From Clostridium beijerinckii HUN142 (lineage in GTDB: Bacteria; Bacillota; Clostridia; Clostridiales; Clostridiaceae), in assembly GCF_000621745.1 (NCBI RefSeq), contig NZ_KK211336.1, forward strand, positions 208,876-272,875: DNA of 64,000 nt, written 5' to 3'. The translations under genes were made by a program, and so were the position numbers. Below are positions 1 through 64,000 of the stretch, in pieces. Below the pieces are notes generated by a model. That model was not told the DNA's origin. It was given only the letters and a program-made list of their open reading frames with translations, and did not search any database. How positions within the stretch are numbered: position 1 is the first letter of the stretch; each line of letters starts with the position of its first letter.

Positions 1-205
1 ATTAGATACATGTTTGTGAAAGCGGCATTTGAAATTGAGTTGTGATAGTTCTTAGTTGAAGGTTGTTCCATTTTCTGCTTGTCCTAAACTTGTTTTTGGA
101 GCATGCAGAAATGGGTTCAACCTTCCACTTAGAACTATCCAGCGAAAATTTCATTAGTCCGCAGGAACAAATATGTATTTAATTTCGGTAAGGTATACAC
201 ATAAG
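1..205 (-). repeat. Long imperfect palindrome, copy 1
   Basis: Read on the minus strand this segment matches the elements at 8207-8394 and 52468-52723. Both arms contain the blocks GGTTGTTCCATTTTCTGCTTG and its near reverse complement, so the whole element can fold into one long imperfect hairpin. It may begin before the window. It carries no ORF. Its function is unknown; a MITE-like element or a structured RNA are both possible. Confidence 0.7.
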
Positions 206-258
206 TACGGTTCTAACTGAGTTTATGGAAGCAAGAAAATTTTTTGTGGTAAAAACTA

Positions 259-287
259 TTTACAAGATACTACAAAAGTGCTAGTAT
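259..287 (+). promoter_or_regulatory. Promoter of the thrS leader
   Basis: TTTACA (259-264) and TAGTAT (282-287) are separated by 17 bp, a good SigA spacing. They sit just upstream of the first helix of the T-box leader. Confidence 0.55.
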
Positions 288-292
288 TTATT

Positions 293-588
293 ATTAATAA
301 GAGCAAAGTGCACGTAACTCTTAATAATTAAATATTCGCAGGCAATGAAAGGGAAAAGTATTATAGAGTACAGTTTTCAGAGAGGAAATGTCACCGACTG
401 TAAGCATTTCTAAATATGACTATGAGAAAAACTACCCTGGAGCTATGGCTTATTAGCAGAGTTTGTGAAATGCCATCGGTGAAAATCGTTAAAAATTTTA
501 GAGAAGAATTGAGTTTATTTAATTCAATTTGGGTGGAACCACGGATATTATGCATTCGTCCCAAGGCTTGGGACGGGTGCTTTTTTTG
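293..588 (+). promoter_or_regulatory. T-box leader (threonine) of thrS
   Basis: The T-box core GGGTGGAACCACGG lies at 531-543 and is followed by a terminator. In Stem I the segments AGTATTATAG and CTATGA pair above the specifier loop, and AGGG (367-370 region) pairs with CCCT below it. The loop then presents ACT (431-433), a threonine codon, followed by A. This matches the downstream threonyl-tRNA synthetase. Uncharged tRNA-Thr should stabilise the antiterminator and allow thrS transcription. Confidence 0.9.
552..588 (+). terminator. T-box intrinsic terminator
   Basis: A 13-bp stem (552-564 with 568-580, two G-T pairs) is followed by seven T residues. It is the competing terminator of the thrS T-box. 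Confidence 0.9.
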
Positions 589-728
589 TACAAAAATATA
601 TGAATTTAAAAAAGTATGAGGCGCAATTTGGAAGAAGTTGTGTTATCGATTATTAATCTATAGATATATCTAATACTATAAAATTTTAAAGAATGTTATA
701 AAATCTTAAAGAAGGAGGTAACAAGTTT

Positions 729-2636
729 ATGATAAATATAAAACTTAAAGATGGATCAATAAAAGAAATTGCAGATGGATCTAGTATTTATGATTTAGCA
801 AATTCAATTAGTAAAAACTTAGCTAAAGTCGCAGTAGTGGGGGAAGTAAATGGGACATTAGTAGATTTAAATTATAAATTAAAAAATAATGATGAGGTAA
901 ATATTTTAACTTATGATGATGAAAAAGCAGTTGAAGTTATAAGGCATTCTACTTCTCATGTTATGGCTCAAGCTGTTAAAAGAATTTATAAGGATTCAAA
1001 GCTTGCTATAGGACCTGCAATAAATAATGGTTTCTATTATGATTTTGATATTGAAAACTCATTATCCAATGAAGATTTAGATAAAATTGAAGCAGAAATG
1101 AATAAAATAATAAATGAAAATCTTAGCTTTGAAAGAATCGATATTTCTAGAGACGAAGCAATAAAATTAATGGAGGAAAAGGGAGAAACATATAAAGTAG
1201 AACTTATTAAGGATCTTCCAGAAGCTGAAAAGATATCTTTATATAAACAGGGCGATTATATAGATCTTTGCAGAGGTCCTCATATTCCATCAACAAAGTA
1301 TATTAAAGCATTTAAACTATTAAGCGTTGCTGGAGCATATTGGAGAGGAAATGAAAAAAATAAGATGCTTCAAAGAGTTTATGGAGTTGCATTTTCTAGT
1401 AAGAAAGAATTAGAATTACATTTGCATAATTTAGAAGAAGCAAAGAAAAGAGATCATAGAAAATTAGGAAAAGAATTAAAGTTATTCACTTTTGCAGAAG
1501 AAGGTCCAGGATTTCCATTTATGCTTCCTAAAGGAGTAATATTAAAAAATACCCTAATAGATTTTTGGAGAAAATTACATTACGAAGATGGTTATGTTGA
1601 AATTGAAACTCCAATAATGCTTAATAAGAAACTATGGGAGACTTCAGGGCATTGGTATCATTATAGAGAAAATATGTATACTTCAACAATTGATGAAGAA
1701 GAATTTGCATTAAAGCCAATGAATTGCCCAGGTGGAATGTTAGTTTATAAATCAGAATCACATTCATATAGAGATTTTCCAATGAGAGTTGGAGAACTGG
1801 GACGAGTTCATAGACATGAGCTTTCTGGAGCACTCCATGGTCTTATGAGAGTAAGAGCATTCACACAAGACGATGCACATATATTTATGTTACCAGATCA
1901 AATAAAGTCAGAAATAAAAGGTGTTATTAATTTAATTGACAAGGTATATTCAAAATTCAGATTTAAGTACAATTTAGAACTTTCTACAAGGCCAGAGGAT
2001 TCAATGGGAAGCGATGAAGAATGGGAATTAGCAGAAAGCTCATTGAAGGGTGCCTTAGATGAATTAAATCTTGAATATAAAATAAATGAGGGTGACGGAG
2101 CTTTTTACGGACCTAAAATAGATTTTCATCTTGAAGATAGCATAGGCAGAACTTGGCAATGTGGAACAATTCAGTTAGATTTTCAATTGCCTCAAAGGTT
2201 TGAGTTAGAGTATGTAGGTAGTGATGGAGAAAAGCATAGACCAATAGTAATCCATAGAGTAGTCTTTGGAAGTATAGAAAGATTTATAGGAATATTAATA
2301 GAACATTTTGCTGGAAAATTCCCAACATGGCTTTCTCCAGTTCAAGTAAAAATACTTCCTATATCAAATAAATTTAATAGCTATTCAGAAAAGATTAAGG
2401 ATAAATTAAGCTCAGAAGGTATAAGAGTTGAAATTGATCAGAAAGATGAAAAGATAGGCTATAAAATAAGAGAAGCTAGAAATGAGAGGGTTCCTTACAT
2501 TATTATTGTTGGAGAAAAGGAAGAAGCAGAAAATAATATATCATTACGCAGCAGAAGTAATGGCGATGAGGGAACATTAAATTTAGAAGATTTAATAGAA
2601 AGAATAAATAATGAAGTTAAAAATAAAGCTCTATAA
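729..2636 (+). CDS. thrS: Threonyl-tRNA synthetase
   Basis: This class II synthetase charges tRNA-Thr in the cytoplasm. The 635 residues show the usual order: an N-terminal TGS domain (about 1-62), the HxxxH editing motif (HSTSH near residue 72) with the later CRGPH element, the catalytic core with the zinc-binding MNCPGG cysteine near 332, motif 2 (GRVHRHE), motif 3 (VIHRVVFGSIERF), and a C-terminal anticodon-binding domain. The start is fixed by GAAGGAGGT eight bases upstream. Regulation is by the Thr T-box leader just upstream. The length is normal for the family and no key residue appears to be missing. Confidence 0.97.
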   Translation: MINIKLKDGSIKEIADGSSIYDLANSISKNLAKVAVVGEVNGTLVDLNYKLKNNDEVNILTYDDEKAVEVIRHSTSHVMAQAVKRIYKDSKLAIGPAINNGFYYDFDIENSLSNEDLDKIEAEMNKIINENLSFERIDISRDEAIKLMEEKGETYKVELIKDLPEAEKISLYKQGDYIDLCRGPHIPSTKYIKAFKLLSVAGAYWRGNEKNKMLQRVYGVAFSSKKELELHLHNLEEAKKRDHRKLGKELKLFTFAEEGPGFPFMLPKGVILKNTLIDFWRKLHYEDGYVEIETPIMLNKKLWETSGHWYHYRENMYTSTIDEEEFALKPMNCPGGMLVYKSESHSYRDFPMRVGELGRVHRHELSGALHGLMRVRAFTQDDAHIFMLPDQIKSEIKGVINLIDKVYSKFRFKYNLELSTRPEDSMGSDEEWELAESSLKGALDELNLEYKINEGDGAFYGPKIDFHLEDSIGRTWQCGTIQLDFQLPQRFELEYVGSDGEKHRPIVIHRVVFGSIERFIGILIEHFAGKFPTWLSPVQVKILPISNKFNSYSEKIKDKLSSEGIRVEIDQKDEKIGYKIREARNERVPYIIIVGEKEEAENNISLRSRSNGDEGTLNLEDLIERINNEVKNKAL

Positions 2637-2676
2637 TTAAGTAGAGATAATACTGAAATATTAAGATATTAAATTT

Positions 2677-2720
2677 AAGGAATAATTAAAGTAAATATCA
2701 CTTTAATTATTCCTTTTAAT
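2677..2720 (+). terminator. thrS terminator
   Basis: A perfect 15-bp stem (2677-2691 with 2701-2715) is followed by TTTTAAT. Confidence 0.85.
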
Positions 2721-2844
2721 ATTGTATATGGACAACATCATCGAAATTTAAAATATTATTTTAAATTTCTGCAGTTTTTAATTTATTAAACAAGCAGTTA
2801 TATATTATAATGTTATATATCACTTGATGAAGGAGAAGGAAAAT

Positions 2845-3462
2845 ATGTTTTTATTTGGCGGGAATAAATTAAAGGTAAGAAGCGAAGAAGATGAGGATGG
2901 AGTTAAAACTTTCGTGGAATACTATGGAATGAAGAAAAGCGATGAATTTAAAGTAAAGGTTTTAAATGAAATGATTGGAGAAAACCTTTGTTTAATAGTT
3001 TTAGACTCTAGAATGTTGTATTTTGGAAATCAAGTGGAACATGAGGTGCCAGTTGAAGAAATAATAGAGCATTTAGGAATTTCAAGAATAGCATATAAGA
3101 AGTTTGAAATAAAGAAGGTACCAGAAGTATCTATGTTTGGTATTAGCATAAAAAAGGGAACTAAAAAAACTGATAAAGATTATGTAATAGGATTTGTTGT
3201 AAATAAGTATAATTTTAAAAGAATTGAAGAATATGTAAATAGAATGAATCTATATTATTTCATAGATAACGCTGGACTTAGTGAAGAGGATTTATTACAG
3301 AAGTTGAGTGAAAATTATGAAGAAATTGATGAAATGAGTAAGGAATTTTACTGTGAGATATTTAATAATAATTACATAAGTCAGTTAGTTATTTCATCAG
3401 AAAATGAGAACGCTATGGCAATAAAGGAAACGGTTGGCAGGTGCCATTCTGAGTTAAAATAA
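2845..3462 (+). CDS. Hypothetical protein, 205 aa
   Basis: I do not recognise this protein. It is acidic and soluble-looking, with no signal peptide, membrane segment or cysteine motif. It ends in a region rich in Glu. I chose the ATG at 2845 because AGGAG at 2831-2835 is 9 bases upstream; an in-frame TTG at 2824 lacks such a site. It stands alone between the thrS terminator and polC and is followed by its own probable terminator. Codon use matches the neighbouring core genes, so it may be a resident clostridial gene rather than a recent arrival. Confidence 0.75.
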   Translation: MFLFGGNKLKVRSEEDEDGVKTFVEYYGMKKSDEFKVKVLNEMIGENLCLIVLDSRMLYFGNQVEHEVPVEEIIEHLGISRIAYKKFEIKKVPEVSMFGISIKKGTKKTDKDYVIGFVVNKYNFKRIEEYVNRMNLYYFIDNAGLSEEDLLQKLSENYEEIDEMSKEFYCEIFNNNYISQLVISSENENAMAIKETVGRCHSELK

Positions 3463-3693
3463 ATAGTTTCACTCTAAGAAGAATGTATGCAAATTTTATT
3501 ATTTATTAATTTACTAGTGAATTCAACGTCTAATAGAATTAGCAAACATTCTTTTGCCTTGACAACATTATTAGATTATGGAATGATAATTAGATGTCGG
3601 AAAACTACTAATTGATTAATTATTTTACAAATGAAAAATTAGTTGAGATTAAAAAATGATATAAATATTATCTAGATTAAATATGAGGGAGGT

Positions 3694-3737
3694 ATAGGAA
3701 TACTTTTTTGATAGAATTATTTCTATGCGTTTTTTTG
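3694..3737 (+). terminator. Probable terminator upstream of polC
   Basis: ATAGGAATA (3694-3702) pairs with TATTTCTAT (3718-3726) and is followed by GCG and seven T residues. The rest of the 342-bp gap (3463-3804) holds only this and the polC promoter as far as I can see. Confidence 0.55.
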
Positions 3738-3741
3738 AAGC

Positions 3742-3771
3742 TTAACAAATTGCAAGTTTAATCTATATAAT
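3742..3771 (+). promoter_or_regulatory. Candidate polC promoter
   Basis: TTAACA (3742-3747) and a perfect TATAAT (3766-3771) with an 18-bp spacer lie 33 bases upstream of polC. Confidence 0.6.
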
Positions 3772-3804
3772 AGTAGCATACTGAAAATTTTTTAGAAAAG
3801 GTTA

Positions 3805-6800
3805 ATGAGTAGTATGAAGAGAATAAATGAAGCTTTTAGTGATTATGAATCGGCTGGCAGCATAAATACTGCCGTTATACAATCCGTAGTCTTGCGTAAG
3901 AAAACTAAAGTGCTGGAAATGGAAATTAGTTCAGATAATTATATTGAACTAGGGGAAATTGAAAGTTTTAATAGTTTCATAAAAGATAAATTCGGATTAA
4001 ATGATTCTAAAATTATTGTAAAGTATAGTGACGAGGTTGAAATAAGACCTATAGAAAAAGAATTGAAAAATATCGTATATTCCTTATCTACAAAGTATCC
4101 TGCATTAAAGGCAGCGGTTAATAATAGTGACTATGAAATAGAAGGAAATACTATAAATTTTAATTTTAAAATTCCTGTAGCGGGTTTTCTAAAAACTATG
4201 GAATATGATAAGCAAATTAATAAAGCTATAAAACATATGTATGGGAAACATTATAATATCAATTTTATTGATCAAATAGATAGCGAAGAATTGGTGAAAA
4301 TCGCAGAAGATAAACGTGCTAATGAGATGAAAGTTATTAAAGAAATAAAAATTACTCAAAGCAATAATCCTCCTGAAGTACCTAAAGTTGAAGAAGGTAA
4401 GGCAGAAGTAAAAGCTGAGGGCGATGGCAAAAAGGCAAGTAATCCATTCTTGATTTTAGGAAGAAATGCTAATATTAAGGAAAACATAATTAAAATTAAT
4501 GATATTACACCTGATGAAGGAAGAGTGGCTTTAGAAGGTGAAATATCAAATTTAGAAGCAAAAGAATTAAGAAGTGGAAAAATGCTAATTTCCTTTGATT
4601 TATATGATGGATCAAATTCGATGACTTGTAAGATTTTTGCAAAACCTAATGAGTATAATGAAGTGTTTTCTAGAATTAAAAAGGCTAAGGGTCTTAGACT
4701 TGCTGGAAATGCAGGCTATAGTAATTTCTCTCATGAAGTTGAACTTATTGCTAATACTGTTATTGAAACAAATGGTATAAGGAGATATAAGAGGCAGGAT
4801 AATTCAGAGGTGAAGAGAGTAGAGCTTCACATGCATACTCAAATGAGCCAGATGGATGCAATGTCTAGTGCTAGTGATTTAATTAAGAGAGCTATGAGCT
4901 GGGGAATGAAGTCTATTGCTATAACTGATCATGGAGTAGTTCAGTCATTTCCAGAAGCGCACAAATTGCTTGGAAGAGATAATCCAGATATGAAAGTCAT
5001 ATATGGAGTTGAAGCTTATCTAGCTCCAGATAAAAAGCCATCTGTAACAAATGTTAGGGAAGAAAGTATTGATACAGTATACTGTGTTCTTGATTTAGAA
5101 ACTACAGGTTTTTCTCCTCAGACAGAAAAGATTACTGAAATAGGAGTAATGAAAATTAAGGATGGTAAGGTTATAGATAAGTTCAGTACTTTTGTAAACC
5201 CTCAAAAGTCAATTCCTATGAGAGTTGTAGAGGTTACAAAGATAACTGATGATATGGTAAAAAATGCAGAAACTATTGATAAAGTTTTCCCTAAATTGCT
5301 TGAATTTATTGAAGGAAGTGTTTTAGTTGCACATAATGCTGACTTTGATATTGGATTCTTAAAGCATAATGCGAAAGTTTTAGGCTATGAGTTTGATTTT
5401 ACCTATATAGATACTTTAGGATTAGCGCAAGATGTATTCCCTGATTATAAATCTTATAAGCTAGGAAGAATTGCTAAAAATCTTGGAATAAAGGTTGAAG
5501 TTGCCCATAGAGCTTTAGATGATGTTGATACAACTGTTAAGGTATTTAACATAATGATTGAAAAGCTAAAAGAAAGAGGCGCGCAAACTTTATCAGATAT
5601 AGATTTATATGCAGCCGATGAAGAAGCTAAGAAAGTGGCATATAAAAAGGTTAAAACTCACCATGCAATAATACTAGCAAAAAATTACGTGGGATTAAAG
5701 AATTTATATAAATTGGTATCATATTCTCATTTAGATTATTTTTATAAAAAGCCACGTATATTAAAGAGCATGTTTAAGAAATATTCTGAAGGTTTAATTA
5801 TTGGAAGTGCTTGTAGTGAAGGGGAATTATATCAAGCCATACTTCTTGGAAAACCAGAAGAACAAATTGAGGAAATTGCTAATTTCTATGATTACTTAGA
5901 AATTCAGCCTTTAGGAAATAATGATTACTTAGTAAGACAGGAGCAAGTTCCAAGTAAAGAATATTTAAAAGAAATTAATAAAAAGATCGTAGAACTTGCA
6001 GAAAGATTAGGTAAGCCTGTAGTGGCTACTGGAGATGTTCACTTCCTAGATCCTGAAGATGAAATATACAGACGTATATTAGAAGCAGGACAGGGATTTA
6101 AGGATGCAGATAATCAAGCACCATTATATTTAAGAACTACTGAAGAAATGCTCGATGAATTCTCTTATTTAGGAAGAACAAAAGCTTATGAGGTTGTAGT
6201 TACAAATACTAATATAGTAGCAGATATGTGTGAGCAAATAAGCCCTATTTCTCCTGAAAAATGTCCACCTCACATAGAAGGCTGTGAGCAGACAATAAAA
6301 GATATAGCTTATGAAAAAGCCCATGAACTTTATGGAGATCCACTTCCAGAAATAGTTCAGGCGAGACTTGATAAAGAGCTAGATTCTATTATAAAAAATG
6401 GATTCTCAGTAATGTATATCATAGCTCAGAAGCTGGTATGGAAATCAAATGAAGATGGATACTTAGTAGGTTCCAGAGGATCTGTTGGTTCATCCTTCGT
6501 TGCAAATATGACTGGTATAACAGAAGTAAATGCGCTTCCACCTCATTACAGATGCCCTAAATGTAAGTATTCTGATTTTGAGGATTATGGCGTTCTAAAT
6601 GGCTTTGACTTGCCAGATAAAGTATGTCCTGTTTGTGGAGAAAATCTGTATAAAGATGGTATAGATATTCCGTTTGAAACATTCCTGGGCTTTAATGGAG
6701 ATAAAGAGCCGGATATAGATTTAAACTTCTCAGGGGAATATCAGGCAAAGGCCCATAGATATACAGAAGTTATCTTTGGAAAGGGAACAACATTTAAAGC

Positions 6801-8154
6801 AGGGACTATTGGTACTATAGCAGAAAAAACAGCGTTTGGTTATGTTAAAAAATATTATGAAGAAAAAAATATTACAATAAACAAAGCTGAAACAATAAGA
6901 ATTTCAGTAGGGTGCACTGGTATAAAGAGAACTACAGGTCAGCATCCAGGAGGAATTATAGTTGTACCAAAGGGAAGAGAAATATTTGAATTCTGCCCTG
7001 TACAGCATCCTGCGGATGACCCTAACTCAGATATTATAACAACACATTTTGATTATCACTCTATTGACCAAAATCTATTGAAGCTTGATATACTAGGGCA
7101 CGATGATCCGACGGTTATAAGAATGCTTCAAGATATAACAGGGGTTGACCCACATGAGATTCCTATGGATGACAAGGATACTATGTCCTTATTCTTCTCA
7201 ACAAAGGCTCTTGGGGTAACTCCAAATCAGATAAATTCAGAGGTTGGAACCTTTGGAATTCCTGAGTTTGGTACTAAGTTCGTAAGAGGAATGCTTGTGG
7301 ATACAAAACCAAAGACTTTTTCAGATTTATTATGTATATCAGGACTTTCACATGGTACAGATGTATGGCTTGGAAATGCTAAGGACTTAATTGATAATGG
7401 AGTAATTACCAGCATAAGTGATGCGGTATGTACCAGAGATGATATTATGGTTTACTTAATTAGAAAAGGACTTCCACCTAATACCGCGTTTAAAATAATG
7501 GAAACTGTTCGTAAAGGTAAAGCCTTAAAAGAACCTAAATTTCCAGAATATGAAGCTATGATGAGAGAACATGATGTACCAGAATGGTATATAGAGTCTT
7601 GTAAAAAGATAAAATACATGTTCCCTAAAGCCCATGCAGCAGCTTATGTAATGATGGCATTTAGAATAGCATGGTTTAAAGTTCATATACCTCAGGCTTA
7701 TTATGCAACATACTTTACTATAAGAGCAAAAGCCTTTGATGCAGAATTTATGATCTTTGGAAAAGAAAAGGTTAAAGCAAAGATGCAGGAAATTCAGGCT
7801 CTTGGAAATGAGGCTGGTCCTAAGGATAAGGATATGTATGATGACCTTGAAATAGTTTTGGAAATGTATGAAAGAGGATTTAAATTCCTTCCAATTGATT
7901 TATATAAATCTAGTGCTACAAAATTCCAGTTAGAAGAAGAGGGAATAAGACCGCCATTAAACAGTATAGCAGGTATGGGAAATGTAGCTGCAGAAGGTAT
8001 AGCAAGTGCAGCAAAAGAAAAAGAATTTAATTCTGTAGATGATGTAAAGAAACGTTCAAAGATTGGAAATGCTGCCATAGAGCTACTTAGAAAATTTGAT
8101 TGTTTAAATGGTCTTCCAGAAAGTGATCAAATGAGCTTCTTTGACGCAGTTTAG
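3805..8154 (+). CDS. polC: DNA polymerase III alpha subunit, PolC type
   Basis: PolC is the main replicative polymerase of low-GC Gram-positive bacteria, with built-in proofreading. The 1449 residues show the family order: N-terminal domains, an OB fold (about 220-330), a PHP domain beginning with the HMHTQMS motif near 343, an inserted DEDD exonuclease starting at VLDLETTG near 428, the rest of PHP, then the polymerase domain with GSRGSVGSS near 890, two CxxC pairs (CPKC, CPVC) and the catalytic PDIDLNF near 970. The start is ATG 3805 or ATG 3814; the ribosome site GAAAAGG suits the second slightly better. Nothing is truncated. Confidence 0.97.
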   Translation: MSSMKRINEAFSDYESAGSINTAVIQSVVLRKKTKVLEMEISSDNYIELGEIESFNSFIKDKFGLNDSKIIVKYSDEVEIRPIEKELKNIVYSLSTKYPALKAAVNNSDYEIEGNTINFNFKIPVAGFLKTMEYDKQINKAIKHMYGKHYNINFIDQIDSEELVKIAEDKRANEMKVIKEIKITQSNNPPEVPKVEEGKAEVKAEGDGKKASNPFLILGRNANIKENIIKINDITPDEGRVALEGEISNLEAKELRSGKMLISFDLYDGSNSMTCKIFAKPNEYNEVFSRIKKAKGLRLAGNAGYSNFSHEVELIANTVIETNGIRRYKRQDNSEVKRVELHMHTQMSQMDAMSSASDLIKRAMSWGMKSIAITDHGVVQSFPEAHKLLGRDNPDMKVIYGVEAYLAPDKKPSVTNVREESIDTVYCVLDLETTGFSPQTEKITEIGVMKIKDGKVIDKFSTFVNPQKSIPMRVVEVTKITDDMVKNAETIDKVFPKLLEFIEGSVLVAHNADFDIGFLKHNAKVLGYEFDFTYIDTLGLAQDVFPDYKSYKLGRIAKNLGIKVEVAHRALDDVDTTVKVFNIMIEKLKERGAQTLSDIDLYAADEEAKKVAYKKVKTHHAIILAKNYVGLKNLYKLVSYSHLDYFYKKPRILKSMFKKYSEGLIIGSACSEGELYQAILLGKPEEQIEEIANFYDYLEIQPLGNNDYLVRQEQVPSKEYLKEINKKIVELAERLGKPVVATGDVHFLDPEDEIYRRILEAGQGFKDADNQAPLYLRTTEEMLDEFSYLGRTKAYEVVVTNTNIVADMCEQISPISPEKCPPHIEGCEQTIKDIAYEKAHELYGDPLPEIVQARLDKELDSIIKNGFSVMYIIAQKLVWKSNEDGYLVGSRGSVGSSFVANMTGITEVNALPPHYRCPKCKYSDFEDYGVLNGFDLPDKVCPVCGENLYKDGIDIPFETFLGFNGDKEPDIDLNFSGEYQAKAHRYTEVIFGKGTTFKAGTIGTIAEKTAFGYVKKYYEEKNITINKAETIRISVGCTGIKRTTGQHPGGIIVVPKGREIFEFCPVQHPADDPNSDIITTHFDYHSIDQNLLKLDILGHDDPTVIRMLQDITGVDPHEIPMDDKDTMSLFFSTKALGVTPNQINSEVGTFGIPEFGTKFVRGMLVDTKPKTFSDLLCISGLSHGTDVWLGNAKDLIDNGVITSISDAVCTRDDIMVYLIRKGLPPNTAFKIMETVRKGKALKEPKFPEYEAMMREHDVPEWYIESCKKIKYMFPKAHAAAYVMMAFRIAWFKVHIPQAYYATYFTIRAKAFDAEFMIFGKEKVKAKMQEIQALGNEAGPKDKDMYDDLEIVLEMYERGFKFLPIDLYKSSATKFQLEEEGIRPPLNSIAGMGNVAAEGIASAAKEKEFNSVDDVKKRSKIGNAAIELLRKFDCLNGLPESDQMSFFDAV

Positions 8155-8206
8155 ATTTATGACTATAGATAAAATAACTTTGAAACTAAACTTAAGTGGT
8201 AACTTA

Positions 8207-8394
8207 CCGAAATCATAAATATTTTGTTCCGAAAAACTATGAAAATATTGCTGAAAATCCTAAGTTGCAGATTGCACCACTTCAGCATGCTCCCACTTTC
8301 AGTGTGACAAGCAAAAGTGGAACAACCTACAACTAAGAATTTTTAGCAGCTCATTTTCAAATGTTTTCTGCACAAATATATTTATGATTTCTAG
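8207..8394 (+). repeat. Long imperfect palindrome, copy 2
   Basis: This 188-bp element matches 52468-52723 and the reverse of 1-205. The outer arms (GAAATCATAAATAT at left, ATATATTTATGATTTC at right) and the inner arms are inverted repeats of each other. Weaker similarity to copy 3 continues to about 8455. No ORF lies inside. The rest of the 8155-8714 gap shows nothing more than a terminator. Confidence 0.75.
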
Positions 8395-8622
8395 TGAAGA
8401 TATTACCTCAAAGTTTTAGCAAGTTTGTAAATATGTTTATATTATAGATTTAAATATTAATTTTGATATTATAGATAAACTAACTAAGATCTGAACTGGA
8501 GTATTCTCTCTTTATAGTATGGTCTAAATTATAAGTGGAATTTAGATTTTCTAGTGAAGTTGTACTTTTATTTTATTAAGTATTTTAAAATTTGAACTTA
8601 AAAATTATATAAAAAATAACGT

Positions 8623-8665
8623 AAAAAACACAGCCTAGTGATTAAATATATAGGCTGTGTTTTTT
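8623..8665. terminator. Terminator of the small minus-strand gene
   Basis: A 15-bp perfect stem (8623-8637 with 8651-8665), A-rich on one side and T-rich on the other, can work on both strands. It lies downstream of the minus-strand gene 8715-8834. Confidence 0.85.
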
Positions 8666-8714
8666 GTTATATATTTATTGTTAATTTAGTTATAGTATAT
8701 TTAAGTAAAATAGA

Positions 8715-8834
8715 TTATTTTCCATTATCTGTTGAGCCAACTTGATTGTTGCCTTTATCACGATTATTCTTGCCTTTCATCTTATCAACATTGCTCTTAT
8801 CATTCTTATTTCTATTGTATTGAGAAGATCCCAT
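8715..8834 (-). CDS. Small hydrophilic protein, 39 aa
   Basis: A short minus-strand gene is marked by a strong ribosome site (AAGGTGGTGA) seven bases before ATG and a strong terminator after it. The product begins MGSSQYNRNKNDKSN and is very rich in Asn, Lys, Asp and Gly, with no cysteine and no hydrophobic stretch, so it is probably disordered. Small spore proteins of clostridia can look like this, but I see no defining motif. It is short enough to be missed by ordinary gene finding. The function is unknown. Confidence 0.7.
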   Translation of the reverse strand: MGSSQYNRNKNDKSNVDKMKGKNNRDKGNNQVGSTDNGK

Positions 8835-9005
8835 TTTATATCACCACCTTACTTTTTATTTATTATTCGCGGAAAGAGTTTGTGATATTCATATTGAGAT
8901 TAGTTTTTCGCTCTTTTCGTAAATATTGTGGGCAAATATAAAATTAGATTTTGAGCAAATAATCATTTTCTGTTTTCAAAATGCTCAATTCTAATATAAT
9001 AATAT

Positions 9006-9033
9006 TTGACATTTATAACTATAAGTATATAAA
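9006..9033 (+). promoter_or_regulatory. Promoter of the 9087 gene
   Basis: TTGACA (9006-9011), a 16-bp spacer and TATAAA (9028-9033) precede the gene at 9087. Confidence 0.6.
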
Positions 9034-9086
9034 CTTAAAACAAATAAGGTTATATACATTATATTTACAATTAGGAGGAATAGATT

Positions 9087-9491
9087 ATGGCAAAACTATT
9101 AGATAATGAATATTCAATGGTATCATTTAAGGCTCGTAAAGGAGATAAGGAAGCCAGGAGAAACACAATTATAAATATTATATTAAATATTTTTGTATTA
9201 GAAGGTAAAGGTAGCAGTGGTACTAAGGAATTTATGTTTACACTTACAAATAATCATCTATACATAGATGATATTGGGTACGATTTAACTGGTCAGGTAG
9301 ACATCTATCTCACAGAAAAATTTGATAGAAAAGATATAAAATCTTTTAAGGTTAGAAAAGAAGGCAATAAAGAAATAATCTCTCTTGTAACCACTAATGG
9401 CAAAACTGTAACTTATGTAAGGGACAATGAAAACGCTTCAGATTTAGCAACAGAAATGGCTAAACTAATAATTGAAAATGCAGGAAATTAA
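9087..9491 (+). CDS. Hypothetical protein, 134 aa
   Basis: I do not recognise the family with confidence. The sequence alternates short beta-type stretches (EFMFTLTNNHLYIDD, VDIYLTE, ISLVTTNGKTVTYV) and ends in a helix, which resembles small PH-like domain proteins of Firmicutes that sit alone in the cytoplasm. The ATG follows TAGGAGGA by eight bases. It has its own promoter (9006-9033) and terminator (9508-9536), so it is a single-gene unit. Nothing suggests recent transfer. Confidence 0.75.
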   Translation: MAKLLDNEYSMVSFKARKGDKEARRNTIINIILNIFVLEGKGSSGTKEFMFTLTNNHLYIDDIGYDLTGQVDIYLTEKFDRKDIKSFKVRKEGNKEIISLVTTNGKTVTYVRDNENASDLATEMAKLIIENAGN

Positions 9492-9507
9492 ATAATATTC
9501 AATAGTC

Positions 9508-9536
9508 AAAGGGGGTGCTTAGATAACTCCCTTTTA
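9508..9536 (+). terminator. Terminator of the 9087 gene
   Basis: AAAGGGGGT pairs with ACTCCCTTT (one G-T pair) and is followed by T residues. Confidence 0.8.
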
Positions 9537-9555
9537 AATATTGTTATATTTTTCA

Positions 9556-10578
9556 CTATAATACATTAATAGGGTGTAAATCCTTAATAATTATTGATTT
9601 ATTCATTGCGAGTACGTTTGTCAGTAAAGTTTTCTTCAACTCAACTTTATCAAGTGATTTATTTAGTTCAAGAAATCTATGCCAAAATAAATAATTATCC
9701 ATATATTTAGTTGATACACCATTAAAGTGAAGATTAATCCACTTTCCAAGCCTTTTATGATATTCATTAACATGTTGCATATGATATAATTTTTCGATTA
9801 CATATTGTTTTTTAGAAGCATTTACTTGCTTATGCTCTAAACCCTTCATTTTTGCAAATGATAAATAATTCTTTGCCGAGTCACTTATTAATAAAGCATT
9901 AGGGGCAATATAATTGCCTATGACATTATCTATTTGTGTAGCAGTAATACGCCCCATACCAGCATTTCTACTAATTATGTGACCATTTCTATCCATAGCA
10001 ACTAAAATACAAACCTGTTCATGGCTTATGCCTCTAAATTTAGATTTACCACCTCTTTTGTTGGGTTTGCGAGTTTTACATTGGTTTTTCCCTTTAAATG
10101 GCTCTATGAAGAAGGTTTCATCTGACTCAATGATACCAGACAATTGTTCTATATCCATTGAACGTAAAGAATTAAGCACTTTATGTCTCCAATAAAAGGC
10201 TGTTGAAATACTTATATTAAGAGCCTTTGCGATTTTGGGTAGAGTTGTTCCCTCTGATATAAATTGAAAATATTTAGCCCATTTTTGAGGATAATGTGTT
10301 CCTGCCATTGGACTACAAGATACATCATTAAAGGTTTTGCCACAATCTTTACATTTATAACGTTGTCGGCTACGATATTTTCCATGACCAATAATATGTT
10401 CACTATTACAATGAGGACAAAACGTACCCTTTGAAAAACGTGTTTCTCTAATGGTTTCTATATAATCATTAACTCTATCAGAACTGTTCTTAACAAGAGG
10501 ATATATCAAGTTGAAAAACATATTTTGAACCACTGGTGATAACTTTTGAAATTCATCAAATAAGATATTTATATCCAT
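9556..10578 (-). CDS. IS1595-family (ISXO2-like) transposase
   Basis: The 340-residue protein has an N-terminal zinc ribbon (FCPHCNSE ... CKDCGK, about 53-80), a helix-turn-helix region, and an ISXO2-like DDE/N catalytic domain with ESDETFF near 150, LISDSAKNY near 232 and VNEYHKRLGKW near 268. The family moves IS1595-type insertion sequences. The gene is full length and shows no frameshift, so it could be active. I could not define terminal inverted repeats or a target duplication by eye. Directly upstream on the same strand lies a broken DUF4440-like gene that seems to be cut by this insertion. Confidence 0.9.
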   Translation of the reverse strand: MDINILFDEFQKLSPVVQNMFFNLIYPLVKNSSDRVNDYIETIRETRFSKGTFCPHCNSEHIIGHGKYRSRQRYKCKDCGKTFNDVSCSPMAGTHYPQKWAKYFQFISEGTTLPKIAKALNISISTAFYWRHKVLNSLRSMDIEQLSGIIESDETFFIEPFKGKNQCKTRKPNKRGGKSKFRGISHEQVCILVAMDRNGHIISRNAGMGRITATQIDNVIGNYIAPNALLISDSAKNYLSFAKMKGLEHKQVNASKKQYVIEKLYHMQHVNEYHKRLGKWINLHFNGVSTKYMDNYLFWHRFLELNKSLDKVELKKTLLTNVLAMNKSIIIKDLHPINVL

Positions 10579-10725
10579 GAATGATATTCACTTCCAGAGC
10601 TGGTAAACTCAATAAAGTCATCTGACAGCATATCATTTATTTTATCTTCTGACTTTCTAACTTCTGATTTTAATAACTCATGTTCTAATTGTAATAGGTG
10701 ATCTTTAATACTATTCGTGCATTCA
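10579..10725 (-). pseudogene. DUF4440-like protein, 5' fragment
   Basis: The minus strand reads DHLLQLEHELLKSE, then SDDFIEFTSSGSEYHS, and then runs into the transposase start region. Such an N-terminus (a leading helix, then a DDFIEFGSSG-type turn) is typical of DUF4440/SnoaL-like small proteins. The C-terminal two thirds are missing and I find no in-frame ATG, so this is a remnant cut by the insertion sequence. Confidence 0.5.
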
Positions 10726-10776
10726 CCTCATCTTATGATATATATTTCAATATCAATCTTTCTATCAATAATGTTA

Positions 10777-10878
10777 TTAATAATGAGTATTTAAATAATT
10801 TGCTATTTCTTCAATAAGTTCATTTCTATCTAAATCCAAAGCCATGATTGAGCAGCCATCCATATGATCGCAAGAGAT
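10777..10878 (-). pseudogene. C-terminal gene fragment, unknown family
   Basis: The minus strand reads SCDHMDGCSIMALDLDRNEL and continues to a stop at 10777. It looks like coding sequence but has no start or upstream part. Together with the DUF4440 fragment it shows that the 10579-11289 stretch is mostly decayed genes. Confidence 0.35.
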
Positions 10879-11096
10879 ATTGATTTTTAGTAATAGGAAT
10901 TAAATTATGAAGAGGATTAAGACAAGTTTAGAATACATTTTTGTAAGTTCATAAGTATTGAAAAAGTAAACTATGATTTTTAGTTGTAATAATTTTAAAA
11001 AATAGGTTTACAATTTGAACTTAAAAATACTTAGAGTGTATATAAAGTAAAAATTTTCATGTTAAATTTTATATTCCAGATGAATTTAGTTAAACT

Positions 11097-11127
11097 TACC
11101 CCCACAAGGGGCACAATGTAGCCACAA
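11097..11127 (+). repeat. Inverted repeat, left copy
   Basis: TACCCCCACAAGGGGCACAA and the following TGTAGCCACA match the reverse complement of 14614-14644. The core CAAGGGGCACAATGT is identical in both. Confidence 0.65.
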
Positions 11128-11289
11128 GGTGAAAATGTCTGAGGATATATGTTATTAGCTGGTACTCCTCAGAAGTGATTGGAGTATTAGAATGGCTATA
11201 TATCAGATGGATGTACATCCATGAGATTGATGCCCTCATGGAAAGATTAAAAAGGTTTAAAGTATTTCTTTTAAAGGAGAGTGAGAAAC

Positions 11290-12511
11290 ATGTCAGATAT
11301 TAAATGGATTAAGTTATCTACTAACATGCATGATGATGAAAAGATGAAATTAGTAGATGCAATGCCAGAGAGATACTATTCATTATTTATGGATAAGATT
11401 ACTTATACAAGCTGGCAAAACTAATGATAATGGACTTATATATCTAAATGAGAATATCCCATATACTGATGAAATGTTGTCTACAATATTCTCAAGGCCT
11501 CTAGCTTCTATTAGACTTGCACTTAAAGTATTATCAGATTTTCAAATGATTGAAATAGCTGAAAATAACGTAATTAGAATAGTGAATTGGGAGAAACACC
11601 AAAATGTTGAGGGAATGGACAGAGTTAGAGAGCAAAATAGAAAAAGAGTTCAAAACCATAGAGAAAAGAAAAAACAACTTGAAGCTGTAGTTAATGAAAG
11701 TGAAGAAACTAGTGTTGAAATTGAAGAACATAGCTTTGCTGAAATTGAAAAATATAGTATTGAAGTTACAAATGATATTTGTGATACTTCAAAAAAATCT
11801 TGTAGCGTTACAGATGATAAAAATAACGTTACTGTAACGGTGCAGAATAAGAGAGAGAATAAGAACAAGATTAAGAATGAGAATAATAAAGATAGAGAGA
11901 TAAAGAAAGAAGAGAATACAGGTTATGATGCAAATGAAACTCCTACTTCTAATGCAGCGTACGTAAGTGATTTGCACAACAGACAAGCTTTTAGATCTCT
12001 GGTTAAGGAAACTTATATTCCTAATGCCATGGCAGTAAGTGATCCACATGAAACCACAGATTTTAGTTCTCTGCTTAAATCAGAATCAGCAAAGTCTTCT
12101 ATCTCTCAATCTAAAGACTCAATTGCTGAGCAGGATAATAATTTAGAGGACATAAACTCTAAATCCATTGAACTTGCTAAGTATTGTGAACTAATAGCTG
12201 GAATACCTAATGTTCTTAATTTAGGCGCACTTAGGTTAGCTATAGGAATGCATGGTCAAGAATATGTAAAGATGGCTATAGATATAGCATTAAAAGCCAA
12301 TAAACCTAATATGACCTACATTGATGGCATACTGAAAAATTGGAGAAGAGAAGAATATCCAGATGACAAGGAGGTAAACAAAAATGTCAATAGGAGCTAT
12401 GGAAAGAATAGCAACTCAGATAAAAACAAATTTGCAGGATTCAAACCAAAGGAAACACGACGAAGCCTTACAGATGAGCAACGAAAGAAAGCTCTAGAAA
12501 ACCTCATATAA
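11290..12511 (+). pseudogene. Phage replisome organizer, frameshifted
   Basis: The first part (ATG 11290, behind AAAGGAGA) encodes MSDIKWIKLSTNM...DAMPER, the typical start of phage replisome organizer N-terminal domains. The frame then breaks at a GA tract (11367-11373) and stops after SWQN. The next frame carries on exactly with DTIHYLWIRLLIQAGK and runs to 12511, including the DnaD-like C-terminal part and a charged linker. Restoring one GA unit would join both parts into about 406 residues. The family recruits helicase for phage replication. It could be a true pseudogene, a slippage site or a sequencing error. Confidence 0.85.
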
Positions 12512-12683
12512 GTGTGAGAAGTATTGAAATACTTCTTAGAAGAAAAGACAAGAGTAATTCAAGGCAAGAAATCATCTCAATATATTGTGGTTATGATGGC
12601 TTAGTAAATATATAAAATTTGAGATATACAAGAAATGATTTAATCATATAAAAGAAAATAATTTTGTATAGGGGAATGTAAAA

Positions 12684-12926
12684 ATGAGAGCATCAGGAAT
12701 AGTGAGAAAGCTTGATCCACTTGGAAGGATTGTAATACCAAAAGAAATAAGAAAGGTACTTGGAATTAATGATGGAGATTCTATGGAAATAATTAAAGTT
12801 GATAATGAGGTAGTTGTTAGGAAATATAGTAAAGGCTGCATATTTTGTGGAAATGATAAAGGGGTTTTTAACTTTAAAGATATACTGATTTGTAACGAGT
12901 GTAGGGAGGCATTAAAGGGAAATTAA
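12684..12926 (+). CDS. AbrB/SpoVT-family regulator with zinc finger tail
   Basis: The 80-residue protein begins with a classic swapped-hairpin AbrB domain (VRKLDPLGRIVIPKEIRKVL, residues 7-26) and ends with two CxxC pairs (CIFCG at about 52, CNEC near 72), which form a probable zinc ribbon. This layout is common in clostridial transition-state regulators. It likely binds DNA as a dimer or tetramer. It sits between the broken phage replication gene and a cell-wall gene, inside the inverted-repeat-flanked segment. Its targets cannot be told from the sequence. Confidence 0.9.
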   Translation: MRASGIVRKLDPLGRIVIPKEIRKVLGINDGDSMEIIKVDNEVVVRKYSKGCIFCGNDKGVFNFKDILICNECREALKGN

Positions 12927-13116
12927 TTGAGAAAATTTAAGATGAGTTGATTAAGCTAAGCCATTAAATTTAAATTTTGAATATGTAAAGTTGACTTAGT
13001 AATAAATAAAAAAGATGGTCTTTGAAAATTTAATAATTCGATATTTACAGTTTATGCTATAATTGATTTATATTAGAAAAAGGCATGTGTTAAATAAAAT
13101 AAATCGGAGAAGTAAA

Positions 13117-14400
13117 ATGAAGAGATTAAAATTAAAAAAAGTAATATCTAGTTCATTATTAGTAATTTTAGTATTTGTATTAAATCCAATAGTTGTAAGT
13201 GCTGAATGGAAACAAGATTCTAATGGATGGTGGAATGCAGAAGGAAATTCATGGTCAGTAGGTTGGAAAGAGATTGATGGAAAGTGGTACTATTTTGGAC
13301 AAGATGGATATATGAAAATGGGATGGATACAGTATGAAGATAAGTGGTATTACTTAGGTGATGATGGTGCTATGCTTAAAAATACTACTATTAACGGTTA
13401 CAAATTAGATTCTGACGGAGTGTGGATTCAATCATCACAAAATGATTCATCAAATGTTGAGTCGAAAGATAAGAATGTAAGTTATGAAACCGAAGTAAGT
13501 AATAGAAAGCCAATTATCAAAGATGGAAACTATCTATATGAATCTGGTAATTTATCCAAAGTTAATATTGATGGAACAAATAAAACATACTTTGAGCAGG
13601 CATATGGAAGCATTATTGGCGTTTCTGATGGCTGGGTTTACTATGTTGATGGAAATACTGAACACCATGGCAGTAAAGGTATATACAAAATAAAGGATAA
13701 TGAGAAAGTTAAGTTAACAAGTGAGGATTATATTGTTGATGCTGTCTTTTATAAAGGATCAATATATTATGCATTAGGACCTGAAATGGTTGAAAATAAT
13801 GTGGTTAAGGGTGGATTATATAAAGTTGATATTGATGGAAAAAATAAAGTTCAACTTTCTGATCAGTTGGTTGAGAATATAAATATATATAAAGATTGCA
13901 TATATTACAGCGGTACAAGCTCTGTTACTACTGATAATACAGTTAGCAACGAGAATTCAGGTATATTTAAAATGAACACTGATGGCACAAGCAGAACAAA
14001 AATCAGTGATCATTATGCTTCATTCTTAAAATTAAGTGGTAATAATATTTATTTTAGCAGTTTTGATTATAACTACAAATTATATAAGATTAGTATTGAT
14101 GGGACAAATGAAAGAAAATTAAATGATGATATCAGCTGGGATATTCAAGTGGATGGAAATTGGGTATACTATAGTAATAATCCTTACGATGGGCATACTG
14201 ATATGATTCTACCACTTGATAAGATGAGAGGAAATATTTATAAAATTACTATTGATGGAATGAATAGAACTAAGATTAATAGTGAGGCAAGTAGGTTATC
14301 TGAAGTATTAGATGGGTGGATATATTATAATAATTGGTCCGATAATAAATCTTATAAAATGAAATTAGATGGTAGCAATAAATCAGTTGTGGAATATTAG
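13117..14400 (+). CDS. Secreted cell-wall-binding protein with DUF5050 repeats
   Basis: The start at 13117 is chosen because CGGAGAAG precedes it and because it gives a clean signal peptide (basic start, long hydrophobic core, cleavage near VVSA-E). Next come two choline-binding-type repeats rich in W, Y and G (GWKEIDGKWYYFGQDGYM and GWIQYEDKWYYLGDDGAM). The remaining 300 residues hold about six YKxxIDGTNxxK units, the DUF5050 pattern, which probably fold into a beta-propeller. The protein should be exported and held on the cell wall. The ligand is unknown. Confidence 0.88.
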   Translation: MKRLKLKKVISSSLLVILVFVLNPIVVSAEWKQDSNGWWNAEGNSWSVGWKEIDGKWYYFGQDGYMKMGWIQYEDKWYYLGDDGAMLKNTTINGYKLDSDGVWIQSSQNDSSNVESKDKNVSYETEVSNRKPIIKDGNYLYESGNLSKVNIDGTNKTYFEQAYGSIIGVSDGWVYYVDGNTEHHGSKGIYKIKDNEKVKLTSEDYIVDAVFYKGSIYYALGPEMVENNVVKGGLYKVDIDGKNKVQLSDQLVENINIYKDCIYYSGTSSVTTDNTVSNENSGIFKMNTDGTSRTKISDHYASFLKLSGNNIYFSSFDYNYKLYKISIDGTNERKLNDDISWDIQVDGNWVYYSNNPYDGHTDMILPLDKMRGNIYKITIDGMNRTKINSEASRLSEVLDGWIYYNNWSDNKSYKMKLDGSNKSVVEY

Positions 14401-14542
14401 TATTATTATAATAATTCCGCTAAATAATTGATTATGTTTTATTATAGTGTTGAAATACAGCCTAAAATATATACATGGAATTGTTTATTATAATACTCAA
14501 TATTCAAACAGTATAAATCACTAAAAATAAATAGTAAATTGT

Positions 14543-14585
14543 AAAATCGTATTATTCAAGAAATTGAATTTGCGATTTTTTTTAT
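14543..14585 (+). terminator. Terminator of the cell-wall protein gene
   Basis: AAAATCG (14543-14549) pairs with CGATTTT (14573-14579), supported by an inner TCAA/TTGA pair, and is followed by T residues. Confidence 0.7.
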
Positions 14586-14613
14586 TCTCAAAGAGATTAT
14601 ATTATTGGACAAC

Positions 14614-14644
14614 TGTGTGGACATTGTGCCCCTTGAGGGTATAA
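14614..14644 (+). repeat. Inverted repeat, right copy
   Basis: TGTGTGGACATTGTGCCCCT and the following TGAGGGTATAA is the inverted partner of 11097-11127. The two copies flank 3.5 kb without a transposase between them. Confidence 0.65.
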
Positions 14645-14809
14645 CCTATGAAAATAGTTATTTTATTTTTGAAAAAATATATGCTGCAATTCATAGTGAA
14701 TAATTATGGATTAAATAATTGTAAAATTTTTAAAATTTACAATGAAGAATTATTTGAAGAATTATTTTGGGAACATATATATAAAATCTATAAAAAGGGG
14801 ATAAACAAA

Positions 14810-15562
14810 ATGGAAGGGTTACGAATTTTTAAAGATGAAAGATTTGGAGAAATAAGAGGGTTAAAAATTAATAATAAAGATTATGCAGTTGGAATTGATA
14901 TAGCAAAAGCTTTGGGATACAAAAACCCAAGAGATGCAATTTTAAGGCATTGCAAGGGTGTCGTGAAACACGACATAGGGGTAGTTACTGGAAAGAGGAG
15001 AGATGGAACAGAGGTTATTCAAAATATAGAAATGAGTGTAATTCCTGAAGGGGATATTTACAGGTTAGCAGCCAAATCAGAATTACCTGTGGCAGAGAAA
15101 TTTGAAGCATGGATTTTTGATGAAGTATTACCTAGCATACGAAAAACAGGGATGTATGCTACAGATGAATTATTAGATAATCCTGACTTACTTATTGCTG
15201 CAGCGACTAAGTTAAAAGAAGAGAGAAAAGCAAGGCTAGAGGCTGAAAATAAAGTGAAATTATTAGAACCTAAAGGACAATTTTATGATGATGTCGCAGG
15301 ATCTAAAGATAGCATTGAAGTGGGACATGTTGCAAAGGTTCTTGCTATAAGAGGAATGGGAAGAAATAATTTATTCTCACTCTTAAGAGAAAAGAAAGTT
15401 TTGGATAAAAACAATATTCCTTATCAACAGTTTGTAGATTTAGGCTATTTTAGAGTATTGGAGCAGAAATACACAGTACCTAGTGGTGAAACAAAGATAA
15501 ACATTAAAACAATGGTATTTCAAAAGGGGATAGAGTTTATAAGGAGAAAAATTGGAGAGTAA
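14810..15562 (+). CDS. Phage antirepressor (BRO-N plus ANT domain)
   Basis: The 250-residue protein has a BRO-N domain (about 5-110; FGEIRGLKINNKDYAVGIDI, LGYKNPRDAI) and a C-terminal ANT/KilAC-type domain (about 130-250). Such proteins control the lysogenic switch in prophages. The start at 14810 follows AAAAGGGG; an ORF extension upstream has no ribosome site. It is intact, but no other phage structural genes are near, so it belongs to a prophage remnant. Its last 17 codons recur almost exactly at 20865-20921. Confidence 0.92.
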   Translation: MEGLRIFKDERFGEIRGLKINNKDYAVGIDIAKALGYKNPRDAILRHCKGVVKHDIGVVTGKRRDGTEVIQNIEMSVIPEGDIYRLAAKSELPVAEKFEAWIFDEVLPSIRKTGMYATDELLDNPDLLIAAATKLKEERKARLEAENKVKLLEPKGQFYDDVAGSKDSIEVGHVAKVLAIRGMGRNNLFSLLREKKVLDKNNIPYQQFVDLGYFRVLEQKYTVPSGETKINIKTMVFQKGIEFIRRKIGE

Positions 15563-15675
15563 TAAACCCCATTCTCCTTATTTTAGGATATGCAAATATA
15601 AGAGCTTGAATATTTACATATATTTAATATAAAGCACCATGAAATTTATTAATATAAATTATATTTTAAATTTTA

Positions 15676-15715
15676 AAAGCAGTAGTTAGGAAGCCTTTAA
15701 CTACTGCTTTTTATA
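15676..15715 (+). terminator. Terminator after the antirepressor
   Basis: A perfect 13-bp stem (AAAGCAGTAGTTA with TAACTACTGCTTT) is followed by TTTAT. Confidence 0.9.
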
Positions 15716-15791
15716 TTAAAAGATAAATATGAAAGGTGATAATAATTTTTTCTTATTCATGACAAAAAAATAATATGCATGGGAAAAAATG

Positions 15792-15817
15792 CAGAATATA
15801 TTAATTAATATATTCTG
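15792..15817. promoter_or_regulatory. 26-bp perfect palindrome upstream of glycosyltransferase
   Basis: The half site CAGAATATATTAA is followed at once by its reverse complement. It lies 140 bp upstream of the glycosyltransferase start. This could be an operator for a dimeric regulator or a simple AT-rich cruciform. Confidence 0.45.
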
Positions 15818-15957
15818 GTTAAAAAATCTAAACTTAGTACTGAAAAATTTACATTTAATGTGTGGATTTGGACGTTTAGAGAAAATGCTATTTAATTAAT
15901 ATGAGTATTATGAGAATATGTAATTGTAAATATAAAGAATGGAAGTGAAGTTGATTT

Positions 15958-17172
15958 ATGTCAAAAGTACTTTTTTTAAGTATACCTGCACATGGTCATA
16001 TAAATCCTACATTAGGATTAATAAATGAATTAGTAAAACAAGGAGAAGAAATTACATATTTCTGCTCAGAAGATTTTAAAGAAAAAATTGAAAAAACAGG
16101 TGCCAAATTTAAAAGTTATAGAGTGGAACTGAGCCTTTTTAAAAGAAAACATAAGACTTCTAATGATATGGGGCCAGATAAACTTCTTGATTATATAAAT
16201 GAAACGCTTAAATCAAGTGATAAAATTATAAAAGATATTTTAAATCAAATTGAAGGCGAAAAATTCGATTATATTATGTATACAGCCATGTTTCCTTTTG
16301 GAAGTATCATTGCTCAAATACTGAAAATACCTTCAGTTTCTTCCTTTGCAGTGTTTGCAACTCCTAAAGAATTAAGGTCGCAGCACAAAGAATTAATGAG
16401 TGAAAATTTAATAAAAAATCATCCAGTTATAGAGACTTATAAAAAAGTTTCAAGACAATTAAAAGCAGAATTTAATGTGGAAATGTCCCATAATATCTTT
16501 GATTTATTTTTTAATAAGGGTGATATAAATATTGCATATACTTCTAAATATTTTGTTGCACATCCAGAATATTATGATGATAGCTTTAAATTTATAGGGC
16601 CACCAATATATGATAGAAAAGAAAATTTAGATTTTCCTTTTGAAAAATTAGAAGGAAAGAAAGTTGTTTATATTTCACTAGGTACAGTGTTTAATAATAC
16701 AGACAGCAATCTCTATGATATATTCTTTAAAACATTTGGTAATACCGATGAAGTTGTTGTAATGGCAGCATACAATGTAGACCTATCTGAATTTGATATA
16801 CCTAATAACTTTATTGTAAGAAACTATGTTCCTCAATCAGAGGTTTTAAAGCATACTGATGTAGCAATAACTCATGCAGGAATGAACAGTACCAGTGACT
16901 TATTGTATAACAATGTGCCTTTTGTAGCAATACCTATAGGTGCGGATCAACCATATATGGCAAAAAGAGCTGAAGAGTTAGGTGCAACTATTTCTCTTGA
17001 TAAAGATAATATTACTCCAGAGATTTTAAGGGAATCTGTTGAGAAAGTTTTAACTGATCCAAGTTATCTTGAAAATATGAGAAAAATAAGTGATTCTTTT
17101 AAAGAATCTGGTGGTTATAAAAAAGCAGTTGAAGAAATTTTTAAATTAAAACGAGATAAGATAGATCAATAA
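15958..17172 (+). CDS. Macrolide-type glycosyltransferase (GT1, MGT family)
   Basis: The 404-residue protein is a cytoplasmic GT-B glycosyltransferase that moves a sugar from a UDP-sugar to a small hydrophobic acceptor such as a macrolide, flavonoid or lipid. It shows the N-terminal acceptor motif with catalytic-type His (PAHGHINPTLGL, 10-21) and the C-terminal donor motif (HAGMNSTSDLLYNNVP, then GADQPYMA). The length fits the YjiC/MGT group. It stands alone, with a terminator on each side and a 26-bp palindrome upstream. The natural substrate cannot be read from sequence. Confidence 0.92.
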   Translation: MSKVLFLSIPAHGHINPTLGLINELVKQGEEITYFCSEDFKEKIEKTGAKFKSYRVELSLFKRKHKTSNDMGPDKLLDYINETLKSSDKIIKDILNQIEGEKFDYIMYTAMFPFGSIIAQILKIPSVSSFAVFATPKELRSQHKELMSENLIKNHPVIETYKKVSRQLKAEFNVEMSHNIFDLFFNKGDINIAYTSKYFVAHPEYYDDSFKFIGPPIYDRKENLDFPFEKLEGKKVVYISLGTVFNNTDSNLYDIFFKTFGNTDEVVVMAAYNVDLSEFDIPNNFIVRNYVPQSEVLKHTDVAITHAGMNSTSDLLYNNVPFVAIPIGADQPYMAKRAEELGATISLDKDNITPEILRESVEKVLTDPSYLENMRKISDSFKESGGYKKAVEEIFKLKRDKIDQ

Positions 17173-17213
17173 GATTTGTTAATACTAATGCATGAAAAAA
17201 TAAAAGTTGCAAT

Positions 17214-17252
17214 AAAGGTAGATTAGGTAAAAATACTTAGTCTGCCTTTTAC
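17214..17252 (+). terminator. Terminator of the glycosyltransferase gene
   Basis: AAAGGTAGA pairs with TCTGCCTTT (one G-T pair) and is followed by T and A. Confidence 0.6.
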
Positions 17253-17431
17253 TATGTATGTGGAAAAATCTTTGGAGCAAAGGGTTTCCTTTTTAAGAAG
17301 AACTTGTAATACGGAATACTCAAGAAAGCTATGAACGTTCTTATTATTCATGTTTACTATGCAAGCAGAAAGTAGATTGATTATTATCGCAAATTCCAAG
17401 TTGTAGTTAAATTATTTCAAATATACCTAAT

Positions 17432-17602
17432 AAAGAAAATATTTAAGAGATTTGTAATGTAGCAGCATGATAAGTGCTGTTACATTTATTTTTTGCAGAA
17501 GTAGATAATTATTTTGTACATGAAAAAATTGTATTATAATGATATATATGGATCTATAGATAATAATAAGATTTTATTCTTATAACGTCTATAAAAGGAA
17601 GC
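17432..17602 (+). repeat. Promoter-bearing leader repeat, long copy 1
   Basis: This 170-bp segment matches 25672-25845 along most of its length, starting with AAAGAAAATATTTAAGAGAT. It contains an invariant TATAAT (17535-17540). Downstream of this the segment ATAAGA...TCTTAT lies nested in TATAGA...TCTATA. It precedes the LytTR gene. The 17173-17739 gap otherwise holds only a terminator. Confidence 0.7.
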
Positions 17603-17739
17603 GAGAGAGCTTCAAAAGATGTGTGTTAAATTAAAATGATAATTAATAAAATCAGTTGTATAAAAAAATGTGATTTGTGAGTAGATAAAATACTTTATTT
17701 TGTAAGCTAAAAAACAATTAAAATAAAAGTGGTGAAAAT

Positions 17740-18177
17740 ATGAAAATATCTATTGAGGAAATTGGAAGAGAATTTGAAGAAGAAATTATTGTTAAATGTC
17801 ATGAGGTTAATGATGATATTTTAAAATTAATAAGCAAATTAAAAACAGAAAAAGCTGTGGTTCTTGGTTATGATGGATGTAATATTCACAGGATTCGTAT
17901 TTCAGATGTGTATTATTTTGAGGCAGTAGACAACAAAGTATTTATCTACTGCAAAGACAAGGTGTTTGAGTCTAAGCAAAAGCTTTATGAATTGGAGGAA
18001 ATGTGTCAAGGAAAAAAGTTTTTCAGAGCATCCAAGTCGACTATTATAAACATGACAAAAGTATTATCAGTACGACCATCTTTAAGTGGCAGGTTTGAAT
18101 CAAAGCTGGATAATGGAGAAAAGGTAGTTATCTCTAGACAGTTTGTACCTATATTAAAAGAAAGGTTAGGTTTATAG
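17740..18177 (+). CDS. LytTR-family DNA-binding regulator
   Basis: The 145-residue protein has a short N-terminal segment and a LytTR DNA-binding domain (about 40-143; IRISDVYYFEAVDNKVFIYC, FFRASKSTIINMTKV). There is no receiver domain, so it is not a classical response regulator. It is followed after 13 bases by a DUF3021 membrane protein. Such LytTR-DUF3021 pairs are common in Firmicutes and are thought to sense membrane or envelope state, with the membrane protein controlling the regulator. Preceded by a dispersed promoter-type repeat. Confidence 0.92.
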   Translation: MKISIEEIGREFEEEIIVKCHEVNDDILKLISKLKTEKAVVLGYDGCNIHRIRISDVYYFEAVDNKVFIYCKDKVFESKQKLYELEEMCQGKKFFRASKSTIINMTKVLSVRPSLSGRFESKLDNGEKVVISRQFVPILKERLGL

Positions 18178-18190
18178 GAGGAAATAGCAT

Positions 18191-18640
18191 ATGGAATTAA
18201 TGGATTATATAAAAAAGTTAATAAGAAATTATTTTACTATATTTTCACTTATAGTAATATGTGTAACAGTATCAAGTCAGATTTTTTTACCAAATAAATC
18301 ATTAGAATTAAAAGATATATATATTTATATGATATGCTCATTAATCATTGATTTGCTGAGCCTAATATTATATTCCACAGAAAAATTATCAGAAAAGCAA
18401 ATGTGGATAAGGAGAATTATTCACTTTATTATACTCAATGGAGTGCTATTAATTTTTACTAATGTGATTGGATTTATGCATGATGCTTTAGATATAATTA
18501 TATTAGAAATTCAGATAATAGTGATATATGCTATATTTCAATTTTTAGTATGGATGTACGATAAGAAGGACGCTAATGAAATTAATGAAAAATTAAATAT
18601 AATGAGAGAAGAATTAGAGATTAAGAAGGAAGAAGAATAA
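18191..18640 (+). CDS. DUF3021 membrane protein
   Basis: The 149-residue protein has four predicted membrane helices (about 15-32, 44-62, 76-96, 102-122) and a charged C-terminal helix (NEINEKLNIMREELEIKKEE). Length, layout and position directly after a LytTR gene fit DUF3021. The ATG follows GGAGGAAATAGC within the intergenic 13 bases, so the two genes are cotranscribed. It probably inhibits or tunes the LytTR regulator. No enzyme motif is visible. Confidence 0.88.
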   Translation: MELMDYIKKLIRNYFTIFSLIVICVTVSSQIFLPNKSLELKDIYIYMICSLIIDLLSLILYSTEKLSEKQMWIRRIIHFIILNGVLLIFTNVIGFMHDALDIIILEIQIIVIYAIFQFLVWMYDKKDANEINEKLNIMREELEIKKEEE

Positions 18641-18831
18641 AATGTAATTTTCAGCTTACCTCTTCTATTTTACAACTTACATGTCGTTAGTTACAGGATA
18701 CTGCTTAAGCTATGTACATTTGGCTTAGTAAGTATTATTTTAGTTTTGTAGATGAAGTATGAAATTAAAGTATACTTTTAAGATTAAGGCTGGTTGTAAT
18801 TAAAAGAATAAATTGAAGAGGTGGAGGAAGA

Positions 18832-20163
18832 ATGGGAATAATAGTAGTTTCTATTGCAGCAGTTATAGAAATTGTTTTTGGAATATACTGCTTTAAGACA
18901 AAATCAAATCAGAAGAAAATAAGAAGTTTAATTCACATTAGTGTATTTATAGCATTTGTTGTATTTACATTTCTATCAGTAATACAATGGAGTTTCCGGT
19001 GGATGCTTTTGGGTGGGGTATTGCTTATTTTTGCAATTACTTCGGTAATATCACTTATACTAAAAAGGGAAGATAAGAAAAAATACAAAATTAGAAAAAT
19101 GGTTGGTAAGTCTATCGCAATGTGCATAGTTGTAGTTTTAGCTGTCAGTCCTGAATTAATCTTTCCACAGCATAAGATGCCTGAATTAACAGGAAAGTAC
19201 AAAGAGATAAAAACGGCAACTTATACATTCAAGGACAATAATCGTATTGATATATATAGCCCCAAAGGTGAAAATAGAGAAGTTACAGTAGAATTTTGGT
19301 ATCCAGAAGATGATGAAGTCACATCTCATTATCCTCTTGTAGTATTTTCCCATGGTGCATACGGAATGAAAACTAGTAACATGTCTACTTTTAGAGAGCT
19401 AGCTAGTAATGGATATGTGGTCTGCTCAATAGATCACCCATATCAATGTTTATTTACCAGAGATGCTGATGGAAAGATAACAACAATAGATAAATCATTC
19501 ATGGACGAGCTTAATGGTGCAAATAATGGAGCTTATGATGAAGAGACTGAATATAATCTTGGAGTAAAATGGTTAAATGTACGCACCGAAGATATGAATT
19601 TTGTACTTGATACAATTATTAAGAACGTAAAGGAAGGTAATACAGAAAAAGTTTATAGTCTTATTGATGCTGGTAAAATTGGATTAATAGGTCATTCATT
19701 AGGAGCTTCAGCAAGTGCACAGCTTGGAAGAGAACGCAGTGATGTAAGTGCTGTAGTTAATCTTGATGATGACTTAATAGGAGAATACACTGGTTTTAAT
19801 AATGGCAAGTTGCAAATTAATCATAATATTTATCCTATACCCATTCTTAGCATTTACAGTGATGATTTAAAGCGAATATATGAAAAAACTGATCCAAGCA
19901 TTATACCTCAAAAATTAATTTCAGCGACTGCTTTAAAGTCCTTTGAAGTATATTTTGATGGAACAAATCACATGAGTTTTACTGATCTTCCATTAGCATC
20001 TCCAATTCTTACAAAATTGTTATGCAATACAGCAAACAGTAAGATTGGTATACAAAAAGCAGACAAGTACTATGTAATAGAGAAGATGAATAATTTAGTA
20101 TTGCAGTTCTTTAACTGTTATCTTAAGAATGAAGGAGATTTTCGACCAGAAGATAAATATTAA
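18832..20163 (+). CDS. Membrane-anchored alpha/beta hydrolase (PAF-acetylhydrolase-like)
   Basis: The first 110 residues hold three or four membrane helices. The rest is an alpha/beta hydrolase: an oxyanion strand (PLVVFSHGAYG near 168), the nucleophile elbow GHSLGASAS near 288, an acidic segment (NLDDDLIG) and a late His in FDGTNHMSF near 382. The order and spacing resemble platelet-activating-factor acetylhydrolase-type lipases or chlorophyllase-like esterases. The active site probably faces the outside because it follows the membrane part. The ATG at 18832 follows AGGTGGAGGA. It is probably a separate unit from the LytTR pair 190 bases upstream. Confidence 0.85.
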   Translation: MGIIVVSIAAVIEIVFGIYCFKTKSNQKKIRSLIHISVFIAFVVFTFLSVIQWSFRWMLLGGVLLIFAITSVISLILKREDKKKYKIRKMVGKSIAMCIVVVLAVSPELIFPQHKMPELTGKYKEIKTATYTFKDNNRIDIYSPKGENREVTVEFWYPEDDEVTSHYPLVVFSHGAYGMKTSNMSTFRELASNGYVVCSIDHPYQCLFTRDADGKITTIDKSFMDELNGANNGAYDEETEYNLGVKWLNVRTEDMNFVLDTIIKNVKEGNTEKVYSLIDAGKIGLIGHSLGASASAQLGRERSDVSAVVNLDDDLIGEYTGFNNGKLQINHNIYPIPILSIYSDDLKRIYEKTDPSIIPQKLISATALKSFEVYFDGTNHMSFTDLPLASPILTKLLCNTANSKIGIQKADKYYVIEKMNNLVLQFFNCYLKNEGDFRPEDKY

Positions 20164-20280
20164 ATCGTAGTAGTAAAATCTAATTTTGAATAGCATGGCA
20201 ATGAAAAAAGCGCTATCATGTGCTATTGATATGGTGAATATTATAAAAAAATATAAGTTGTAATTTAATGAGGTGGAGAG

Positions 20281-20847
20281 ATGAAGGTTTTAGGAATTAA
20301 TGGTAGTTCAAGAAAAGATGGAAATACAGCATTGATTATGAAGATTGTTTTTGATGAATTAGAAAAAGAAGGAATTGAGACGAAAATAGTTCAATTCTCT
20401 GGTAATATAATTGAGCCTTGTAAGGGGTGCTTTGCATGTAAAGGAAAGAATAATTGTGTTTTTAAGAAAGACATATTTTATGAATGTTTTGAAAAAATGA
20501 AGTTAGCAGACGGAATTCTTTTGAGTTCTCCAGTCTATTCAGCAGATGTAACAGCAAATATGAAAGCTTTTTTAGAAAGGGCAGGGGTTGTTGTTGCAAC
20601 AAATCCAGGTCTACTTAAACATAAGGTTGGTGCATCTATATCTGCTGTTCGCAGAGCTGGAGGTATGACAGCAGTAGATACAATGAATCATTTTTTATTA
20701 AACAAAGAAGTTGTTATAGCTGGTTCTACATATTGGAATATGGTTTATGGAAAAGATGTAGGCGATATATTTAAAGATGAAGAAGGAATCAATAATATGC
20801 ATAATTTGGGACAAAATATGGCGTGGCTGCTAAAGAAGATTAATTAA
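20281..20847 (+). CDS. Flavodoxin-family NAD(P)H reductase
   Basis: The 188-residue protein starts with the flavin phosphate loop GINGSSRKDGNTA, followed by EPCKGCFACKGKNNCVFKKD, a cysteine-rich segment found in the iron-sulfur flavoprotein/NADPH-dependent FMN reductase group, and SPVYSADVTANMKAFLERAG. It likely reduces quinones, nitro compounds or an iron-sulfur partner in the cytoplasm. The cysteine cluster CxxCxxCx4C could bind a [4Fe-4S] cluster. GAGGTGGAGAG precedes ATG. It ends just before a copied antirepressor tail. Confidence 0.9.
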   Translation: MKVLGINGSSRKDGNTALIMKIVFDELEKEGIETKIVQFSGNIIEPCKGCFACKGKNNCVFKKDIFYECFEKMKLADGILLSSPVYSADVTANMKAFLERAGVVVATNPGLLKHKVGASISAVRRAGGMTAVDTMNHFLLNKEVVIAGSTYWNMVYGKDVGDIFKDEEGINNMHNLGQNMAWLLKKIN

Positions 20848-20864
20848 TGCTATTAACAGGATCT

Positions 20865-20921
20865 AAAATGGTATTTCAAAAGGGAATAAAGTTTATAAGA
20901 AGAAAAATTAATAATAAATAA
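20865..20921 (+). pseudogene. Antirepressor 3' remnant
   Basis: The segment encodes KMVFQKGIKFIRRKINNK and a stop, nearly the same as the last residues of the antirepressor at 14810-15562 (MVFQKGIEFIRRKIGE). It is all that remains of a second copy and marks the right edge of the 15.6-20.9 kb insert-like block. Confidence 0.7.
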
Positions 20922-21200
20922 AGTTGTCGTAAGCATGAAAATAATTAATATATATTGCAAAAATAATCCTTCATCATAATTCCAAAAATATTACAAGAAT
21001 TTTAGCTGTAATTGTGAAATGTGAATTGCAACATATATATACTATTTTCATGCTTATATTTATAAATTAAATGGGAATTCGTCATGAGAGGAATTATATT
21101 AGGTTTGAAAATTGCGGTGTGTAAAGAGGAAAATCAATAGTGTGTGTAAAATATATATAAGTAAAGGAAAAAGTATCAATCATTTAGGGGAGACGTACTT

Positions 21201-24200
21201 ATGACGAGAGAAAGTAATTTTGAATATGTAAAGGGGACAGATATAGAAGAATGCTACGAAAATTTAAAGAAGGCGGAATTTGTATATCAAAGTTTTCCTG
21301 ATGCAACAATTATGTGTTTAAGATCAATAGCGGAAACTGTTTTAATAAAAGTCAGGAATGAATTTTACAAAAGTGCAGATAATAGTGGAACTTATTATGG
21401 AATAATGGGTGAACTCATAACTGTTTCTGAAGTAAAGTTCTCAAAAGTGTATAGAGAATTTAATATTATAAGACTTAATGGGAATTATGTACTTCATCCT
21501 GAGGCTGTAATAGAAGAAGAAACAAAAAGGACGCCCACTGAACTTTTAGAGATTATGCATAACATTCTTATCTGGTATCTTCAAGATATAAAAAATAAAA
21601 GTTCTATTGATAGTAGTAAAATCAAGTTTATAAATCCAAATAATTTTAATAATGAAAAAAAAGAATTAACTGAGGTAAAAAAGAAGATTTCAGAAAAGAA
21701 TAAGAAAATATCTGAATTGAAATTAAAGATAAAGCAGCTTAAGGATTCAGAGAAGGATAAGGCTGATCAGTTATTTAAGTTAAACAAAGAAATAGATAAT
21801 ATAAATGTGGAAAGACTTGAATTAAAAGAAAAAGATGAGTTATTAGAAAAGAAGATTAAAGAGCATGATAAAGAAATAGAGACTATAAAAAAGAAATATA
21901 AAATTGATCTCCAAGAAAAAATTGAGAAATTTAAAAAGGAACATAGAGAATCTGAAAAAGCTTCTAATGAGGCTGAATTAGCAGCAGTTAAGAATGAAAT
22001 TTTAATAAAGAATAATGAAATAGCAGAATTAAAAAGTAAGATAGATGATTTCAAAGAAGAATCTAAGGATAAATTAGAATTACAAAAGGAAATTGAAAAA
22101 ATAAAAGCTGAAAAAGAAAAACTAGAATCAATGGATTCTATTTTAACTAAAGGGATTAAAGAGTATGATATTGAGGTAAAAAGAATTAAGGAGCAGCACA
22201 AAAGGGACTTAGATGACAAAATTAATGAGTTAAAAAGTAAAGAAGATACATATTTAAAAGAAAAAGAAGAATTAAATAATATTAGACAAAAAATACATTC
22301 AAAAGAAAATGAAATAAATGAACTAAAAGCAAAAGTAGATGAGTTAAGGCAACAGTCTAAAGAAATAAATTTACTTAAAATAAGTATAGATGATTTGCAA
22401 AGTGAAAAAGGTTATTTAGAAAATCGTGATAGAATATTAACTAATACGATTCTTGAAAAGAATAAAGAACTAGAAAATATAAAAGAAGCTTATAAAGCTA
22501 ATGTTGAAAAGATTGAAATATTACGTAAAGAGCGTAATGAATCAAATGCGTCTCTTAAAAATAAGGAAGAAAAGCTTATTAAGGTTGAAAAAGAGAACTT
22601 TGAACTAAAAAAACAACTTAAGGAAATAGAAGAAACAGCTAAAATTGAAGCTATAAAGAGAGATGAAGAGTTAAAGAGAAAAGAAAAAGAGCTGCATGAA
22701 GGGATAGAAAAATTAAGACAAGCTTATAAAAATTCTTTTGAATTAACCAGGGAGTATCAAGATGTTCTAGAAAAAAGTGAGTATTCTTATGATAAAGAAG
22801 AAGAAAGATTATTAAATATTCAAAAGACAGATGTTAAAGAAAAATTAGTTGAAGAGGATAAGAGCTTTCATAATAATTTAAATGAATATAGTGAGGGCGT
22901 GAAAGAAACTAATGAAAGAATAAGAACCTTCAAGAAGGTATTAAAAGAGAAGAGCATTAAGGAAGGTAAACACGTAGCATTTTATAGAGGCTTTTTAGGA
23001 TTAGAAGCAGAGCAACTTAGAATTTTATATACAATGCTTACTAAGACCAATATTTCCTCAATTTTAATTAGTAAGTCTAAGGAATTACTATCACAATCTA
23101 ATGAAGATAAGTTCATGGAATTTATACATAAAAAAGCACGAGAATTGAATCATTTATCAGATGAGGAAGTAAGATTAAAAATTTATTATAGATTAATTAA
23201 ATTAACTGATATTGAATATAAAAACATTTATGAAAGAAGAAGTTTTGTTGAAACTTTAGATGAAATAGTAAATGCAGGATATTCAATATTAGAAGGAAAA
23301 AAAGATTTCAAAGGTGGAGGCTCAAAGTTAGAAGCCATAGGTACATATTATTTAGAAAAAGTACTAGAGGATTTTAAAAATAAATATGATAGTGGAGATA
23401 TAAAAGTACAGCAGGAATTAATTGATAACATTTATAATAATTTTCAAAGGTTAAGTGAAAAAGCTAAAAAAGAAATTTATGACGAGTTACATTTGAAAAG
23501 TACTTCTGAAAGTACAGTTAAAGCAGCCATAAGATCAGCCCCCTTTGTATTTTTATCTACTACTATAACTGTTGGGGGATTTTCAGCATTTAGTGCAGTT
23601 TCAAGTATAATTTTCGGAATTTCACATTTACTAGGAACAACTTTTTCATATGGGGTATATACTGGGGCTTCATCATTATTAAGCTTTTTCAGCGGGCCTT
23701 TTATGGTAATACTTTTTATTGTAAATGGAGGATTTTTGCTTACTCAACATAAAAAACAGCAATTAGAGTTAGTACCTTTATTTATAATGCAAACCATAAT
23801 TACTAATGTAGCTATAGAAAAAACAAAAATAAACTTTGATAACTATGATACTATGATTGAATTATGGAAAAGAGAAAAAGGGAATTTTGACAAAATTACC
23901 ATACAAAAAAGATTGCAGGAAAATATCTTAAATAATTATACAAAAGAAAGAGATGAACTTGCTGCTAAATCAGAACAAGTGTCTAGAGCTATTAATACAT
24001 TATGGGAAGAACATGCAAAATATAATTATAAGTTTAAAGATATTGTGTTAAGCTCTGATAAAAAAGTATATCTAAACTCATATGCGGAGTATAGCAGTAC
24101 TATAAATAAACTGGAAATGGTTCAAAAAGAAATAGATGAAACTAAAAACAAGGTAGGAACCTTAAAAAGCATATTTAGTTTAGATATGTGGAAAGGGCAA

Positions 24201-24380
24201 TCTTCAAAGCTTGTAAATGAAATGAACATAATAAATATGGAAAAGTCATTAGTTGAAGAAGCAAAACAAAGCCAATACTTTAAGGAAGAAAGTGCTTTAT
24301 TTTCAGAATTGCAGCAAAAGATAGATGTATTAAATGAAATTCAAAATAAAACTAAAGAAAAGATAAAAGATAAAAGATAA
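21201..24380 (+). CDS. Giant coiled-coil membrane protein with DUF4145-like N-terminus
   Basis: The 1059-residue protein begins with an alpha-helical domain (about 10-130; ATIMCLRSIAETVLIKV, GNYVLHPE) that resembles DUF4145, which is often found in restriction and other phage-defence proteins. A very long Lys/Glu-rich coiled coil follows (about 150-545). A conserved helical region comes next (about 590-770), then two or three membrane helices (about 779-850), and a final coiled coil (about 890-1059). There is no ATPase or nuclease motif that I can see. ATG follows AGGGGAGA. It is a lone gene ending at a strong terminator. A role in defence or membrane stress is a guess. Confidence 0.75.
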   Translation: MTRESNFEYVKGTDIEECYENLKKAEFVYQSFPDATIMCLRSIAETVLIKVRNEFYKSADNSGTYYGIMGELITVSEVKFSKVYREFNIIRLNGNYVLHPEAVIEEETKRTPTELLEIMHNILIWYLQDIKNKSSIDSSKIKFINPNNFNNEKKELTEVKKKISEKNKKISELKLKIKQLKDSEKDKADQLFKLNKEIDNINVERLELKEKDELLEKKIKEHDKEIETIKKKYKIDLQEKIEKFKKEHRESEKASNEAELAAVKNEILIKNNEIAELKSKIDDFKEESKDKLELQKEIEKIKAEKEKLESMDSILTKGIKEYDIEVKRIKEQHKRDLDDKINELKSKEDTYLKEKEELNNIRQKIHSKENEINELKAKVDELRQQSKEINLLKISIDDLQSEKGYLENRDRILTNTILEKNKELENIKEAYKANVEKIEILRKERNESNASLKNKEEKLIKVEKENFELKKQLKEIEETAKIEAIKRDEELKRKEKELHEGIEKLRQAYKNSFELTREYQDVLEKSEYSYDKEEERLLNIQKTDVKEKLVEEDKSFHNNLNEYSEGVKETNERIRTFKKVLKEKSIKEGKHVAFYRGFLGLEAEQLRILYTMLTKTNISSILISKSKELLSQSNEDKFMEFIHKKARELNHLSDEEVRLKIYYRLIKLTDIEYKNIYERRSFVETLDEIVNAGYSILEGKKDFKGGGSKLEAIGTYYLEKVLEDFKNKYDSGDIKVQQELIDNIYNNFQRLSEKAKKEIYDELHLKSTSESTVKAAIRSAPFVFLSTTITVGGFSAFSAVSSIIFGISHLLGTTFSYGVYTGASSLLSFFSGPFMVILFIVNGGFLLTQHKKQQLELVPLFIMQTIITNVAIEKTKINFDNYDTMIELWKREKGNFDKITIQKRLQENILNNYTKERDELAAKSEQVSRAINTLWEEHAKYNYKFKDIVLSSDKKVYLNSYAEYSSTINKLEMVQKEIDETKNKVGTLKSIFSLDMWKGQSSKLVNEMNIINMEKSLVEEAKQSQYFKEESALFSELQQKIDVLNEIQNKTKEKIKDKR

Positions 24381-24665
24381 AAATAACCTAATCAGCGTTT
24401 TGAAAAATAAAGTTAACTTACTCGAAAATGATTTGGTTAAAATAAATTCAGAATATCCAGATATAAATAACGCTGAATTTAGGGCAATTGGATAGTCAGG
24501 ATAAGGATAGCAAATTCATTTATTTGGGCTATAATAAATATAGATGTGGAGTAATACAGTCAGAATCTAATTACTTTTGTATGTTTCCAAGACAAGCTCG
24601 TGATATGCAGAAATAGAACAACCTTGTAAAAATACACCTTAACTTTTAAGAAGTTTCATAAATTT

Positions 24666-24715
24666 AAGGACTGCAATAAGATAAAAAATATCAATCTTAT
24701 TGCAGTCCTTATTTT
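24666..24715. terminator. Bidirectional terminator
   Basis: A perfect 17-bp stem (24666-24682 with 24694-24710) separates the coiled-coil gene (plus strand) from the DUF2922 gene (minus strand). The rest of the 24381-24714 gap shows only a short decayed match (about 24587-24635) to the long palindrome family. Confidence 0.9.
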
Positions 24716-24933
24716 TAAGCTACTTCATATTTAGTAACTTGTCTTTGAGTAACCTGAGCACCGGATTTCTTAACTAGATCGCCAGCCTTAGTTTTAAAAA
24801 CATTTTTTGAAATTATAGTGTCCATAAGTGCGTTAACTTCATCTTTTGTAAGAGTAGTTTTAACACCAGAAACACTTAAAGTGCTTTTTTCACCAGCAGA
24901 AGTTAAAAAAGTCATAGCTAAAGTATATTCCAT
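24715..24933 (-). CDS. DUF2922 family protein
   Basis: The 72-residue protein has the typical DUF2922 pattern: a beta strand start (EYTLAMTFLTSAGEKSTLSV), then VKTTLTKDEVNALMDTII and a strand-rich tail. ATG follows GAAAGGTGGTGAATTA. These small proteins of unknown function usually sit next to DUF1659 and YvrJ genes in Bacillus and Clostridium. Here the DUF1659 gene is 290 bases upstream on the same strand, across a hairpin-rich spacer. Confidence 0.92.
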   Translation of the reverse strand: MEYTLAMTFLTSAGEKSTLSVSGVKTTLTKDEVNALMDTIISKNVFKTKAGDLVKKSGAQVTQRQVTKYEVA

Positions 24934-24959
24934 TTAATTCACCACCTTTCATTAAGTTT

Positions 24960-25215
24960 AGAGTTAAGGAAACTACTCCTACTCCTATAGTTTTAGGAGT
25001 ACTCACAGAGTAAGAGATCATTATCAAATCATAGATGCCTACAGGGAAAGTTCGAAGAGCGAAATATAAAATGCTCATAGAGAAAGTTCTGCTTACCAAA
25101 TGTAAAATTTGGAGCATCACTTTTCGGTTCTCACTTTTGATATGCCTGCTTAACCGATTTAACTAAGTTCGAGAAGTCCAATCATAGATTTGGACTCTCA
25201 CTCTTATCTCACTTA
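24960..25215. repeat. Hairpin-rich spacer between DUF2922 and DUF1659 genes
   Basis: At least three short inverted repeats lie in a row: ACTCCTA...TTAGGAGT, CCAAAT...ATTTGG and GTCCAAT...ATTTGGAC. The motif TTCGAGAA followed by a hairpin and CTCTCAC also occurs at the tip of the long palindrome at 52468-52723, so small modules are shared between elements. Confidence 0.5.
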
Positions 25216-25220
25216 TCTGC

Positions 25221-25445
25221 TTAAGCATTTGCTAAACTAGAAGATTCATTAATAAAGTAATCTCTAGTGTTAGCTTCTAATACACCTTTAATTGCATCTG
25301 CAATAGCATAGACATTTTCAGGTGTAGCATCTGTTTTGATACCTGAGAAAGTTTTCTTGGTATAAATTGGGTCTCCAGCCTTGTCTAGACCTTTTTGAAC
25401 CTCAATACTAAGAGAAGCAGAGTCAATAGTTTTTGTTACAGCCAT
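25221..25445 (-). CDS. DUF1659 family protein
   Basis: The 74-residue protein (starts MAVTKTIDSASLSIEV, then GLDKAGDPIYTKKTFSGIK and DATPENVYAIADAI) fits DUF1659. ATG follows AAAGGAGGTAAT. The family is small, soluble and of unknown role, and travels with DUF2922 and YvrJ. A block reading CATATATCC on the coding strand lies just upstream and is shared with the YvrJ gene at 52 kb, which suggests common control. Confidence 0.92.
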   Translation of the reverse strand: MAVTKTIDSASLSIEVQKGLDKAGDPIYTKKTFSGIKTDATPENVYAIADAIKGVLEANTRDYFINESSSLANA

Positions 25446-25671
25446 GTTTCATTACCTCCTTTACTTTGTTTTCATAAAGGATATATGGATGAATTTTATT
25501 TATTACATAAATAGATGAAAATTATTTGTCAATTTAGCACTATGCTGTTAGATGGATGAGTTCTATTAGTGGCAAGAATCATTTATGCCGTATGAGCCAT
25601 GAAGTATTGCAAAAAAACACATGATTCTTAGTGAAGAATTAGAGAAGATAGAGGTTAATAATGCTAGTGAT

Positions 25672-25845
25672 AAAGAAAATATTTAAGAGATTTATAATGT
25701 GGTAGCATAAACGAATATTGTCATATTTATTTCTTGTATAATTAGATAATTATTCCATGTATGAAAAAATTAGATTATAATGGGTTATATAGTATTATGG
25801 ATAATGATAAGCCTGTATTCTTACAATGTTTATAATGAGAAGTTC
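25672..25845 (+). repeat. Promoter-bearing leader repeat, long copy 2
   Basis: It matches 17432-17602, including TATAAT (25776-25781) and the downstream hairpin segment TAAGCC...CTTA. It ends 38 bases before the gene at 25884. It is the main content of the 25446-25883 gap. Confidence 0.7.
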
Positions 25846-25883
25846 GTGGCATGAATTTAATGATATAAAGAGGTGGAATAATT

Positions 25884-26249
25884 ATGCTATTTGGATTATT
25901 TAATAGTAGAAAAGATAACGATGAAATTCATAATATAAAGCAGTATGCAGTAGATATAGCGACTAATTTTAATGACGAAGACAGGGAATATTTGAAGCCA
26001 ATTTATACAATTAAGTATTATTCTAAATTAAATAATTCAGTTGTTAAAGAAGCAATTTTTTCTAAAAATATAGAAAATGGTGATATTACTTTAGGAGAAG
26101 CATTTTTAACGTTAGAGGAAATATTAAAACAGAGTATAGAGAGTAAGTTGTTAATTAATACAATGATTAATAAAAATTATGTGCTTACCAATGAGGAAGA
26201 AATTACAATTAATAAACTTGAAGATATAATAAGATTTGGGTTGCTATAA
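25884..26249 (+). CDS. Hypothetical protein, 121 aa
   Basis: I do not recognise this protein. It is soluble, acidic and mostly helical (FNDEDREYLKPIYTIKYYSK, LGEAFLTLEEILKQSIESK). ATG follows AGAGGTGGAAT. Preceded by a long copy of the promoter-type repeat and followed by two other orphan genes of similar style. The group looks like small immunity or antidote-like genes, but no matching toxin gene is nearby and the role is unproven. Confidence 0.7.
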   Translation: MLFGLFNSRKDNDEIHNIKQYAVDIATNFNDEDREYLKPIYTIKYYSKLNNSVVKEAIFSKNIENGDITLGEAFLTLEEILKQSIESKLLINTMINKNYVLTNEEEITINKLEDIIRFGLL

Positions 26250-26362
26250 TCAATCCAAATTTAAAAAGTGTGAAGCTTAATATAATAGATAATGTGTGTA
26301 TATTCTAAAATGGATATGGAAAGAGCAATAATTTAACTTATTGCTCAGATATTAATTATGCC

Positions 26363-26466
26363 AATACCACGAATTTGGGATTCAGGTGGACAAAAACAAC
26401 TTGTTCTTTGAGAATTGAACAGTATTATATTTTGAAAATATGTTGTTAGGATGAATTAAAATATGA
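26363..26466 (+). repeat. Second shared leader, copy 1
   Basis: The segment from ATACCACGAA through TTGTTCTTTGAGAATTGA to TTGTTAGGATGAATTAAAA matches 53978-54068. It ends 44 bases before the gene at 26511. Confidence 0.6.
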
Positions 26467-26510
26467 ATAAAGGAATGGAATAAGCTGTTATGCATATGAA
26501 GGTGAAATAG

Positions 26511-27128
26511 ATGAATAGTTGTAAATTGTTAGAGGTTAAAGCTATAGTTCAAAATCCATATTATAAGGCTCCAAGTTGGATTGATGACAAGATCCAGAGG
26601 AGAGAATTTGTTGTTTTAGATGGGGATTCATCAGAAAACGATGTGGAATTATTTTTAATTGAATTATTAGGCTATAATAATATTAACATTGAGCAGGATA
26701 CAGAATTAGTTATGAAAGAAGTTTTAGAGGAAGTTGAAATAGTAATAGCAGGAGGAATATTATTTGTTGGAGAAAATAGAAATATATTTCCAAGCTGTTG
26801 TTGCGGTTTGGAAAGTTGGAATGAAGTATTAGCTGCAGTTATTGATAAATCATCACCATGGTTAGGACACGATCCATATCCCTGCTTTGAGTATGTTGGA
26901 AACAACATTCGTATATGGTCTGATGATTTTAAGACAAAACAGTCAAGTGAGATTTACTTTGTTGAGTGTGATAGGGATATTTTAATCGAAAAACTAAAAT
27001 TAGTTAGAAATGATTTAATTAAATTCTCTAAAGGGCCTTTATATAATCATATCAGTAAACATGCAAGAACATATACTGATTTGATGGTACAGCAATTTGA
27101 AAAATGGTTTTCTTTAAACCTTGTGTAA
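26511..27128 (+). CDS. Hypothetical protein, 205 aa, immunity-like
   Basis: No family is recognised with certainty. The protein is soluble, has a CCCG stretch near residue 102 next to ESWNEVLAAV, and a PWLGHDPYPCFEY segment. The look (mixed alpha/beta, Trp-rich, acidic, no membrane helix) resembles immunity proteins of polymorphic toxin systems found in Firmicutes. ATG follows GAAGGTGAA. It has a leader shared with the FRG-domain gene at 54094, so the two may have been spread or controlled together. Confidence 0.65.
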   Translation: MNSCKLLEVKAIVQNPYYKAPSWIDDKIQRREFVVLDGDSSENDVELFLIELLGYNNINIEQDTELVMKEVLEEVEIVIAGGILFVGENRNIFPSCCCGLESWNEVLAAVIDKSSPWLGHDPYPCFEYVGNNIRIWSDDFKTKQSSEIYFVECDRDILIEKLKLVRNDLIKFSKGPLYNHISKHARTYTDLMVQQFEKWFSLNLV

Positions 27129-27312
27129 TATAATCTGAATGACATGTAGCTAATTGATGAACTGATATAAATCATTATGGGATTTTAATATAAAATGATT
27201 TAATTTAATTTGTGGAGGAGGAGAATTTTAAGCTTGACTAAAAGAAATCATAAGTTTGAAATAGCGATATTAACATAGTAGTTATTGTAAATTATTTGCT
27301 GAAGGTGATGAG

Positions 27313-27786
27313 TTGAAGAGTATTATTTTTGAAGGTTGGAAAATAGAAATTGATAAGGAAAAAACTAAAAATTATTATTCACAGTTATATATAGATAGTT
27401 TACGTGAATGTTGTTCAGATTGTAGAAATTATTATTATGGAATAAGGCATTTGCCTAAAGTTTTTATAGATTTTTTAGAGAGCTTATTTATTGTTCCAGA
27501 AACACCTATATGCGCTTATAAGCTGGATAAAGTTGCTGATAATATATTCCTATATGATGTAAATTATTTAATTAGGGGTAACATATTAGAAAAACCTGAT
27601 AATGCTGAAACTGTTTCAGAAAATGGAAAGAAGGTATTTAACACAAGTACGTTAACTGATGAGGTAGAGTTTTATTTTACAAAAGAATTACATCCAAGTT
27701 TGCGAAATCTTTCTGGTTATGAATCGTATTTTGAACTTCAATTATTTTGTGAAATTCCTTGGGTTATAGATGAGCCGTATGAATAA
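27313..27786 (+). CDS. Hypothetical protein, 157 aa, immunity-like
   Basis: The start is TTG, chosen because GAAGGTGATGAG precedes it. The protein has a CCSDCRNYYYG segment near residue 35, which recurs in a group of small Firmicute proteins of unknown role, and a long C-terminal beta-rich part ending in acidic residues (IPWVIDEPYE). No signal peptide. It is the last of three orphan plus-strand genes before the T-box of the next synthetase-like gene. Immunity-like by style only. Confidence 0.65.
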   Translation: MKSIIFEGWKIEIDKEKTKNYYSQLYIDSLRECCSDCRNYYYGIRHLPKVFIDFLESLFIVPETPICAYKLDKVADNIFLYDVNYLIRGNILEKPDNAETVSENGKKVFNTSTLTDEVEFYFTKELHPSLRNLSGYESYFELQLFCEIPWVIDEPYE

Positions 27787-27874
27787 TTGCTGGTTGAAAA
27801 TTATTGCATCGCACATCTATATAATAAAAAGTTATAAATATTTAAAATAGATGAAAAACTATTAAACAATATAA

Positions 27875-27903
27875 TTGACACTTAACAATATAAGGTATAT
27901 AAT
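27875..27903 (+). promoter_or_regulatory. Consensus promoter of the second T-box leader
   Basis: TTGACA (27875-27880), a 17-bp spacer and TATAAT (27898-27903): a perfect SigA consensus. Confidence 0.85.
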
Positions 27904-27911
27904 TATACAAA

Positions 27912-28336
27912 AATAAAAGCTATGAAGAGAAGAGTAATTATGAGGGAATACTCAGAGAGTTTCCATTTGGTGTGAGGAAATTATGAAATCATAATGAAAC
28001 AAGTCTCGGAGCTGCATACGGATCTTATAAAGTAAAACTTTTCAGGTGGAATTTTATTTTCGCTAAATTTAGTTTAACTTATCTTAGAGAGTGCAACCTA
28101 TAACTCACATTTGAAGAAGATATGATGTTACGGATGCCTAGCTATAAGATAAAAATTAATTATAAGTGATGCTATGACGTAAGTTCACGTTACAGAACCA
28201 GAGTATGATTCAACCTATAATTTTAGGGAGATGGTGTACTTGAAGAGCCTAAAATGGTGACATTTTAGGGAAAAGGGTGGCATCGCGAAATAGAAGTTTC
28301 GCCCCTGTAGATATATTTTCTACAGGGGCTTTTTTG
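27912..28336 (+). promoter_or_regulatory. T-box leader of the MetRS-like gene
   Basis: The T-box AGGGTGGCATCGCG lies at 28274-28287 and is followed by a terminator. Stem I shows AGAGAG and the GGTGTGAG loop. ATTATGA (27937-27943) pairs with TCATAAT (27989-27995), leaving GAAACAAG as the 3' side of the specifier loop. By the GAA-NNN-A pattern the specifier would be ACA (or CAA), not the expected AUG; AUG occurs only at the foot of the helix (27994-27996). The specificity is therefore uncertain. Confidence 0.85.
28301..28336 (+). terminator. Terminator of the second T-box
   Basis: CCCCTGTAG pairs with CTACAGGGG, followed by C and six or more T residues. Confidence 0.92.
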
Positions 28337-28443
28337 ACTTTAAAATTAAGCATATAAAAAATTATAAGTTTAAAATATCATGGATATTTTATTTTTCGAT
28401 TATCTCAAGTATGAAATTTAGAAACTTAAGGAGTGAAAAGTTT

Positions 28444-30411
28444 ATGATAAGTAAAAGAATAGAAAAAAACGAAAGACCAACATTTCCAAAGAAGGCTGTA
28501 GTAACAGCTGGAATGCCTTATGGAAATAAGAATCTTCATTTTGGCCATGTTGGAGGAATGTTCATTCATGCAGATATATTTGCAAGATTTTTAAGAGACA
28601 GAATAGGGAAAGAAAATGTTATTTTTGTATCTGGTACAGATTGTTATGGTTCACCTATTCTTGAAAGTTATAGAAAGCTAAAGGAAAATGGATACGAAAA
28701 TACTATGGAGGACTATGTTAAGGCAAATCATTTGAGTCAAAAGAAAACCTTAGAAGATTACAATATCAGCTTAAATATTTTTGGAGCTTCAGCCATTGGA
28801 AGGACAGGAGAATTTCATAATGAAGTTTCAGAAGAAATATTTAATACTTTATTTAAAAATGGTTATATAAAAAAGATGTCAGCACTGCAATTTTATGATG
28901 AAGATAAGAAAATCTTTCTTAATGGAAGGCAAGTAATAGGAAAATGTCCAATAGCCGGATGTAACTCTGATAAAGCTTATGCAGAGGAATGTTCATTAGG
29001 GCATCAATATATGGCATCAGAATTAATTAATCCCATTAGCACTTTATCAGGAAATAAACCAATATTAAAAAGTGTAGATAATTGGTATTTTACATTAGAT
29101 GAATCCATGGATATAATGAAGGAACTTAATGAGTTTTTAAAGAAGAATACTAATAGACGAAAGTATGAAATTAACACTATAGATGAATTTTTAAAGAAGC
29201 CATTAATATATGTTCCAAGAAAATATATAAAGGATGTAAATGAGCTAGAAGCTAAATTTCCAAGCCATGAAACTATAGATGAAGAGAAAAAATCTTCACT
29301 AGCGTTTATTTTCCAAACACTAGAGGATAGAGATAAAGCAAAAGAAATATTGGATAATTTAAATATTAACTATACTAGTGGTAAGACATTGGTTCCTTTT
29401 AGATTGTCAGGAAATATAGAGTGGGGAGTAAAAGTACCAGATAAAGAAGATTTAAAAAATTTAACATTCTGGGTGTGGCCAGAATCCTTATGGGCTCCAA
29501 TTTCTTTTACAAAAGCATATTTGGAGTCAATAGATAAGAGTCCTGAAGAGTGGAGTAATTGGTGGGATGCTGATGATTCAATGGTATATCAATTTATAGG
29601 GGAAGATAATATATATTTTTATTCAATTGCTGAAATGGCCATGTTTATTGGCTTAAAGGTGGCTAAGGGTGAAAATGTAGATGTTACTAAGCTAAATTTG
29701 CCACACATTGTTTCTAATAAGCACATTTTATTTATGGATAAAAAAGCAAGCAGCAGTTCAGATATTAAGCCACCAATGGCAGATGAATTATTAAAGTTTT
29801 ATACGAAGGATCAATTACGCATGCACTTTATGAGTCTTGGATTATCTTCAAAAAGCGTTGGCTTTAAGCCACAAGTTTACATGAAGGAAGAAGAAAAAGT
29901 AGGAGCGGATCCAGTATTAAAAGAAGGAAACCTTTTAACCAATGTATTTAATAGACTCATTCGCTCATGTTTTTATACTCTACAAAGTCTTAATGAAGAT
30001 ATTCCTAAAGAAGAGGTAAGCAAAAAAATTAAAGAATTAACAGAAAAAGCAGTATTAGAATATGAAAGACATATGTATAATCAAGATTTTCATAGAATAG
30101 CATATGTTCTCGACGATTATATAAGGGAAGTAAATAAACATTGGGCTAGTAATATTAAAAATGAGGAATTAAAAAGAAACGTAATAGCAGATTGTTTTTA
30201 CGCTTGCAAAGTTATAGCAGTACTAATACACCCTATAGCACCAGAAGGATGTGAAATGTTTAAAGATTATCTAAATATAGATGATGAACTATGGAATTGG
30301 GATAAAGTATTTGAACCTATTACTTCTTATTTTGAAGATGCTGATAACCATAAGTTTAAATTTCTTGAACCCAAAGTAGATTTCTTTAAGAAAATGGAAT
30401 ATCAATATTAA
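28444..30411 (+). CDS. Methionyl-tRNA synthetase-like class I ligase
   Basis: The 655-residue protein has the MetRS fold: the HIGH motif appears as HFGH (NLHFGHVGGMF, near 25-35), the zinc knuckle region has three Cys and a His (CPIAGCNS ... CSLGHQ, near 165-185), and there is a class I anticodon-binding helical domain. The KMSKS loop is strongly altered (FMDKKASSSSDIKPP), which is unusual because its last lysine helps the adenylation step. No C-terminal EMAP-type tRNA-binding domain is present. The start follows AAGGAG at 28444. It may be an active variant, a resistant paralogue or a repurposed synthetase. Confidence 0.85.
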   Translation: MISKRIEKNERPTFPKKAVVTAGMPYGNKNLHFGHVGGMFIHADIFARFLRDRIGKENVIFVSGTDCYGSPILESYRKLKENGYENTMEDYVKANHLSQKKTLEDYNISLNIFGASAIGRTGEFHNEVSEEIFNTLFKNGYIKKMSALQFYDEDKKIFLNGRQVIGKCPIAGCNSDKAYAEECSLGHQYMASELINPISTLSGNKPILKSVDNWYFTLDESMDIMKELNEFLKKNTNRRKYEINTIDEFLKKPLIYVPRKYIKDVNELEAKFPSHETIDEEKKSSLAFIFQTLEDRDKAKEILDNLNINYTSGKTLVPFRLSGNIEWGVKVPDKEDLKNLTFWVWPESLWAPISFTKAYLESIDKSPEEWSNWWDADDSMVYQFIGEDNIYFYSIAEMAMFIGLKVAKGENVDVTKLNLPHIVSNKHILFMDKKASSSSDIKPPMADELLKFYTKDQLRMHFMSLGLSSKSVGFKPQVYMKEEEKVGADPVLKEGNLLTNVFNRLIRSCFYTLQSLNEDIPKEEVSKKIKELTEKAVLEYERHMYNQDFHRIAYVLDDYIREVNKHWASNIKNEELKRNVIADCFYACKVIAVLIHPIAPEGCEMFKDYLNIDDELWNWDKVFEPITSYFEDADNHKFKFLEPKVDFFKKMEYQY

Positions 30412-30530
30412 TGGAAAAATGATATGGTTTTTACAATTTATGTTGTAATTAATCTAATTCAGATATTGTTTTATTAGAGTGTGTTGGAACAATATCGGAT
30501 TAGATTAATTATTTGTTAGGGTGGTTTCTA

Positions 30531-30713
30531 GTGAAATATTGTTGTACTGAGTCAAATAGAAAAGGCACATGTTATCATGAATTTCGAAAAGGAAAATTTA
30601 CTGGCTCTTTTTGGAATGAAGATTCGCTTTTAATACATGATGATAATTTGTATAGTTTACATCTAGCAGATATATTTCGTAGTGTTGTTCCTTGTATGAA
30701 AAAAAGATTATAA
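30531..30713 (+). pseudogene. Truncated small gene fused to a repeat
   Basis: A GTG start at 30531 follows TTAGGGTGG. The product starts MKYCCTESNRKGTCYHEF and continues as a normal-looking protein, but its last residues are encoded by the incoming leader repeat (from about 30690). The gene therefore seems to be cut off by the repeat. I do not recognise the family. Confidence 0.5.
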
Positions 30714-30800
30714 TGGGTTATATAGTCTTATAGATGACAATAGGATTGTATTCTTATAATGTCTATAATAGGAAGTTGATGTGAGTAGATAAAAGTACAA
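30690..30800 (+). repeat. Promoter-bearing leader repeat, partial copy 3
   Basis: It starts at TTGTATGAAAAAA, keeps TATAAT (30709-30714) and the hairpin ATAGGA...TCTTAT inside TATAGA...TCTATA, and ends near GGAAGTTGATGTGAGTAG. No gene follows closely. Confidence 0.65.
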
Positions 30801-30811
30801 AGAATACTGAT

Positions 30812-30860
30812 TAAGGTTTAGAATAATTAAGGGTGAACCGTACCACAAGTAACGGAGGTT
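30812..30860 (+). repeat. GTGAACC element, copy at 30.8 kb
   Basis: GGTTTAGAATAATTAA is followed by GGGTGAACCGTACCACAAGT. A near copy lies at 39856-39905 and a related form at 37082-37129. Confidence 0.5.
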
Positions 30861-30910
30861 TTTTTGAAGCATAATTATAATCATACTATATAAGCAAATA
30901 TAAATATTTA

Positions 30911-30962
30911 AGAGTGTAGAGCTTCATACTAATTAAAGCCAATATGAAGCTCTATACTCTAT
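30911..30962. terminator. Strong hairpin terminator
   Basis: An 18-bp stem (30911-30928 with 30943-30960) with one G-T pair. It lies in the 30.7-31.4 kb region between gene remnants. Confidence 0.6.
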
Positions 30963-30977
30963 AATAAATAGACTAAA

Positions 30978-31146
30978 TCAATAAGAAAATAAATATTTTA
31001 AAATATTCCACAAAAAAATTGTAACTGCAATGCAAGCTGAACATTGATAAATTGTTTGATAGAATAAATCATTACGACCTTTTGCTTCTGACCAGTTAAC
31101 AAATTTCCGTATTAATATAATCACGATAGGTAGAAGCAGTAATTGT
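30978..31146 (-). pseudogene. Membrane protein C-terminal fragment
   Basis: The minus strand reads LQLLLLPIVIILIRKFVNW, then SEAKGRNDLFYQTIYQCSAC and a last hydrophobic helix ending in LFSY and a stop. Two membrane helices are clear, but no start is present and an in-frame stop lies upstream. This is a leftover of a membrane protein gene of unknown family. Confidence 0.45.
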
Positions 31147-31373
31147 AAAAGAAATCAACTGTAACAGAGATTATTTAAATCTTGAAAATGGAATGCTCAA
31201 AGGAAACTGTTAAAGTACTAAGAAAAGCAATAGAAAAATAATCAAATAAGAAGATTATGAATTGAGAAATTGAAGATGTGAGAGATATGTATAAGTGACA
31301 CAGCAGGATAATATATAAAAATAAATGGATGAAATACCAGGAGAAAGAAAAGTACCTGGTATTGTTTGTAATT

Positions 31374-31832
31374 CTAATATTCCTTGCAAACAACATCTTT
31401 AAAGAGCTTATGATTATTAGGAGCATCATGTTCACTGCATGCTTGCTGAAGTTCGGGGATATCAGTAGTTCCAGCTTCTAAAGCAGTTTTGTAGTAATTA
31501 CATTTATAATTTATTAACTCCAAAGATTTCTGAAGAATTTCAATTCGTTTTTCTGCTTCTGCCTTTCTTTCTAAGAACATTTTATATCGTTTTTCAATAC
31601 TAGAATCGCCTTCCACGTACCCTTCAAAAAATGTCTTGATATCTTTAATCTGCATTCCTGTATTTTTCAAACATTCAATCATATTGAGCCAGCTTATATC
31701 GTTGTCATTGAATCTTCGGATACCACGTTCTGTTCTTTCTAATAAAGGAAGAAGTCCTTCTTTATCATAATAGCGCAGTGTTGGTACTGAAAGGTTCATG
31801 ATTTTTGCCACTTCACCTATAGTATATTCCAT
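31374..31832 (-). CDS. MerR-family transcriptional regulator
   Basis: The 152-residue protein begins with a MerR helix-turn-helix (YTIGEVAKIMNLSVPTLRYY) and wing (RRFNDNDISWLNMIECLKNT), followed by a long dimerisation helix. The C-terminus has one Cys (QQACSEHD) and another near the end (VVCKEY) but no metal-site pattern I can name. It is transcribed away from the hydrolase gene at 32064, and the shared spacer contains a MerR-type promoter with a 19-bp spacer and central palindrome, so it probably controls that gene and itself. Confidence 0.93.
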   Translation of the reverse strand: MEYTIGEVAKIMNLSVPTLRYYDKEGLLPLLERTERGIRRFNDNDISWLNMIECLKNTGMQIKDIKTFFEGYVEGDSSIEKRYKMFLERKAEAEKRIEILQKSLELINYKCNYYKTALEAGTTDIPELQQACSEHDAPNNHKLFKDVVCKEY

Positions 31833-31859
31833 TTGTAGGCTCCTTTCTAATTTTAGGTA

Positions 31860-31890
31860 TTGACCTAAAGTTAACTTTAGGGTGTATTAT
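31860..31890 (+). promoter_or_regulatory. MerR-type promoter and operator
   Basis: TTGACC (31860-31865) and TATTAT (31885-31890) are 19 bp apart, the over-long spacing typical of MerR targets. The spacer is filled by the palindrome ACCTAAAGTTAACTTTAGGGT (written with one mismatch, 31864-31884 region). It faces the hydrolase gene. Confidence 0.8.
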
Positions 31891-32063
31891 ATGAATAAGC
31901 TTAATCTAAATTTATTGAAAAGTCAAGAAATATGGATTAAGAAAATATGAAACATAGCATAACAAATAAAATTTAGAGCCGATTTAAGGAGGGAATAAAA
32001 CGACCAGTTCAAATGATTAGTTATGGAAATTATAAAAAGTTTAACAGAGAGGAAAGAGTTGTT

Positions 32064-32975
32064 ATGATGAAACATGTAACATTTAAAAATGCTAATATAG
32101 AAATGAAGGGGGATTTATACACTCCAGAAAACTTTGATGAAAGCAAGAAATATCCAGCAATTGTGGCTGTTCATCCAGGTGGAGCAGTAAAGGAACAAGT
32201 ATCAGGTCTTTATTCGAAGAGAATGGCAGAAATGGGATACATTGCACTAGCGTTTGACGCATCACATCAGGGAGAAAGCGGTGGAGAACCTCGCTATCTT
32301 GAAAATCCTACAGAAAGAGTAGAAGATATTCGCAGTGCTATAGACTATCTTAGTACACTTTCTTATGTTGATATGGAAAAGGTAGGAGTACTTGGTATCT
32401 GTGCAGGTGGTGGATACTCCATTAATGCTGCTTTGACAGAAAAAAGAATTAAGGCAGTTGCTACAATAAGTGCATTTGATATTGGTGCTGGTTTTAGAGG
32501 AGATGGTATGCCAGGTGGCTTAGAAGCAACATTAGAAACATTAAATAAGGTTGCAGCTATGCGTAGCGCACAGACCAACGGAGAAGATTCTTTATATATC
32601 ACATATGTTCCTAATACAGAAGAGGAAGCAAAAGCTAATCCAATGGTGCTTATGAAAGAAGCATATGATTATTATCGTACACCTCGTGCACAACACCCAA
32701 ATTCAACAAATAAATTACTATTTACTAGTCTTGATAAGATTATAGCATTTTCAGCATTCGGATTTGTGCCAACATTATTAACACAGCCTATTTTAGCAAT
32801 AGTAGGAAGTGAAGCTAATACAAAAGGATTTAGCGAAAATGCAATTGAATTGGCAAATAGTCCAAAAGAATTATTTGAAGTAAAAGGTGCGACACATATC
32901 GCAATGTATGATGTACCTGAGTATGTTAATCAAGCAGTTAATAAACTTGGAGAGTTTTTTGGGGAAAATCTATAA
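32064..32975 (+). CDS. Dienelactone-hydrolase-like alpha/beta hydrolase
   Basis: The protein is a soluble alpha/beta hydrolase of the YcjY/dienelactone hydrolase type. Its nucleophile elbow reads GVLGICAGGGY, with Cys in place of the more usual Ser, as in dienelactone hydrolases. The acid is likely in IVGSEANTKGF and the base is His in VKGATHIAMYD. HPGGAVKEQ near residue 35 forms the oxyanion region. I prefer the ATG at 32064 after GAGGAAAG over 32013. It is divergent from the MerR gene and probably induced through it. The substrate is unknown. Confidence 0.88.
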   Translation: MMKHVTFKNANIEMKGDLYTPENFDESKKYPAIVAVHPGGAVKEQVSGLYSKRMAEMGYIALAFDASHQGESGGEPRYLENPTERVEDIRSAIDYLSTLSYVDMEKVGVLGICAGGGYSINAALTEKRIKAVATISAFDIGAGFRGDGMPGGLEATLETLNKVAAMRSAQTNGEDSLYITYVPNTEEEAKANPMVLMKEAYDYYRTPRAQHPNSTNKLLFTSLDKIIAFSAFGFVPTLLTQPILAIVGSEANTKGFSENAIELANSPKELFEVKGATHIAMYDVPEYVNQAVNKLGEFFGENL

Positions 32976-33102
32976 TTAAGGACAGCTTTAAAAAGGAAGT
33001 ACTTATAATATTTAATACATTGGCTATTATAAAGTTATCAGATGATAGAAAGTGTCAGTTCTGAAATATTTCTAAATTTAAAAGATTATGTGATTGGACA
33101 AC

Positions 33103-33142
33103 AAGCCTTAATTACCGGTGAAACAGTGATTAAGGCTTTTTC
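33103..33142 (+). terminator. Terminator of the hydrolase gene
   Basis: AAGCCTTAAT pairs with ATTAAGGCTT and is followed by TTTT. Confidence 0.85.
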
Positions 33143-33245
33143 TAGTGTAAAAAATATGGAAGATTACTATGCTGAGAAAAAATGCTTTAAGACACTAAAA
33201 TATCGGAAATATCAGCAATACATTAGAAGGCAGTATTGTTTAAAA

Positions 33246-34139
33246 TTAATGATTAGTTTGCATTTCTTTTATTATTTCTAAAAACTCAATCACATCCTTG
33301 GATGGATTTAAGGGATAGAACAAGCCATAAGGTATAGTGAAATCCAAATCGCTAGGGATGGTCACTAATGAGGGATGAATATCTGACCAGGCATCTAATG
33401 TTAAGAGGATAAGGTTATTTTGCCCGCAGCGATTGAATACATCAATATCATAAAGACGAGGAACACTTTTAATATGAATTTCAGGATGGTTCTTTATGAA
33501 AAATTCACTGATTTCATCAATGGATGCACTAGTTCCACCTTTTATTACAACCAACTTTTCTCCATACAAATCTGTTACAGAAAGTTTTTTCTTAGAAGCC
33601 AGCCGATGTTTGCGAGATACAGCAAAGCAAAAATGGTAAGTTCCTAGCTTAAGTTTATGGGAATAATCATTCCAATTTTCTGTGAGGAATGGTCCTACTA
33701 TGAAATCAAAATGTTTGCCAATGTTACGATAAGTGTTTGGTAATGTATATGCATCATCCTCAAAAGGGACAATTTTTATCTCGAACTGGGGATGTTTATT
33801 ACTGATTTCATTCCAAAGATCCAGTAAAACCTTACAGGGATTAAGTATAGAGGTCCCAACCCGAATAATATGCTTATCTACATGCGTTGTATTACGTGTA
33901 CGCAGTAGTGCTTCTTGAAAATACTGCAAAATAAATTCTGCATCCTTATTGAAGGATTTTCCTGCATCGGTCAGTTCAACACCATGGTTGGTGCGAATGA
34001 AAAGAGGTACACCCACTTCCTTCTCAAGGGAATTAATCTGTTTCATCACAGCCGTTGGGGAAACAAACAGTTTTTCAGCAGCCTTGGAAAAGCTACCAGA
34101 CTCTGCTACCTGAATAAAAGCATTCAATTGTTCATTCAT
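33246..34139 (-). CDS. LysR-family regulator (divergent from SDR gene)
   Basis: The 297-residue protein has an N-terminal winged helix (LNAFIQVAESGSFSKAAEKL, then SPTAVMKQINSLEKEVGV) and a LysR substrate-binding domain from about residue 90. It is transcribed away from the short-chain dehydrogenase gene at 34274 with a 134-bp shared spacer, the usual layout for a LysR regulator and its target. ATG is preceded by AAAAAGGAGATTC on the minus strand. The effector cannot be inferred. Confidence 0.94.
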   Translation of the reverse strand: MNEQLNAFIQVAESGSFSKAAEKLFVSPTAVMKQINSLEKEVGVPLFIRTNHGVELTDAGKSFNKDAEFILQYFQEALLRTRNTTHVDKHIIRVGTSILNPCKVLLDLWNEISNKHPQFEIKIVPFEDDAYTLPNTYRNIGKHFDFIVGPFLTENWNDYSHKLKLGTYHFCFAVSRKHRLASKKKLSVTDLYGEKLVVIKGGTSASIDEISEFFIKNHPEIHIKSVPRLYDIDVFNRCGQNNLILLTLDAWSDIHPSLVTIPSDLDFTIPYGLFYPLNPSKDVIEFLEIIKEMQTNH

Positions 34140-34273
34140 TTAAAGAATCTCCTTTTTGCATAAACTTTTAGTTAATGCCATGCTAACCTATTTGAACTTC
34201 CAAATCAAGCGATTATACATTAATATTAGAACTATACTAAAGAAACACAAGTTAAAAAAAGGAGATGCTTACT

Positions 34274-34993
34274 ATGAAAACAGCATTAGTTACTGGTTCC
34301 AACAAAGGAATAGGTTTTGAAATTTCTAAAAAATTGTTAAAAGAAGGATATCACGTTTTAGTTGGTGCTCGAGATGAAAGCCGTGGCAAGAATGCAATAA
34401 CAAAACTCGCTAAGTATGGTCCTGTTGATTTAATAAAAATAGATTATTCAGATAGTGAAAGTATAAAAGAGGCAGTACAGCGAGTTTCAAATGAATATAA
34501 AAAGCTTAATTTATTGGTTAATAATGCAGGCATACCTGGACCACTTATTAAACGCCCTAGCTGGGAATTTACAAAAGAAGAGCTTTTAGAAACTTATACA
34601 GTAGATTTTCTTGGTCCATTTGAGCTGTCGAAAGGATTATTACCCATTCTTATAGAGAACCATGGCAAAATAGTCAATGTTTCAATTCCAATTGAACCAA
34701 TGCCATTTCCTAATATGAACCCTTTTGCATATCTAACTGGAAAAGCACCACTTAATATAATGACAAAGTCTTGGGGAATTAGCATTGATGAGATTGCTCT
34801 TCCGGTACAGATATTTGCAGTGATGCCCGGTGCCGTTTCAACTGATTTGAATAATCATACAACAGGAAAGGGTGTAAAAATGCCTGAAGAAGCTGCAGAA
34901 TGGATTGCAGGTTTAGCTTTGGATGAAAAAAATCACAATGGTCAAGTTATCAATTTTGAAGGTAAGCTAGCTGACTATAAAAATTTAGTATAG
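34274..34993 (+). CDS. Short-chain dehydrogenase/reductase
   Basis: The 239-residue protein has the SDR glycine motif (TGSNKGIG, 8-15), NNAG near 83, a Ser in NVSIPIE and the catalytic YLTGK (YxxxK) near 152. The adenosine-site GARDES suggests NADP(H) preference through the following Arg. ATG at 34274 fits AAAGGAGA at 34256-34263. It most resembles carbonyl-reductase-like SDRs (IKEAV, LVNNAGI). It is the likely target of the divergent LysR regulator. The substrate is unknown. Confidence 0.93.
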   Translation: MKTALVTGSNKGIGFEISKKLLKEGYHVLVGARDESRGKNAITKLAKYGPVDLIKIDYSDSESIKEAVQRVSNEYKKLNLLVNNAGIPGPLIKRPSWEFTKEELLETYTVDFLGPFELSKGLLPILIENHGKIVNVSIPIEPMPFPNMNPFAYLTGKAPLNIMTKSWGISIDEIALPVQIFAVMPGAVSTDLNNHTTGKGVKMPEEAAEWIAGLALDEKNHNGQVINFEGKLADYKNLV

Positions 34994-35088
34994 TTTATTT
35001 TGTCAATAAAAAAGACACTGGCAAATGGACTTGTTATTTGATTGTGCCTAAATATAATAAGAGAGTAAGGAAAATGGAGTATCACTTA

Positions 35089-35258
35089 TTAATGGATACG
35101 GTGAATCATAATTCCTTCTCTTATTTTCTCTTCATTAATATTTGTATAGTTCAAGCGTAAGGTATTTTTATGACCGCCATTTGGGAAAAATGCTTCGCCT
35201 GAAATAAAAGCTATACCATTTTTTTAATGCACATTTTAATAATTCAAAGTGGTACTCC
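35089..35258 (-). pseudogene. PLP aminotransferase C-terminal remnant
   Basis: The minus strand encodes FISGEAFFPNGGHKNTLRLN followed by YTNINEEKIREGI, the usual C-terminus of MocR/2-aminoadipate-type aminotransferases. The first part (EYHFELLKCALK) is in another frame after an A-run, and the end runs into a dispersed repeat. It lies next to a LysE exporter gene; aminotransferase/MocR and LysE genes are often neighbours, so an old unit has been lost here. Confidence 0.65.
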
Positions 35259-35267
35259 GTCTAGACA

Positions 35268-35879
35268 TCAGATAAATAAATGAATTAGAAGTTTAAAATC
35301 GGGAACTGATAATGCACAATATATTAGGAGAGATGCCATAACAATATTGAATAACTTTCTATGATGGCTAAGAATTTTTTGAAATAATGCACCAAAAAGA
35401 GTCCAGCAGGACATTGATATAAATCCTACGAATGCAAGGAATATAGCAAATAAGTATAATATTATGCTCGATTTATAATAGGGGATTATAAAAATTGAAG
35501 TTGCCGTTATACCATAAAGTATTGTTTTGGGATTCATGAATTGCATAAGAATTCCAGATTTAAATGTGTAGATGCTGTAATCATTAATTGCATTTGGGTT
35601 AGAATTACTTTTGAGTATCTTGATAGCTAAATATATTATGTATGCTGAACTAAATACCTCCATAGACAACTTTATGTTAGGAAGAAGTTTAAATAAAAAT
35701 AAGTTAAGATAACCACACAATAACATGATCACAGCCATACCAGTTGTAGCACCTAGAACAAATTTGAATGTTTTTTTATATCCAAAGTTAGTACCATTTG
35801 TCATAGACATAATATTATTTGGACCAGGTGTAAAAGTTGAAACAAGAACATAAGATAAAAGTGCAGATAAATTGAACAT
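35268..35879 (-). CDS. LysE-family amino acid exporter
   Basis: The 203-residue protein has six hydrophobic segments and the LysE/RhtB signature near the N-terminus (FTPGPNNIMSMTNGTNFGYK, residues 17-36) and MNPKTILYG near 115. These carriers export amino acids or related compounds across the membrane. ATG follows AAGGAGGTCAGCT. It is divergent from the LysR gene at 36009 with a 129-bp spacer, so it is probably under that regulator. Its downstream neighbour is a broken aminotransferase gene. Confidence 0.93.
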   Translation of the reverse strand: MFNLSALLSYVLVSTFTPGPNNIMSMTNGTNFGYKKTFKFVLGATTGMAVIMLLCGYLNLFLFKLLPNIKLSMEVFSSAYIIYLAIKILKSNSNPNAINDYSIYTFKSGILMQFMNPKTILYGITATSIFIIPYYKSSIILYLFAIFLAFVGFISMSCWTLFGALFQKILSHHRKLFNIVMASLLIYCALSVPDFKLLIHLFI

Positions 35880-36008
35880 AGCTGACCTCCTTAATGATTT
35901 AATTTGAAAAGATAGTAGTAATATGATATCATGCTACTAACAATTAGTGAAATCAATAGTTTAAATTGTAACAATCAAAATAAATGATTGATTTGGAGGC
36001 ATATACAA

Positions 36009-36896
36009 ATGGAATTTCGTCAATTAAATGCATTTATTACCGTAGCTAAGCTGAGTAATTTTACAAAAGCAGCATTTGAACTAGGATATTCACAATCTGC
36101 TATCACTGCTCAGATACAACAGTTGGAAAAAGAATTAGGTGTTAATTTGTTTGAAAGATTAGGGAAAAATATATCTTTGACTTCAGAAGGAGAACAGTTT
36201 CTTGTTTATGCTAAACAAATAATTAAGCTTTGTGATGAAGCAAAAAGTAATTTAAGTACATCAGATGTAGTAAAGGGAACTTTGACAATAGGGGCTAATG
36301 AATCACTTTGCGCTGTTAGGCTTCCTCCTCTATTAAAAGAATTTCATGACCGCTATCCGGAAATTGAAATCCTTTTAAAAATGGAAGGTAATAATAAATG
36401 TAAAACATTGATAAGAGAAAATCAGATTGATGTTGCCTTTATTATTGGTCAGAAAATAAATGATTCTGATTTAATCACAGAATTGGAATTTCCTGAACCT
36501 TTAGTTTTATTAGCAATTCCAGGACATCCACTTGCTTTCAAGAAACATGTTTATCCTGAAGATATTGCTGACTATAACATAATTGTTGCAGAAAAAGGCT
36601 GCGGATACCGAAATCTTTTTGAACGAAGTCTCAATGATGCTGGGGTAACTCCGAAATCAATAATGGAAATGGGAAGTATCCAATCAATCAAACAATTGAC
36701 AATGAGCGGGCTTGGAATAACCCTGCTTCCCAAGATTGCTGCTCAGGAGGAGTTGAAACGAAAGCAATTAAGAGAACTTCAGTGGTGGCAAGATTCCTTT
36801 TATTTGACTACGCAAATGGTATATCATAGAGATAAGTGGGGTTCAAGGGCATTAAGAGCTTTTATAAATTTGAGTAAAGAAATGATGAATAGTTAA
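36009..36896 (+). CDS. LysR-family regulator (divergent from LysE gene)
   Basis: The 295-residue protein starts MEFRQLNAFITVAKLSNFTK, a LysR winged helix, followed by a full substrate-binding domain (GTLTIGANESLCAVRLPPLL near 90). I place the start at 36009, where TTGGAGG lies 11 bases upstream; an upstream in-frame ATG lacks support. It probably controls the LysE exporter, as ArgP-type regulators do for related exporters. The effector is unknown. Confidence 0.94.
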   Translation: MEFRQLNAFITVAKLSNFTKAAFELGYSQSAITAQIQQLEKELGVNLFERLGKNISLTSEGEQFLVYAKQIIKLCDEAKSNLSTSDVVKGTLTIGANESLCAVRLPPLLKEFHDRYPEIEILLKMEGNNKCKTLIRENQIDVAFIIGQKINDSDLITELEFPEPLVLLAIPGHPLAFKKHVYPEDIADYNIIVAEKGCGYRNLFERSLNDAGVTPKSIMEMGSIQSIKQLTMSGLGITLLPKIAAQEELKRKQLRELQWWQDSFYLTTQMVYHRDKWGSRALRAFINLSKEMMNS

Positions 36897-37081
36897 TATA
36901 ATATTTTGAATTCAAATAACAAAGGTATGTATTTTGTGTTCTTAGTGTTTTCTTATTTAATTAAACATTAACATTTTTATATGACGTAACAGTTAAAAAT
37001 GGAATGATAAGAAGCATCTAAATAAGAATTCTTTATTTTTCAACGAAAGAACTTTTTATATAGATGATAAAGGAAAAAGAG

Positions 37082-37129
37082 TTATCACTTGCTATTGATA
37101 CGGTGAACCATGTCATAAGTGAGTGATAA
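37082..37129 (+). repeat. GTGAACC element, most complete copy
   Basis: TTATCACT and AGTGATAA close a hairpin that contains a second inner hairpin around GATACGGTGAACCATGTC. Related copies lie near 20213, 30812, 35080 and 39856. The 36897-37303 gap otherwise holds two terminators. Confidence 0.5.
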
Positions 37130-37170
37130 ATTTATTAAGGCCAAATAATGAAAATGAATTAGAATAAAGG

Positions 37171-37208
37171 AACTTACCATATAAGAAAGTAATATGGTAA
37201 GTTTTATT
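37171..37208 (+). terminator. Terminator, plus strand
   Basis: CTTACCATAT pairs with ATATGGTAAG and is followed by TTTTATTT. Confidence 0.75.
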
Positions 37209-37272
37209 TAATTTATAGACAATATAGAGACAAACAGAATAGAAAATTCATTGCAAAGAGCCTATAAAAAAT

Positions 37273-37305
37273 GAAAAGAACACTATTTGATATAATGTTC
37301 TTTTC
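37273..37305 (-). terminator. Terminator of the TetR gene
   Basis: GAAAAGAACA pairs with TGTTCTTTTC; on the minus strand a T-rich tail follows. The stem overlaps the TetR stop codon. Confidence 0.75.
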
Positions 37306-37885
37306 ATCTTTTTAAAGTACCCATACCTGTAGAAACAAACCCAATAATCTCAGAAATTAGAACTTCTTGAGGGAGTGGTCTATTCTGAACTTCCCATTTG
37401 TAAGTTACATTATAAATGGAAGTGCTCATCATTGTTGCAACTAATTGGGCTCGTATTTGTTCATTTTCAGCTAATTCATGGTCTTTTATTAGCATCTCAT
37501 AGATTATGGAATATAGCTCACAAGATATTTTATCTCCTATTAAAGGTAAAATAGAGGCAAAACCGCACTTGCAGATGCTTTTTACCATTTCAAAGTACTC
37601 ACAAACGCAAAGAATGAGGCTACGTATAGTATTCTCATTTAGGCGCATCTCGCCTAGTAGTTTATGGGAAAAGATCTCAGAGAATTTCTCTACTATGACG
37701 GTGTCCAGTAGTGCATATTTATCTGTAAAATGTGCATAGAAGGTTGCACGGTTTATGGTGGCTGCGGTAGTAATATCCTTAACTGTAATGGAGTCAAAGC
37801 CTTTTTTAGTAACTAGTGAAATAAAAGCGTTGATAATAAGATCATGGGTTCTTTTTACTCTAGGATTATTTATATTTACTGACAT
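37304..37885 (-). CDS. TetR/AcrR-family regulator
   Basis: The 193-residue protein has a TetR helix-turn-helix (ITVKDITTAATINRATFYAH, residues 33-52, then FTDKYALLD) and an all-helical ligand domain with several Cys (LCVCEYF, SICKCGFAS). ATG follows TGAGGTAATGAT. It is divergent from a small Cys-rich gene and a nitroreductase gene, which are its probable targets. The inducer is unknown. Confidence 0.93.
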   Translation of the reverse strand: MSVNINNPRVKRTHDLIINAFISLVTKKGFDSITVKDITTAATINRATFYAHFTDKYALLDTVIVEKFSEIFSHKLLGEMRLNENTIRSLILCVCEYFEMVKSICKCGFASILPLIGDKISCELYSIIYEMLIKDHELAENEQIRAQLVATMMSTSIYNVTYKWEVQNRPLPQEVLISEIIGFVSTGMGTLKR

Positions 37886-38084
37886 ATCATTACCTCATTT
37901 AAAAGAATTTTAGTTAAACTCATATTGCAGATTTAGTTTTATGTAAGCAACACTTTATCAATTTTGTTGGTTGAAAAATGTATAAGCTAATTTTATAATC
38001 ATTATAAGCAACACGAGTTGGCTTTGCAATATGTGTAGCTATAATAATTGTTTGAAATAAATATTTATTTCTAGGGGGTTAAAT

Positions 38085-38264
38085 ATGTCAACTATAAATC
38101 CAAACTGTAAATGCATAAATAAAAGCTGTAAAAATCACGGGAATTGTAAAGCATGTCGAGAGTTTCATAAATCACAATCATATCTTAATGAAACATATTG
38201 TCAGGCTGGTGCAGTTAAATTCATAACTAAAGGATTAATATCTAAGTTAAAGTTACATTCTTAG
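38085..38264 (+). CDS. Small cysteine-rich protein, 59 aa
   Basis: A short gene with a good ribosome site (TAGGGGGTT) encodes a 59-residue protein containing NPNCKCINKSCKNHGNCKAC, that is CxCx4Cx5CxxC, then one more Cys (TYCQAG). The pattern suggests binding of zinc or another metal. It lies 63 bases upstream of the nitroreductase gene on the same strand and is divergent from TetR, so the three probably form one detoxification unit. The biochemical role is unknown. Confidence 0.75.
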   Translation: MSTINPNCKCINKSCKNHGNCKACREFHKSQSYLNETYCQAGAVKFITKGLISKLKLHS

Positions 38265-38327
38265 CACGCAACCTAGCAATTCAAATGCGGACTTACTATA
38301 AAATAAAAAGGGTGGGAGTGCTGAAAT

Positions 38328-39170
38328 ATGAATTTAGATAATCCGATTTTCAAGAAGCCAATTACAGAAGTTATTAAAGCAAGAACATCTATGAGGTCAT
38401 ATAATGGGGTGCCTTTGGACAAAACAATAGGCGATAGCATAATGGATGTCATAAATCAGGTTAAAGCACCTTTTTGCACAAATATACGAGTTAAGATGAT
38501 AAACTCTAAAGATTCAGATTTAAAGCTTGGAACCTATGGTATTATAAAAGGAACTTCTACCTTTATAGTCTCATCAATTTCAAAATCAGATAATGCATTA
38601 GTTGATTTAGGATATTTATTGGAAAGAGCAGTGCTGTATGCAACTGATTTAAATTTGGGTACATGTTGGCTAGGCGGTACCTTTAATAAAGGTCAATTTG
38701 CAGAGGTTATGGAGCTTAAAGATAATGAAATCCTTCCAATAGTTATACCTGTAGGGTATCCTAGTGAAGCAAGAAGAGGTATGGATACTTTCGTTAGGTT
38801 TATGGCAGGTTCTAAAAATAGAAAAGCCTGGTCTAAACTATTCTTTGATGTAGATTTCAATACACCTTTAAAGGAGCTGGAAAGCTTAGAGTATTTTATT
38901 CCCCTTCAAATGGTAAGGCTTGCGCCTTCAGCAGCAAACAAGCAACCTTGGAGAATAATTAAAAGTTCTAATTCATACGATTTCTATTTAGAACGAAGTA
39001 AAGACTCAAAAAGTGATAGTTATAATGATATGCACAAGATAGATATTGGCATAGCTATGTGTCATTTTGAGTTAACTTCAGCAGAATTAGGGTTAGAGGG
39101 ACATAGGGAGAAACTTAAGCTTTCATCTCAAGATAATAAAAAATATATTATTTCTTGGGTTAGAAAATAG
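38328..39170 (+). CDS. Nitroreductase-family flavoprotein
   Basis: The 280-residue protein has the FMN-binding start KARTSMRSYNGVPLDK (about 17-32), the central LGTCWLGGTFN (near 111) and APSAANKQPWRI near 202, which match the larger clostridial nitroreductase subgroup with a C-terminal extension. It probably reduces nitro compounds, quinones or similar electrophiles with NAD(P)H. ATG follows GGGTGGGAGTGCTGAAAT. It is likely cotranscribed with the small Cys-rich gene and controlled by the divergent TetR regulator. Confidence 0.9.
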   Translation: MNLDNPIFKKPITEVIKARTSMRSYNGVPLDKTIGDSIMDVINQVKAPFCTNIRVKMINSKDSDLKLGTYGIIKGTSTFIVSSISKSDNALVDLGYLLERAVLYATDLNLGTCWLGGTFNKGQFAEVMELKDNEILPIVIPVGYPSEARRGMDTFVRFMAGSKNRKAWSKLFFDVDFNTPLKELESLEYFIPLQMVRLAPSAANKQPWRIIKSSNSYDFYLERSKDSKSDSYNDMHKIDIGIAMCHFELTSAELGLEGHREKLKLSSQDNKKYIISWVRK

Positions 39171-39226
39171 GGAAGCGAATTTGCTATAAATGAAATATAT
39201 GTTGAATATGTAAGAGATATTGATTA

Positions 39227-39358
39227 CTATAGCAAGTTATTTTCACATTTTTCTTCATGAACTTTTTTTCTTTCTTCGTTAATAATTTGCGCCGCGTTAG
39301 GAGATGTATACTTCACTATTTTGGTATGAATAAGGTCTAAATTTTCATTGAGATCATT
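39227..39358 (-). pseudogene. Unidentified gene fragment
   Basis: The minus strand reads NDLNENLDLIHTKIVKYTSP followed by NAAQIINEERKKVHEEK and a stop. It looks coding but lacks a start and ribosome site. Family not recognised. Confidence 0.4.
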
Positions 39359-39375
39359 TTAAAGGAGTTTTCTTT

Positions 39376-39804
39376 TTGACACAGAAACTAATTCCGCTTA
39401 TTGCTGACAAAGGTGGGATTGTGAACACTTCAACAGGATTAACTCGTTTTACATCTCCAGGTTCCAGACTTTATGCTGCTGCGAAAGGTTCAGTAGAAGT
39501 CTTCACTAGATATTTAGCAAAAGAATTAGGAACTAGAGGTATAAGAGCGAATACGATAGCGCCTGGAGCTAGTAAAGGTGCCCCTTATTTTAGAAATCGC
39601 TTCATTGATTTAGTTACTTATAAATTAGAGGATGAAGTAAATGTTACAGAAGGAGTAAATTCAGGATTAAGGAAAGATGCTGGCAAGCAATTTCTTGGGC
39701 AAGCTATAGTAGGATTGATAGAATGGTGGTTTATAAATGGAATGCCTTTTTCTCCTGATGTCTTGGTGGAACATTTAGGAGAAGTGATAGAGAGAAATTT
39801 GTAA
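39376..39804 (+). pseudogene. Chimeric ORF: SDR C-terminal part fused to TetR C-terminal part
   Basis: Residues 1-65 are the end half of a short-chain dehydrogenase (GGIVNTSTGLTRFTSPGSRL, YAAAKG with the YxxxK motif, RANTIAPGA). From about residue 66 the reading changes to a TetR pattern (SKGAPYF as in the regulator helix-turn-helix end, then FLGQAIVGLIEWWFINGMPF, a TetR C-terminal motif). The likely event is a deletion that joined an SDR gene to a TetR gene at a short GA-S-K-G-A-like match. A TTG start follows AAAGGAG, so the ORF may still be translated, but neither half is complete. Confidence 0.7.
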
Positions 39805-39855
39805 TCATTAATTTAGACTGATTCAAATCCATTTAATTATAGATAGGAAATATTA

Positions 39856-39905
39856 AAGGAGGTTTAGAATAATTAATAGTGAACCATATCACAAATAAAG
39901 GATAA
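39856..39905 (+). repeat. GTGAACC element, copy at 39.9 kb
   Basis: AAAGGAGGTTTAGAATAATT is followed by AATAGTGAACCATATCACAA. It is a near copy of 30812-30860. Confidence 0.5.
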
Positions 39906-39945
39906 TGAGTAAGTTTGGGTAAAATTAGGGATAAGAAATAAATTT

Positions 39946-39987
39946 AATCCTAGTAAAGCTTATTGTTGCATTACTAGGATATTTTAA
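39946..39987 (+). terminator. Terminator at 39.95 kb
   Basis: ATCCTAGTAA pairs with TTACTAGGAT and is followed by ATTTTAA. Confidence 0.7.
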
Positions 39988-40109
39988 TACGTTCAATATT
40001 ATAAAAATAGGTGCCAAAATTTTGACTCTTACGTTTAAATTGAAAAATTGTAATTGCTAGACTAAAGTATATTAAGGTTAAAAAAATATAATTAGTGAGG
40101 TGAAATCAA

Positions 40110-40175
40110 ATGTATATTATACTGATTGCAGGAATGCCAGCAGTTGGTAAGACAACATTTGCTAACAAGGCATAG
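40110..40175 (+). pseudogene. P-loop kinase N-terminal stub
   Basis: ATG after GTGAGGTGAAAT opens a 21-codon reading frame: MYIILIAGMPAVGKTTFANK then A and a stop. The Walker A motif GMPAVGKTT is clear, so this is the cut-off start of a small NTP-binding kinase or ATPase gene. Confidence 0.65.
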
Positions 40176-40227
40176 AGGTCACAGAATATCCTGAATCAAT
40201 AAATCACAATGCTATTCCTGATCAAAT

Positions 40228-40270
40228 AAAATGGGTTTCAGTGCAAATCACAAGCACTGAAACCCATTTT
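40228..40270. terminator. Bidirectional terminator
   Basis: A perfect 17-bp stem (40228-40244 with 40254-40270) lies between the kinase stub and the converging minus-strand genes. Confidence 0.92.
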
Positions 40271-40292
40271 AATTTGAAGCTTAACGTATATA

Positions 40293-40826
40293 TTAAAATA
40301 TCATTACTAATATTTTAGGTAACAGCATGGAAACACCTACTGCATAAAGTAAATCAAGCCACATTACAGAACCAACCGCGCCAATATAAATAAGACCAAT
40401 GACAGGCGCTACTAATATTTTTATTAAAAATGATACTTCTTTATTCTTTAAAATAGCATTTACAATACATTTTGCATCACCTGTACTTGGGAAGGCATGC
40501 ATTAAAATAGAAAATCCAATCCAACAAATTAATAGATTAATTAAGTTTGAATATTGTCCAAATTCTACTATTTCAATTGATACTGGTAATGTAATTAGAG
40601 CTCCTATGATAGTATTTATTAAAAATGGACCTACTGAAATAAAAAATACTTTTAATGGATTATCACTAGGTTCGTGCAAAACATATCCACAAGGATTTGA
40701 TAATTGGAAATATTTAACTTCATAGACTGGCACTCTCATTAGTCTGCAAAATATCTGATGTGCTAGTTCATGAACAATTACTCCAGGAAAGGTTACAATA
40801 GAAATTAAAAAACCAGGTATTATCAT
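40293..40826 (-). CDS. Membrane metalloprotease-like protein (HExxH)
   Basis: The 177-residue protein has four or five membrane helices and the zinc-protease motif HELAH (residues 19-23) at the start of the first helix pair. A later STGDAK segment on the fourth helix could supply a third metal ligand, as Asp does in site-2-type proteases. Its start codon overlaps the stop of the gene at 40826-41917 (TAATG), so the two are translated together. It may cut or mature a membrane protein. The family name is not certain. Confidence 0.75.
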   Translation of the reverse strand: MIIPGFLISIVTFPGVIVHELAHQIFCRLMRVPVYEVKYFQLSNPCGYVLHEPSDNPLKVFFISVGPFLINTIIGALITLPVSIEIVEFGQYSNLINLLICWIGFSILMHAFPSTGDAKCIVNAILKNKEVSFLIKILVAPVIGLIYIGAVGSVMWLDLLYAVGVSMLLPKILVMIF

Positions 40827-41917
40827 TAATTTTGCCCTCCATTACTTAGGTAATAATCATTTATATTTATTTTTCCATTAAAATAATCTAATGTAGTATT
40901 ATCAAATTTGTTTCCTGTAGAAAGATATTCATCTTTGATTTTATTAACTTCTTCAGTTTGTCCATCTTCATTAAGTGCTATCATTAATGTTTCCATAGCA
41001 TAAAGATCTTTCTGATTAATGTCATAGGCCTGCCTTGCATAACGCACAGCAGCTTTTTTATCTCCATTTAACACTTCAACTGCTACTAAACCACAAAGTG
41101 CATCGATGTTGTCTTTCTCTTTATTTAGTATTTCATTATATTTTTTTCTTGAACCATCAAAGTCCTTTTCCTCAAGCAAAATATAAGCAAGTTCAATATG
41201 AGATCTTAACATATTATTATCTTCCTTAATAGAGGCTTGAATAAATTCTTTTGCTTCTTTAATATTAGGAGCTGAAATACTTAAATAATAGTTCAATAAA
41301 GCTTTATCTTGTTTGTTATCATTTAATAAAGATTTTAATTTAGTATTAACATATACCATAGACTGACTCTTAGTCATATTCTTATCTAAATTCTTAATTA
41401 ATTTATCATAAAAATCATAAGTAGTATAGTATTGATCTATTCGTTTGGAATATGTGGTTATTTCGTTATATATAGATTTATCAACTTTTTTATTGGCTAG
41501 ATATTTATCTATTATGTAATCTGCATATTCGTATTTACCATTGTTCATAGAAATCTTTACTGCGAGAACTGGTATTGATTTATCCTCAGTATATTGTTTC
41601 GTAAGATCTTCTAGTGAGTGTAATGCATCATTTACATAACCTTGTTTTGCTTTTTGTTCTGCTGTTGCATATGATTTATATGCTTTAAATATTTTAGGAA
41701 ACTGAACAAAAGAGCTTCCAACTAGGAATATAAGTACTATACCGATTAGTATGAATAGTTTAGGAATAGGATATTTAATTTGTTTTTCTCTACAATTAGT
41801 ACATAATGTAGAATACCTACTTTCAGATTTGTCTATATATGCATTGCCACAAAGCTTGCATATCTCTTGTTCATAATCTTGATTGTACCCCTCAAATGAT
41901 TGTTTGTTTTCCTCCAT
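40826..41917 (-). CDS. Zinc-ribbon, membrane-anchored TPR protein
   Basis: The start at 41917 fits TAGGGGGAAAAAC upstream. The 363-residue protein has an N-terminal zinc ribbon (CKLCGNAY ... CTNCREK, about 19-46), one membrane helix (LFILIGIVLIFLVGSSFV, about 55-72) and a long series of TPR-like helix pairs (YADYIIDKYLANK, ALCGLVAVEVLNGDKKAAVR). The TPR part is likely outside the membrane or along it and binds protein partners. It overlaps the metalloprotease gene, so the two should act together. Confidence 0.8.
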   Translation of the reverse strand: MEENKQSFEGYNQDYEQEICKLCGNAYIDKSESRYSTLCTNCREKQIKYPIPKLFILIGIVLIFLVGSSFVQFPKIFKAYKSYATAEQKAKQGYVNDALHSLEDLTKQYTEDKSIPVLAVKISMNNGKYEYADYIIDKYLANKKVDKSIYNEITTYSKRIDQYYTTYDFYDKLIKNLDKNMTKSQSMVYVNTKLKSLLNDNKQDKALLNYYLSISAPNIKEAKEFIQASIKEDNNMLRSHIELAYILLEEKDFDGSRKKYNEILNKEKDNIDALCGLVAVEVLNGDKKAAVRYARQAYDINQKDLYAMETLMIALNEDGQTEEVNKIKDEYLSTGNKFDNTTLDYFNGKININDYYLSNGGQN

Positions 41918-42063
41918 GTTTTTCCCCCTAAATTTTATGAATATTTTAGAATTCAACATCTATGTCAACGCTTTAAGATATTGAATTCTAAAATATATTG
42001 TACAGTGTTATGGATATTAGTGTCAAATTTAGAGGAAAAAGTATAGAATTGTTTTACTGATAA

Positions 42064-42389
42064 AATGTACTTTCTAACGAATTAGAAATACTTATAGCTT
42101 ATAATGATAATATTCCATTGGGTGTTGCTCAATGTGGATTAAGAAAAGGCTATGTTGAGGAGACAAACAGTACTCATGTGGGATATTTAGAGGCGATTTA
42201 TGTAATTGAGGAATTCCGTAACAATAGTATAGCCAGTATGCTATGTAAATCGTGTGAAAAGTGGGCAATGGAGATAGGATGTAAAGAATTTGCTAGTGAT
42301 TGTGAATTGACTAATAGAGAAAGCTTAGAATTTCACTTGTCTGTAAGTTTCGCTGAGCTAATAGAATTATTTGTTTAACAAAAAAATAA
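42064..42389 (+). pseudogene. Aminoglycoside 6'-acetyltransferase-like GNAT, broken
   Basis: The reading frame contains PLGVAQCGLRKGYVEETNST, then VGYLEAIYVIEEFRNNSIAS and EFASDCELTNRESLEFHL, which are hallmarks of AAC(6')-type acetyltransferases. The first third is missing, and near 42352 the frame shifts so that the usual end (ANRIIC) is found in another frame. It is therefore not functional. Confidence 0.75.
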
Positions 42390-42401
42390 TAAAATAAATT
42401 T

Positions 42402-42545
42402 TTAATCTATTGGTACACATTTACCGCATATGGCACCATAGCCGTAATAGAAAAGTGGGTCAATAGTGGGATGAAGGAAAGTCCAAGTAAAATTGCTGCT
42501 TTTATTAATAAAGCGACAGAAGCAGTATCGAAAGATTTTTATTGA
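42402..42545 (+). pseudogene. TetR-family C-terminal remnant
   Basis: The plus strand reads TFTAYGTIAVIEKWVNSGMK then ESPSKIAAFINKATEAVSK and a stop, the end of a TetR ligand domain. No DNA-binding domain precedes it. Between this and the next gene only a terminator is visible. Confidence 0.65.
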
Positions 42546-42674
42546 TACTTCCTTTCATTATGATAACCGATAAATTGTACAATAACGAAAGAACAAAAGG
42601 GCGTTTGCTTGGATCTATAAACACAGTGAAGATAAGCATGGAACTATTGTTAAAAGGTAATTTATTACTCATTG

Positions 42675-42713
42675 AAATACCGTATTATTCGTATGAATTT
42701 GCGGTATTTTTTT
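42675..42713 (+). terminator. Terminator before the HTH gene
   Basis: AAATACCG pairs with CGGTATTT and is followed by TTTT. Confidence 0.7.
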
Positions 42714-42831
42714 GTACAAGTAATGCGTAGCTCTAATATAATATCGAGTGTTCAGAATTTAATTATTAAACGACTAAAAAATAAAAGAGTATAATATAGT
42801 AATAAATTAATTTATGAATGGAGGAATATTA

Positions 42832-43233
42832 ATGGCGAATATGACTATTGAGGAATTACAAGAACAAGTTAACTTATATAAAGAGAAAATAGAGTCAGTA
42901 ATTAAAGAAAATGCTAGGCTTTGTAGGGAAATAGAAGAAATAAAAGCTGATAAAAGCGCTGTTAGTGCCAAGGAATATTATATTCTATTAAGCAATTTGA
43001 AATCATTAAAATTAGAACTTGAAGAGTATAAGAATTTATATTTTCGTGAGAAACAGAGAGTTAGAGTCCATCAAATAAAGAATTCAATAAATGTTGGAAG
43101 AAAACCTGTATCAGATGAATTAAGAAATAAAGCACTAAATTTAAAAGAGCAAGGATTGAATATACGGAGCATTGCTAAAGAATTAAATATCGCGCTTGGT
43201 ACTGTACATAAAATAATTAATGAACAAAAATAA
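42832..43233 (+). CDS. Coiled-coil protein with resolvase-type HTH
   Basis: The 133-residue protein has a leucine-rich coiled coil (about 4-75; IEELQEQVNLYKEKIESVIK) and a C-terminal helix-turn-helix of the Hin/resolvase kind (GRKPVSDELRNKALNLKEQG, then IAKELNIALGTVHKII). There is no recombinase catalytic domain. It might regulate transcription or be a plasmid/transposon accessory protein. I place the start at 42832, after GGAGGAATATTA. It stands alone, with terminators on both sides. Confidence 0.82.
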   Translation: MANMTIEELQEQVNLYKEKIESVIKENARLCREIEEIKADKSAVSAKEYYILLSNLKSLKLELEEYKNLYFREKQRVRVHQIKNSINVGRKPVSDELRNKALNLKEQGLNIRSIAKELNIALGTVHKIINEQK

Positions 43234-43300
43234 TGGTTAAGATTACATATAATAATTGTCTGCATTAAATGGAGCGGGGGAATTTAAATAGCGAATTGTA

Positions 43301-43352
43301 AAAAATATTAAAGCCCTTGAATGTTAAACGATTGGGTATTTTAATATTTTTT
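43301..43352 (+). terminator. Terminator of the HTH gene
   Basis: AAAATATTAAAG and CC pair with GG and TTTTAATATTTT, followed by TT. Confidence 0.6.
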
Positions 43353-43473
43353 AAAAGCACTGTAATAAGTGCTTGTTTTTTTGTACTGAAGTAGTTTTTG
43401 CTGTTCTTCGTGTTACCAATGGAATAAATTTACCATGATGAAAATAATGCAGAAGATATTCTTTTTATACATA

Positions 43474-43558
43474 TTTATCCAATAAATTTCCGTTTATTCC
43501 AATATTTTGACGTTTTATTCCATTTCTATTTACATTGTTATAAGAATGTGCATATTAT
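43474..43558 (+). promoter_or_regulatory. Candidate agr promoter with three direct repeats
   Basis: TTTATCCA (43474-43481), TTTATTCCA (43493-43501) and TTTATTCCA (43514-43522) repeat with a 20-21 bp period and end 6 bases before a TTTACA box (43529-43534), an 18-bp spacer and TATTAT (43553-43558). Repeats two helical turns apart upstream of a promoter are typical of LytTR/AgrA-type activators. Confidence 0.55.
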
Positions 43559-43810
43559 AAGTTATAGAAACAAAATATGTAAATTAATTTGATGAGGCTG
43601 AAAGCTGTAAAAAGGTAAAATAGTAATTAATATAGAAAGTCAATTTAAATTTTCTGTTCTATTATTATCTATATTAATCTTCCAAGTAATACGACTATAT
43701 AATATAGGGTTCATAAAGAAATTTATAGAATTTTAATCATTGTTATTATGTTTGTTTTATTATACATAATAATCATGAAATCATTATTAAAAATAAAGGA
43801 ATGAGCGAAA

Positions 43811-44494
43811 ATGTCTCTAACTGAAAAAATAGCAACTAAAATCGGTAATAATTCAAAATTATTTTTGAATATTAATGAAGAACAAGAACAGATAATCGTA
43901 TATGGAGCAATAAATTTGTTTCAAATGTTATTTTCTATCTTATGGGTCATAATTGCTGGGTTGCTTTTCAGAGTGTTTTATGAGGCTTTAATATTTTCTA
44001 TTACAGCCAGTATTCTTCGAAAATATTCAGGAGGTGTACATGCATCCTCGCCGAGCCGATGTGTTATAATAGGAACATTTTCAGCAGTATTAGCTGGAAT
44101 TTTAATTAATAATATATTTTACACCATAAATAGTATTACTGTAGCAGTAATAAGCGGTGCTATTATAATATTTGCATTTACAACAGTTTTAAAAAATGCG
44201 CCTGTAGATAGTATTAAGAAGCCTATTACAAATATTGAAACCAGAAAACAATTTAAAAGGAAATCTATTTTTGTTATATTTATTTTTTTATTCATAATAA
44301 TAATTTTATTCATATTCAACGAAAAATTTTCAGAATTGTATTACATAAAGTTAATAGAAAGTATTAGTGTGGGAGTCTTATGGCAGACTATTACTCTTAC
44401 TAAAAATGGAATAAACTTTTTAAACAAAGTTGACTTTTTCTTAAAATACATAATTGAGAGAATGGGAACATCCATGACACCAAATGCAAAGTAA
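43811..44494 (+). CDS. agrB: AgrB, autoinducer-processing membrane peptidase
   Basis: AgrB is a membrane cysteine protease that cuts the AgrD propeptide and forms the thiolactone ring of the quorum-sensing signal. The 227-residue protein has six hydrophobic segments and the conserved GGVHASSPSRC motif. By my count the catalytic pair falls at His77 and Cys84, the same numbers as in Staphylococcus aureus AgrB. ATG is preceded by AAAGGAATGAGCG. The gene heads an agr cluster with agrD at 45193 and a sensor kinase at 45423. A 170-bp leader that shares a block with the leader of the next gene precedes it. Confidence 0.95.
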   Translation: MSLTEKIATKIGNNSKLFLNINEEQEQIIVYGAINLFQMLFSILWVIIAGLLFRVFYEALIFSITASILRKYSGGVHASSPSRCVIIGTFSAVLAGILINNIFYTINSITVAVISGAIIIFAFTTVLKNAPVDSIKKPITNIETRKQFKRKSIFVIFIFLFIIIILFIFNEKFSELYYIKLIESISVGVLWQTITLTKNGINFLNKVDFFLKYIIERMGTSMTPNAK

Positions 44495-44685
44495 CTTTAA
44501 AAATAGGATAAATAAAACAATCATTTTATAGTAGAAATATGATTGTCAAAATATATATAAATAAGACTGTGGAAGCTGACAATGCAAAAAAGGAGAAAAT
44601 ATAAAAATAATTTAAAATAGTGATTAATATAGAAAATACTTTAACTTTTAAATATATAAAGTATTAAAGGAAAGTGAGGATTCCA

Positions 44686-45153
44686 ATGTTTAAACTTACC
44701 TGCGTAGATTTCTTTTTTAGAACAATACCAGAATCATTTATTTTAATGTGGGGCATACACATATTTTCTGGAAAAACTATTGACATGTTTAGATACATAC
44801 TTTCAAGTTTAATATTAGCTATATCATGTTTTATTATAAGAGATTTACCTATATACTATGGAGTGAATACAGATATTTGTATAATTCTAACCATAATTAT
44901 TGTTGTGTTTATTAAGGATATACCGTTAATAAAAAATGTGCTAGGAACTTTTTTATTATATTTTATGCTTTCTTTAAGTGAAACTATTAATATGTTATTA
45001 CTAAGTGGCCTAAATATAAATACAGACATTTCTGTTTTACAACCACTAACAAGATGCATATATGGAATTCCAAGCTTAATTACATTTATAATATCAGTTA
45101 TAATTTTGAAATTTATAATAAAAAATAAGAAAGTTATTTCAAATTATTTTTAA
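44686..45153 (+). CDS. Small membrane protein of the agr locus
   Basis: The 155-residue protein has five hydrophobic segments (about 10-28, 35-52, 60-78, 86-104, 125-145) and no enzyme motif. It lies between agrB and agrD on the same strand. Its layout resembles the membrane sensor half of AgrC-type receptors without the kinase. It could help export the peptide, act as immunity, or pair with the soluble part of a kinase; none of these is shown. I prefer ATG 44686 over GTG 44674. Its leader repeats a block found upstream of agrB. Confidence 0.75.
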   Translation: MFKLTCVDFFFRTIPESFILMWGIHIFSGKTIDMFRYILSSLILAISCFIIRDLPIYYGVNTDICIILTIIIVVFIKDIPLIKNVLGTFLLYFMLSLSETINMLLLSGLNINTDISVLQPLTRCIYGIPSLITFIISVIILKFIIKNKKVISNYF

Positions 45154-45192
45154 TATAAATTTAAATACATAATGTAAAGGAGATGAAAATTA

Positions 45193-45339
45193 ATGAAGAA
45201 TATTTTAAAAATTTTATCACTTAAATTTACATCAAATATTTGTACAAGAATGGCTCTTAGTGTTTCAGCATCAGCATGTCATTGGTCAGCATATCAACCA
45301 GAAGAACCAAAATGTTTAAGAGATATTAAAAATCATTAA
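45193..45339 (+). CDS. agrD: AgrD, cyclic lactone autoinducer propeptide
   Basis: A 48-residue ORF behind AAAGGAGATGAAAATTA. It has an amphipathic start (MKNILKILSLKF), a hydrophobic middle, the core SASACHWSAYQPEEPKCLRD and a short tail. The QPEEP block after the core is the AgrD signature recognised by AgrB. By comparison with clostridial AgrD proteins such as that of C. perfringens (ring CLWFT before HQPEEP), the predicted thiolactone ring is CHWSA, five residues, with an N-terminal tail from SASA. The exact ends are an inference. Confidence 0.93.
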   Translation: MKNILKILSLKFTSNICTRMALSVSASACHWSAYQPEEPKCLRDIKNH

Positions 45340-45351
45340 AATCAATATTAA

Positions 45352-45394
45352 GAGAAAAAATTGTCATAAATTCAATAGACAATTTTTCCTTTTA
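45352..45394 (+). terminator. Hairpin between agrD and the kinase gene
   Basis: AAAAATTGTC pairs with GACAATTTTT and is followed by CCTTTT. It may end most transcripts after agrD and so lower kinase expression relative to the signal peptide. Confidence 0.7.
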
Positions 45395-45422
45395 ATAATT
45401 ATCTATTGAAAGGAATAGCCAT

Positions 45423-47255
45423 ATGGGGAATTATTCAAATAGACATAATAACAAATTAAAAGAAATGGTGTGTTTTATTAAAGTCGCAATTATAGTATTT
45501 AGTAGTATAATAATACATATGAATTTACCAAAGTATTGGTCAAGTTTATACATACACGAAAATACTAGATTTAACATATATATAGTAAGTTTTTCTTCGC
45601 TCCTTATTGGAATAAATTTCATTATTTGTTTAGTAATTACTTGTACAGTCTTAAAAAAAGGAATTTTATTCAAAAATTCATGGTTAAGAGATAATATTAT
45701 TTTTGCATTTATTATATCTATACCTCTATATTTATCCAAAGCATATCAAAGTGAATGCAAATACTTGTTTTTACTATTAATAATATATTCAATTATTCAA
45801 TATGGTTCCAAACGTGGGATAGTAACATCACTTTTTTCTTCTGTTATTATTCTTGCGGCAGATTTATTGTATGCTCCCTTAGAAAATGGAGTTAATGTAT
45901 ATTTTCAAAAAGATTTAATAATGTGTGGCGTATTTATATTTGTTGCGTGGATTCTTGGATATTACGTTGATATTGAAGCTGAAAATAATAAAAAAAAAGA
46001 TGAAACTCTTAATATATTAAGTAATGAGAAAAAAGAGATGGAATCACTATTATTAAATAATAAAATTTGTTATGACATGTTATTTGAAAATTCATTAAAC
46101 TCAATTATTGTACATAGAAATGGAGAAGTTATATATGCTAATGCAAGTGCAACTAAATTATTGGGATTAAAGGGAGAGAACTTTTATAATCATTATTTTT
46201 CGGAAGTTAACCAAGACATTGAGAAAAAGTACGCAAATATTAGCGATAATAAGTTAGTAAAGATTACAAGTGAGGAGAGCATATTAAATTGTGATGGTGA
46301 ATTCATTCCGGTGATTAATACATCATCTTTTTTTACGTATAAAGGGAAACCATCAGTTTTGACATTTTTACGAGATATAACATCTGAAAAGAAAGTTGAA
46401 TCTCTACAAGAAGATATAGAAAAAAATTTAAAGTTACTTAATGAGTCGAGGGAATTTAACAATCTTATAATGAACTTTTTTACTAATATGTCTCATGAGC
46501 TTAAAACACCTGTTAATGTAATTTATTCAGCAGTTCAAACTGTAAATATTTATTTTGGCAATTATAGTTTAGAAAACATAGAAAAATGTAAATCATACTT
46601 TAGAACAATGAAACAGAATTGTTTAAGATTGATTAGAATAATAAATAATTTTTTAGATGTAACTAAGTTAAATTCTGACTCTGGATTTATTAAAATAAAA
46701 AAAAGAAATGGTAATATTGTAAATATTATTGAAGAGATTACCCAATCTGTAGCATCTTATGTCAATGATAAAGATATAACACTTATATTTGATACAAACG
46801 TTGAGGAAAAGATTATGGGATTTGATCATGATATGATGGAACGTATAATGCTTAATTTAATATCCAATGCTCTTAAATATAGTCATTCAAATGGAAGTAT
46901 ATATGTGGATTTTATAGATAAAGAAACAACTGTTATCATTAAAGTAAAAGATGAAGGTGATGGTATTCCAGAAGATAAGCTTAATTTTATATTTGAGCGT
47001 TTCGGCCAAGTGGACAACACTCTTTCAAGAAAATGCGAGGGGACTGGAGTAGGATTATATCTTGTAAAATCTTTTGTTGAAATGCATGGTGGGAAAATAA
47101 GTGTTGTAAGTGTTGAAGGACAAGGCAGTGAGTTTATAATAGAATTACCAGTAGAATTGGTTAAAAATGAAGAAGAGAAAGATAAAATTCTCTTTAAAAC
47201 TAATATAGAAAAAATACAAATAGAATTTTCGGATATATACTCGCTACAAAGTTAA
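45423..47255 (+). CDS. Membrane PAS/HisKA sensor histidine kinase
   Basis: The 610-residue protein has five or six membrane helices (about 15-180), a short coiled linker, a PAS domain (about 220-335; ENSLNSIIVHRNGEVIYANA), a HisKA domain with the phosphorylated His in NMSHELKTPVN near 358, and a HATPase domain with the N box (LNLISNALKYS), DEGDGIP and GTGVGLYLV. The kinase type is HisKA rather than the HPK10 type of classical AgrC, and no response regulator follows. Its place after agrD suggests it might sense the peptide, but this needs proof. ATG follows GAAAGGAATAGCCAT. Confidence 0.9.
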   Translation: MGNYSNRHNNKLKEMVCFIKVAIIVFSSIIIHMNLPKYWSSLYIHENTRFNIYIVSFSSLLIGINFIICLVITCTVLKKGILFKNSWLRDNIIFAFIISIPLYLSKAYQSECKYLFLLLIIYSIIQYGSKRGIVTSLFSSVIILAADLLYAPLENGVNVYFQKDLIMCGVFIFVAWILGYYVDIEAENNKKKDETLNILSNEKKEMESLLLNNKICYDMLFENSLNSIIVHRNGEVIYANASATKLLGLKGENFYNHYFSEVNQDIEKKYANISDNKLVKITSEESILNCDGEFIPVINTSSFFTYKGKPSVLTFLRDITSEKKVESLQEDIEKNLKLLNESREFNNLIMNFFTNMSHELKTPVNVIYSAVQTVNIYFGNYSLENIEKCKSYFRTMKQNCLRLIRIINNFLDVTKLNSDSGFIKIKKRNGNIVNIIEEITQSVASYVNDKDITLIFDTNVEEKIMGFDHDMMERIMLNLISNALKYSHSNGSIYVDFIDKETTVIIKVKDEGDGIPEDKLNFIFERFGQVDNTLSRKCEGTGVGLYLVKSFVEMHGGKISVVSVEGQGSEFIIELPVELVKNEEEKDKILFKTNIEKIQIEFSDIYSLQS

Positions 47256-47331
47256 AAAAATATATATTACTTTAAATTGGGTATATGAGCTGTGGAGATA
47301 AAGATAAATTTTAATTTGTAGAGGTGATTTT

Positions 47332-47859
47332 ATGGAAGAGTTGATATTAAGGAAAGTAGCAATAGAATATGGTGATGATATATTTTCGTATAAGAATGAA
47401 TTTATTTATAACAATGAATCAATGGATGGAACAGGTTTTTTAAGAAATTCTAATTCACCACAAGAATATATTAAAAAGTCGTTATTAAATGAAACATCAG
47501 AAGTAGATGGAAGAAAAGTTACATCAACACAATTTCTAGCAATTAGGAAAAGTGATAATCGTATTGTAGGAATGATACAAATAAGACATTTTCTAAATGA
47601 GTATCTTTTACAATATGGTGGTCATATAGGGTATTCTGTAAGAAAGTCTGAAAGAAACAAGGGATATGCAAAAGAAGAATTAAGACAAGCATTGATTTAT
47701 TGTAAGGATATATTACATATTAATAGAGTTTTATTAACTTGTGATAACGATAATTTTGCTTCTCAGAAAACTATTTTATCAAAAGGAGGAAAAAAAGAAA
47801 ATGAAGTATTAATTAAAGGAGAAAATCGTGTTATTGAACGATATTGGATAGATCTGTAA
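47332..47859 (+). CDS. GNAT-family acetyltransferase
   Basis: The 175-residue protein has the acetyl-CoA loop in a GNAT context: GGHIGYSVRKSERNKGYAKE near 104-123, preceded by the core strand IVGMIQIRH. Such proteins move an acetyl group to an amine of a small molecule or protein. ATG follows AGAGGTGATTTT. It is followed by other unrelated small plus-strand genes. The substrate is unknown. Confidence 0.9.
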   Translation: MEELILRKVAIEYGDDIFSYKNEFIYNNESMDGTGFLRNSNSPQEYIKKSLLNETSEVDGRKVTSTQFLAIRKSDNRIVGMIQIRHFLNEYLLQYGGHIGYSVRKSERNKGYAKEELRQALIYCKDILHINRVLLTCDNDNFASQKTILSKGGKKENEVLIKGENRVIERYWIDL

Positions 47860-47994
47860 ATTGTAATTTATCGTACAGTTTACAAAAGAACTGTTTCAAC
47901 AGGCAAAAAGAAAATACATTGACTTGTTTTGATGAGGTAATTGTAGCATTTAACTATCATGGAATAATTAAACGAAGGGTAAACATTAAAATGT

Positions 47995-48564
47995 GTGAAT
48001 AAAAGATCAATGAATATATTGAAAGATACAATTGTAGATGTACCTATAAATAAAGAATTAGAGGTTGATTTAATACAATGCTTTATTGAGAATGATGAAT
48101 GTGTATTAATTTGCAGCCATGATTATATAGATGAAGAAATAGAATATATAGAGATGCTTAAGGAAAAGCATGGTGAATTAATTGAAATAAGCAATAACTT
48201 GAATTTGGAAACAAGATATAGAAAGAAACCATGTGCTTATGAAAACATAGATGATTATAGTTCATTACTAAAGAAAAATGTGGTAAGAAGGCGCAAATGG
48301 TATAAAGCACTATCAAAGAGTGAAATAGAAGCTATAGTATATTCTGTAGAGAATACAATTAATTATAAATTAAGAATAGTGTCAAATGATCGAAGGCCAG
48401 ATGAGTATAAATATGAATTAGAAATGTGCGAACATTATTATATAGATGAGGATGAAGGTCAGGAAGTTAGAAGTTTATGTTTTAAAACTAGTAAGGGATA
48501 TAACGCTTCAAATGGAGTTATAACTAATATAAAAAATACTATATTAAAATATAATTTAGAATAG
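47995..48564 (+). CDS. Hypothetical protein, 189 aa
   Basis: The start is GTG after ACGAAGGGT. I do not recognise the family. The protein is soluble, rich in Glu, Tyr and Ile, with a basic patch (KKNVVRRRKWYKALSKSEIE) in the middle and a Tyr/Glu-rich C-terminal third. There is no signal peptide or membrane helix. It lies in a run of unrelated small plus-strand genes with long spacers. Confidence 0.65.
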   Translation: MNKRSMNILKDTIVDVPINKELEVDLIQCFIENDECVLICSHDYIDEEIEYIEMLKEKHGELIEISNNLNLETRYRKKPCAYENIDDYSSLLKKNVVRRRKWYKALSKSEIEAIVYSVENTINYKLRIVSNDRRPDEYKYELEMCEHYYIDEDEGQEVRSLCFKTSKGYNASNGVITNIKNTILKYNLE

Positions 48565-48583
48565 GGAATGTTAGTAGAAAAAG

Positions 48584-48685
48584 GTTTTTATTAATATAAG
48601 CGGTGATAAAATTCAGATTTATGATTGGAATGGAGTATACTACGAATTAGATATGGACGGCAAAATAATCTATGATACATTATAA
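48584..48685 (+). pseudogene. C-terminal gene fragment
   Basis: The frame reads VFINISGDKIQIYDWNGVYY then ELDMDGKIIYDTL and a stop. It has no start of its own and looks like the end of a beta-rich protein. Confidence 0.4.
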
Positions 48686-48897
48686 TTTTGTTCCACTTTA
48701 AATTTTTCCTTGGAACTCACGTTAAATATCCTTTTGTTTCAAAAAGAAGGCTATAATAAATCTTATGTATATATGGATAAATTATGATGGCTTTGAGCCA
48801 CATAATTAGTAAAAATCAAATGCAGTGGTTCTATTAATATAGTTAAGAATAACTATAATGAAAAGTGTAGTCTAGATAAAATTAAGGAGCTATAATT

Positions 48898-49323
48898 ATG
48901 AAGAACTATATTATAAAGGAAAGTAATGAATATGAAGTAGAATTAATTATAGATAAGTTAGTGGATTATAATTTATCTATAGTTCCACAAGTCCAAGAAC
49001 AATCTTTCATAATGATAAATAGAGTTGTCAAAAATTATGAAGACAAAATTATTGCAGGAATAAATAGTAAAATGTATTGCTGGAATTGTTTATATATAGA
49101 TTCCTTGTGGGTTGATGCTGAATTTAGAGGAGAGGGAATTGGAATGAGACTTCTAGACGAAGTTGAGAAAATAGCAATAAAAAAGGGATGCACGTTAATT
49201 CATTTAGATACATTTGATTTTCAAGCAAAAGATTTTTATATAAAACAAGGATATGAGGTCTTTGGAATATTAGATAATTGTCCAGAAGGTCATAAAAGGT
49301 ATTATATGAAAAAGAATATATAA
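48898..49323 (+). CDS. GNAT-family acetyltransferase, small
   Basis: The 141-residue protein has the GNAT acetyl-CoA motif LWVDAEFRGEGIGMRLLDEV near 72-91 and the later FYIKQGYEVFGILDNCPEGH, typical of the end strand of the fold. ATG follows TAAGGAGCTATAATT. The substrate is unknown. It is not related in sequence to the GNAT gene at 47332. Confidence 0.92.
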   Translation: MKNYIIKESNEYEVELIIDKLVDYNLSIVPQVQEQSFIMINRVVKNYEDKIIAGINSKMYCWNCLYIDSLWVDAEFRGEGIGMRLLDEVEKIAIKKGCTLIHLDTFDFQAKDFYIKQGYEVFGILDNCPEGHKRYYMKKNI

Positions 49324-49515
49324 TTATAGTAGAAAAGAGAGTATCCTTTTAGGTGATAAAAGGATACTAAAAGTAAAATGCCTCGATAATAAGGAGGGAA
49401 AGTCATAAAGTCTAATTTATCAGACTTTAAAAAACTAGCATAATATATAATTAAGTAATGAATAATTCTTAGCTTATATAAATTGTAGTTGAAATACTTT
49501 TTAAAGGTGATTAAG

Positions 49516-49923
49516 ATGGAAATTTATTCTGAAGTTAAGATAATAGATATGGAGTGGCTTTCTGAAGAAGCTAATGAAGCAATTGTATCGTTCCAGATCA
49601 ATAATAAGGTATATAAAGCATTTGGATGTCCTGTAAATTTTGAAGTGGGTAATTTTTATAAAGTGGAATTTGACTTTATAGAAGGAGTAGATGTTCAGTG
49701 GGATGTGATGTTTAGTGAGAATAAGGACAAGATTAAGGACTTAATTATTAAGCTAAATGGTATATGGTCATATTCCGCTTATGGACAAATACTAACAGTT
49801 AATCCTATTATGGTTGACTGTGGTATTGGAAAGTTCGACTTAGGATATATTTCAAGAGATGAACGGCTGGTTGGAGAATATATTTTTTTCAATATCTCAA
49901 GGTTAAACATATGTGAATGGTAA
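49516..49923 (+). CDS. Hypothetical protein, 135 aa
   Basis: I place the start at 49516 because AAAGGTGATTA precedes it. The protein is acidic and beta-rich (SFQINNKVYKAFGCPVNFEV, KLNGIWSYSAYGQILTVNP), a style common in single-domain immunity or OB-like proteins. No family is recognised. A small hairpin (AAAGTCT...AGACTTT, 49407-49432) lies in the leader. Confidence 0.65.
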   Translation: MEIYSEVKIIDMEWLSEEANEAIVSFQINNKVYKAFGCPVNFEVGNFYKVEFDFIEGVDVQWDVMFSENKDKIKDLIIKLNGIWSYSAYGQILTVNPIMVDCGIGKFDLGYISRDERLVGEYIFFNISRLNICEW

Positions 49924-50104
49924 ACATAATATTCGTTAAATTAGTCTTGATAATATAAATTGTGCTCAGTAAGTTTTTTAGGGAGATATAATATATGAAT
50001 AATATATTATATGATAAGCTCATCAACAAAAGTGTTATCAAATTATAAATTAATTTAGATAAATTATAGGTGTGAAATGAAAAATAAAAGCATAGAAATT
50101 ATAT

Positions 50105-51178
50105 ATGATATGTAATAATTGTGGCACGAATAATCCAGATGAGGCGCATAGTTGTGGCAACTGTGGTCAAAATTTTGAAGTACAACATATGCCAAAAATA
50201 TATAACCATAAACGCCGCAAATTTTTTAAATCATTAGTTATAATATTGGGAACAATTTTTGGAGGAATATTCTTTTTGATTTCTTTTACTGCTTTGCCTT
50301 GGATTTTCCTTGCTTTGGGTATTACCTTATCACCAAATCCTCCTACGCCTAAGATAACACATGGGGAATTTCCATTTCATTTGGTCTATGAAGCAGACGG
50401 CAAGCAATATACAATTGACGATACAATTATTTGCGATTATGGCGGGAAAGGTGCAGATGAGGGACGCGGGAAATATATTAAATGGGAAGAACGCCTATCA
50501 AGCGGAAATAAGATTACAAGATTCTTATTTAATGAAGATTATCAATATGGAATAAAATTATTTGATGGAGTAATTCAGAGTCAAGGTAGTACGACAATTA
50601 TTTGTGATATAGGTAATCCTGAGTATTATTTAGGATACAAAAAGTATAAAGATTATAGCCCTGGGCGTGTAAATATATCAAGCTCGATTGCAAACGGTAT
50701 AATCAGTGAAGATGAATTATGGAATAAATACAAGATTAAAATAATTGAAGAGAAGTTTTCAGAGCCAAAGGTTGGAAATAGTATTTCAGCAGAAACTGCT
50801 TATAAAGACGTTGCTGAGTTGGCGGCGAAAGGCGTTACGGTGACTCCACAAGAATATTCATATTCTCCTGGAACAAAGCAAATTGTCTTTACATGGAAAA
50901 ATGATACAGATAAACAATTAACGAGTGAACAAAGCTTCTATATTCAAAAGAAAGTTGATGATAAATGGCAAGATGTATACCGAGAGAAGGCAGTTAGTTT
51001 TTCGCGCGAAGAAATAATCATAACTCCTAATACTGAAATGCTACATACGTATGATATTAGTAAATATACGAATAATATTCCAGCTGGTAATTATAGAGTA
51101 GTTTCCCCAGTGCTTGTTCCAGTGAAGGAAAAAACTTTTGAAGCTCATGTTTTGTGTGGAGAATTTACAATAAATTAG
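50105..51178 (+). CDS. Zinc-ribbon membrane protein with Ig-like C-terminus
   Basis: The 357-residue protein starts with a double CxxC zinc ribbon (MICNNCGTNNPDEAHSCGNC, 1-20), then a basic stretch and one long membrane helix (about 43-75). The outer part begins around TPKITHGEFPFHLVYEADGK and ends in a beta-rich domain (ETAYKDVAELAAKGVTVTPQ to the end) that looks like the immunoglobulin-like domain found in some Bacillus envelope proteins. The ribosome site is weak. It probably displays an outer domain on the membrane; its role is unknown. Confidence 0.8.
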   Translation: MICNNCGTNNPDEAHSCGNCGQNFEVQHMPKIYNHKRRKFFKSLVIILGTIFGGIFFLISFTALPWIFLALGITLSPNPPTPKITHGEFPFHLVYEADGKQYTIDDTIICDYGGKGADEGRGKYIKWEERLSSGNKITRFLFNEDYQYGIKLFDGVIQSQGSTTIICDIGNPEYYLGYKKYKDYSPGRVNISSSIANGIISEDELWNKYKIKIIEEKFSEPKVGNSISAETAYKDVAELAAKGVTVTPQEYSYSPGTKQIVFTWKNDTDKQLTSEQSFYIQKKVDDKWQDVYREKAVSFSREEIIITPNTEMLHTYDISKYTNNIPAGNYRVVSPVLVPVKEKTFEAHVLCGEFTIN

Positions 51179-51285
51179 TAGCAGCATTCTTAAAATGTAT
51201 AGCAATTTTAAATTTATAGCTACTGAAACATGTTAATTATAGAGAATAATAGAAATGATGCGTATTATAAAGAGGTGTAGTAGGT

Positions 51286-51884
51286 ATGAATAAACAGGAT
51301 GTTGAATCGAATTTTTATAATGTATTAAGAGGGAATATAACTATTCTAGAATTTGAAAAGTGGGTTTATAATATTGACGAAGAATTATTAAATAAGTATT
51401 TTGGAAATGATTTTTATTTTGAATTAATAAGTTTAAACTATAAAGATAAACATGTGATGAATGAATTAGAAAAGTTATTATTTAGCAAAGTACCATTTGG
51501 AAGATTTGAAGAAGTTAAAATTAGAGAATTACTCGAAGATGTTATTGATGATAAGGGCATTTTAGTAGAGATAATTGAAGAATTATATGACTTATATTGT
51601 GATGGGTATAGATTTTTAAGGGATATAGGATTGGCTTATGTTGATTATGGGATGCCAAGAGAACATGAAACATATAATTTTACTGAACAAAGCTAAAGAG
51701 TGAAGCTAAAAGAATACTTTCGTTTCTTAATACAAGAAAAATTATAATTACAGGTGAGTATGAATATGAGGACTTAAGAGAAGAATCAGATAAGATTGAG
51801 TTATACAGTCTTGAAAATATGTATTTATCTCCTAAAAAGAGTTTCATTAATAAAATTATAGGGGAAGTTAAAGGGAGCAAATAA
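51286..51884 (+). pseudogene. Frameshifted hypothetical gene
   Basis: ATG 51286 follows AAGAGGTGTAGTAGG and opens 136 codons ending at a stop at 51694. A shift of one base near 51688-51692 (CAAAGC) gives a continuing frame (KLKSEAKRILSFLNTRKIII, then GEYEYEDLREESDKIELY) to a stop at 51882-51884. The joined product would be about 200 residues. One lost A in the A-run would explain it. The family is not recognised; the first part is acidic and helical. Confidence 0.65.
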
Positions 51885-51967
51885 GAAGATAATAAATTTT
51901 TTATAACTAATTTTAGTGAATGAATATCAATTAATTAATGGTAAAATAAATATTATAAATAAAGTTT

Positions 51968-52071
51968 AAAGGCAATAAACATTCAAAATTAATGAAGTGC
52001 CCCCAAACATTAGATATATGATACACTCATATTTAATATTTGGAGGGCACTTCACAATGTTTATTGCCTTT
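51968..52071. repeat. Nested double palindrome, terminator of the YvrJ gene
   Basis: An outer perfect stem (51968-51983 with 52056-52071, 16 bp) encloses a second one (GAAGTGCCC 51994-52002 with GGGCACTTC 52045-52053, extended by CCAAA/TTTGG-type pairs). The outer stem with its T tails is a good terminator for the minus-strand YvrJ gene and anything converging on it. The inner part looks like a small insert with its own inverted ends. Confidence 0.75.
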
Positions 52072-52074
52072 TTC

Positions 52075-52275
52075 TTAAGCTACGTTATGAGAATCATCAT
52101 TAGAACTATCTGTATCAATAGCTACTCCAAGTTTAGCTGATATTATAGTATTTAACCTATTAATTGATGATGATAAGTTATCAATTTGTCTTTCTAAGCG
52201 TATTAGCAAATATGCTGCTACAGCTATAGCAAAGCCATTATTAACAACAAGATTAATTAAATCAGTTACCTGCAT
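52075..52275 (-). CDS. YvrJ-family small membrane protein
   Basis: The 66-residue protein (MQVTDLINLVVNNGFAIAVA, then AYLLIRLERQIDNLSSSINR) has one membrane helix and a short coiled coil, which is the YvrJ pattern. A start at 52275 is set by AAAAGGAGGTGG. YvrJ genes go with DUF2922, DUF1659 and a sigma factor in Bacillus and Clostridium; here those lie at 24.7, 25.2 and 57.7 kb, all on the minus strand. The motif CATATATCC lies upstream, as for the DUF1659 gene. Confidence 0.92.
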   Translation of the reverse strand: MQVTDLINLVVNNGFAIAVAAYLLIRLERQIDNLSSSINRLNTIISAKLGVAIDTDSSNDDSHNVA

Positions 52276-52467
52276 ATATATCCACCTCCTTTTAATGGAT
52301 ATATGAATGTACATAAACAATTTTAAAATAGTTAATGAAATTTATTATAAATAATAGATATAAAATAAATTATTGAGGTTCACGCAGCCGATGGATACAA
52401 CAAATAGTGAGAAGAAATGAGCATTATAGATAACTCAACTATAATCTATACTTATGCGTATGCATCA

Positions 52468-52723
52468 CCGAAATCATAAATATTTTGTTCCGAAAAGCTA
52501 TGAAAATATCGCTGAAGGTTCTAAGCAGAAGGTTATATCCACTTTAGCATGCTCCAACTTTCCTAGGGAAGCTCGACTCATTACATTCGCTGAGGAAATT
52601 CGAGAACCCAAAATAAAATTTTGGACTCTCACTTCACAAGCTAAAATGGAACAACCTACAGCTAAGAACCTTTAACAGCTCATTTTCAAATGTTTTCTAC
52701 ACAAATATATTTATAATTTCTAG
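52468..52723 (+). repeat. Long imperfect palindrome, copy 3
   Basis: It matches 8207-8394 in both arms but has an extra block of about 70 bp at the tip, with the hairpin CCCAAAAT...ATTTTGG between TTCGAGAA and CTCTCAC. The same small module occurs near 25165-25205. Part of the 52276-53492 gap. Confidence 0.75.
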
Positions 52724-52790
52724 TAAAGATATGAACTCAAGTTTTAACAAATTTGTAAATGCATATTATATAATAGGTAAATATTATTAA

Positions 52791-52833
52791 AAGGAATACT
52801 TAGAGCAATAAGAGCTTTTGGTATTCTTTTTTT
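52791..52833 (+). terminator. Terminator-like hairpin
   Basis: AAGGAATAC pairs with GTATTCTTT (one G-T pair) and is followed by TTTTT. No intact gene precedes it. Confidence 0.5.
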
Positions 52834-52955
52834 ATTTTTATGAATGTACTAAGCTACTAAGCAATAGGGCACAAGAATTTTCATAAGGCTTTGTAAAATT
52901 TAGAGAGAGATTTAAAACAAGCTCAAAACATTTAGTCAATATTCTTATATGGTAA

Positions 52956-53025
52956 AGAATATATATTCTCCACCATATTTATTCTTCAGAATACTAGAAT
53001 ATATATTCTAATATTCTGAAGAATA
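52956..53025. promoter_or_regulatory. Cluster of perfect palindromes
   Basis: AGAATATATATTCT occurs twice (52956-52969 and 52996-53009), exactly 40 bp apart. The second copy is framed by TATTCTTCAGAATA (52980-52993) and TATTCTGAAGAATA (53012-53025), which pair with each other. It could be a binding site for a dimeric protein or a cruciform. Confidence 0.5.
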
Positions 53026-53164
53026 TGCTTGAATAATGCGGGTTTGAAGGCTGTTGGCTTAAAAAAGTTCGATTTTTATGTGGTTTAAGATAGGAAAATA
53101 CGTCTTAAATATTAGTGGAGAAAAATTTTAATCGCGGAATAAAATTATAGAGTGTGTTTGTTAA

Positions 53165-53304
53165 ATGATTAGGGATGAAATAAGAATTGAATTAAAAAAG
53201 AGAGAAGACTTTTGTAAAAAATAGATGGATCTGTAATATTTATTATAGCCTTTGGATTGATAGCAATGGTTATTTTTTCAATAAACGTAGGTTACGTATT
53301 GTGA
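53165..53304 (+). pseudogene. Small membrane protein remnant
   Basis: ATG 53165 opens MIRDEIRIELKKREDFCKK and a stop; one base later in phase the sequence goes on as DGSVIFIIAFGLIAMVIFSI then NVGYVL and a stop. The joined product would be about 46 residues with one membrane helix. Confidence 0.45.
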
Positions 53305-53492
53305 TTACATTACATTTGATGGGGGAGGGCTTGGGATAATGAAAACAGTTTTGAAATTTGATTAACATGTATATTATTAAAACAGTAAATTATAATTGAG
53401 GAAAATATAGTCAAAATAATAAAAAATTGTAGTATAATAATAGGACCATAGCACGATTAAATCATAAACTTAACTATTATAGAGAATTAACT

Positions 53493-53762
53493 TTGCAAAT
53501 AATAGGTTTTGAAGTAGATCAACTTAAAGAAGGAAATATTGCAACTGAAAATAAACTTAGAGTGTTTAAGTATTGTTTAGATTCATTAATTAGTGAATCT
53601 AAATATTTAATTAAAGAAATTGAAATGTTAGAAAAAACAGTAATACATAACAGACAAGAGCTAATAAAAGAAATCAATGAAAATAAAAAAATATTAAATA
53701 GAAGTATTAAAATATTTGTTATAGGTATTATAGTTTCTTTAATATTTTTGATGATTGCATAA
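53493..53762 (+). CDS. Coiled-coil protein with C-terminal membrane helix, 89 aa
   Basis: The TTG start has no clear ribosome site, so the true start is uncertain. The product has a coiled coil (SKYLIKEIEMLEKTVIHNRQ, then ELIKEINENKKILNRS) followed by one membrane helix at the very end (IFVIGIIVSLIFLMIA). The layout resembles phage XhlA-type haemolysin-associated proteins, but the sequence is not clearly related. A promoter-like TATAAT lies near 53433. Confidence 0.5.
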   Translation: MQIIGFEVDQLKEGNIATENKLRVFKYCLDSLISESKYLIKEIEMLEKTVIHNRQELIKEINENKKILNRSIKIFVIGIIVSLIFLMIA

Positions 53763-53823
53763 TTATTATAATCTATATAGTACTTAGAAAATTTATTTAA
53801 TTATTAATTGTATGAGGCTATAT

Positions 53824-53913
53824 ATGTTTGATGGATTTAAAAGAGAGAATAAAATTAAACGTACAGATTCACAAAAGCAACAACTTAAATTTATAAATGA
53901 GATTAAATATTGA
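53824..53913 (+). CDS. Possible short ORF or gene remnant, 29 aa
   Basis: ATG opens MFDGFKRENKIKRTDSQKQQ then LKFINEIKY and a stop. It is very basic and has no clear ribosome site. It may be a remnant. The remaining 53763-54093 gap contains the second shared leader. Confidence 0.2.
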   Translation: MFDGFKRENKIKRTDSQKQQLKFINEIKY

Positions 53914-53977
53914 TTATTATAAGTAAGCTTCCCATTAATTCATATAATGAGATATGTTGTAAGATTATAATTAGGCT

Positions 53978-54068
53978 AATACTACGAAGCTGAGATTCGG
54001 TATAGTAAATAAAAATGTTCTTTGAGCATTGATTTGAAAACATATTGTGAGGATTAATTAAAAGATAA
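53978..54068 (+). repeat. Second shared leader, copy 2
   Basis: It matches 26363-26466 (ATACTACGAA, GAGATTCGG, TGTTCTTTGAGCATTGA, ATTGTGAGGATTAATTAAAA). It ends 26 bases before the gene at 54094. Confidence 0.6.
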
Positions 54069-54093
54069 ATTATAATTTGTCGGAGGATATGAT

Positions 54094-54612
54094 GTGAAAG
54101 ATATCAAAAGATTAGCTAATCAATTTAGAGAAGCTATAGAAGTGGCTAAGGAGGAGAGAGAGTTTTATAAGGACATTGTTTTTCGCAATTTCCCGATTGG
54201 GTGTTGTGGTGATACTTGTGATTTGTTAGCTCAGTTTTTGTTAGATAAAGATATTGAAATATATTGTGTCCTTGGTACATACAGAGATAGCTCATTTGAA
54301 GATATGCAATCTTTAATGTGGTTTAGGGGGGCAAGAGCAAGCTATCGATTAGTGCCAAAAGTTATAAGAAACGCAGAAGTCATATCAGATCAATTTGGAA
54401 GATATGTAGATACAACAATAATAAGAGCTAACAATAGTGGTGATAAGTACTTATTTCCGAATTTTATGAATATGTTGGATGTATTCAAGCAGGTAGTATC
54501 AAATAAGGAAATTAGTAATGCTGTCACAGATTTTGATTGGCTTTTTATAGCGCAACATTATGGATTACCTACGCCATTATTAGATTGGACAACCGATTTC
54601 ATTTCTATATAA
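54094..54612 (+). CDS. FRG-domain protein, probably truncated
   Basis: The start is GTG after CGGAGGATATGAT. Residues 1-65 contain FRNFPIGCCGDTCDLLAQFL, a conserved Cys/Asp segment seen in small proteins of unknown role. From about 72 on an FRG domain follows (MWFRGARASYRLVPKVIRNA ... FDWLFIAQHYGLPTPLLDWT). FRG domains normally go on for many more residues after LLDWT, but here the ORF ends seven residues later, so the enzyme-like fold is incomplete. FRG proteins are often found in phage-defence regions. Probably a fusion that has lost its end. Confidence 0.7.
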   Translation: MKDIKRLANQFREAIEVAKEEREFYKDIVFRNFPIGCCGDTCDLLAQFLLDKDIEIYCVLGTYRDSSFEDMQSLMWFRGARASYRLVPKVIRNAEVISDQFGRYVDTTIIRANNSGDKYLFPNFMNMLDVFKQVVSNKEISNAVTDFDWLFIAQHYGLPTPLLDWTTDFISI

Positions 54613-54745
54613 ATTTCAATTTGTCGAATTGATTATAAATTATGAAGAAAATTTATAATCAATGAAATGTACAAATCAGGATTTATAGATATAAGAAATA
54701 TGCAGTATCTATATTGTAGCAATTATATCTTTTGCTAGCGTCTCT

Positions 54746-54793
54746 AGTACTATTCTGCGAAAAATATAGGTACTTTTTTTTTCTCTAAGATAG
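54746..54793 (+). terminator. Terminator downstream of the FRG gene
   Basis: AGTAC (54746-54750) and the next bases pair with TATAGGTACT, followed by eight or more T residues. Confidence 0.6.
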
Positions 54794-54898
54794 GGTAATT
54801 ATATCCATCAAATCTAGAAAAGGCAACATTGGTAGCTTTAAGTTTTATGTCATATAAGCTTAGATCAAGTAATTAAGAAAAATCTATGAGGTGATGTT

Positions 54899-55774
54899 AT
54901 GAATACAAAGAATTATGTTTTTGATGCAATTGAATATTTAGAAAAACACTTGCTTGAGGGAGTTTCATTAGAACAACTTGCGAAGCAGTTTAATTTTTCT
55001 AAATTTCACTATGCGAGATTATTCAAAGCAGTGTTGGGAGAGAATATTGGGGATTATCAAATGAAGCGTAGGCTTACAATTGCAGCGATGAGCTTATTAG
55101 AGACAAGAGATAGTATATTGAATATAGCTATAATGTGTGGATATAGTTCTCAGGAAAGTTTTACCCGTATGTTTAAGGCATATTTTGGTATTACACCAAA
55201 GGATTATCGTGACAATAAGATTGAATATTTAAATTTATATAAATATTCAATTACACAGGAAGACATCGAGAGGGTGATGTCATATGGAACAGCAACAGAA
55301 TATCAAATAATACATAAAAATTCTTTTGAGATAACAGGATTATTGTATCATGGGGATAATAAAAAACATGATGTTGCACGTATTTTTAATCAAACTGCTC
55401 AAAAAGTGCAATTGGATAAAATATATAATCAAATTGATGGGGTTTACGGATTGGATTTTTGTAAAAATGAAGAAGTGAGGAGTTATGAGTTCGATTTTAT
55501 CGCTGGAATTGATAGTCGATATTTTAGTCAGATTGACAGGAAAGATGCTCAATTAGTACATAAATATATACCGGAGAATGATTATGCAGTATATTCCTTA
55601 ACAAATATAATCGAAAAGATACAGATTCAGATACAGAGAAACTGGTTTAGCTTACTTAATGATGAATTGTATGTCCCGTGCGATAATTACGCATATGAGT
55701 TTTATCCCAATGGTTTTGTACCTAATCAAAAAAATATTGAGGCATATCTTTTTATTCCGATAAAAGCAAGATAG
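54899..55774 (+). CDS. AraC-family regulator with effector-binding domain
   Basis: The 291-residue protein has a double AraC helix-turn-helix at the N-terminus (VSLEQLAKQFNFSKFHYARL, then NIAIMCGYSSQESFTRMFKA, YFGITPKDYR) and a C-terminal GyrI-like effector-binding domain from about 125. This order (as in Rob-like and SoxS-effector fusions) is common for regulators of drug exporters. It is followed after 58 bases by a MATE exporter gene on the same strand. ATG follows TGAGGTGATGTT. Confidence 0.93.
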   Translation: MNTKNYVFDAIEYLEKHLLEGVSLEQLAKQFNFSKFHYARLFKAVLGENIGDYQMKRRLTIAAMSLLETRDSILNIAIMCGYSSQESFTRMFKAYFGITPKDYRDNKIEYLNLYKYSITQEDIERVMSYGTATEYQIIHKNSFEITGLLYHGDNKKHDVARIFNQTAQKVQLDKIYNQIDGVYGLDFCKNEEVRSYEFDFIAGIDSRYFSQIDRKDAQLVHKYIPENDYAVYSLTNIIEKIQIQIQRNWFSLLNDELYVPCDNYAYEFYPNGFVPNQKNIEAYLFIPIKAR

Positions 55775-55832
55775 GTCAAAAAATCTTTTACGCGGATTGT
55801 TATAATAAAGAAAAGTAAGAGGAGGTAATAAT

Positions 55833-57224
55833 ATGACTGAACTTGAAAATTTTATTCTGGAAGGTAGTATCAAAAGATTACTCTTTAAGTTTTCTATTCC
55901 TGCCATAAGTGTATTCTTAGCTAATGTATTATATAACATTATTGATGCAATTTTTATAGGTAATCAGCCTAATGGTAGCTTAGGAATTGCAGCTTTAACT
56001 ATAGTCTTTCCTATTCAACAAATAATACTGGCTCTTTCTCAAATGATTGGAGTTGGAATTGCTTCTATAACTTCCAGAAGTCTTGGAGCTGGAGATAAAC
56101 TAAGAGCAGAAAAGGCAGTGGGGACTGCATTAACATCCTCTATTTTATTAGGAATTTTAATTATGGTTATAGGACTAGTTTTCATAAGACCTATGTTATA
56201 TATCTTTGGTTCCTTGGAAAATATACTACCTTATGCTGTAACATTCTTTAGAATTACTTTATATTGCAGTGTTTTTTTCGTTTTTAGTATTGTTGCTAAT
56301 AGCATCATACAATCAGAAGGACATGCTAATATTGCTATGATAAGCATGATAATAGGACCTGTAATTAATATTCCGTTAGATTATATATTGGTTACAAGAC
56401 TTCAATATGGGATAAAAGGAGCTGCCATTGCTACAGACATTTCGCAAATAATATGTTTCATATTTTTACTAGTATACATCTGTTTTAATAGCAAAATTTT
56501 GGGGGTGAAAGTTAAAAATTTAACAATTAATATAAAGTTATTGAAAGAAGCGATTTCCTTAGGATTATCTACGTTTATGACTCAACTGGCTTATGGAATT
56601 CTAGCCATAGTATTGAATAATTCATTAAAAATTTATGGAGGATCTGACTTATATGTTTCTGCAATTGGTATATATAATCGTGTATTCGGGTTTATTACCA
56701 TTACTATGTATGGAATTAGACAAGCTCTTCAGCCTATTATAGGATTTAATTATGGTGCTAAAAAATTCGATAGAGTAAAACAAAGCTTAAAGCTTGCAAT
56801 TTTAGGATCAGTTGCAATTTCATTGGTATTTTTAGTTATAATTATTAGTTTTACAAATAAAATAGCGGGTGTTTTTACAACTGATAATGAATTAATAGCA
56901 TTGACGGTTCCTATTTTAAGATTACTGATACTTATGAGTCCTTTAGTAGGTGTTCAAGTAATTGCTTCAAGCTTTTTTCAGTATATTGGCAAACCTAAGC
57001 CTGCATTATTTTTATCAATAATGAAACCAGTTTTATTTGTAATACCATTAATGTTAATCATCCCAATATTTCTTAAAGTCACTGGTATTTTTGTATCTGT
57101 TCCATTAGCTGATTTTCTTGCTGCAATGATATCTTTAATTTTTATATATCGTGAGATAAAAAAGATGAATAAATTAAACTTAATTGAAGGAGAAAATAAA
57201 AATTCACATTCCAAGCTTTGTTGA
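55833..57224 (+). CDS. MATE-family multidrug exporter (MepA-like)
   Basis: The 463-residue protein has twelve predicted membrane helices and the MATE features LFKFSIPAISVFLANVLYNI near 18-37, the PNGSLGIAALTIVFP segment and QPIIGFNYGAKKFDRVKQ near 305. It probably exports cationic drugs with sodium or proton exchange. ATG follows AAGAGGAGGTAATAAT. It is next to an AraC/GyrI-type regulator on the same strand, which likely activates it in response to a substrate. Confidence 0.94.
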   Translation: MTELENFILEGSIKRLLFKFSIPAISVFLANVLYNIIDAIFIGNQPNGSLGIAALTIVFPIQQIILALSQMIGVGIASITSRSLGAGDKLRAEKAVGTALTSSILLGILIMVIGLVFIRPMLYIFGSLENILPYAVTFFRITLYCSVFFVFSIVANSIIQSEGHANIAMISMIIGPVINIPLDYILVTRLQYGIKGAAIATDISQIICFIFLLVYICFNSKILGVKVKNLTINIKLLKEAISLGLSTFMTQLAYGILAIVLNNSLKIYGGSDLYVSAIGIYNRVFGFITITMYGIRQALQPIIGFNYGAKKFDRVKQSLKLAILGSVAISLVFLVIIISFTNKIAGVFTTDNELIALTVPILRLLILMSPLVGVQVIASSFFQYIGKPKPALFLSIMKPVLFVIPLMLIIPIFLKVTGIFVSVPLADFLAAMISLIFIYREIKKMNKLNLIEGENKNSHSKLC

Positions 57225-57369
57225 TATTATGGTATTAAGTTTATTGTTGAAGTCGATAATCCATTAATTTGTTTTCTATTGAGTACCGCATTCATTTACA
57301 ATGTGATTATGGTAACAATCTATAGCAATATCAACTATGGTGCTGACACATATGCTAATGTCTGGATGA

Positions 57370-57570
57370 ATGCTTTTTAATTCATTTACAGCTTTAGCAA
57401 TTAGAAATTCTACTTTTCAGGATGACTTAAAATGTTCTTTGTTAGAGAATGGGATATTAGATAAATGTCAGGGGTGTAGTCTTAGATATATTTGTGATGG
57501 AATTGATGAGGTGGTTGATAGCTATGTGGAGGAAACTACTGAGGTTATAAATAATTTTAGTTTTGAATAA
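57370..57570 (+). CDS. Small Cys-containing protein, 66 aa (uncertain)
   Basis: The ORF encodes LLENGILDKCQGCSLRYICD then GIDEVVDSYVEETTEVINN, with a CxxCx4C pattern and an acidic helical end. There is no clear ribosome site. The opposite strand of its first third (57233-57412) also reads well as protein (VEFLIAKAVNELKSIHPDIS, then VSTIVDIAIDCYHNHIVN), so the first codons may be a false extension over a remnant of another gene. Confidence 0.45.
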   Translation: MLFNSFTALAIRNSTFQDDLKCSLLENGILDKCQGCSLRYICDGIDEVVDSYVEETTEVINNFSFE

Positions 57571-57621
57571 AGTGTGCATTTAATCTCTGAAACTATGGGA
57601 ATATAAATCACATTGTAATAA

Positions 57622-57662
57622 TAACAGCTCCAAGGATAAAAAAATTAACCTTGGAGCTGTTA
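57622..57662. terminator. Bidirectional terminator
   Basis: TAACAGCTCCAAGG pairs perfectly with CCTTGGAGCTGTTA (14 bp) around an A-rich loop, just downstream of the minus-strand sigma factor gene. Confidence 0.9.
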
Positions 57663-57673
57663 GACGTTTAGCT

Positions 57674-58246
57674 TTAATAATAAAATGAAATATTATTGTG
57701 GATTTTTCTTAGAATGTTTTTCTTTCTTACAATAGCAGTAGAATAACACATATTTTTTATATGGGCATAATCCAGAACTGTATAATTTTTAAAGAATACA
57801 AAATCTATAAGTTCTTTCTCATCTTTAGTTAAATTTTTTAGAGCTAGTCTTAAGTCTTCATAATCACACATTTCACATAATGAAGTTTCAGGAGAGATTT
57901 CTTGTGATGGAATGTCCTTTTCAAAATTATCATGTAAGCTTAGAGCTTTATTTCCTTCAGTAGAGCTTCTAGTTTTAATCCTCTTAATCAAATCATTCAT
58001 ATTATTTTTAATGGCATTGGTAGCATAAGCAACGAATCTATGCTTATCTAAGTTATACATAGAGATAGATTTAAAAAGCGATTGATAACATTCCTGAATA
58101 ATATCATATGAGTTATATCCATCAATGAAAGTTCTCTTTGAGATATTATAAATTAATGGTCTAAATTCTTCAGCTAATTTTTCTTTTGCTCCTTCGTCAT
58201 TATCTTTGCACCTAGTAACTAAAGTTTCGATATAATTAAAATCCAT
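57674..58246 (-). CDS. Sigma-70 family RNA polymerase sigma factor
   Basis: The 190-residue protein has sigma region 2 (FRPLIYNISKRTFIDGYNSY then DIIQECYQSLFKSISMY) and region 4 (LKNLTKDEKELIDFVFFKNY then a helix-turn-helix with CYSTAIVRKKNIL). The length and layout fit the small sigma group that includes clostridial TcdR/UviA-type and Bacillus SigO-like factors. ATG 58246 follows GAAGGAGGTTTAT. In many clostridia this type of gene stands with YvrJ, DUF1659, DUF2922 and amidase genes, all of which occur in this window. Confidence 0.92.
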   Translation of the reverse strand: MDFNYIETLVTRCKDNDEGAKEKLAEEFRPLIYNISKRTFIDGYNSYDIIQECYQSLFKSISMYNLDKHRFVAYATNAIKNNMNDLIKRIKTRSSTEGNKALSLHDNFEKDIPSQEISPETSLCEMCDYEDLRLALKNLTKDEKELIDFVFFKNYTVLDYAHIKNMCYSTAIVRKKNILRKIHNNISFYY

Positions 58247-58414
58247 ATAAACCTCCTTCATACATAAGATCTATAAAATTAATGAATTATTTTACATATA
58301 TTGTGTTTGATGTTAAATTAATCTCTACATATAGTATATATGGTCAAAATGTATATAACGTATAGATAAAAGTAATTTTGAGAAGAAAAATTATTATAAA
58401 GGATGCTAGATGAA

Positions 58415-58709
58415 TTGGTAATGGTAATAGGTATGGTTGTGATGAGTGATATAAAATAGCAGATCAAGCTAATGAAATAGCAGAAACAAGAAATATAAAA
58501 TTCTATGTGGAGATTCATATTAATGCAGGGGGAAGATAGTGGTACTGAAGTGATAGGATTTTAGGAATTAGAAGTAGATAATCAATATGCTGAGAAAGTA
58601 TGTGATGAATTATCAAGTGTTTTGAATTTACCTAACAGGGGAGACAGGAAGTCTTATTGGTATTATTAAGAATGTAATGCAAGCAATATTGGTTGAGTTA
58701 GGAGTGTAG
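58415..58709 (+). pseudogene. N-acetylmuramoyl-L-alanine amidase (Amidase_3), broken
   Basis: Pieces in different frames read ADQANEIAETRNIKFYVEIH then INAGG, SGTEVIGF, NQYAEKVCDELSSVLNLPNR and GSLIGIIKNVMQAILVELGV. These are the Amidase_3 motifs (zinc His in EIHINA, GTEV, and VELG at the end). At least three frame breaks and stops are present, so it is dead. It lies beside the sigma factor gene. Confidence 0.85.
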
Positions 58710-58826
58710 CAGAAAAAACCTCTACATAGACTAAATATAAAGAAGTACTATGATTAAAATATTTATTCTAATTTGGTTTAGTAGCTAATATAACTAATAG
58801 TGTTAGTAATTCATCAAGGTGTTAGA

Positions 58827-59396
58827 ATGACTTTAAAATCATTATATACCTTTTTTAAAGCATACTTTAATTATGTTACATCTGGAAATCGTGCTTATGC
58901 AAGAGCAATTTCAGAAGCAATGGCAGTTATTAGAGATACATTAGCCCAGAAAACTTTGAATCCAATACAAATATATTTGCACAAGCCATTTTCTTTTAAA
59001 CTTGCTAAAGATATGCTTCAAAAAGCAGTTTCACTTGCTATGTCACAATACCAAGACCCTTTTAATGAAATCCAATATTTTAAGATCACAGTAACTATAG
59101 ATAAAAGTTTTATTACTACTAATCATAAGGGAATAAATATACCAATAGAAGGCGGATGGGATAATAAAAATAATAAGCTTATTATTATTGCATTTAGTCA
59201 ACCAAGTAACATGATAGATGAAGTTAGGGTAATCAAAGGATTGATTAAAGAATTTACGATAGTAGGTACTTTACCGGTAAATATTAAAACAGTAGCTTAT
59301 TGGGATCTAAGTAAGGGAAAGATAGCTGAGATAGACTATCAGGCTTTGCAGCCAGTAGATAAACAGAGTTTGATTAATGCGGCTAATAGGATTTGA
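58827..59396 (+). CDS. Hypothetical protein, 189 aa
   Basis: I place the start at 58827, where CAAGGTGTTAG precedes ATG; an upstream GTG is possible. The protein is soluble and mixed alpha/beta (RAISEAMAVIRDTLAQKTLN, FKITVTIDKSFITTNHKGIN, GTLPVNIKTVAYWDLSKGKI). No family is recognised. It follows the broken amidase gene and ends at a strong terminator, so it may once have belonged to the same unit. Confidence 0.65.
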   Translation: MTLKSLYTFFKAYFNYVTSGNRAYARAISEAMAVIRDTLAQKTLNPIQIYLHKPFSFKLAKDMLQKAVSLAMSQYQDPFNEIQYFKITVTIDKSFITTNHKGINIPIEGGWDNKNNKLIIIAFSQPSNMIDEVRVIKGLIKEFTIVGTLPVNIKTVAYWDLSKGKIAEIDYQALQPVDKQSLINAANRI

Positions 59397-59416
59397 TATA
59401 ATAATTAATTTACTAT

Positions 59417-59452
59417 AGCTGAATATTTATTTCAAATAAATATTCAGCTTTT
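59417..59452 (+). terminator. Terminator of the 58827 gene
   Basis: AGCTGAATATTTATT pairs perfectly with AATAAATATTCAGCT and is followed by TTTG. Confidence 0.9.
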
Positions 59453-59559
59453 GAACTCTCATTTAAAGAGTAATAACTAGGAAATAAAATATAGGTATCT
59501 ATTTAGCAAATTATTCTTTATTGGGGTAAATTTGAATATATTAATATTAATGGTAATAT

Positions 59560-59720
59560 CTAATACAAATATAGGTAATATAATCAAATATTGTAGTATA
59601 ATAAGGATAGATTATCTGCTTGAAAAAGATAGTCTATCCTTATTATGTTTTTTTGAAGAAAATTCAGAAGGAACGATTCTAAGACGTACAATTATGTCTA
59701 TAATGGGAAGTTGATATTTA
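59560..59720 (+). promoter_or_regulatory. Leader of the small membrane gene with embedded terminator
   Basis: ATTGTAGTATAATAA (TATAAT 59597-59602) is shared with 53425-53440. A perfect 14-bp stem (59598-59611 with 59633-59646) with a T tail overlaps this -10 box. The end (ATGTCTATAATGGGAAGTTG) matches the end of the promoter-bearing leader repeat at 30690-30800. Confidence 0.55.
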
Positions 59721-59783
59721 AAAAGCAAAGTGTTTATTTTAAAATCATAATATTTAATATAATTTTTAGGAGAGTGGAAAATT

Positions 59784-59975
59784 ATGAATTTCTTAGATCC
59801 GTCAACGGTTCATGGAGCATTAATAATCGGAATAATTGGAGGATTAATAAGCGGTGCAATTATTGGATTCTTTTCAGGAAAAACATATTAGAAAAATGTT
59901 GTGAAAAAAGCAAAAAACAAAACAAAAGGCGATCGAAATATTAATATCCAAAATTCAGAGATAAAGGGGAATTAG
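59784..59975 (+). pseudogene. Tiny membrane protein with Asn/Gln-rich tail, interrupted by amber codon
   Basis: ATG after TAGGAGAGTGGAAA opens a 35-residue ORF: MNFLDPSTVHG, then one glycine-rich membrane helix (LIIGIIGGLISGAIIGFF), then SGKTY and TAG (59889-59891). The same frame goes on for 27 codons (KNVVKKAKNKTKGDRNINIQ then NSEIKGN) to a second TAG. The tail carries the motif found at the start of the next protein. The gene may be broken, read through, or make two forms. The next gene begins 4 bases after the second stop. Confidence 0.65.
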
Positions 59976-59979
59976 TATC

Positions 59980-61266
59980 ATGTTTGGAGTGAGTGATAAT
60001 AAGATTGTTTCGAAAAATAAAACAAAAGGTAATGGAAATGTTAACATTCAAAATTCGAATATACGTATTAATAATGGAATGGATGAAGTTTTGGAACTTG
60101 CCAAATCAGGAGATAATGTAGGAGCGTTAAAAAAGATGGGAGTATTTCAAAGATGTTTTGGGGCAATGCATCCATTATATCCTGATTTTAGATATAGTTT
60201 GAATATGAATGAAAAAGGAGTGTCTATCAAATTAGTTGCAAACAACGAAGAGGCTATAAAAAAATATCCTCCACATGGTACGATTAAGTTTATAATCCCT
60301 GATGAATACAAGTGGGCTAAGAATATAAATGAATTAATAAGATATGGCTACGAAAACCAAGTACCTATAAAGTTAAAAAGTGAAAGTATTAGATTGTGGT
60401 TAGGAAATTACTTGATGGAAGAAATAGAAAATGTCAGTGAAGTAAAGATAATACCAGAAAAATTTCCAGATCCTATTCCTATGAAATTTGAATTCGAAAA
60501 AACTCTATTTACATTGGATTATTTAGAAATGGGACTTATAAGAATAGAAAATGATTATTTAATATTAAGTAATGAAAAGCAAGAAAATACTAAATTGATT
60601 TTAACGTTATCTATAAATAGGGGCAATATTTTAGATAATAAATTTAATATAAAAGTAGCTACTCAATATAAAAATGATGTAGCAGCTAATCTAAAAATGA
60701 ATAAATTTCTACTTAACATGGGTTACGAAGGTATTAAAAAACTTGTTACATTAAAAAATGATAGAGAAATTATATCTTTTCAAGATTCAAATATAAATTG
60801 TACAAGTAGAAAAGACATTGAAAAAGAGATAGCATTATTAGAAAGGCTTAATACTTTAGAAAAGTATTATGGTGTGGTGTTTAAATTACCTAAAAAAATA
60901 ACCAGAGATGATTATGAAAATTTATTAGTATTGGAAAAAAGTATGAATAATGAACCAATAACAGGAACATATAGTGAACTGACATTGTTAGTAACAGTTG
61001 ATTCTGGTTTTAATCAAACGCAAATGATTAGTAAAGATACTGGGAGTATTATGGAATGTGTATTTGATGATCAAGAAATTGAACTTTTTGACCAAAAAAT
61101 AATTTTTAAGGAGATGAGGATAAATTATCATAATACAGTAGTTGATAATAAGGAAAAAACCTTAAAAAAATTTGAATTTGCAGATGATGGTGATGTAATA
61201 AAAATTAAGTTTATACCGTTAGATGAGAATGATAATATTTTTAAGATATATTATATATTTAAATAG
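59980..61266 (+). CDS. 428-aa protein with N-terminal Asn/Gln motif
   Basis: Residues 11-30 (VSKNKTKGNGNVNIQNSNIR) match the tail of the preceding tiny membrane protein. The rest is soluble, mixed alpha/beta and not recognised (GVFQRCFGAMHPLYPDFRYS, LIRIENDYLILSNEKQENTK, LLVTVDSGFNQTQMISKDTG). There is no visible ATPase, nuclease or TIR motif. ATG follows AAAGGGG by about 10 bases, and the gene is probably translated together with the tiny gene. Matching short motifs in neighbouring genes are known from amyloid-type signalling pairs (effector plus sensor), which suggests but does not prove such a role here. Confidence 0.75.
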   Translation: MFGVSDNKIVSKNKTKGNGNVNIQNSNIRINNGMDEVLELAKSGDNVGALKKMGVFQRCFGAMHPLYPDFRYSLNMNEKGVSIKLVANNEEAIKKYPPHGTIKFIIPDEYKWAKNINELIRYGYENQVPIKLKSESIRLWLGNYLMEEIENVSEVKIIPEKFPDPIPMKFEFEKTLFTLDYLEMGLIRIENDYLILSNEKQENTKLILTLSINRGNILDNKFNIKVATQYKNDVAANLKMNKFLLNMGYEGIKKLVTLKNDREIISFQDSNINCTSRKDIEKEIALLERLNTLEKYYGVVFKLPKKITRDDYENLLVLEKSMNNEPITGTYSELTLLVTVDSGFNQTQMISKDTGSIMECVFDDQEIELFDQKIIFKEMRINYHNTVVDNKEKTLKKFEFADDGDVIKIKFIPLDENDNIFKIYYIFK

Positions 61267-61583
61267 ACGGTTTTGTATACAATGGGAATTTTAGGAATCT
61301 AGGAATAGGAATGGATCATGGATGATATAGATAATATTTATAATTACAATAAATTATAGTGCTTGCAAATTCGAGTAATATGGTTGTAAATATGTACGAG
61401 TTTTATATCTGTGATTTAATTCAAAAGTCTTTACTTGCTAGTACTAAAGCTATAGCAGACACTTTAATTGACATAAGTAAATAAGGATTAGCCAAATAGC
61501 ATCAAAATTATTTAATTTATTTTTGTACTTATTATAGCAAGACAAACATTATAGAATAAATAAAAAATTTAAGGAGAATATTA
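61267..61583. other. Spacer between the 428-aa gene and the SIR2 gene
   Basis: No terminator or clear promoter is seen. A short ORF (61380-61484, 34 codons, ending in STKAIADTLIDISK) has no ribosome site and may be a remnant. Confidence 0.4.
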
Positions 61584-64000
61584 ATGATAAATTTTATTAA
61601 TGAGAGTAAAAGAATAATTAAAAAAGCTAGTGAAAATAATAAGCTAGTTCTATTTGTTGGTTCGGGAGTATCTGCGAATTCTGGTTATCCATCTTGGATA
61701 AGTCTTGTTGAAGAATTTGCAAAAGGTATAGGAATAGATACTAAAAATATTTCTTCTGAAGACTATTTGAAAATACCACAGTATTATTATAATTCACGAA
61801 AAGAAAAAGACTATTATGATGTAATATTTAATAAATTTAATATTAAAGTTAAGCCAAATAGTATACATGATCTCGTCTTTGAACTAAATCCATATCATGT
61901 GGTAACCACAAATTATGATGAATTGCTAGAGGATGCAGCTGATAGTAAAGGGATGTTTTATGATGTTGTTTCTAAAGATAAGGATTTACCATATACGCCA
62001 AATGGTAAAATGATTATAAAAATGCATGGAGATTTGAAAAATAAAAACATAGTATTAAAGGAAGATGATTACTTATCTTATTTTAAGAATTACAAACTTA
62101 TACAAAACTACATAAAGTCTTTGATATCAACACATACAATTTTATTTATTGGTTACTCAATAAATGATATTAATGTAAAATATATTTTTCAATGGGTAAA
62201 AGATATTTTAGGGAATGATTTTCAACAGGCATATTTTTTAGATACAGATGAAAATAAAAAATTTAATCAAATGGAATTTGAATATTATAAGAATAGAGGA
62301 ATTAATATTCTTTATTATTCTCAAATAAAAGATTTAAAATTTTTAAAAAATAATGTACAACCTTCAAACTTAACTAATGAAAAAGGGAAAAATACATATA
62401 AATTTTTAAAATATCTATTAGATGAAAATGATAAGAGTATAATTAATATTGATTATTTTTATGATAAATTAATAAATCTAAATAATTTGAATAAAATAAG
62501 ATTTAAAGATATAACAACGGCTTTAAATTTAGAAACACCATTTGAAGAAGATGGAAAAATAATCTTTTCTCATTTTAATGTTAAAGGAAATGAATTAGAA
62601 TTATACACAAGTGTGGTAAAAGATTTGTTTGGTGAAATTAAAGAATATGAAGATAAAATAAATGAAATAGAAAATTGTAGCGATGATAATGACAGGGAAA
62701 AAATAAAGAAAGAAGTTGATTATTCTAAAAAAGCAAAAATAGAGTTGGTTAAGCAAGTGTTTTTCAAGGCTGGTATAAGAAAGATAATAGAAAGAGATAA
62801 AGAACGAAAAGTTATAGTTTTGGTTGAATTAAATAAAGAGGAAAATAATGAATTTGTAGAAAATTATATTTTGAAATTTGATTATTACAATCTTCAAAGG
62901 CACTTGGACAATATGAGTTTAAATAATGAAGAAAGCAATGAAATACATCTAGAAAAGGCGTATATACTATATAAATTAGGAGAATATTTTCAAGCTTATG
63001 TAACATTAAAAAAATTGTCTGAAAGTTGTTTTAGAAATAAAAAATATTACTTATATTTCATTTCTGAAATTAACCGATATTATTTAGGTCATTTACTTGC
63101 ATATGTTAATCCTTTTGCTTTAGGTAAATTAGGAATAGACATGAATACTCAAAAAATAATAAGAAAAGAAATTAATAAAATTGATTTAAATGATATATAT
63201 TTAAAATTACCTTCAAATAGTAGATCAAGCCTAATATTTTTAAGAGATATATCAAATTTTAAATTCATATTCAGCAAGATAAAAGATACTATTGATATGA
63301 AGGAAGAGGTTGAGAAGGATAAAGATACCATTTATAGTGGATATTTAAATGAAGGTGGTAAAATTTATGAATTTAATAATGATATAAAAGATTTTTGGAA
63401 TTACATAAATAAAAATAAAATTATGTTAGACAATTATAATGAGATTGAAAAGGTATTTTATAATTACATAGAAGGTGCTTTATTAAGTCATATGATTGTG
63501 TATAAAGAGAAAAAAGAAACTTTTTGGGGAATTCCAGGCAAGGTTATAAAACTTGAAGAAATAGACTATTTCACTGTATTCTTAATGTTGGTATATTTAA
63601 ACAAAAAAACTATTAAATATTTATTTGAAAAATATGAAGTAGAAAAAATTAAGTTGGAAGAAGGTGCTCTGGAATCTTTAAAAGAAGCTTATAACAATAT
63701 CATTGCGTCTATATTGAGAGAAAAAAATATTATAACGATTAAGGAAATATTCAAAAATTATTTATATATATTATCTAGAATAGATGTAGGAAAAGAACTT
63801 TTTAGCGAAATAATAGATGGGTTTCTTGAAGTTATACATAAATATAGCAATAATGAATTAAGAGAGCTTTATGACAATCTGGAGGTTTTTGTAATCAATC
63901 AAAACAATAATTATAAGTTAAATCTTTGTAATGAAAAGATTGAAGAGGTTTTAAACTATATTCTAGAGAAACCATTTGTTGAAAAAGAAAATTCTTATTA
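61584..64000 (+). CDS. SIR2-domain defence-type protein (runs past window end)
   Basis: ATG after TAAGGAGAATATTA opens a frame that is still open at the window end (805 codons). The first 270 residues form a SIR2 domain: FVGSGVSANSGYPSW (24-38), VTTNYDELLE with Asn110, KMHGDL with His148, and LFIGYSINDINVKYIF. These match the NAD-binding and catalytic positions of defence-associated sirtuins, which destroy NAD+ on phage infection. The remaining 530 residues are helical, Lys/Glu-rich and repeat-like, as in the large DSR1/DSR2-type sensors, but I cannot name the subtype. The genes just upstream may or may not belong to it. Confidence 0.9.
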   Translation, partial: MINFINESKRIIKKASENNKLVLFVGSGVSANSGYPSWISLVEEFAKGIGIDTKNISSEDYLKIPQYYYNSRKEKDYYDVIFNKFNIKVKPNSIHDLVFELNPYHVVTTNYDELLEDAADSKGMFYDVVSKDKDLPYTPNGKMIIKMHGDLKNKNIVLKEDDYLSYFKNYKLIQNYIKSLISTHTILFIGYSINDINVKYIFQWVKDILGNDFQQAYFLDTDENKKFNQMEFEYYKNRGINILYYSQIKDLKFLKNNVQPSNLTNEKGKNTYKFLKYLLDENDKSIINIDYFYDKLINLNNLNKIRFKDITTALNLETPFEEDGKIIFSHFNVKGNELELYTSVVKDLFGEIKEYEDKINEIENCSDDNDREKIKKEVDYSKKAKIELVKQVFFKAGIRKIIERDKERKVIVLVELNKEENNEFVENYILKFDYYNLQRHLDNMSLNNEESNEIHLEKAYILYKLGEYFQAYVTLKKLSESCFRNKKYYLYFISEINRYYLGHLLAYVNPFALGKLGIDMNTQKIIRKEINKIDLNDIYLKLPSNSRSSLIFLRDISNFKFIFSKIKDTIDMKEEVEKDKDTIYSGYLNEGGKIYEFNNDIKDFWNYINKNKIMLDNYNEIEKVFYNYIEGALLSHMIVYKEKKETFWGIPGKVIKLEEIDYFTVFLMLVYLNKKTIKYLFEKYEVEKIKLEEGALESLKEAYNNIIASILREKNIITIKEIFKNYLYILSRIDVGKELFSEIIDGFLEVIHKYSNNELRELYDNLEVFVINQNNNYKLNLCNEKIEEVLNYILEKPFVEKENSY

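What the first reader, a model, noticed from the sequence alone, without database searches (positions are those of the whole stretch)
59784..61266. Two adjacent genes share an Asn/Gln-rich motif, like an amyloid-type signalling pair
The tail of a tiny single-helix membrane protein (KNKTKGDRNINIQNSEIK) and the start of the next, 428-residue protein (KNKTKGNGNVNIQNSNIR) match at 13 of 18 positions, while the DNA differs at many third positions, so the protein sequence appears to be conserved. In known bacterial amyloid signalling a membrane-active effector and a neighbouring sensor carry matching short motifs. The 428-residue body matches nothing I know. With a SIR2 defence gene next, this may be an undescribed phage-defence module.
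Basis: partly seen in the sequence, partly recalled or inferred. Interest (0 to 1): 0.85.

Follow-up and report, generated by a model that had tools for sequence, protein, structure and literature searches.

The report
Matched-motif membrane peptide with AbiGii-like protein
A tiny membrane protein and its neighbour, a relative of a phage-defence protein, carry the same short asparagine-rich motif in several distant bacteria, as if the two recognise each other through it; in this particular genome the tiny gene is interrupted by a stop codon.

Summary
The 428-aa protein is an AbiGii relative (PADLOC E 5e-12; profile-profile E 6e-10), not an unknown.

Eight loci in five lineages (Clostridium, Geobacillus, Terribacillus, two further clostridial genomes) carry a small membrane gene directly before an AbiGii-like gene, sharing a motif (scores 50-76); nine related proteins without this arrangement score 19-35. 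The best of 18,088 unrelated tail-head combinations scores 49. The motif changes between lineages, yet own pairing ranks 1 of 120. In 6 of 6 canonical AbiGii loci opened, AbiGi occupies this slot. In two genomes a related C-terminal half follows a SIR2 domain and no motif gene is present.

Best reading: a defence module in which an AbiGii-like protein signals to a membrane effector through a homotypic, amyloid-type motif without an NLR. Amyloid formation, membrane damage and phage protection are untested. The window copy is probably damaged; its SIR2 neighbour is not a conserved partner.

The parts
59784..59891 (+). 5' part of the small gene: 35 aa with one glycine-rich hydrophobic helix (residues 12-30), ended by an in-frame TAG
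   Evidence: hydropathy; orthologues open in L004, L005, L002
59892..59975 (+). 3' remainder of the small gene behind the stop (27 codons, then TAG): lysine-rich stretch plus motif
   Evidence: dN/dS against L004/L005 0.23-0.24 on few sites
59913..59966 (+). motif, small-gene copy (18 codons)
59980..61266 (+). AbiGii-like gene, 428 aa
   Evidence: PADLOC AbiGii E 5.1e-12; Pfam AbiGii_2 22.8 bits, below the cut-off of 25; no NCBIfam match at E<=1; profile-profile with canonical AbiGii E 6.4e-10 over 282 columns
60013..60066 (+). motif, N-terminal copy in the AbiGii-like protein (residues 12-29)
61584..64000 (+). neighbouring SIR2-domain gene (runs past the window end; 1036 aa in the genome); defence neighbour, not shown to be part of the module
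   Evidence: SIR2_2 E 3.9e-26; ThsA-type SIR2 E 2e-40; full length; no AbiGii-like part

Best explanation
A two-gene abortive-infection-type module. The AbiGii-like protein is the sensor or regulator. Its N-terminal motif, in the place where related proteins carry a SIR2 domain, pairs homotypically (probably as a short cross-beta, amyloid-type seed) with the same motif at the cytosolic C-terminus of the small membrane protein. Clustering of the membrane helices then damages the membrane and stops the infected cell. Shown by sequence: the conserved gene pair, the motifs that differ between lineages but match within loci, the slot taken from AbiGi, and two SIR2 fusions without the motif gene. 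Inferred: direct binding, amyloid structure, membrane damage, phage trigger. In the window strain the small gene is interrupted by a stop between helix and motif, so this copy probably does not work as a pair.
For: 8 of 8 motif-bearing AbiGii-like loci have the small membrane+motif gene directly upstream (gap -23 to +5 nt with the starts I chose), with scores 50-76 against 19-35 for 9 control loci. L060 was found by a profile that did not contain it and had the predicted partner. Own pairing ranks 1 of 120 across five lineages; with the first four lineages within-locus scores (62-69) equalled or exceeded every cross-lineage score. Chance controls. Identical residues often use different codons (86 identical residues over 7 pairs, 53 with the same codon; differences by codon position 29/22/52). 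In the six small genes tallied whole, 8-10 K/R and 1-6 D/E follow the helix against 0-1 K/R and 1-2 D/E before it, so by the positive-inside rule (established knowledge) the motif should be cytosolic. SIR2 fusions L037 and L055 share the family's C-terminal half (profile of both: E 7.7e-10, 190 columns) and have no motif gene in the 500 nt upstream. Other defence genes lie nearby: SIR2 (window), TIR PDC-S66 (L005).
Against: No amyloid predictor could be run; the AlphaFold model was poor (pLDDT 37.6). The motif does not resemble two published BASS3-type peptides beyond a weak level. Pairing specificity is not clean: the L060 small tail scores 57 with the L005 protein and 50 with its own, and cross-lineage small-small and big-big scores reach 73 and 66; within Clostridium own partners are not always best (L002 tail 58 with its own, 75 with the L005 protein). 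L060's own score (50) is barely above the highest unrelated combination (49). The window small gene has a stop and the G046 large gene has a TGA, so 2 of 4 Clostridium copies look damaged. AbiGii assignment is uneven: no NCBIfam match for the window protein, no PADLOC match for L036, no Pfam AbiGii_2 match for L004-L007. The sample is small: the queries tried gave 3 plasmid records, no phage record and no viral contig. Function in defence is by association only.
Confidence: 0.5

Rival explanations
1. The small protein is an antitoxin or tether, not an effector: it sits in the AbiGi slot, binds the AbiGii-like protein through the shared motif and holds it inactive at the membrane until infection. 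(Confidences here are not exclusive of one another.)
For: Same gene slot as AbiGi, which is directly upstream in 6 of 6 canonical loci opened and is annotated as antitoxin; tight coupling of the two genes; a short helix plus motif would suffice as a tether.
Against: The small proteins scanned (window helix piece, L004, L006, L007, L036, L060) show no AbiGi match in Pfam. Passages read in PMC3985639 report that of the lactococcal two-component Abi genes cloned singly only AbiEii inhibited E. coli growth, so the toxin/antitoxin labels of AbiG are weak. SIR2 fusions suggest that the N-terminal slot carries an output rather than an anchor.
Confidence: 0.28
2. The shared motif is a plain homotypic beta-strand or solenoid contact that makes a membrane-bound complex, with no amyloid polymer and no signalling by templating.
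For: The pairing evidence asks only for specific contact; no amyloid evidence exists.
Against: N-terminal receptor / C-terminal effector placement, about 20 residues, N/Q/G-rich, adjacent genes: the layout described for amyloid signalling in PMC7889193 (passages) and PMC8086366 (section 6).
Confidence: 0.35
3. A partial tandem duplication or local gene conversion keeps the two segments alike at the DNA level, without functional pairing.
For: DNA identity within the motif blocks is 59-85% by pair.
Against: Codons of identical residues differ often (86 identical, 53 same codon); the large proteins of different lineages are only 22-34% identical and yet every pair is kept; the tail scores only 21-35 against the rest of its own large protein.
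Confidence: 0.1
4. The module and the downstream SIR2 gene form one three-gene defence system.
For: SIR2 starts 317 nt downstream; a related C-terminal half is fused to SIR2 in two genomes.
Against: The downstream neighbour is not conserved: DUF2971 in L004, TIR in L005, an integrase on the other strand in L006; the SIR2 protein matches neither AbiGii profile, and I see no motif at its N-terminus.
Confidence: 0.1

Closest known systems
AbiG (AbiGi/AbiGii), lactococcal abortive infection
   Same: The large protein is homologous over about 280 columns to AbiGii; same two-gene layout with the partner directly upstream
   Different: AbiGi is replaced by a 50-71-aa membrane+motif protein; the large protein has an extra N-terminus with the motif, which the six canonical AbiGii opened lack
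NLR-associated bacterial amyloid signalling (BASS motifs with Bell effectors)
   Same: Adjacent genes; matched motif of about 20 residues at the C-terminus of a membrane-helix protein and the N-terminus of the larger partner; motif diversity
   Different: The partner is AbiGii-like, with no NLR/STAND domain in the Pfam scans; the effector is one short helix rather than a helical bundle; hosts are clostridia and bacilli rather than the mainly filamentous actinobacteria and cyanobacteria named in PMC7889193 (passages)
RHIM / RHIM-like motifs
   Same: Short hydrophobic-N/Q alternating core, placed for homotypic pairing
   Different: No Pfam RHIM match in the scans made; core is IQNS-like rather than the canonical RHIM pattern (recalled)
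SIR2 defence proteins (ThsA-type SIR2 domains)
   Same: Two relatives combine a SIR2 domain with the family's C-terminal half
   Different: The window's SIR2 gene is separate and has a different C-terminal part

Membership tests
AbiG system | Large protein belongs to AbiGii (PF16873 over Pfam's cut-off, or equivalent) | tested here: inconclusive
   Window 22.8 bits, below 25; L036 25.9 and L060 31.9, above; L004-L007 no AbiGii_2 match at E<=1. PADLOC AbiGii: window E 5.1e-12, 3 of 6 members of A1, L036 none at E<=0.1. NCBIfam: none for the window protein. hhalign with canonical AbiGii E 6.4e-10. Homology is supported, formal membership is not for most members
AbiG system | AbiGi (PF10899) gene directly upstream | tested here: not met
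   The slot holds the small membrane+motif gene in 8 of 8 loci; neighbours scanned in the window, L004, L005, L036 and L060 show no AbiGi
NLR-associated BASS signalling | Matched motif at C-terminus of effector and N-terminus of receptor in adjacent genes | tested here: met
   8 of 8 loci; in the window the effector copy lies behind a stop codon
NLR-associated BASS signalling | NLR/STAND nucleotide-binding domain in the receptor | tested here: not met
   No such Pfam domain at E<=1 in the large proteins of window, L004-L007, L036, L060; L002 not scanned
NLR-associated BASS signalling | Motif belongs to one of the BASS1-10 profiles | not testable with these tools
   Profiles not held; comparison with two published peptides was weak
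NLR-associated BASS signalling | Bell-domain effector | tested here: inconclusive
   Small proteins are 50-71 aa with one helix; none of those scanned reached a Pfam cut-off; I know of no Bell profile in the libraries used
Functional amyloid | Cross-beta fibres and templating | not testable with these tools
   Needs peptides
RHIM | Pfam RHIM profile match | tested here: not met
   No match at E<=1 in the proteins scanned (the window tail piece and the small proteins of L002 and L005 were not scanned)
Anti-phage defence | Protects against phage | not tested
   Association only: AbiGii homology and defence neighbours

The most novel reading that the evidence does not exclude
A family of amyloid-type signalling pairs that does not depend on NLRs: an abortive-infection sensor related to AbiGii whose N-terminal output slot is either a SIR2 domain or a short self-recognising motif that fires a separate one-helix membrane effector, in unicellular clostridia and bacilli.
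Probability: 0.42. Interest if true: 0.86.

Novelty: new variant of a known kind. Interest (0 to 1): 0.68.

Why it matters
PMC7889193 (passages read) asks as an open question whether bacteria have signalling amyloids in pathways not dependent on NLRs, and notes that the searches made were biased to the NLR/executor layout. This family is a concrete, small and testable candidate: five lineages with different but matched motifs give a ready specificity matrix. It would also give the little-understood AbiG family a mechanism, and it suggests that one protein slot can be filled either by an enzyme or by a motif.

Tried and rejected
Structure of the large protein: AlphaFold with 3 sequences gave pLDDT 37.6, so no fold search was made; a job on the small protein never ran. 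Phage records: no match with the window, L006 and L060 proteins; the other large proteins and the SIR2 fusions were not searched there. Viral contigs: no match with the large proteins, the small-gene alignment or the SIR2-fusion half; canonical AbiGii gave 2 loci, L038 and L039, which were not opened. Small gene outside this context: with the L004 small protein, 45 of 147 relatives match at E<=0.1; only G000 and G046 are convincing; of the rest two loci were opened (L016, E 2.1e-4; L018, E 0.006) and are other membrane proteins. The search would miss diverged forms. The G081 match L003 is chance: it lies in an ORF that looks like mnmG by eye. TAG as pyrrolysine: no PylS over the cut-off in the genome (4 weak matches below it; of 14 controls 13 ring, 1 over the cut-off), and the large gene itself ends in TAG; rejected. 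Published BASS3-type peptides: weak. RNA element: no Rfam match at gathering threshold in 58000-62000. Promoter-like sites 23 against 19.6 +/- 4.6 in shuffles, terminators 0: uninformative. DUF2971 gene of L004 as a hidden AbiGi: no significant similarity to L010 AbiGi. SIR2-fusion half against canonical AbiGii directly: not significant. One search gave inflated control scores because it included the genes' own first bases; replaced.

Full report
What is in the window. The motif stretches are real: 13 of 18 residues identical, DNA 41 of 54. But the first stretch is not part of the small protein as this genome encodes it. The ORF from ATG 59784 reads 35 residues, most of it a glycine-rich hydrophobic helix, and stops at TAG 59889-59891; the lysine-rich stretch and motif follow in the same frame behind the stop and end at TAG 59973-59975. 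TAG is an ordinary stop here: the large gene also ends in TAG, and no pyrrolysyl-tRNA synthetase passes the cut-off in this genome. In the relatives L004 (Clostridium bowmanii), L005 (C. bovifaecis) and L002 (unnamed, same genus) the small gene is one open frame of helix plus motif. The window pieces on either side of the stop still show fewer replacement than silent changes per site against L004 and L005 (dN/dS 0.13-0.34 on 20 to 24 differences or fewer per comparison); this is compatible with recent damage but does not date it. In G046 the fault is in the partner: its large gene has an in-frame TGA.

The 428-aa protein. It matches AbiGii in PADLOC (E 5.1e-12, residues 94-422) and Pfam AbiGii_2 just below the cut-off (22.8 of 25 bits). 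The homologues L036 and L060 pass the Pfam cut-off (25.9 and 31.9); L004-L007 show no AbiGii_2 match at E<=1. In PADLOC 3 of the 6 members of alignment A1 match AbiGii, L036 does not, and NCBIfam has no match for the window protein. Profile-profile comparison of six family members with three canonical AbiGii proteins gives E 6.4e-10 over 282 columns. Canonical AbiGii proteins have AbiGi directly upstream in 6 of 6 loci opened: L010-L012 by Pfam (in L011 the AbiGi frame is apparently split) and L051-L053 by annotation (3 of 12 plasmid records found); the 2 viral loci were not opened. Their N-termini lack the motif. Here the small membrane gene takes AbiGi's place and the large protein has an extra motif-bearing N-terminus.

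How widespread. The family is rare. Matches: 3 of 147 relatives with the window protein, one of them chance; with profiles, 2 of 68 genomes of the genus, 6 of 206 of the family, 6 of 225 of the order, 3 of 391 of the class, 1 of 398 of the phylum. These sets overlap, include the own genome and include one SIR2 fusion (G075); G542 and G599 are by coordinates the same loci as L004 and L005. One genome-contig scan gave L004 and L005. Plasmids gave 3 records, phages none, viral contigs none. Bacilli genomes other than plasmids were not searched by profile.

The pair is kept. Eight motif-bearing AbiGii-like loci were found: window, L002, L004, L005 (Clostridium), L006 (Geobacillus plasmid pBt40), L007 (Terribacillus plasmid), L036 and L060 (unnamed clostridial genomes, the second from another family). 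In 8 of 8 the small helix+motif gene is directly upstream, from 23 nt overlap to 5 nt gap with the starts I chose; in the window it carries the stop. L060 was found last, by a profile that did not contain it, and had the predicted partner. Scoring any frame of the 500 nt upstream against the first 60 residues gives 50-76 for these eight and 19-35 for nine controls: two SIR2 fusions, Peribacillus L008 and six canonical AbiGii. L008, the only other homologue of the whole region, has neither motif nor small partner.

The partners match within loci. The motif differs by lineage: the Clostridium, L036 (GDMIQNS) and L060 (NNTVIQNS) forms are distinct, and L006/L007 differ again, yet each is mirrored in its neighbour. 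With L005 standing for Clostridium, own pairing is the best of 120 assignments over five lineages (315 against 294 for the next). Limits: the L060 small tail scores higher with the L005 protein (57) than with its own (50); cross-lineage small-small and big-big scores reach 73 and 66; and within Clostridium own partners are not always best (L002 tail 58 with its own, 75 with the L005 protein). With the first four lineages alone, within-locus scores were 62-69 against at most 55 (small-small), 62 (big-big) and 54 (small-big). Chance and simple DNA repeats do not explain it: among ORFs of 100 aa or more from the window and 12 loci, 0 of 18,088 tail-head combinations reach 58 (maximum 49) and 0 of 73 adjacent pairs exceed 29; shuffled tails reached the own score in at most 1 of 20000 for each of the eight pairs; and of 86 identical residues in seven pairs only 53 share the codon.

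A second form. In G075 (L037) and G025 (L055) a SIR2_2 domain is followed by a region whose second half matches the family (profile of both proteins, 190 columns, E 7.7e-10; L037 alone E 9.1e-07). L055 was found through L037 (E 1.3e-14) and was not compared with the family alone. Neither has a motif gene in the 500 nt upstream. They do not match canonical AbiGii directly. Two cases are few, but they suggest that the N-terminal slot of this family takes either an enzyme domain or a motif that calls a separate effector, a logic I know from NLRs (recalled).

How it probably works. In the six small genes tallied whole, 8-10 K/R and 1-6 D/E follow the helix against 0-1 K/R and 1-2 D/E before it (the window's 35-residue piece excluded, L060 not tallied), so the motif should face the cytosol (positive-inside rule, established knowledge). 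I propose that the AbiGii-like protein senses infection, its N-terminal motif nucleates with the partner motif, and clustering of membrane helices stops the cell. Specific pairing is inferred from the matched motifs; amyloid structure, membrane damage and phage triggering are not shown. The main rival is that the small protein tethers or restrains the large one, as its AbiGi-like position suggests. In PMC3985639 (passages read), of the lactococcal two-component Abi genes cloned singly, AbiGi and AbiGii among them, only AbiEii inhibited growth of E. coli, so the toxin/antitoxin labels carry little weight.

The SIR2 gene. It lies 317 nt downstream, is 1036 aa in the genome and matches neither AbiGii profile (families). 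Neighbours at other loci differ: DUF2971 (L004), TIR PDC-S66 (L005), an integrase (L006), so I treat it as a defence-island neighbour.

Novelty. Searches of the paper library for AbiGii with amyloid gave 2 papers, both unrelated by title and start of abstract (listing only); AbiGii with SIR2 gave none. PMC8086366 (abstract, sections 3, 6, 13 and the first part of 11), PMC12261475 (abstract and introduction) and PMC7889193 (passages) describe bacterial amyloid motifs mainly in NLR contexts; PMC7889193 adds rarer ties to CHAT and TIR domains. PMC8195603, PMC10907252, PMC12881547 and PMC4012209 (passages) gave nothing on this pair. The library is open-access papers only, so absence in print is not proven. 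Dyrka et al. 2020, which defines the BASS families, was not read.

Noticed in passing
L037:1432-3321 (G075) and L055:721-2592 (G025): SIR2-domain proteins of about 630 aa whose C-terminal half is related to the AbiGii-like family
   Followed up: partly
L050 (G046) 2897-3496 and window 57674-58261: A similar sigma-factor-like gene on the minus strand lies upstream of the module in both genomes (by eye), hinting at a shared chromosomal site
   Followed up: no
L002:1468-2757: The large gene of G046 is split by an in-frame TGA while its small gene is open, the reverse of the window
   Followed up: partly
L005:5382-6224 and L052:4241-5167: TIR-domain genes close downstream of AbiGii-like or AbiGii genes (PADLOC PDC-S66 for L005; annotation for L052)
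   Followed up: no
L004:5353-6276: DUF2971 gene 65 nt downstream of the AbiGii-like gene; possible functional stand-in for AbiGi, no significant similarity found
   Followed up: partly
window 9556-10578: Minus-strand transposase-like ORF with a zinc-ribbon-like N-terminus (read by eye)
   Followed up: no
window 21201-24380: 1059-aa coiled-coil-like protein with hydrophobic stretches and no assigned role (read by eye)
   Followed up: no
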